Positions 1 to 22,696 of a stretch of DNA of 22,696 nucleotides are shown piece after piece (the first letter of the stretch is position 1; every line of letters begins with the position of its first letter). The DNA is from a virus. Location: the IMG/VR virus record IMGVR_UViG_3300017752_002280, positions 1 to 22,696 of that record. One strand, given 5' to 3'. The position numbers and the translations under genes were made by a program. A model generated the notes under the pieces. That model did not search any database. It saw only the letters and a list, made by a program, of their open reading frames with translations, and was not told the DNA's origin.

Positions 1-279
1 AATTTAATACAGACTAATTTTTATGAGAGACCATTTCAACCAGAATTAGGTTGTGGTATTAGAGAATTACTTTTTGAAAACTTTACACCAATGACTAAAG
101 TTTTTTTAGAAAGAAAAATAGAAGAAGTTTTAATTAACTATGAACCTAGAGTAGATTTGCAAAATGTTCAAGTTGATGATGACCAAGACGGCAATAGATT
201 AGTTGTTGATATATATTTTTATGTAGTAGGTGTACCAGGTCCACAACAAGTGCAAACATTTTTACAGAGAGTAAGATAA
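1..279 (+). CDS. gp25: gp25-like baseplate wedge subunit (5' end outside window)
   Basis: The frame is open from the first base, so the gene starts upstream; 92 C-terminal residues are visible. They begin with a stretch reading IQTNFYERPFQPELGCGIRE, followed by LLFENFTP, the typical core of the T4 gp25 / GPW_gp25 family, which resembles a phage lysozyme fold but acts structurally. The family is about 130 residues long, so roughly a third is missing. gp25 forms part of the baseplate wedge and helps trigger sheath assembly and contraction. The visible methionine at position 91 is internal to the conserved core and is not the start. The gp6 gene follows 3 bases after the stop, the usual order in marine T4-like phages. 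Identity is confident from motif and neighbour. Confidence 0.92.
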   Translation, partial: NLIQTNFYERPFQPELGCGIRELLFENFTPMTKVFLERKIEEVLINYEPRVDLQNVQVDDDQDGNRLVVDIYFYVVGVPGPQQVQTFLQRVR

Positions 280-282
280 TAG

Positions 283-2133
283 ATGTCAAATAAGTTAGTA
301 GTATCAGATTATGATTTTGAAGCAATCAAAAGTAATCTAAAAGGTTTTTTACAAGGACAAACCGAATTTCAAGATTACGATTTTGAAGGTAGTTCTTTAA
401 ATATTCTACTAGATGTTTTATCTTACAATACTCACTACATGGCTTATCTTGCCAACATGGCAACTAATGAAATTTATCTTGATAGTGCAGATATAAGAAA
501 TAATATTGTATCATTAGCAAAGATGATTGGTTATACACCATCATCACCAAAAGCACCACAAGCAAATATTGATATTATAATTAATAATGCTTCAGGCACA
601 AGTATTACAATGGCAAAAGGAACAGTCTTCACAACAAGTGTTGACGGGACTTCATATCAATACATAACAAATTCAGATTTTACAACTACACCAGTTGCAG
701 GTGTTTATAAATTTTCTAGTGTACCAATTTTAGAAGGTACTTTAGTTCAATTTAAATATACTTTTGATAGTACAGATTCAGACCAAAAGTTTATCTTACC
801 AAGTAATAAAGTTGATACATCTACTTTACAAGTAAGAGTTCAAAATAGTAGTGATGATACATCTATTGAAACATACGCATTAGCAGGTGGTTATAATAAT
901 GTAACAACAAATACTAAAGTTTATTTCTTACAAGAAGGCCGAGACGGCAGATATGAAATTTATTTTGGTGACGGTACAAATGGTAAATCACTAGAAGACG
1001 GAAATATAATTATTTTAGATTACATTGTAACAAATAAAGGAATATCAAACGGTGCAAGTTCTTTTCAATTACAAGGAACAATTGGTGGTTTTTCAGATGT
1101 TACAATTTCAACTGTATCAGCTTCACAAGGTGGTGTTGCAGGTGAAACAAATGATTCAATAAAATTAAATGCACCTTTACAATACGCAGCTCAAGACAGA
1201 GCAGTAACAACTACAGATTATGAAAGTTTAGTTAAATCAATTTATCCAAATGCATTATCAGTAAGTGCTTGGGGTGGTGAAGATGATGAAACACCAAGAT
1301 ATGGTATTGTGAAAATAGGTGTTAAAGCTGCTTCAGGTTCTACATTGACAGAAACTACAAAAGCAGATATAGTAAATAAATTAAAACCATACAATGTTGC
1401 TTCAGTTGTACCTCAAATTGTGGATCCAGAAATAACTTCGGTACTATTAACTTCAACAGTTAAATACAATACATCAGGAACAACAAAATCAAGTGATACA
1501 TTAAAATCAGAAATTATATCTTCATTGACAAATTATAATACAAATACTTTACAAAAATTTGATTCAATATATCGTCACTCAAAAGTAACAGGTTTAATTG
1601 ATGGTACTGATAATAGTATTCTATCAAATATTACAACTGTTAAAATAAGAAAAAGTTTTACACCTACAATAGCAGCCTCTAACAAATATGCTATTTACTT
1701 TAGAAATGCTTTATTCAATCCTCATGCAGGACATAATATGGCTGCCGGTGGTATTTTAAGTTCTACAGGTTTTAAAGTAACAGGTAGTGATAATGAAATG
1801 TTTTTTGATGATGACGGTAATGGTAATGTAAGAAGATATTTCTTATCATCTGGTATTAGAACATATGTAAATGATAGTCAAGGAACAATTAATTATTCAA
1901 CCGGAGAAATTATACTTAACTCTTTAAATGTTGCCTCAATATCTAATATCAGAGGTGTTACATCTACATTAATTGAGATAACAATAACTCCTTTATCAAA
2001 TGATATTGTACCTGTAAGAGACCAAATTGTAGAAATAGATATTGCAAATTCTAATATTACCGTAACAGCAGACACTTTTGTGGGAGGTTCAGCTGACGCT
2101 GGTGTGGGCTACACAACAACATCAAGCTACTAA
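283..2133 (+). CDS. gp6: gp6-like baseplate wedge protein (baseplate J family)
   Basis: This 616-residue protein is close in size to T4 gp6 (660 residues), which forms the inner ring of the baseplate wedge and dimerises to link wedges together. The N-terminus (residues about 1-90) has the SxYDFExIKxxLxxFL and YNTHYMAYLANMATNE pattern of marine gp6 proteins. The middle carries the baseplate-J signature: APLQYAAQDRAVTTTDYESL at about 297-316, then an AWGGEDDETPRYG segment at about 329-341. The C-terminal 200 residues look like a beta-rich domain with several FxDDDGNGxxRRY-type turns. It lies 3 bases after gp25 and 6 bases before the next gene, so it is probably co-translated with them. The ribosome-binding site is weak (a GAGAG about 12 bases upstream). 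It is soluble, with no signal peptide or membrane segment. The assignment is strong. Confidence 0.93.
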   Translation: MSNKLVVSDYDFEAIKSNLKGFLQGQTEFQDYDFEGSSLNILLDVLSYNTHYMAYLANMATNEIYLDSADIRNNIVSLAKMIGYTPSSPKAPQANIDIIINNASGTSITMAKGTVFTTSVDGTSYQYITNSDFTTTPVAGVYKFSSVPILEGTLVQFKYTFDSTDSDQKFILPSNKVDTSTLQVRVQNSSDDTSIETYALAGGYNNVTTNTKVYFLQEGRDGRYEIYFGDGTNGKSLEDGNIIILDYIVTNKGISNGASSFQLQGTIGGFSDVTISTVSASQGGVAGETNDSIKLNAPLQYAAQDRAVTTTDYESLVKSIYPNALSVSAWGGEDDETPRYGIVKIGVKAASGSTLTETTKADIVNKLKPYNVASVVPQIVDPEITSVLLTSTVKYNTSGTTKSSDTLKSEIISSLTNYNTNTLQKFDSIYRHSKVTGLIDGTDNSILSNITTVKIRKSFTPTIAASNKYAIYFRNALFNPHAGHNMAAGGILSSTGFKVTGSDNEMFFDDDGNGNVRRYFLSSGIRTYVNDSQGTINYSTGEIILNSLNVASISNIRGVTSTLIEITITPLSNDIVPVRDQIVEIDIANSNITVTADTFVGGSADAGVGYTTTSSY

Positions 2134-2139
2134 TGAGCA

Positions 2140-4764
2140 ATGGCAAAATTTAATGAAAAAATATCAACGATACTTAACAACCAATTACCAGAGTTTGTCG
2201 TTGCAGACCATCCTAAATTCGCAGAATTTCTAAAAGTCTATTATCAACTTTTAGAATCAGCAGAATTATCCGTTACAGCTATTGAGGGCACAGATGGTGT
2301 TTTACTTGAAACAGAAACAGGTCAAACAAACAATCTAGTTTTAAACTCTAGTCGTAAAGATACAGCAAGAACATTATTAGATGAAAATGATAAGATACTT
2401 TTAGAAGAATCTACTTACGGTAAATTCACTAGAGGTGAAACTATTACAGGTCAAACATCAAAAGCAACTGCTGTAGTATTAGTAGAAGATATTGCTAATA
2501 ATAGATTAATAATTTCAGCACAAGATAAATTTATTGATACAGAAATAGTTGTTGGTCAAAATTCAGGTGCTCAAGCCACAATTTCAAATTACAGACCTAA
2601 TCCAGTAAATAATATTTCAGACTTAATTAATTTTAGGGATCCTGATAAAGTTATTAATCACTTCTTAACAGAAATGAGAAATGAGTTTTTGGCAACATTG
2701 CCAGAAAACTTAGCGTTAGGTATTGATAAAAGAAAATTAATTAAAAATATTAAATCACTTTATAGGTCAAAAGGTTCAGTTCGTGGCCATGAAATGTTTT
2801 TTAGAGTTTTATTTGGTGAACAATCAGAAACATTTTATCCTAGAGAACAAATGCTTAAGGCTTCAGATGGTCAGTTTGACTCATTAAAAGTATTAAGGGT
2901 TATTGCAACAGTAGGTGACGCAACACTATTAATTGGTAGAACAATAACAGGTCAAACTTCAAACGCAACTGCTATTGTAGAAAATACTTCTACACTACAA
3001 ATTGGTGCTTCTACAGTTACACAATTAATTTTAAATGCTGATAGTATTCAAGGAACATTTTTAATTAATGAAGAAATACAAGGAACAACAGCCGATACAG
3101 ATGACTACTTTATTAAGGCAAGTATTACAGGTATACCTGGTACAAAAAATATTACAAATGATGGTTCATTAAATAAAACTACAGATACAATTAATGTAAT
3201 AGCTGGTGGTGAGGGTGCATTATTTCAAATTGAAGATATTGGACCTGGAAGTATTACAGAAATTATTTTAGATAATAAAGGTACAGGTTATGAGATAGGT
3301 GATAAACTAACATTTAATAATACAGGAACAAATGGTGGAAATGCAGCTGGATTTGTAAAACTTGTAAATGGTGGTATTGCAGACCAAGCAGGCAGTAGGG
3401 ATCCTGCTAACGGAACGGAAGACAGAATAGTTTTAGAAGGCGGTACAACTCAAGGTGACGCATATTCAGGTAATGTTATTGTTCAAGAAAAATTTACAGA
3501 CTTACAAACTATAGAAGAAATATTTTTAACAAATGGTGGTGGACAATATACATCATTACCTTCAGTATCAGTTACATCATCTACAGGTTCTAGTGCAATT
3601 GTAAAAGCATATGGTGATGAAATAGGAAAAATTGTAAAATTAAAAACTGCTGAATTAGGTAGAAGTTACGAAACAGCACCAACGCCTCCTGTTTTAGGTT
3701 TCTTTAATAACATGATTATAACAGGTATTGTTGGTTCTTATATTCAAAATGGTACAGTTACAGGTGGCACAAGTAATGCTACAGGTGTAATTGCAGAGTT
3801 TGATAATGATAAAGGTCTATTAAGAATTAAAAATGTAACAGGTACTTTTCAATTAAATGAAACTATTACATCTAATTCAGGTGGAACATCTAAACTTGCA
3901 AAATTAGATATTTCAACAGCTACAGTAAATGTTGTGTCTGTATCAGATACAGATGGTGTGTTTATTAGTGAAAAAGGTAAATTATCAGAAACAACAATGA
4001 GAGTACAAGATAGTTTATACTATCAAGATTATTCTTATGTAATTAAAGTAGGTCAATCTATCGCCAGATGGCGTGACGCATTTAAAAAGACTATGCACAC
4101 AGCAGGTTTTTATTTTACAGGTCAAGTAGATATTGAATCAAGAATAATAGTAACAGCAAAAGGTCCTGTTAAAGGTGTTACTTCAGGAGTTCTTGATAGT
4201 CCATTATTATCTCTTGTTAATACAATTTTCACAACTGTTTTTGGTAGAAGATTAGGAACAATTTCAGACGGAACATCTTTAAGACCTAAAGCAAATGTAG
4301 GTGGTAATGTTGATGTAAGTACGGATTACGAAGACCCATTTGCCGCTAATACTAGAGATTTGACAGTAACGAGAGAAAAAATATCAATAGATTATTTAAG
4401 TAGACCAAGGAATATTTTTACTGACGGTGCAGGAGTTGTACATGATATTAGAAGTGGTTATGCATACGGTGGACCTAGATTTAGTTCATTAAATAGATAT
4501 GTTAATAGTGCTTTTGGTCAAACAGCAGTCGGTTCTAATGCAAACTCATTTCAAAATTTAAGTAATATCAAAATACAAGGTACTAAAACAGCTCTTGATG
4601 GACAACAAACACCTATATTTTTATTTACTTCTAACGAAATAGGTAAGAAAATTAAGATGAATTATGCGTTTCCTTGTGAAATAGGAACAAACGCTGATTT
4701 ATTCAGTAACACATTAACTAGATTTGATAGTAACACAACTAAATTTGATAAAACAACATCATAA
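2140..4764 (+). CDS. Large baseplate wedge-associated structural protein, at the T4 gp7 position
   Basis: The 874-residue protein sits directly after gp6, where T4 has gp7. I see no clear gp7 motif, so position is the only link. It resembles structural proteins of marine T4-like phages by two conserved blocks: SLYRSKGSVRGHEMFFRVLF near residues 206-225, followed by YPREQMLKASDG, and QDYSYVIKVGQSIARWRDAF near 629-648, followed by HTAGFYFTGQVDI. Between them lies a beta-rich region with repeated small modules: GETITGQTSKATAVV (99-113), GRTITGQTSNATAIV (266-280), GTVTGGTSNATGVI (538-551) and NETITSNSGGTSKLA (573-587), plus GTGYEIGDKL (381-390). The start has no clear Shine-Dalgarno site and lies 6 bases after the gp6 stop, which suggests coupled translation. 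A late promoter follows the stop. A virion baseplate role is likely; the exact wedge position is inferred. Confidence 0.75.
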   Translation: MAKFNEKISTILNNQLPEFVVADHPKFAEFLKVYYQLLESAELSVTAIEGTDGVLLETETGQTNNLVLNSSRKDTARTLLDENDKILLEESTYGKFTRGETITGQTSKATAVVLVEDIANNRLIISAQDKFIDTEIVVGQNSGAQATISNYRPNPVNNISDLINFRDPDKVINHFLTEMRNEFLATLPENLALGIDKRKLIKNIKSLYRSKGSVRGHEMFFRVLFGEQSETFYPREQMLKASDGQFDSLKVLRVIATVGDATLLIGRTITGQTSNATAIVENTSTLQIGASTVTQLILNADSIQGTFLINEEIQGTTADTDDYFIKASITGIPGTKNITNDGSLNKTTDTINVIAGGEGALFQIEDIGPGSITEIILDNKGTGYEIGDKLTFNNTGTNGGNAAGFVKLVNGGIADQAGSRDPANGTEDRIVLEGGTTQGDAYSGNVIVQEKFTDLQTIEEIFLTNGGGQYTSLPSVSVTSSTGSSAIVKAYGDEIGKIVKLKTAELGRSYETAPTPPVLGFFNNMIITGIVGSYIQNGTVTGGTSNATGVIAEFDNDKGLLRIKNVTGTFQLNETITSNSGGTSKLAKLDISTATVNVVSVSDTDGVFISEKGKLSETTMRVQDSLYYQDYSYVIKVGQSIARWRDAFKKTMHTAGFYFTGQVDIESRIIVTAKGPVKGVTSGVLDSPLLSLVNTIFTTVFGRRLGTISDGTSLRPKANVGGNVDVSTDYEDPFAANTRDLTVTREKISIDYLSRPRNIFTDGAGVVHDIRSGYAYGGPRFSSLNRYVNSAFGQTAVGSNANSFQNLSNIKIQGTKTALDGQQTPIFLFTSNEIGKKIKMNYAFPCEIGTNADLFSNTLTRFDSNTTKFDKTTS

Positions 4765-4770
4765 AATGTT

Positions 4771-4778
4771 TATAAATA
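4771..4778 (+). promoter_or_regulatory. T4-type late promoter TATAAATA
   Basis: An exact TATAAATA octamer, the T4 late promoter consensus read with the gp55/gp33/gp45 system, lies in the 34-base gap between two structural genes, 20 bases before the ATG at 4799. Gaps are rare here, so the position supports a real promoter driving the 570-residue fibre gene and those after it. A transcript start about 10 bases downstream would leave a very short leader with a GAGAUAGAGG ribosome-binding region. Confidence 0.8.
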
Positions 4779-4798
4779 GTACAAAGAGATAGAGGCAA

Positions 4799-6511
4799 AT
4801 GACAAAACAAGTAATAAGTAGAGGTACTAACGCAAACGACGGAACAGGTGATAATCTCCGAGACGGTGCTAATAAGATAAACCTCAATTTTAACGAAATT
4901 TATACAGCATTAGGTAATGGTACAACACTTGATGGTACTATTAAAATTGCTGATGATTCATCTACGGTAGCAACAATTTCTGCCAATGGTGAAACATTAA
5001 AAATTTTAGGTGGTAGTGCTATCACTAGTGTGTTATCAGGTAACACATTAACCATTTCTGCTGACGCTTCATCTCTATTGACTGCTACAGGTGCGGCTAC
5101 TTTAACAAACAAAACAATTAATTTAAGTAACAATAATACACTTTCAGCTACATTTGCTGAAATTAACACAGCAATTTCAGACGCAACTTTAGTTGACACA
5201 GCGGCTTCTCAAACACTTACAAATAAAACATTAAGTGCTGATAATAATACTATTTCAGGTATTGCAGCTTCAAGTTTTGTATTGTCAAATGGTTCAGGAA
5301 ATTTAGATGGTTCTGCTTCAGCAAAAGCAATACCAACAGGTGCAGTTGTAGGTTCAAGTGATACACAAACACTTACAAATAAAACTATTAGTGGTGCAGA
5401 TAACACAATTACAAATATTCCATCTGCTAATGTTACAGGTGTATTTGATAATACATCTTCAGGTTCAAAAATTAGATTTAACTTTGCCGGTACAGGTGCG
5501 TTTCCAAGTGAAACAACTTACGAAGGTATGTTTGCATATGACACAACAGGCAATCAAGCTTATGTTGCAGACGCAGGTGGTTGGACAAAACTTATAAATG
5601 AAAATGCTTCAGTAGGTGATTTATCAAATGTTAATATAACAAGTGTTGCAGACGGTCAAGCATTAATATGGAGTTCAGCACAAGGTAGATTTAATCCAGG
5701 TACTGCTGGTACATCATTAACTGTACAAGAAGAAGGTTCAGCATTATCAACTGCCGCTGATACATTAAACTTTGTTGGTACTGGTGTAACTGCTTCAGGA
5801 ACAGGTTCAACAAAAACTATTACTATTGCAGCTGGTCATACAGCAGGTAATGATTTAGAGATGAATAATACTCCTTTGAGAGACGCAAAATATATTTCTC
5901 ACCGTTCACCAGATTCTACAATTACACAAATTATAACAGTTACAGTTGCAGCTAAAACAAGTGAACACAGCGAGTATGGTACAGGTTCGTCAAATGGTTA
6001 TGTTATTGATGGCGACCAATCTCCACAGGTAACTTTATCAAAAGGTGTTTATAAGTTTGACCAAGCAGACGCTTCAAACTCAACACACCCATTAAAATTT
6101 TATTACGATAGAGATAAAAATAGAGAGTATTCAACAGGTGTTGTCGTAACTGGTACTGCTGGTTCAGCAGGTGCTAATACAACAATTACGATAGATGACC
6201 AGACGCCTACACCATTGTATTATCAATGTACTGCTCATTCTTATATGGGTCATCAAATAGATATTCCGACTGGTCAACAAAAAAGATTAAATATAACATC
6301 AGCAACAGCAACAGGTGATGTGGCTGGAGGAGCAAACTCTGGTAAATCTTTTACAATTTTAGCAAATATGGGTGTTAATGATATATTAGTTTTTGTAAAC
6401 GGTATTTGTATGGTACCAACAGATGACTATACTGTTTCTGGAACAACATTAACTTTTGACACGGCGCCGGCTACGGGAGCAGAAATTCAATTTAGGTACT
6501 TAGGAGCATAA
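4799..6511 (+). CDS. Tail-fibre-like structural protein with possible cupredoxin-like domain
   Basis: This is a 570-residue modular protein. Residues 1-40 hold the GTNANDGTGDNLRDGANKIN and NFNEIYTALG pattern typical of N-terminal attachment domains of marine phage fibres. A TLTNKT motif repeats three times (101-106, 139-144, 191-196), as in fibre shaft regions. Residues about 415-490 contain His430 in THPLKFYYD and then YYQCTAHSYMGH with Cys477, His480 and Met483, an order of ligands like blue-copper cupredoxins. The last 70 residues (VNDILVFVNGICMVPTDDYT, then a beta-rich end) match a C-terminal domain common in phage fibres. It has its own late promoter upstream and is followed after 1 base by a C1q-like gene, so the pair may form an adhesin and its partner. 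The role in adsorption is inferred; metal binding is untested. Confidence 0.75.
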   Translation: MTKQVISRGTNANDGTGDNLRDGANKINLNFNEIYTALGNGTTLDGTIKIADDSSTVATISANGETLKILGGSAITSVLSGNTLTISADASSLLTATGAATLTNKTINLSNNNTLSATFAEINTAISDATLVDTAASQTLTNKTLSADNNTISGIAASSFVLSNGSGNLDGSASAKAIPTGAVVGSSDTQTLTNKTISGADNTITNIPSANVTGVFDNTSSGSKIRFNFAGTGAFPSETTYEGMFAYDTTGNQAYVADAGGWTKLINENASVGDLSNVNITSVADGQALIWSSAQGRFNPGTAGTSLTVQEEGSALSTAADTLNFVGTGVTASGTGSTKTITIAAGHTAGNDLEMNNTPLRDAKYISHRSPDSTITQIITVTVAAKTSEHSEYGTGSSNGYVIDGDQSPQVTLSKGVYKFDQADASNSTHPLKFYYDRDKNREYSTGVVVTGTAGSAGANTTITIDDQTPTPLYYQCTAHSYMGHQIDIPTGQQKRLNITSATATGDVAGGANSGKSFTILANMGVNDILVFVNGICMVPTDDYTVSGTTLTFDTAPATGAEIQFRYLGA

Positions 6512-6512
6512 T

Positions 6513-6962
6513 ATGGGAGCAAAAACAAGAGCAATGTCAATTGGTGTATGTTCGTTTTATGCAACGCCATCAGCTAATCAAACAATTCCAAATACAACAC
6601 ATACAAAAGTAACTATGGATACAGAAGTGTTAGATACTCATGGAGCTTATGATACCTCAACAAGTCAATTTACGGTACCGGCAGGTATGGGTGGATTATA
6701 TGAGTTTTCATATAACGCAAGAATACCTTTGACTAATGGTGAGGAAATGGTTATGGCATTGTATGTTGATGGTGCAAATGTTCCTGCTTCCAACACACAA
6801 ATGTATCCAGGTGCTAATGGTTCGTATTATCACGCCTCTACTACTATGGCCAATTTAACAGCAGGACAGACAGCAGAATTTAGAATATATTTAACATCCA
6901 CTGGAACGAGAACAACAAATAATCTTTATTGTTTTTTCTCTGGTAACAGAATAAACGGATAA
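6513..6962 (+). CDS. C1q/TNF-like fold virion protein, possible adhesin
   Basis: The 149-residue product looks like a single jelly-roll domain of the C1q type. The core segment TSQFTVPAGMGGLYEFSYNA matches the C1q pattern (a FTVPxxGxYxFS strand pair), with a typical strand near LTAGQTAEFRIYL and a final LYCFFSGNRING close to the usual FSGxxL end. C1q-like domains form trimers and occur at fibre tips and as capsid decorations in phages, where they bind ligands or stabilise the fibre. A good ribosome-binding site (TAGGAG at 6501-6506) overlaps the end of the previous gene, and the start is 1 base after that stop. There is no collagen-like stalk, so it would have to attach to another fibre protein, most simply the 570-residue neighbour. 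The fold call is moderate and the adhesin role is inferred. Confidence 0.65.
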   Translation: MGAKTRAMSIGVCSFYATPSANQTIPNTTHTKVTMDTEVLDTHGAYDTSTSQFTVPAGMGGLYEFSYNARIPLTNGEEMVMALYVDGANVPASNTQMYPGANGSYYHASTTMANLTAGQTAEFRIYLTSTGTRTTNNLYCFFSGNRING

Positions 6963-6979
6963 ACCATTATGAAAACTTG

Positions 6980-6987
6980 TATAAATA
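6980..6987 (+). promoter_or_regulatory. T4-type late promoter TATAAATA before gp8
   Basis: A second exact TATAAATA octamer lies in the 50-base intergenic gap, 25 bases before the gp8 ATG at 7013. A purine-rich AAGGAAG ribosome-binding site follows at 6996-7002. These two promoters are the only exact late octamers I found in gaps on the + strand, and they mark the two largest gaps in the structural module. Confidence 0.8.
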
Positions 6988-7012
6988 TTGAATAAGGAAG
7001 AAATAAAAAGAT

Positions 7013-8476
7013 ATGCCAGCAATAATAACAGACAGATTTAGAATTCACAATAGTGAACAGTTTTCAGAGGCTTTTTCTGAAGCTTCAGGTAATACATTTT
7101 ATCTAGGTATAGGAAGACCTCAACCATTTGCTACATCTACAAGAGCAGACGGAAGAACAAACAACGAGGGAACAGACGCTGCTCCAATTACACCAGCAGA
7201 TAATGTTAATGCACAATCATTCCCTTATGACGATTTATTGGCGGCTAAAAAAATTACTCAAACAGATATTACTTTTGCAGTACCAAGAAGAAACTGGACT
7301 ACAGGAACAACATACGATATTTACAGACATGATTACGGCGACTATCAAACTGGTAATACAACTGCTATTGCAGCTAATGGTGGTGCGTCAACTTTACATG
7401 ACTCAGCATTTTATGTATTAACTACAGAAAGAAATGTTTACAAATGTTTAGATAATAATAATAACGCAGCTTCAACAGTAGAACCAACAACTACTCCACC
7501 TTCAACTATTATTTCAACTGCTGATGGTTATAGATGGAAATACATGTACACTTTGACTGCTTCACAACAAGCAAACTTTTTATCTACAGATTTTATGGCA
7601 GTTGCTACAAATTCAGATGTTTCATCAAACGCTGTTGATGGTGCAATTAATATTGTAAAAATTAAAACTGCTGGTTCAGGTGGTGCTGAAGGCACACATA
7701 CAGGTATCGCAATGAGAGGTGACGGTTCAAACGGAACAGTTTCAGTTACAGTTACTTCAGGTGCAGTTACAGCAGTTACAGTTACAAACAAAGGAACAGG
7801 TTACACTTACGCAACAATTTCAAATGCACAAATCGTAGCCGCTGGTGCAACAAACCTTGTTGGTGCAGAATTAGATTGTATTATTGAACCAAAAGGTGGT
7901 CACGGATTTAACGCAGTAGAAGAATTAGGTGGTTTTTATGTAATGATGAATACATCACTTGAAGGAACAGAAAGTTCAAACACAGGTGACTTTACAGTTG
8001 CAAACGACTTTAGAAAAATTACTTTAATTAGGGATCCAAATTCAGGTGGTTCAGCTTCTACAACAACAACTTTAAGAGGTACAAAAGCAATTAATCTTTC
8101 AGGTGTTTCAGGAACATTTACAGTTGATGAAGAAATCAACCAAGCCTCTACAGGTGCAGTTGGTAAAGTTGTAGAATGGGATTCAGTAAACAGTATTTTA
8201 TATTACATACAAACTAGACATAATGATGAGGGTGTTGACGCAAACGGAAACCTAACAGCATTTAGTGGACAGAATGTAGTTACAGGACAAACTTCAAGTG
8301 CAAACGGAACACCAACTACATCAACTAGTACAATTAACAGTCAGTCTTTTACAAGTGGTTATTCTAATCCTGAAATTGACGCTGACTCTGGTGATATTCT
8401 TTACATTGAGAACAGAGCGCCTATTACAAGAGCTGCTGACCAAACAGAGAATATAAAACTGGTAATAGAATTTTAG
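7013..8476 (+). CDS. gp8: gp8-like baseplate wedge protein
   Basis: The 487-residue protein starts MPAIITDRFRIHNSEQFSEA and continues with a FYLGIGRPQPF segment, the opening typical of marine T4-like gp8 proteins. It also has the NVYKCLDNN and DGYRWKYMYTL blocks (about 143-187) that are characteristic of the family. gp8 forms part of the baseplate wedge next to gp7 and gp6. T4 gp8 has 334 residues; the extra length here is mainly a beta-rich insertion after residue 200. That insertion holds a GTGYTYATI motif near 263 and, near 370-430, EEINQASTGAVGKVV and VTGQTSSANG modules like those in the 874- and 2045-residue proteins. Late promoter and ribosome-binding site lie just upstream. The stop TAG overlaps the AGGAG ribosome-binding site of the next gene, so the two are coupled. 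The call is strong. Confidence 0.88.
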   Translation: MPAIITDRFRIHNSEQFSEAFSEASGNTFYLGIGRPQPFATSTRADGRTNNEGTDAAPITPADNVNAQSFPYDDLLAAKKITQTDITFAVPRRNWTTGTTYDIYRHDYGDYQTGNTTAIAANGGASTLHDSAFYVLTTERNVYKCLDNNNNAASTVEPTTTPPSTIISTADGYRWKYMYTLTASQQANFLSTDFMAVATNSDVSSNAVDGAINIVKIKTAGSGGAEGTHTGIAMRGDGSNGTVSVTVTSGAVTAVTVTNKGTGYTYATISNAQIVAAGATNLVGAELDCIIEPKGGHGFNAVEELGGFYVMMNTSLEGTESSNTGDFTVANDFRKITLIRDPNSGGSASTTTTLRGTKAINLSGVSGTFTVDEEINQASTGAVGKVVEWDSVNSILYYIQTRHNDEGVDANGNLTAFSGQNVVTGQTSSANGTPTTSTSTINSQSFTSGYSNPEIDADSGDILYIENRAPITRAADQTENIKLVIEF

Positions 8477-8485
8477 GAGAGTTAA

Positions 8486-11400
8486 ATGCCAAGTCCAACT
8501 GACTTTAATCTCTCACCTTACTATGATGACTTCAACGAGTCTAAAAAGTTTCATAGAATACTTTTCAGACCGTCATTTGCTGTACAGGCTAGAGAATTAA
8601 CACAGTCACAATCAATATTACAAAACCAAGTAGAAAAGATATCAGACCATCTTTTTGAAAAAGGTGCAATGGTTATTCCTGGTGAAGTAGGATATAATAT
8701 AAATTACTATGCAGTTAAACTAACTTCATTTACAGATTCATCTTCCGTAGGTCTTACTCTAGCAGATTTTAATAATTTACAATTAACAGGTCAAACTTCA
8801 GGTGTTATAGCAAAGGTTATTAATTTTGTTGCTACAGACGGAACAGACCCTAATACTTTATATGTACAATACGAAAATTCAGGTACAAATAATACAGAAA
8901 TAAAATTTACAGCTGGTGAAACAATATCTGTTGCAACAACTTTACAAGGTACAGCAACAACTGTATCTGCTGTAGTAGATTCATGTGCTACAGGTGCAGC
9001 TGCGTATGTAGCCGCTGGTACTTACTACATCAATGGTTTTCATGTTGAAGTTTCAGAGCAAACTGTAATATTAGACAAGTACACAAACACACCATCATAC
9101 AGAGTAGGTTTATTAGTTTCAGAATCTTTTGTAACACCTAATGATGACCCCGATTTAGTTGATAATGCACAAGGCACTTCAAATGTTAATGCTCCTGGTG
9201 CTCACAGATTTAAAATAGATTTAACTCTAACTAAAAAAGCTTTATCTGCTGTAGATGACGCAAACTTTGTAGAGTTGTTAAGATTAAAAGCAGGTATCTT
9301 ACAGAACCAAGTTAGAACAACAGAATATGCAGTATTAGAAGATACACTTGCTCGTAGAACATTTGACGAGAGTGGTGACTATGCAGTAAGAGATTTTGAT
9401 TTAGATTTAAGAGAACATTTAATAAATGGAAATAACAGAGGTATTTTTACATCCGCTAACGGTGGTTTAGAAAGTAAAATTGCAGCTGGTATGGGACCAG
9501 GTAAAGCATATGTTAAAGGTTACGAAATAGAAACTATCGGAACATCTTTTGTAGATATTAATAAAGCAAGAAGTTTTGATACACAAAATAACTTTACTAC
9601 TAAATTTGAAGTAGGTAACTTTGTCAATGTAAGAAATATTTTTGGTTCTCCAGATATAGGTTTTGTATCAGGCGCTACAGAAGCATTTAAAAGAGTTAAT
9701 TTATACAAAGACCAAACAACTTCAAGAGGAGTTGAAAATACAGGTTCAGGCGCAGGCATAACTTCAATAGGTCGTGCTAAGTCAAAAGGTTTCCAATATG
9801 TAACAGGTACACCATCAGCATTTACATTTTCTAGTGCAGCTTTAACAAATTCTGTTTACAGACATTATCTATTTGACATTAATATGTTTACACACTTGAA
9901 TGTAACATCTAATACAGCATTTACAACTGGCGAAACTGTAACAGGTTCAACTTCAGGTGCTACTGCTACAGTAGAAAGTTTATCTACACAAACAGCTGCT
10001 TCTGCTTCAGCAATTAGTGTTGCAAATCCAGGTGTTGTTACAGCAAATGGTCACGGTTTAAGAGAAGGACAACAAATAAAATTTAGTGCTATAAGTGCTA
10101 CAATTGGTGGTGTTGCAATAACAACAAATGATGTATATACAGTAAGAAATCCAAGTACAAATGCTTTTGAATTATATGGTGTAGATGGAACAACATCTCA
10201 AAATGTTGACGCTTTCACATCAGCAGGAAATGTTTTACATGGTGTTGTAGTATGTTCTAGTGTAAACGGAACATTTGTTGCAGGTGAAACAATAACAGGT
10301 GGTACTTCAGGTGGCACATCAATTATTCAATCAAACGCAGTTGGTTTAAAAGGTGTAACAACTTTTGAATTTCCACAAGTTAAACAACTTGGTATGGCAG
10401 GTTCGCCAGCATATACTTCGGATGTTTCAAAAAATGCAACATACGGAGAAAGTTTACAACTTACAGGTTCGTTATCAATAGCAAATGGTGGCACGGCAAT
10501 TTCAGGTTTTGGTACTTTATTTAATACAGAATTAAAACTAGGTGATGAGATTACATTTACTACAGACGCTGGTTCTTCTATAACAAGAATTGTTGAAGCT
10601 ATTATTTCAAATACTTCATTGACTTTATCAGCAGTAGTTGGTGGTTCAGATGTTTCTACAAAAACTGTTGCAACTAGAAACAGAGGTAAGTTACAAGATT
10701 CAAATAAAAATATTTCAATATTCAAATTACCAAATAGTGCAGTTAAAACTTTAAAGACAACTGCTAACAATGGTATTACAGATACAAACTTTAAAGTAAG
10801 AAGACAGTTTGTACAACAATTATCATCTGGTTCAGGTCAGATATCAGCAGGTACTAACGAAACTTTTGCAAGTTTAGCTGAAGGAGATTATACTGTATCT
10901 ATTAAAGCAATTGGTTCAGCTTCATCAGGTGCAAACGGTGATGTATTAAGTTTAACAGGTAATAATGCAGACGGTAATCCTATTTTCACATTATCTGGTT
11001 CGCCAACTGGTAAAACTTTAGACCTTGATTTTGGTACGGCTTATGCAGACGCAGAATTAAAAATACTTGCTACAGTTAACAGAGCAGTTGCAAGTTCTAA
11101 AACTAAAACACTAAATGCTAATACAACTTTACAAGTAACTTCACAATCAGTTATTGAAAGTGGTACAATAGGTTTAGGTAAGGCAGATGTATTTAAAATT
11201 AATAATGTTTATATGGCTGCTGACTTTAGTACAAACGCAACAACAAGTAGCACAAATATTACAAGTAGATTTGATTTAGATACAGGTCAAAGAGATAACT
11301 TCTATGACATTGGTAGATTAAAATTAAAAACAGGTGAATTAACACCGACAGGTAGATTACTTGTAGATTTTGATTTCTTTGGTCATGGTTCTGGTGATTA

Positions 11401-14400
11401 CTTTGATGTTGATTCATATTCAGGTGTTGTTACTTACGAAAATATACCAAGTTACAATTCAGATACAACTGGTAAACAATTTAATTTAAGAGACTGTTTA
11501 GATTTCAGACCTAGAGTTGATGACGCAAGTACAATTAATTCTGGTGGTCAAGATAGAAGTTTTGATGGTACAGGTGCTTCTACAGTTGATGTAGTTAAAT
11601 TTGGTGATGATGTAACTACAGACTTTGAATTTTATTTACCTAGAATTGATAAAATCTTTTTAGATAAAGATGGTGATTTCAAAGTTGTTGAAGGTTCATC
11701 TTCATTAGACCCACAAGTTCCTAAAAATTTAGATGGTGCAATGCATTTATACACATTGTCATTGGCGCCTTATACATTATCAACAAACGAAATAGAAATT
11801 GAAATTGTAGATAATCGTAGATATACAATGAGAGATATTGGTAGATTAGAAAAGAGAATTGAAAATGTAGAATACTATACTCAACTATCATTATTAGAAA
11901 CTCAAACTCAACAATTACAAATACAAGACGCAGAGGGATTTGATAGATTTAAAAATGGATTTATCGTAGATAACTTTACAGGTCACGGTATTGGTGATGT
12001 TGGTAATTTAGATTACAAAATTTCAATGGACATGGCTCAAGGTGAGGCTAGACCAATTTGTAAAACTGATTCAGTTCAACTAATTGAATCTGATGATGAC
12101 GGTACAACAATTTTAGCTACAGATAGAACAGATAATAATTATCAAAAAACTGGTGATTTAATTACATTACCTTTTGCTGAAGAAACTTTGATTGACCAAC
12201 CTTTTGCAAGTAAATTTTTAAATGTTAACCCTTTCAATGTATTCACATGGGTTGGTACTGTAGAGTTAGACCCAGCAGGTGATGAATGGAAAGAAACAGA
12301 GAGAGTACCAGAATTAGTTGTTAACCAACAAGGTATGTTTGACACTATGGCTGCTAATGCAGGCAATCCTAATTTAGAAAGAATAGAAATTGGTACAGTA
12401 TGGAATGAGTGGCAAGATAATTGGGTTGGTAGACCAGTAGAAGCAGGTACAAGAAATATCGGTGGTCAAAGAAGAGAACAAACTTTTGCTCATGGTATTC
12501 CAAGAAGAGTTTTACAAACACAAGAGATTACAACTGTTCAACAAGTAAATCAAACTAGAACAGGTGTGAGAAGTGTTGTAGTACCACAAGTTGTTAGACG
12601 GTCATTAGGTGACAGAGTTCTTAATGTTGCGTTTATACCTTTTATTAGAAGTAGAACAGTAAACTTTACAGTAACAAGATTAAAACCAAATACTAAAGTA
12701 TTCCCATTCTTTGATAACATTGATGTATCAAGTTATGTTACACCAACAGGTGGTGCATTAGGTGGTAATTTAGTATCAGACGCTAACGGTGCATTATCAG
12801 GTTCTTTTGCAATACCTGACCCGACAGTTGACGCAAATCCAAGATGGCGTACAGGTACAAGAGTATTCAGATTAACTAGTTCATCTACAAATGATTTAAA
12901 TTCTGTAGTAGAAACTTCAGCAGAGGGTGATTACACAGCAAGAGGTTCTTTAGAAACAGTTAGAGAAACAATTGTTTCAACAAGAGAACCTAGACTTGTA
13001 AGAGAAAATACTACAGAGACAAGAAACTTAGCAAGAACATCAACAAGAAGAACAGACAGACAAGTTGGTTGGTGGGATCCTCTAGCACAAACATTCTTGA
13101 TTGATGATAAAGGTGGTGTATTTGTGTCTTCACTTGACTTATATTTCCAATCTAAGCCAGGTTCAAGTGACTCACAAGTTCCTGTAACTCTACAAATTAG
13201 AGAAGTTAAAAATGGTTATCCTTCTACAAATATTTTACCATTCTCGGAAGTTTCTTTAAATCCTAATCTTGTTAATACTAGTGTTGACGCTAGCGTTGCA
13301 ACTACATTTAACTTCAATAGTCCAGTATTCATTCAAGAAAATACAGAGTATGCATTTGTATTATTAGCAAATACACAAGAATATAATGTTTATGTATCAA
13401 GAGTAGGTCAAACTAATTTAGGTTCTGATAGAACAATATCACAACAACCTTACGCTGGTGTATTATTTAAATCTCAAAACGGTTCTACATGGACTGCTGA
13501 ACAAAATGAAGATGTTAAATTTAAAATGAAAAGATGTGAATTCCAAAATGTTCAAGGTAATGTAACATTCTGTAATGACAGTTTACCAGTAAGAAATTTA
13601 AAAACAAATCCTATTAGAACAACAAGTGGTTCTCATATTATTAGAGTTTTCCATCCAAACCACGGTATGCACGGAACAGGTAACAATGTTACATTGGCCG
13701 GCTTTGAGGCAAGTACAAACTACAATGGTATTGCAGGTTCTTCAATTAACGGAACATATTCAGCATTATCTAATATTACACTTGATAGTTATGATGTTGC
13801 AATTGCAGACAGTTCAAATGCAAATTCTTCAGGCGACACAGGTGGTACAGGTATAACTGCTACACAAAATAGATTGTTTGATGTATCAATGTTAAATATT
13901 CAAACTATGACTGTACCTGAAACAAATATTAATTATGCTATTAGACCTACAAGTGGTAAATCAGTTCACGGTACAGAAACAGAATTTACAATGATACCTA
14001 CAACAAATAAAATTAGTGTTATCGCAAACGATAATATTTACTTTGAAGCACCTCAAATGGTGGCTAGTGATATTAACCAAACAAATGAGATGTCAGGTAG
14101 TAAGTCATTATTTGTAACATGTACATTATCAACATCAAATACAAAATTATCACCTGTAATTGATACACAAAGAATTAGTATGATTACAGTACAAAACAGA
14201 TTGAATAGTCCTACAAGTATTAATCATCCTAATTTTAAAGATGATGAACAACCAAGTGGTTCTGCTACAGCAGCTATTTACTGTACAAGACCTGTTGTAT
14301 TAGATAATCCATCAACTTCATTAGAAGTTAGACTTACTTCAAATGTAAGGTCAGACGCAGAGGTTGAAGTTTACTTTAGAGCAACATCATCCGAAGAAGT

Positions 14401-14623
14401 TAGAGATGTTAAAGATTTAAATTGGGTGCCATTTAATGGTAACGGTAGTGAAGATATTGCAGTAGCACCTGCTGAATCAAATAATGAATTTAAAGAATAC
14501 AAATATAGTATAGCTAGTTTACCAGAGTTTACAGCATTTCAAATTAAGATTGCTATGAAAGCAACAAACTCAGCTCATGCTCCTAGAGTTAAAGATTTAA
14601 GAGGAATAGCGTTGGCGGTGTAA
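8486..14623 (+). CDS. Giant baseplate/tail-fibre structural protein (DUF4815-like)
   Basis: At 2045 residues this is by far the largest gene here. The N-terminus (FRPSFAVQARELTQSQSILQ, about 27-46, then NQVEKISDHLFEKGAMVIPG) resembles the DUF4815 type found in large structural proteins of marine T4-like phages. Residues about 95-110, 482-500 and 599-612 carry GETxTGxTSGxT modules, and 512-575 holds a GHGLREGQQIKFS ... YTVRNPSTNAFELYG stretch like small beta-barrel domains of tail proteins. A coiled-coil-like helix (RRYTMRDIGRLEKRIENVEY and on) lies near 1111-1160. The C-terminal third contains RTDRQVGWWDPLAQTFLID with Trp1529-Trp1530 and a jelly-roll-like region after it. It probably fills the role that gp9-gp12 have in T4, as an outer baseplate or fibre connector. 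A ribosome-binding site AGGAGA overlaps the gp8 stop. Structural identity is strong; the exact role is inferred. Confidence 0.8.
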   Translation: MPSPTDFNLSPYYDDFNESKKFHRILFRPSFAVQARELTQSQSILQNQVEKISDHLFEKGAMVIPGEVGYNINYYAVKLTSFTDSSSVGLTLADFNNLQLTGQTSGVIAKVINFVATDGTDPNTLYVQYENSGTNNTEIKFTAGETISVATTLQGTATTVSAVVDSCATGAAAYVAAGTYYINGFHVEVSEQTVILDKYTNTPSYRVGLLVSESFVTPNDDPDLVDNAQGTSNVNAPGAHRFKIDLTLTKKALSAVDDANFVELLRLKAGILQNQVRTTEYAVLEDTLARRTFDESGDYAVRDFDLDLREHLINGNNRGIFTSANGGLESKIAAGMGPGKAYVKGYEIETIGTSFVDINKARSFDTQNNFTTKFEVGNFVNVRNIFGSPDIGFVSGATEAFKRVNLYKDQTTSRGVENTGSGAGITSIGRAKSKGFQYVTGTPSAFTFSSAALTNSVYRHYLFDINMFTHLNVTSNTAFTTGETVTGSTSGATATVESLSTQTAASASAISVANPGVVTANGHGLREGQQIKFSAISATIGGVAITTNDVYTVRNPSTNAFELYGVDGTTSQNVDAFTSAGNVLHGVVVCSSVNGTFVAGETITGGTSGGTSIIQSNAVGLKGVTTFEFPQVKQLGMAGSPAYTSDVSKNATYGESLQLTGSLSIANGGTAISGFGTLFNTELKLGDEITFTTDAGSSITRIVEAIISNTSLTLSAVVGGSDVSTKTVATRNRGKLQDSNKNISIFKLPNSAVKTLKTTANNGITDTNFKVRRQFVQQLSSGSGQISAGTNETFASLAEGDYTVSIKAIGSASSGANGDVLSLTGNNADGNPIFTLSGSPTGKTLDLDFGTAYADAELKILATVNRAVASSKTKTLNANTTLQVTSQSVIESGTIGLGKADVFKINNVYMAADFSTNATTSSTNITSRFDLDTGQRDNFYDIGRLKLKTGELTPTGRLLVDFDFFGHGSGDYFDVDSYSGVVTYENIPSYNSDTTGKQFNLRDCLDFRPRVDDASTINSGGQDRSFDGTGASTVDVVKFGDDVTTDFEFYLPRIDKIFLDKDGDFKVVEGSSSLDPQVPKNLDGAMHLYTLSLAPYTLSTNEIEIEIVDNRRYTMRDIGRLEKRIENVEYYTQLSLLETQTQQLQIQDAEGFDRFKNGFIVDNFTGHGIGDVGNLDYKISMDMAQGEARPICKTDSVQLIESDDDGTTILATDRTDNNYQKTGDLITLPFAEETLIDQPFASKFLNVNPFNVFTWVGTVELDPAGDEWKETERVPELVVNQQGMFDTMAANAGNPNLERIEIGTVWNEWQDNWVGRPVEAGTRNIGGQRREQTFAHGIPRRVLQTQEITTVQQVNQTRTGVRSVVVPQVVRRSLGDRVLNVAFIPFIRSRTVNFTVTRLKPNTKVFPFFDNIDVSSYVTPTGGALGGNLVSDANGALSGSFAIPDPTVDANPRWRTGTRVFRLTSSSTNDLNSVVETSAEGDYTARGSLETVRETIVSTREPRLVRENTTETRNLARTSTRRTDRQVGWWDPLAQTFLIDDKGGVFVSSLDLYFQSKPGSSDSQVPVTLQIREVKNGYPSTNILPFSEVSLNPNLVNTSVDASVATTFNFNSPVFIQENTEYAFVLLANTQEYNVYVSRVGQTNLGSDRTISQQPYAGVLFKSQNGSTWTAEQNEDVKFKMKRCEFQNVQGNVTFCNDSLPVRNLKTNPIRTTSGSHIIRVFHPNHGMHGTGNNVTLAGFEASTNYNGIAGSSINGTYSALSNITLDSYDVAIADSSNANSSGDTGGTGITATQNRLFDVSMLNIQTMTVPETNINYAIRPTSGKSVHGTETEFTMIPTTNKISVIANDNIYFEAPQMVASDINQTNEMSGSKSLFVTCTLSTSNTKLSPVIDTQRISMITVQNRLNSPTSINHPNFKDDEQPSGSATAAIYCTRPVVLDNPSTSLEVRLTSNVRSDAEVEVYFRATSSEEVRDVKDLNWVPFNGNGSEDIAVAPAESNNEFKEYKYSIASLPEFTAFQIKIAMKATNSAHAPRVKDLRGIALAV

Positions 14624-14624
14624 T

Positions 14625-14852
14625 ATGGCAGAGAGATTAAAAGTAGAAGGTTTTACAAGTTTAGTCAGACACTCCCATTCAAACGGTATTGTTAACACAA
14701 ATGTAAGTGAATATGAAACTTACATGAAAAGAGTTAAAGATAGAAACAGACACGGTGACCAAATAAGAAGTGCCGTAAAAGACATAAATAATTTAAAGAC
14801 CGAATTAAGAGAAATAAAAGGTTTACTAAAAGAGATAATCAATGGCAGTTAA
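14625..14852 (+). CDS. Small coiled-coil protein in the tail module
   Basis: The 75-residue product is charged and mostly helical. Residues about 42-73 (RHGDQIRSAVKDINNLKTEL and on to LLKEIING) show heptad-like spacing of I, L and V, so a short coiled coil is likely. The first 30 residues include FTSLVRHSHSNGIVNTN, a pattern I associate with small conserved proteins at this place in marine T4-like phages. It starts 1 base after the giant gene and its last 11 bases overlap the next gene, which argues for coupled synthesis with both. It might be a fibre chaperone or a trimerisation aid, but nothing in the sequence proves this. Confidence 0.7.
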   Translation: MAERLKVEGFTSLVRHSHSNGIVNTNVSEYETYMKRVKDRNRHGDQIRSAVKDINNLKTELREIKGLLKEIINGS

Positions 14853-15783
14853 AAACATAGCAGTAACAGATACACTAGAAACATTTAGAACCAAATTTAA
14901 TGATTTGGCGGCAACTGATTTCGGTGATATAGCTACTCTTGATAATTCAATTGTTGCAACAAATCTAGTTGACGCAATGAATGAAACAATTAGTATTGCT
15001 ACATCTACTGCTGGTTGGACAATAGAAGACTCAACATCAACTCAACAGATTATTGGTGGTGGTAATATTTTAAGAGTATTTGGAGCTGCAAACGAAATTA
15101 CAGCAGTTGTAAGTGCGATTGACACATTAACAATTGGTTTACCGGACGCTGTATCTATAACAACATCATTAACAGCTCCTACTTTATCAACTGGTAACAT
15201 GTCGTTAACAAACGGTTCTATTACAGATTCAAGTGGTAACATATCTTTTGGTAATGAAAATTTAGCTACAACAGGTAATATTAACGGTGCAACAATAACC
15301 GGTACAACTATTACCGGTTCAGGTGGTACTCACACTTTAGGCACAATAGAAGTTTCAGGCAATACAATTCGTTCAACAGACTCTACAGTAATTAGTATAA
15401 ACGATTCAATATCAGTAACAGGCACAGTATCAACCAACAATATTGGTACAGTCACAGGAACAGCAGTTAATTTTGGTGCAAATAATTTACAAACAAGTGG
15501 TTTTTATTATACATCAAATACTTCAGGTGGTATAGTTTTTGAAGGTGGAACAGCAGATGGTTTTGAAACATTTTTAAATGTAATAGACCCTACGGATGAT
15601 AGAGTTATAAACTTTCCTGATAATTCAGGTACAGTTATTACAACAGGTTCAGCAGACGCAGTTAGTGAAGCTATGATGGCTAATGACGCAATAGGACAAA
15701 ATGAATTAAAGTCAGTAGTGTCTTTACAAATATTAAATTCATCTGGTACAGTTTTAAAAACATTGTATGGTGCAGGTGCATAG
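14842..15783 (+). CDS. Fibre-like virion structural protein, 313 residues
   Basis: The N-terminal 40 residues (DTLETFRTKFNDLAATDFGD) resemble the FRxKFNxL attachment segment of marine phage fibre proteins. The middle (about 100-215) is a low-complexity run rich in T, G, S, N and I, with recurring turns such as GNINGATITGTTITGSGG and SVTGTVSTNN, as expected for a beta-helical or triple-beta shaft. Towards the end, DPTDDRVINFPDNSGTVITT (about 249-268) is a sequence type often seen near fibre ends. No cysteine-rich or membrane segment is present. The start overlaps the previous gene by 11 bases, with AAGAGA upstream as ribosome-binding site. A role as a fibre or fibre connector is likely; partner and receptor are unknown. 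Confidence 0.65.
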   Translation: MAVKNIAVTDTLETFRTKFNDLAATDFGDIATLDNSIVATNLVDAMNETISIATSTAGWTIEDSTSTQQIIGGGNILRVFGAANEITAVVSAIDTLTIGLPDAVSITTSLTAPTLSTGNMSLTNGSITDSSGNISFGNENLATTGNINGATITGTTITGSGGTHTLGTIEVSGNTIRSTDSTVISINDSISVTGTVSTNNIGTVTGTAVNFGANNLQTSGFYYTSNTSGGIVFEGGTADGFETFLNVIDPTDDRVINFPDNSGTVITTGSADAVSEAMMANDAIGQNELKSVVSLQILNSSGTVLKTLYGAGA

Positions 15784-15798
15784 GAATGGAATTAGATT

Positions 15799-16779
15799 AT
15801 GGCAGTAGTACGACCACTCTATTATAATACAACAAGCAATAATGTACAAGAGATGTCGGATAGTCAAATTGACGACTTAAAGACATTTTGTATTTTTAAA
15901 TATCAAACATCTGGCGCAGTACAATTATCAGTAGATTCAAGTAACACAGGTAATCTCTCTTCAATTAGTGATACAAGATTACAGGCAGGCGCAGCTTCAA
16001 CTAGTGTAACGGCTTTTCCGAATGAGGCAACAACAGCCGAACCAAGTACAGTTACAGTTAATTATCAGCGTGTTACTCAAACAGTAAGTTCAGTACATAA
16101 CACATTAACTGCTGATGGTGGTACAAGATATCCAGCTTATTACAATTCATCAGGAAATATTCAGGCTATGAGTGCTCAGGATATGAAAGATACTTTAATA
16201 CATCCAGCATTTGATATTATTTTTTCTACAAATACTACAGTACAACAATCAGGAACATATTTTTTAAAAACTAGTACAACACTTGGTACTAATAATGATA
16301 GAAGCGTACTTACTTCAGCTAATGCTGTTTTTGTAGATACAAGAGCAAATACAGCTGCTTATACAGCAGGTGGTATTGGTGAAGCTTTAGACCAACCTAC
16401 AAATATTACAAGTTATTATTTACATCAAAATTCATACGCTTCAAATCCAGTTTCTAGTATGCAGTTACCATTGAAGATAGATGACAATAATAATTTACAA
16501 GAATATCCTACAACAGGTTTTCCTACTTTTGACCAATTGTGTGAAAACTTTATGGGGCATACAGCAACTAGTTCAACAGATGGTTACACTTTAAGATATG
16601 CATTAGGAACATCAACATCTGATTATTCAAAAGGTTCAGGTATTGCAGATACAAGATTAAACGGTACTGGTAATTATCAAACAAGATTTGTTAATGCTGA
16701 TGATTACAGAGCACAAGAATTTCCAAACGGAACAGCAACAACGGTAAATACATATTATTTAAGATTAATTAAAGCATAG
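15799..16779 (+). CDS. Virion structural protein with internal duplication
   Basis: I do not recognise a named family beyond a general likeness to structural proteins of marine T4-like phages. The 326-residue product is built from related segments. VRPLYYNTTSNNVQEMSDSQ (4-23, continuing IDDLK) matches RYPAYYNSSGNIQAMSAQDM (110-129), and a weaker third copy LPLKIDDNNNLQEYPTTGF lies at 223-241. A second pair, SISDTRLQAG (55-64) and SGIADTRLNG (280-289), is followed in each case by a FPN turn and a beta strand (VTVNYQRV, VNTYYLRL). This suggests one ancestral unit copied, with an insertion of about 100 residues in the second copy. It is the last structural gene before the epimerase, 15 bases after the previous stop. 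Confidence 0.6.
   Translation: MAVVRPLYYNTTSNNVQEMSDSQIDDLKTFCIFKYQTSGAVQLSVDSSNTGNLSSISDTRLQAGAASTSVTAFPNEATTAEPSTVTVNYQRVTQTVSSVHNTLTADGGTRYPAYYNSSGNIQAMSAQDMKDTLIHPAFDIIFSTNTTVQQSGTYFLKTSTTLGTNNDRSVLTSANAVFVDTRANTAAYTAGGIGEALDQPTNITSYYLHQNSYASNPVSSMQLPLKIDDNNNLQEYPTTGFPTFDQLCENFMGHTATSSTDGYTLRYALGTSTSDYSKGSGIADTRLNGTGNYQTRFVNADDYRAQEFPNGTATTVNTYYLRLIKA
15808..16194 (+). repeat. Diverged intragenic duplication within the 326-residue structural gene
   Basis: Codons 4-28 (15808-15882) and 109-132 (16123-16194) encode related segments sharing the pattern R-x-x-x-Y-Y-N-x-x-x-N-x-Q-x-M-S-x-x-x-x-x-D. The copies have diverged at the DNA level, so the duplication is old. Confidence 0.6.
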
Positions 16780-16785
16780 TGAAAA

Positions 16786-17514
16786 ATGAATATATTATTA
16801 ACAGGAAGTGATGGCTTCATAGGCTCTCATTTATATCATCATCTAAAAAAAGAACATAATGTTTATGGTTTTGATTTAAAAAATGGTCATAACATTTTAC
16901 AATCAGACTTTCCAAAAGATATAAATTTAGTAATTCATTTAGCAGGTTTATCTGGTGTTAGAGATAGTCTAGGCAGACCTGAAGAATATTGGAAAACAAA
17001 TGTAATTGGCACACAAAGATTATTTGAACACTACAGAGATGTTAGAATAGTTTATGCTAGTTCATCTACAGCACACGAACCATGGAAAAATCCATACGCA
17101 ATGAGTAAGTATAGTATGGAACAACTAAACCATAACAATGCAGTTGGTATGAGATTTACTACAGTTTATGGTCCAGGTGCTAGAGTAGATATGTTAATAC
17201 CTAAAATATTAAGAAGTGATATAGAATACCTAAATGTAAATCATATTAGAGATTTTATACATGTAAATGATGTTGTAAGTGCTGTAGAAATTATGATGAA
17301 TAACACATTTAGAGGTGTTGTAGAAGTAGGCACAGGCATTAGTAATAAACTTGTTGATATTGCAAATTATTTTAAAATAGATTATAAATCTGTATTAGGA
17401 GATGAAACTGAAAGACTAGATAATACGGCTGATATATCTATACTAAATAAGTTTGGATGGCGAGCAAAAATAAACTTATATAATTATATTGAGGAGAACA
17501 GAAATGTTAACTAA
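16786..17514 (+). CDS. NAD-dependent nucleotide-sugar epimerase/dehydratase (extended SDR)
   Basis: The 242-residue enzyme has a Rossmann fold of the extended short-chain dehydrogenase type. MNILLTGSDGFIGSH gives the GxxGxxG dinucleotide loop at 7-13, and Asp30 at the end of the second strand favours NAD. HLAGLSGVRDS (51-61) and YASSSTAHEPWKNPY (90-104) lead to the catalytic Tyr104-x-x-x-Lys108 pair with Ser in the 92-94 stretch, and RDFIHVNDVVSAVE (155-168) is the family C-terminal signature. Relatives convert NDP-sugars (4-epimerases, 4,6-dehydratases, GDP-fucose synthase) and usually have 300-340 residues, so this is a compact form with a short substrate domain. It starts 6 bases after the last structural gene on the late strand, while the glycosyltransferases are on the opposite strand. 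The substrate cannot be deduced. Confidence 0.85.
   Translation: MNILLTGSDGFIGSHLYHHLKKEHNVYGFDLKNGHNILQSDFPKDINLVIHLAGLSGVRDSLGRPEEYWKTNVIGTQRLFEHYRDVRIVYASSSTAHEPWKNPYAMSKYSMEQLNHNNAVGMRFTTVYGPGARVDMLIPKILRSDIEYLNVNHIRDFIHVNDVVSAVEIMMNNTFRGVVEVGTGISNKLVDIANYFKIDYKSVLGDETERLDNTADISILNKFGWRAKINLYNYIEENRNVN
17491..17496 (+). promoter_or_regulatory. Ribosome-binding site GAGGAG fixing the start at 17504
   Basis: GAGGAG lies 7 bases before ATG 17504, inside the end of the epimerase gene. It favours this ATG over an in-frame TTG at 17489, which would put the site inside the coding sequence. Confidence 0.75.
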
Positions 17515-18004
17515 AGAGTATTTAAAAGACAACTTCATTGACGCATATTTTATTAATGAAGAAAGAGACACTATTGAAATCTTAACTACAAGTGAAGATA
17601 AAAAGGAAGTTTTTCCTACTATCATACCTTTCAATGAAGAACATGAAGGATTTAAAGCATTATTAAGTAAGATGTCAGTTGATGATTTACATGAAAGAAC
17701 ATATATCAAAAAGAAAGAAGAAAGAAAACTTTTTGAAGAACAACTTATAAGAATTGGTAAAAAAGATGGTTTTATATCGGAAGACGGAAAAATAGATAAA
17801 GATTTTTTTCCAACACTTGTAAAATCTATTCTTGATAATCCAGATAATGAAGACCACTTATTTTCTTTAAAATTAACATTGTTTGAAGTTCCTAAAATTA
17901 GAGAATCAGAAAATACAGAATTGAAAAGTGCAATAAGAAAAGGTAAAACAAAAGTTGAAGTATTGTTAAATGCTTTAAAACTTATCTCGGAAGAAAGTAA
18001 TTAG
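17504..18004 (+). CDS. Conserved-type T4-like phage protein of unknown function, 166 residues
   Basis: The product is acidic-basic mixed, soluble and mostly helical, starting MLTKEYLKDNFIDAYFINEE and continuing RDTIEILTTSEDKKE. It has a charged helix YIKKKEERKLFEEQLIRIGK near 67-86 and a C-terminal KGKTKVEVLLNALKLI segment. The general pattern reminds me of a small uncharacterised protein found near structural genes of marine T4-like phages, but I cannot name a function. The gene starts 11 bases before the epimerase stop, so it is translated with it. Its last 23 bases overlap the 3' end of the minus-strand glycosyltransferase gene. A tail assembly factor is one possibility, not supported by any motif. 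Confidence 0.7.
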   Translation: MLTKEYLKDNFIDAYFINEERDTIEILTTSEDKKEVFPTIIPFNEEHEGFKALLSKMSVDDLHERTYIKKKEERKLFEEQLIRIGKKDGFISEDGKIDKDFFPTLVKSILDNPDNEDHLFSLKLTLFEVPKIRESENTELKSAIRKGKTKVEVLLNALKLISEESN

Positions 18005-18554
18005 AATACCAACCAGACCAGCCTTTTTCTTGAAGATGGTGCATTTGACCTAAAGTACAAATACTATAGTCTTTTGGTTTTTCATATAGGTAATCTTTTA
18101 TAGAAGGACAAACTGGTTCATAAGTCCACTTGTAATCTATTTCTTCATAATAAAATTCATCACTACCTCTAGTATAATACTCTAGGTTTTCATCTTCATA
18201 GATTTTAAATGTATTCCAAATATAAGATACATCACCTGTCCATGAAACAATAGACGAGTTCAAAGGTGTATGAGCAGGCTCACGCCACCATGTATCATCT
18301 AATAAAGTAAAATATTTTCTAACTAGATTAGGTAGTTTGTTGAATATAACAACATCTAAATCAAAATATAGATTTTCGCCGTCTTTAAATTTACTATACA
18401 TTTGAAGTTTATTAAAAACATTGTTATACGGATTTTCTGTAATAACTTCAAAACTATCATACTTTAGACCAGAGTATGTGTCTATCATATGTTTTAAATT
18501 ATCTACATGCCAATCTGTAAACTTGTCACCAAACTTACAACATATTATTCTCAT
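17982..18554 (-). CDS. Short DxD glycosyltransferase-like protein, 190 residues
   Basis: The protein has the layout of a small GT-A fold transferase. It opens with a MRIICCKFGDKFTDWHVDN strand, then a nucleotide-binding region, and then the NLYFDLDVVIFNKL strand containing the metal-binding Asp65-x-Asp67. DDTWWREPAHTPLNSSIVSW (86-105) followed by YIWNTF (111-116) closely parallels YDTWWPRNISVNGGFYKF and YIWNDF in the 248-residue neighbour, so the two are paralogues. This copy is shorter in the N-terminal and C-terminal parts and has NSS where the other has NGG. It is the last gene of the operon: its ATG overlaps the upstream stop in an ATGA. The sugar and acceptor are unknown. GT activity is inferred from the motif set. 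Confidence 0.7.
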   Translation of the reverse strand: MRIICCKFGDKFTDWHVDNLKHMIDTYSGLKYDSFEVITENPYNNVFNKLQMYSKFKDGENLYFDLDVVIFNKLPNLVRKYFTLLDDTWWREPAHTPLNSSIVSWTGDVSYIWNTFKIYEDENLEYYTRGSDEFYYEEIDYKWTYEPVCPSIKDYLYEKPKDYSICTLGQMHHLQEKGWSGWYSNYFLPR

Positions 18555-19447
18555 TTTATTTCTTTTACTTTTATAGCCCTATATCTAAATGAATTTATTT
18601 TAAACTCTGCTTTATCAGGAATTAAATGAAAATCGCCGTAAGGGTCTTGTACTTGTTTACCTTTATATTCATGCATATCAACAATAGTTGCTTTTCTCAT
18701 TTTCTTGCCAGTTCTAGGATGTGTTTCTTGTCCTGTTGTAGTAATTTTACTACCATTAGCTGCGCCAATCATAAGTTCGTGTTCATCTGATTCCCAACGA
18801 GGTTTATTTTCTTGAGGATAACCTATTCCTAATCCGTAACATATTTCCATTGTTCCATTTTTAACTTCATCCATAATGCCTAATCGTTTAGGCCAGAAAT
18901 CGTCACCGTTTAAATCATTATGACTTTTATTTGCGCCTGTTGAAAGACCCATTTTGTTAGCAACTCGCATTGTTAAACCTAATGAAATACCAATACTACA
19001 GTAAGCGTTTTGCCACCTATTCTTATCTGTATTAACTTTTATCGTACCGTCAGCATTGCTATTCAATGTGCTTTCAGGTTCTTTTGCAACCCATATCATA
19101 TAAATGCTAGCATTTGTTTGTGAGTTTCTCCAAGTTGCTGGAGGATTTCTTCTATGAGTATAACCCCAAGTATATTTTGATATTTCTTCAATTACTTTTC
19201 TATCGTAAGTATAGTAAACATCAAAATATCCTTCATGTTGTTTTGTAGGAGAGTTTGTTGCTGTCCATATCAATTCATTTACAGCTTGTTTTATAAGTTC
19301 AGGATGTAAGGCGTCAAATTTGTCATAGTCCCAATTTCTCTGGCACTTTTGCATTTCTAACATGACTTTTCTTTCATTGTCCCAATCATAAAACATTTTC
19401 ATAATTTTTCTTTCTTCTTTATCAGTCACACTATCCATCTTAGCCAT
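18551..19447 (-). CDS. Nitroreductase-like flavoprotein, 298 residues
   Basis: Several blocks match the nitroreductase fold in order. KCQRNWD (34-40) occupies the place of the FMN-phosphate arginine motif, and NELIWTATNSPTKQHEGYFD (57-76) that of the A-x-x-SPSxxNxQPW loop. NAYCSIGISLGLTMRVANKM (147-166) with GLSTG matches the dimer helix followed by the GLGT turn, and EICYGLGIGYPQ (201-212) the GYP strand. The usual SxxN of the loop is altered to SPTKQ, so substrate and flavin contacts may differ from standard enzymes. Members reduce nitro groups, quinones or other substrates with NAD(P)H, and some act in natural-product pathways. The start at ATG 19447 is chosen because GGAG lies 6 bases upstream; an in-frame TTG at 19459 would overlap the previous gene. 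It lies between two glycosyltransferase genes, with 2 bases before and a 4-base overlap after. Confidence 0.65.
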   Translation of the reverse strand: MAKMDSVTDKEERKIMKMFYDWDNERKVMLEMQKCQRNWDYDKFDALHPELIKQAVNELIWTATNSPTKQHEGYFDVYYTYDRKVIEEISKYTWGYTHRRNPPATWRNSQTNASIYMIWVAKEPESTLNSNADGTIKVNTDKNRWQNAYCSIGISLGLTMRVANKMGLSTGANKSHNDLNGDDFWPKRLGIMDEVKNGTMEICYGLGIGYPQENKPRWESDEHELMIGAANGSKITTTGQETHPRTGKKMRKATIVDMHEYKGKQVQDPYGDFHLIPDKAEFKINSFRYRAIKVKEIK

Positions 19448-19449
19448 TT

Positions 19450-20196
19450 TTATCTCCAATATTTTTTAATAAAGTTTGCATTATATTTATGTACGGCATT
19501 ACCAACGCCTTGAAAGTGTACTACTTTGATTTTTTCATTTAAGTCATCTAACATCATATAATCTGTTTTAAATCTTTTTGAATAAAGTTTATTCAGTTCC
19601 ACCATATCTTTGTTGTTATGTTTATGTGAACCTAACCATTCACCTGGTACTTTAGTTACCGTCTTATTCTTTTCGTGTAATTTCCAATCAACATAATTTT
19701 TTTCTCCATAAAATCTATAATGCACATCACCATTCTCAAAATAATGATTTTGCCAATAATCTGGATTTAAAGCAAAGTCATTCCATATATAATCTAATTG
19801 ACCAGATTTAAACTTATAAAATCCACCATTAACACTTATATTTCTAGGCCACCATGTATCGTAAGTCACAAGTTCATTATCAGATACAGGATAGTTTATT
19901 AGTTCATCTATATTACCTGTGATAACTTGGTCAATATCCATTATAATAATTTCATCACCTGGTTTTTGATATGCAAACTGTGAGCTGAAAAACTTTAGTT
20001 TATGCCAATGTTTTTTGATAGCACTATGATGATTGTATGGTAAAATTAAATCAGCTTTGACATCTGTATCACTAATACAAACAAACTCAAAAGGAATTGA
20101 TGTATTTCTTTTTAGACCATTGTAAAACTTTTCAACATAATCTGGTGTATAATAAGACCAATCATCTTGAAAGAATACTGTACATATCTTAATCAT
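19450..20196 (-). CDS. DxD glycosyltransferase (GT-A, GT8-like), 248 residues
   Basis: The N-terminus MIKICTVFFQDDWSYYTPDY gives a first GT-A strand. EIIIMDIDQVITGNIDELI (82-100) is a clear DxD site (Asp87-x-Asp89) of the GT8-like type, binding a metal and the nucleotide-sugar phosphate. WWPRNISVNGGFYKFKSG (115-132) supplies the N-G-G acceptor loop, and KVVHFQGVGNAVHKY near 223-237 supplies the C-terminal metal-ligand histidine typical of GT8 relatives. No membrane segment is visible, so it acts in the cytoplasm. A good GGAGA ribosome-binding site precedes the ATG, and the first 8 bases overlap the end of the upstream gene. The shorter 190-residue gene appears to be a paralogue. Donor sugar is not readable. 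Confidence 0.8.
   Translation of the reverse strand: MIKICTVFFQDDWSYYTPDYVEKFYNGLKRNTSIPFEFVCISDTDVKADLILPYNHHSAIKKHWHKLKFFSSQFAYQKPGDEIIIMDIDQVITGNIDELINYPVSDNELVTYDTWWPRNISVNGGFYKFKSGQLDYIWNDFALNPDYWQNHYFENGDVHYRFYGEKNYVDWKLHEKNKTVTKVPGEWLGSHKHNNKDMVELNKLYSKRFKTDYMMLDDLNEKIKVVHFQGVGNAVHKYNANFIKKYWR
19454..19457 (-). promoter_or_regulatory. Ribosome-binding site GGAG for the 298-residue gene
   Basis: Read on the minus strand, GGAG precedes ATG 19447 by 6 bases and falls across the end of the upstream glycosyltransferase gene. It supports the ATG rather than TTG 19459, whose own codon would run into this site. Confidence 0.65.
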
Positions 20197-21064
20197 ATCT
20201 TCTCCAAACTAAATCAAAGTCCTTACTTATTGCATGTACAATCTTTGTATCGTATGGTATAAACTTTTGTTTATCTAAAAAATAATGCCATTTACTATCT
20301 AACCATTGTATGTTTACTTTATTAACTTCTTTCTTATATGAAAAGATAGTTTCATTATCATAGTGAAACATATCAATTATATTTTGTGGATATAAATCAA
20401 TTAAAACAAAATCACCATATGGGTCATCACTATCTGATTTTAATTCATCCATTAATTTCATAGTATCGTAAAAGTTACCAAAAAAATCTAATTTTTTAAT
20501 GTCTTCACTTCTTGCACCTATAATACCTGTATTAATTACATCATTATTAGGATTGTAACCAGTTTTTAAAAGCATAGCATGACAATTAAAATACTTGGCT
20601 GATGGACTTCTAATACTACTATTCACAGTTCTTTTTTTATCTACATGATTGTTATTATTATAAACACAAATACCTTTTGATAAATCCCATGCGTCAAAGA
20701 ATGATTCAGTTGTTAAAGGTATAGCGTCAAAGTCAAGATATAATATCTCATCAAAACTTTTTGATAATTCGTACAATAAATGTATTTTATAAAAGTTAAT
20801 TATTTCATAACCTGTTAATTGTGGAAAGTTTCTTTTAAAATTTTTCTCAAATGCTTTATATTGGTCATCATATTCATACATTCTAAAATCAGCACCAATG
20901 TCTTTAGCGTATCTTCTTTTACATTCTACTAATTTTTTATAATGATTTTTAAATGCGTTTACTGTAATACTAGCTTTCTCTTTAGTATCATGTGGATTTT
21001 TAGAATCACCATAATGTTCTTCAACTGGTATATCAACATATAAACTATAAATTACTCTACTCAT
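20189..21064 (-). CDS. DxD glycosyltransferase-like protein, 291 residues
   Basis: This is a third GT-A-type transferase, only distantly like the other two. FDEILYLDFDAIPLT (104-118) carries the DxD (Asp111-x-Asp113) after a long N-terminal Rossmann-like part with TGYEIINFYKIHLLYEL (84-100) as the pre-DxD helix. DVINTGIIGA (175-184) is the usual N-T-G acceptor loop, and KIVHAISKDFDLVW near the C-terminus contains a histidine in the place of the third metal ligand. I chose ATG 21064, which overlaps the methyltransferase stop by 8 bases; an in-frame TTG at 21073 would extend it by 3 residues, and the ribosome-binding site is weak for both. Together with the 248- and 190-residue enzymes it could assemble a glycan of two or three sugars. 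Confidence 0.75.
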   Translation of the reverse strand: MSRVIYSLYVDIPVEEHYGDSKNPHDTKEKASITVNAFKNHYKKLVECKRRYAKDIGADFRMYEYDDQYKAFEKNFKRNFPQLTGYEIINFYKIHLLYELSKSFDEILYLDFDAIPLTTESFFDAWDLSKGICVYNNNNHVDKKRTVNSSIRSPSAKYFNCHAMLLKTGYNPNNDVINTGIIGARSEDIKKLDFFGNFYDTMKLMDELKSDSDDPYGDFVLIDLYPQNIIDMFHYDNETIFSYKKEVNKVNIQWLDSKWHYFLDKQKFIPYDTKIVHAISKDFDLVWRRYD

Positions 21065-21641
21065 ATTTACCAATCAAAAGAAATCTAGTTCCTCTTTCAT
21101 CTATAATTTTATCTTCTATCATAACTTTAGCATTATCAGGTAATTGATATTTAAATTCTTCAATAGATGATACACAATTAATATGTCCTTCTATATCATA
21201 CATATTATTAGAAGTGTAAGCAAAATAAGCTTTAGTTTCTAAATTTAATTCTTTCATAGACGGCATATGTTCACAGGAAGTATTGATAATTAAATCTGTT
21301 TTTTTAATTCTACTTGAATCAGGTGCCCAATCAAAAACATCTTTTGATATGAAATCTACATTATAATCTTTAAATATTTTATACTTAGCTTTACTAATTA
21401 CTTTAGGGTCTAAATCAATAGCAGTAATTCTTTTAACTTCATTATAAAACGAGGGTATTAATATACTGCCATACCAACAACCAAATATTACAATTTCAGA
21501 ATCTTTGTTTAGTATATTTAAATCTCTAATATGATTAATTAATGTTAGTTTAGATTTGAATTGATTTGGACTAAATGAATCTAGTAAGTCTTTATTCTCT
21601 CTCACTTCTTCCATTATGTTTTGTAATAATTTTATATCCAT
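21057..21641 (-). CDS. SAM-dependent methyltransferase-like protein, 194 residues
   Basis: The fold appears to be a class I methyltransferase. SEIVIFGCWYGSILIPSFYN (48-67) is a motif I variant with G-x-W-x-G instead of the usual GxGxG, and ITAIDLDPKVISKAK (72-86) has the acidic residue at the end of strand 2 that binds the SAM ribose. DFISKDVFDW (96-105) is motif III-like, and TDLIINTSCEHMPSM (115-129) is the strand 4 motif leading to the catalytic side. The NTSCEHM site lacks the NPPY/DPPY signature of N6-adenine or N4-cytosine DNA methylases, so a sugar or small-molecule target is more likely, given the glycosyltransferase genes beside it. Its start overlaps the upstream gene's end by 10 bases and its end overlaps the downstream start. 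The enzyme class is fairly sure, the substrate unknown. Confidence 0.75.
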   Translation of the reverse strand: MDIKLLQNIMEEVRENKDLLDSFSPNQFKSKLTLINHIRDLNILNKDSEIVIFGCWYGSILIPSFYNEVKRITAIDLDPKVISKAKYKIFKDYNVDFISKDVFDWAPDSSRIKKTDLIINTSCEHMPSMKELNLETKAYFAYTSNNMYDIEGHINCVSSIEEFKYQLPDNAKVMIEDKIIDERGTRFLLIGKYE

Positions 21642-22348
21642 TTTACAACATCTTCAATTTCAGGTTTAATATCTTCATGTTCAACCCCTCTCTCTTTTAA
21701 AAAATCTCTTCTCGTTCTAGCAGCTATACCACAAGACATTAATAAAATAGGTCTATATTCAACATGATTTAATCCTTTTTTGTGCCATTCAGCAACACTT
21801 CTTTTAAAACATGATGTGTAAGAAATGTCAATATTTTTTTCTAACAAATAGATTGATAAATTTTGAACAAACAAACCTACTTCTACTGCTACAGAGTCTA
21901 CTATTCTCTCAACTAAATGTGGAAACATTTGGTCAGCAAAATGACCTTTTTTTACTTGTTTTACATAATAAGGATTTAATTCTTTTAATACTCTACTATG
22001 AAAAGAAAATAGATATGCATTATTTTTTATATGAGCATAGTCTGGATTTTGCATACCACCTTGTGTCTTATCATTAAGTCCAAAATCAACAGCTCTTTGT
22101 TCGGCGTCCTTATGATTTTGCCAACACAACTCATATATACTTTGTTTTTCTTTTGCATGATTAGGACCATATACATCTACTCTATATGGCATACAATTGT
22201 TTTTTGCTGGAGTTGTTTTCCATGCTTTATATAAACACTCTTCAATAATCTTTTTATCTGGAATGGCTGGATGATAAACTCTTACATGTTTTCTTTTCTT
22301 TTCTAATATGTCAAAAGAGCTTATTGGTTTATTTTCTGTGTCACTCAT
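21632..22348 (-). CDS. Nitroreductase-family flavoprotein, 238 residues
   Basis: This is a clearer nitroreductase-fold member than the 298-residue gene. SFDILEKKRKHVRVYHPAIP (11-30) holds the FMN-binding RxxxR-type start, and CLYKAWKTTPAKNNCMPYRV (38-57) matches the A-x-x-x-P-x-x-x-N-x-x-P-W/Y loop. DSVAVEVGLFVQNLSIYLLE (151-170) is the core dimer helix, and PILLMSCGIAARTRR (200-214) the late strand followed by basic residues. Family enzymes are FMN dimers that use NAD(P)H; in this place it could reduce or dehydrogenate a pathway intermediate. The ATG at 22348 is preferred over an in-frame TTG at 22363 because GGAG lies 9 bases before it and the ATG overlaps the carbamoyltransferase stop as ATGA. 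The similarity to the 298-residue protein is remote, so this is not a recent duplicate. Confidence 0.75.
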   Translation of the reverse strand: MSDTENKPISSFDILEKKRKHVRVYHPAIPDKKIIEECLYKAWKTTPAKNNCMPYRVDVYGPNHAKEKQSIYELCWQNHKDAEQRAVDFGLNDKTQGGMQNPDYAHIKNNAYLFSFHSRVLKELNPYYVKQVKKGHFADQMFPHLVERIVDSVAVEVGLFVQNLSIYLLEKNIDISYTSCFKRSVAEWHKKGLNHVEYRPILLMSCGIAARTRRDFLKERGVEHEDIKPEIEDVVKWI

Positions 22349-22696
22349 TTTTTTATTCTCCAATCGTTAATGACAAGTATATCTAATTCTGTCTTTTTAA
22401 ATGTTCTAATTGCCTGTTCTGGTGTTTCTACAATAGGTTCTTGACAATTAAAACTAGTATTTAATAACATAGGTATACCTGTAATTTTATAAAACTCATT
22501 TATAATATTATAAAACTTTTCGTTAAATTGTTTATTGACCGTTTGTATTCTTGCTGTACCGTCCACATGCGTAACGCCAGGTATCTTATCAGATTTTACT
22601 TTACAAATCCGAGACATGTAAGGACTAGGACTATTTGTATCAAAGTAATCTTTATAGTGTTCTTCTAATACTGCTGGTGCAAATGGTCTAAAGTCT
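22345..22696 (-). CDS. Carbamoyltransferase, NodU/CmcH type, C-terminal part (start outside window)
   Basis: The frame is open to the window edge, so only about 116 C-terminal residues are seen. They match the carbamoyltransferase C-terminal (YrdC-adjacent NodU/CmcH/TobZ) domain: DFRPFAPAVLEEHYKDYFD, SPYMSRICKV, IPGVTHVDGTARIQTVNKQF, GIPMLLNTSFNCQEPIVETP and ELDILVINDW in the family order. Full-length relatives are 500-600 residues and transfer a carbamoyl group from carbamoyl phosphate, through carbamoyl-adenylate, to a hydroxyl of a sugar, antibiotic or, in some phages, possibly a modified DNA base. It is the most upstream gene of the minus-strand set seen here and is coupled to the next by an ATGA overlap. 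The family call is very strong; the acceptor is unknown. Confidence 0.93.
   Translation of the reverse strand, partial: DFRPFAPAVLEEHYKDYFDTNSPSPYMSRICKVKSDKIPGVTHVDGTARIQTVNKQFNEKFYNIINEFYKITGIPMLLNTSFNCQEPIVETPEQAIRTFKKTELDILVINDWRIKK

Follow-up and report, generated by a model that had tools for sequence, protein, structure and literature searches.

Do some phages carry a copper site in their tail? The question is raised by a stretch of viral DNA of 22,696 nucleotides (IMG/VR record IMGVR_UViG_3300017752_002280), referred to here as the window, in which an earlier note had described a cupredoxin-like metal site within a tail-fibre protein of 570 residues. The familiar cupredoxins carry electrons or form part of oxidases.

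The window aligns with the genome of Pelagibacter phage Mosig EXVC030M (Kyanoviridae) over 83% of its length, with 81% identity. The 570-residue protein contains a T4_gp9_10_N domain (PF07880, 31.7 bits for a Pfam cut-off of 25) and matches two PHROG families, phrog_677, "baseplate wedge tail fiber protein connector" (E 3.7e-36), and phrog_30742, "tail fiber protein" (E 3.6e-36). The neighbouring ORFs match baseplate wedge families of the PHROG collection, and the gene is flanked by baseplate-wedge genes at 283-2133 and 7013-8476. BLASTP aligns its first 121 residues with the N-terminus of gp9 from cyanophage P-SSM4 (E 7e-16, 42% identity over 122 alignment columns), and a second, C-terminal segment, up to residue 489, with the same protein (E 1e-10). 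The match to PHROG 677 is thus accompanied by similarity at both ends of the protein and by a position in a baseplate cluster. Because of PF07880, PHROG 677, the baseplate neighbours and the P-SSM4 gp9 alignment, the protein is identified from its sequence as a gp9-type baseplate/tail-fibre connector of a Kyanoviridae pelagimyophage and not as a plain tail fibre; "tail-fibre protein" was a fair name, but a loose one in view of the two gp9 matches. Its parts are the following:

4799..6511, plus strand: cupredoxin-bearing gp9-type baseplate wedge/tail-fibre connector, 570 aa (Pfam, PHROG, BLASTP)
4805..5152, plus strand: N-terminal gp9/gp10-like baseplate attachment region, residues 3-118 (PF07880; P-SSM4 gp9 match)
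5951..6271, plus strand: cupredoxin domain as predicted, residues about 385-491 (AlphaFold, Foldseek, VIA, profile links)
6275..6508, plus strand: small C-terminal region past the cupredoxin, residues 493-570 (phmmer)

The region after the cupredoxin (residues 492-570 as phmmer query) is found in 36 of 116 domain-carrying viral ORF segments, and one portion is similar to a segment of a K1 capsule depolymerase (E 0.017). The connector gene is immediately followed, at positions 6513-6962, by a gene for a C1q-like protein of 149 aa (PF00386, 34.5 bits for a cut-off of 23.7), which is possibly a trimeric fibre tip. Further along, the Mosig counterparts of the genes at 17982-22617 (minus strand) carry nitroreductase-domain, methyltransferase and carbamoyltransferase annotations, and an epimerase-like gene (16786-17514, plus strand) adjoins this block. 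Together, the genes from 16786 to 22617 may be a small cluster, next to the tail genes, for the modification of sugars or of the surface.

The ORF translation and its coordinates confirm that the four residues proposed as ligands are present, at these positions:

6086..6088, plus strand: His430, putative copper ligand 1 (sequence, conservation)
6227..6229, plus strand: Cys477, putative copper ligand, final residue of a predicted strand (sequence, model, conservation)
6236..6238, plus strand: His480, putative second His ligand, in the loop preceding the last predicted strand (sequence, model, conservation)
6245..6247, plus strand: Met483, putative axial ligand with amicyanin spacing (sequence, model, conservation)

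The stretch YYQCTAHSYMGH of the connector protein ends at position 6253. The whole protein has two cysteines, six histidines and six methionines, and a C-x2-H-x2-M string arises in 6 of 20,000 shuffles of its sequence. Two histidines, one cysteine and one methionine follow each other in the order seen in type 1 copper sequences, with the cysteine ending the predicted strand before the ligand loop. The earlier note had considered that the methionine lies two residues closer than in the plastocyanin type, so that the geometry may differ or the domain may be a non-binding relative. The spacing is in fact normal: the ligands of amicyanin, as listed in an extract of PMC12723479, are His53, Cys92, His95 and Met98, which is the C-x2-H-x2-M spacing of the window protein, and a plastocyanin-type spacing with a misplaced methionine was rejected on this ground. 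On the basis of the same extract, the combination of two His, one Cys and one Met, within a cupredoxin and with amicyanin's loop, is the known type 1 copper set. Since the loop is a known type 1 loop, no special geometry is needed.

A cupredoxin fold is predicted around these residues. The AlphaFold model of residues 365-495, calculated with 100 sequences, has a mean pLDDT of 92.8 and a pTM of 0.88. In this model Cys477 (model residue 113) is at the end of a strand, His480 and Met483 (116 and 119) are in the loop before the last strand, and His430 (66) is just ahead of strand 68-71; the ligand loop is bordered by predicted strands 109-113 and 121-124. When the model is compared with the PDB using Foldseek, rusticyanin comes first (E 1.2e-3), and 49 of the 50 matches listed belong to the cupredoxin superfamily by title, the other being an antibody complex. 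Four of the 50 are SufI, which we take to have a cupredoxin fold without copper. VIA-align also gives rusticyanin as the best match, with 108 residues aligned at 3.2 Å and a Z of 8.5, a modest value that is little above the usual one for this tool, and all 50 matches listed are cupredoxin-superfamily chains by title.

The cupredoxin domain is the C-terminal end of gp9 in many cyanophages. A second AlphaFold model, of this gp9-form domain (32 sequences, pLDDT 88.5), has amicyanin as its first Foldseek match, and 10 of the first 11 rows are amicyanin or pseudoazurin with an amicyanin loop; immunoglobulin-like and other folds also appear in the lower rows. Its best VIA rows are cupredoxin domains of copper nitrite reductase (Z 8.6). 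No Foldseek match reaches E 0.001 with the window-domain model against the PDB or with the gp9-form model. The prediction is that of a cupredoxin-type Greek-key β-sandwich, and the AlphaFold model, the Foldseek matches and the VIA matches agree in supporting, at the level of predicted structure, the proposal of a cupredoxin-like fold with β strands around the site.

The window-domain model also matches giant-virus "beta-sandwich proteins" in BFVD (E 5.1e-8 to 2.8e-7), namely A0A481Z6J5, A0A481YY19 and A0A481YWX9 from Pithovirus LCPAC302 and Marseillevirus LCMAC201/202.

The link to copper proteins can also be followed in sequence. Pfam finds no cupredoxin in the window sequence itself, which does not reach the gathering cut-off of PF00127 (Copper-bind); it is therefore regarded as a relative within the cupredoxin superfamily only, and not as a member of PF00127. 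Three profiles were used: A2, the window-family profile (the window plus 99 of 101 non-redundant homologues, L001 and L036 being left out), A6 (the window plus 12 phage copies picked for their canonical look) and A7 (32 of the 38 distinct gp9-form sequences). A2 matches two Prochlorococcus proteins of 148 aa (E 2.3e-6 and 2.7e-4), which themselves pass PF00127 with 29.0 and 33.7 bits (cut-off 21.2). It also gives 44.8 bits with an ORF of a phage contig, L501. This gp9-form sequence and another one, L500, exceed the PF00127 cut-off of 21.2 with 21.7 and 22.3 bits, respectively; the other 18 gp9-form sequences scanned singly miss it, and most phage copies tested fall short.

Profile comparison with hhalign gives a score of 29.4 and a probability of 55% for A2 against 10 PF00127 proteins (the best of 150 column shuffles scores 20.8). 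With A6, whose members were chosen as stated above, the score against PF00127 proteins is 59.7 and the probability 97% (shuffles 17.9), with His, Cys, His and Met in register. A search of PDB sequences with A6 returns 57 rows at E <= 1 (best E 4.8e-5), of which 56 bear the name of a copper protein. The domain of phage P-HM2, used as a single query, finds plastocyanin first (E 0.0026), and 10 of its 12 rows are copper proteins. The profile of the window finds no solved structure by sequence at E < 0.1, and NCBIfam yielded nothing of use. The sequence-profile link to known cupredoxins is thus made by A2, A6, L501 and the Prochlorococcus proteins.

An auxiliary plastocyanin gene was also considered and rejected, the domain being inside a structural-type ORF of the baseplate cluster. 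Another family, PF25489 (At5g54830-like), gives weak matches with 27 of 100 A2 members (best E 0.013) and with 10 of 32 A7 members (best E 0.0016), those inspected singly being below cut-off. These matches cover the Cys-His-Met end of the domain, and PF25489 may be related to cupredoxins without having been recognised as such.

Conservation of the four residues is high. All four are kept in 134 of 137 distinct homologous domains, which come from three scans: ligand residues were part of the search patterns in two of them (one of six patterns in one scan, the sole pattern in the other), and the third, with a ligand-free pattern, contributed the best 80 of 559. Because ligand residues were present in the patterns, a new sample was drawn with a ligand-free pattern located upstream of the first His. 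It comprises at least 118 loci, all of which were analysed, and 116 distinct sequences. According to the profile alignment, and among the matches listed, all four residues are kept in 105 of the 116 distinct copies; two other copies, L294 and L324, gave no score at the Cys, His and Met columns. Conservation in homologues, on which the earlier note had made its proposal depend, is therefore found in both samples, and it places the motif beyond chance.

A chance motif in an unrelated protein was also considered, and the shortness of the motif and the silence of Pfam on the window sequence are in its favour. The fold, profile and conservation results speak against it; it was rejected on the conservation and the fold, and its probability is practically nil.

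The way in which the residues are lost is also informative. In the ligand-free sample, Cys and the second His are lost jointly in 9 of the 116 copies and one of the two alone in none (Fisher 1.5e-13, a value that overstates independence, the sequences being related). The nine degenerate copies keep His430 in five cases and Met in two; overall they retain 7 of 36 ligand positions, versus 116 of 162 at 18 other conserved positions (Fisher 1.3e-8, relatedness ignored). Independent loss of Cys, His and Met had been named as what would disprove the site; Cys and the second His instead disappear together in all nine cases. The gp9-form set was retrieved with six patterns; the first His was part of one of them, and the second His together with the Met was part of another. 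Its 38 distinct sequences show C-x2-H-x2-M in 37 cases and C-x2-H-x3-M in the remaining one.

The motif is not present everywhere. By hand count, 23 named phage records contain 58 domain matches, 36 with the Cys-His-Met motif and 22 without, the latter still being recognised by the family profile. The fold therefore serves without metal in part of the family. This observation, together with the presence of SufI among the Foldseek matches of the window-domain model, could suggest that the domain is a metal-free β-sandwich scaffold of cupredoxin descent, similar to SufI, in which the four residues persist because packing or folding requires them. We consider this unlikely, since the joint loss of Cys and the second His, while other conserved positions mostly stay, and the retention of Cys-His-Met in 38 of 38 distinct gp9-form sequences form the pattern of a shared site. 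Judging from the sequences, metal-free descendants appear to be common in large virion proteins, and the site seems to be kept or dropped nearly as a unit. In giant baseplate proteins of P-HM2 (gp7; L352 and L426) and MED4-213 (L427), a copy without the motif is directly followed by an intact copy within the same protein. The S-CREM1 domain (L421) is also a degenerate copy.

If the site holds a metal, it could be one other than copper. Cupredoxin sites accept zinc in vitro, and a zinc or iron ion in the virion might have a purely structural role. An extract of PMC11705849 describes phage tails that carry iron at HxH motifs, but the two His, the Cys and the Met of the window protein, with their amicyanin-type loop in a cupredoxin, form the set known for type 1 copper (extract of PMC12723479), and a metal other than copper is quite unlikely.

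The domain is widespread in marine viruses. tblastn searches of 50,697 phage records retrieved 25 records with the window domain, 105 with a shorter relative, 167 with the canonical phage form and 335 with the gp9 form, the last being all cyanophage, pelagiphage, methylophage or marine/uncultured by name; the four lists overlap and are dominated by cyanophages. The names of the matching records are those of Synechococcus, Prochlorococcus, cyanophage, Pelagibacter, Methylophilales, marine or uncultured viruses, with two exceptions, one "Actinomycetia" record in the canonical-form list and one seawater record named only "phage" in the shorter-relative list. Contigs attributed to marine bacteria and archaea contain copies of the domain as well, some of these copies within very large ORFs. 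Those in single-cell and metagenome assemblies, above all in the smaller contigs, may belong to viral contigs. Relatives L150, L151, L152, L138 and L141, some of them with degenerate sites, lie in open frames of 2,377 to 7,465 aa, in assemblies of marine Flavobacteriaceae, Prochlorococcus and Bacteroidetes.

Phage S-PM2 reportedly adsorbs in a light-dependent manner, which was considered as a function of the domain. This proposal is unsupported: S-PM2 gave no match to the gp9-form profile, an empty answer that alone shows little, and its one match to A2 is weak (E 2.1e-4) and partial, covering profile positions 22-81 and stopping short of the Cys.

The reading that we consider probable is that the gp9-type connector contains a cupredoxin domain with an intact set of amicyanin-type ligands, which would stabilise or regulate fibre docking by means of copper. 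Each domain would hold one copper per chain, as type 1 copper, because both the ligand set and the loop are of the type 1 kind. Phages assemble in the cytoplasm, where very little free copper is present, so that the metal would be taken up outside the host, after assembly, in the lysate or in seawater. The copper would then stabilise or regulate the part of the tail where the fibres dock. In T4, gp9 forms a trimer at each of the six fibre sockets; about 18 putative sites per virion would therefore be expected.

A different use of the metal can be imagined, in which tail copper acts as a lure for metal-uptake or surface proteins of the host, as in the Ferrojan Horse proposal for iron. The connector is a protein of tail type, and phages that infect marine picoplankton carry the domain, but this domain belongs to gp9, which is presumably located at the fibre socket, as in T4, and not at the fibre tip. 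The lure is very unlikely, even if the analogous proposal for iron is already in print (extract of PMC11705849). Stabilisation or regulation at the fibre joint is the most likely role, ahead of a host-binding lure or electron transfer.

The stabilising or regulating role can be extended, tentatively, to a switch: in many marine T4-like phages, a type 1 copper in the gp9 joint (about 18 per virion) might, through its binding or its Cu(II)/Cu(I) state, set whether the fibres are docked or deployed. If this is true, adsorption would be sensitive to copper or to redox conditions, and virions would form a small pool of copper ligands in the ocean. Some very abundant viruses would have a metal site at the joint by which infection is controlled. 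The hosts concerned are Prochlorococcus, Synechococcus, SAR11 and OM43 bacteria, in whose phages an intact type 1 ligand set lies in the end domain of the fibre connector. The scattered idea that tail metals play a part in adsorption and in the trace-metal chemistry of seawater becomes a testable question, and a domain for which most database entries say no more than hypothetical or tail fibre receives a name.

In searches of the open-access literature, no cupredoxin or copper domain on a phage tail was found among the papers listed; the one passage retrieved on copper binding together with cyanophage structural proteins concerns viral NirK. Metals on phage tails are described in an extract of PMC11705849, with iron at the HxH motifs of T4 gp37 and iron also proposed for the tail fibre of Alteromonas phage R22Y. 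These sites share with the window protein the idea of a metal on the tail, and differ in ligands, fold and location in the tail. The comparison with T4 fibre iron made in the earlier note keeps its value for this idea, but it is a loose analogy only, because T4 uses the HxH motifs of gp37.

Three known proteins are closer. P-SSM4 gp9 (PHROG 677) has the same kind of N-terminus, the same C-terminal domain and, in the BLASTP alignment, residues of the same kind in register with His430, Cys477, His480 and Met483; it is shorter (409 aa versus 570), the window protein having an extra region after the cupredoxin. Rusticyanin, the ligands of which include Cys138, His143 and Met148, is the best full-length match for the fold of the window domain, with a longer ligand loop and an identity of about 9-15%. 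Amicyanin has the same Cys-x2-His-x2-Met loop with an upstream His, and ranks first for the gp9-form model; however, the first His and the Cys are separated by 39 residues in amicyanin versus 47 in the window protein, in which the copper site is putative. Amicyanin is a free, small electron carrier for methylamine dehydrogenase, whereas the window domain is a module of a virion-type protein of 570 aa, and it is therefore amicyanin-like in its loop only. The fold and the site are already known; their location in a phage tail is new, as far as the searches of the open-access literature show.
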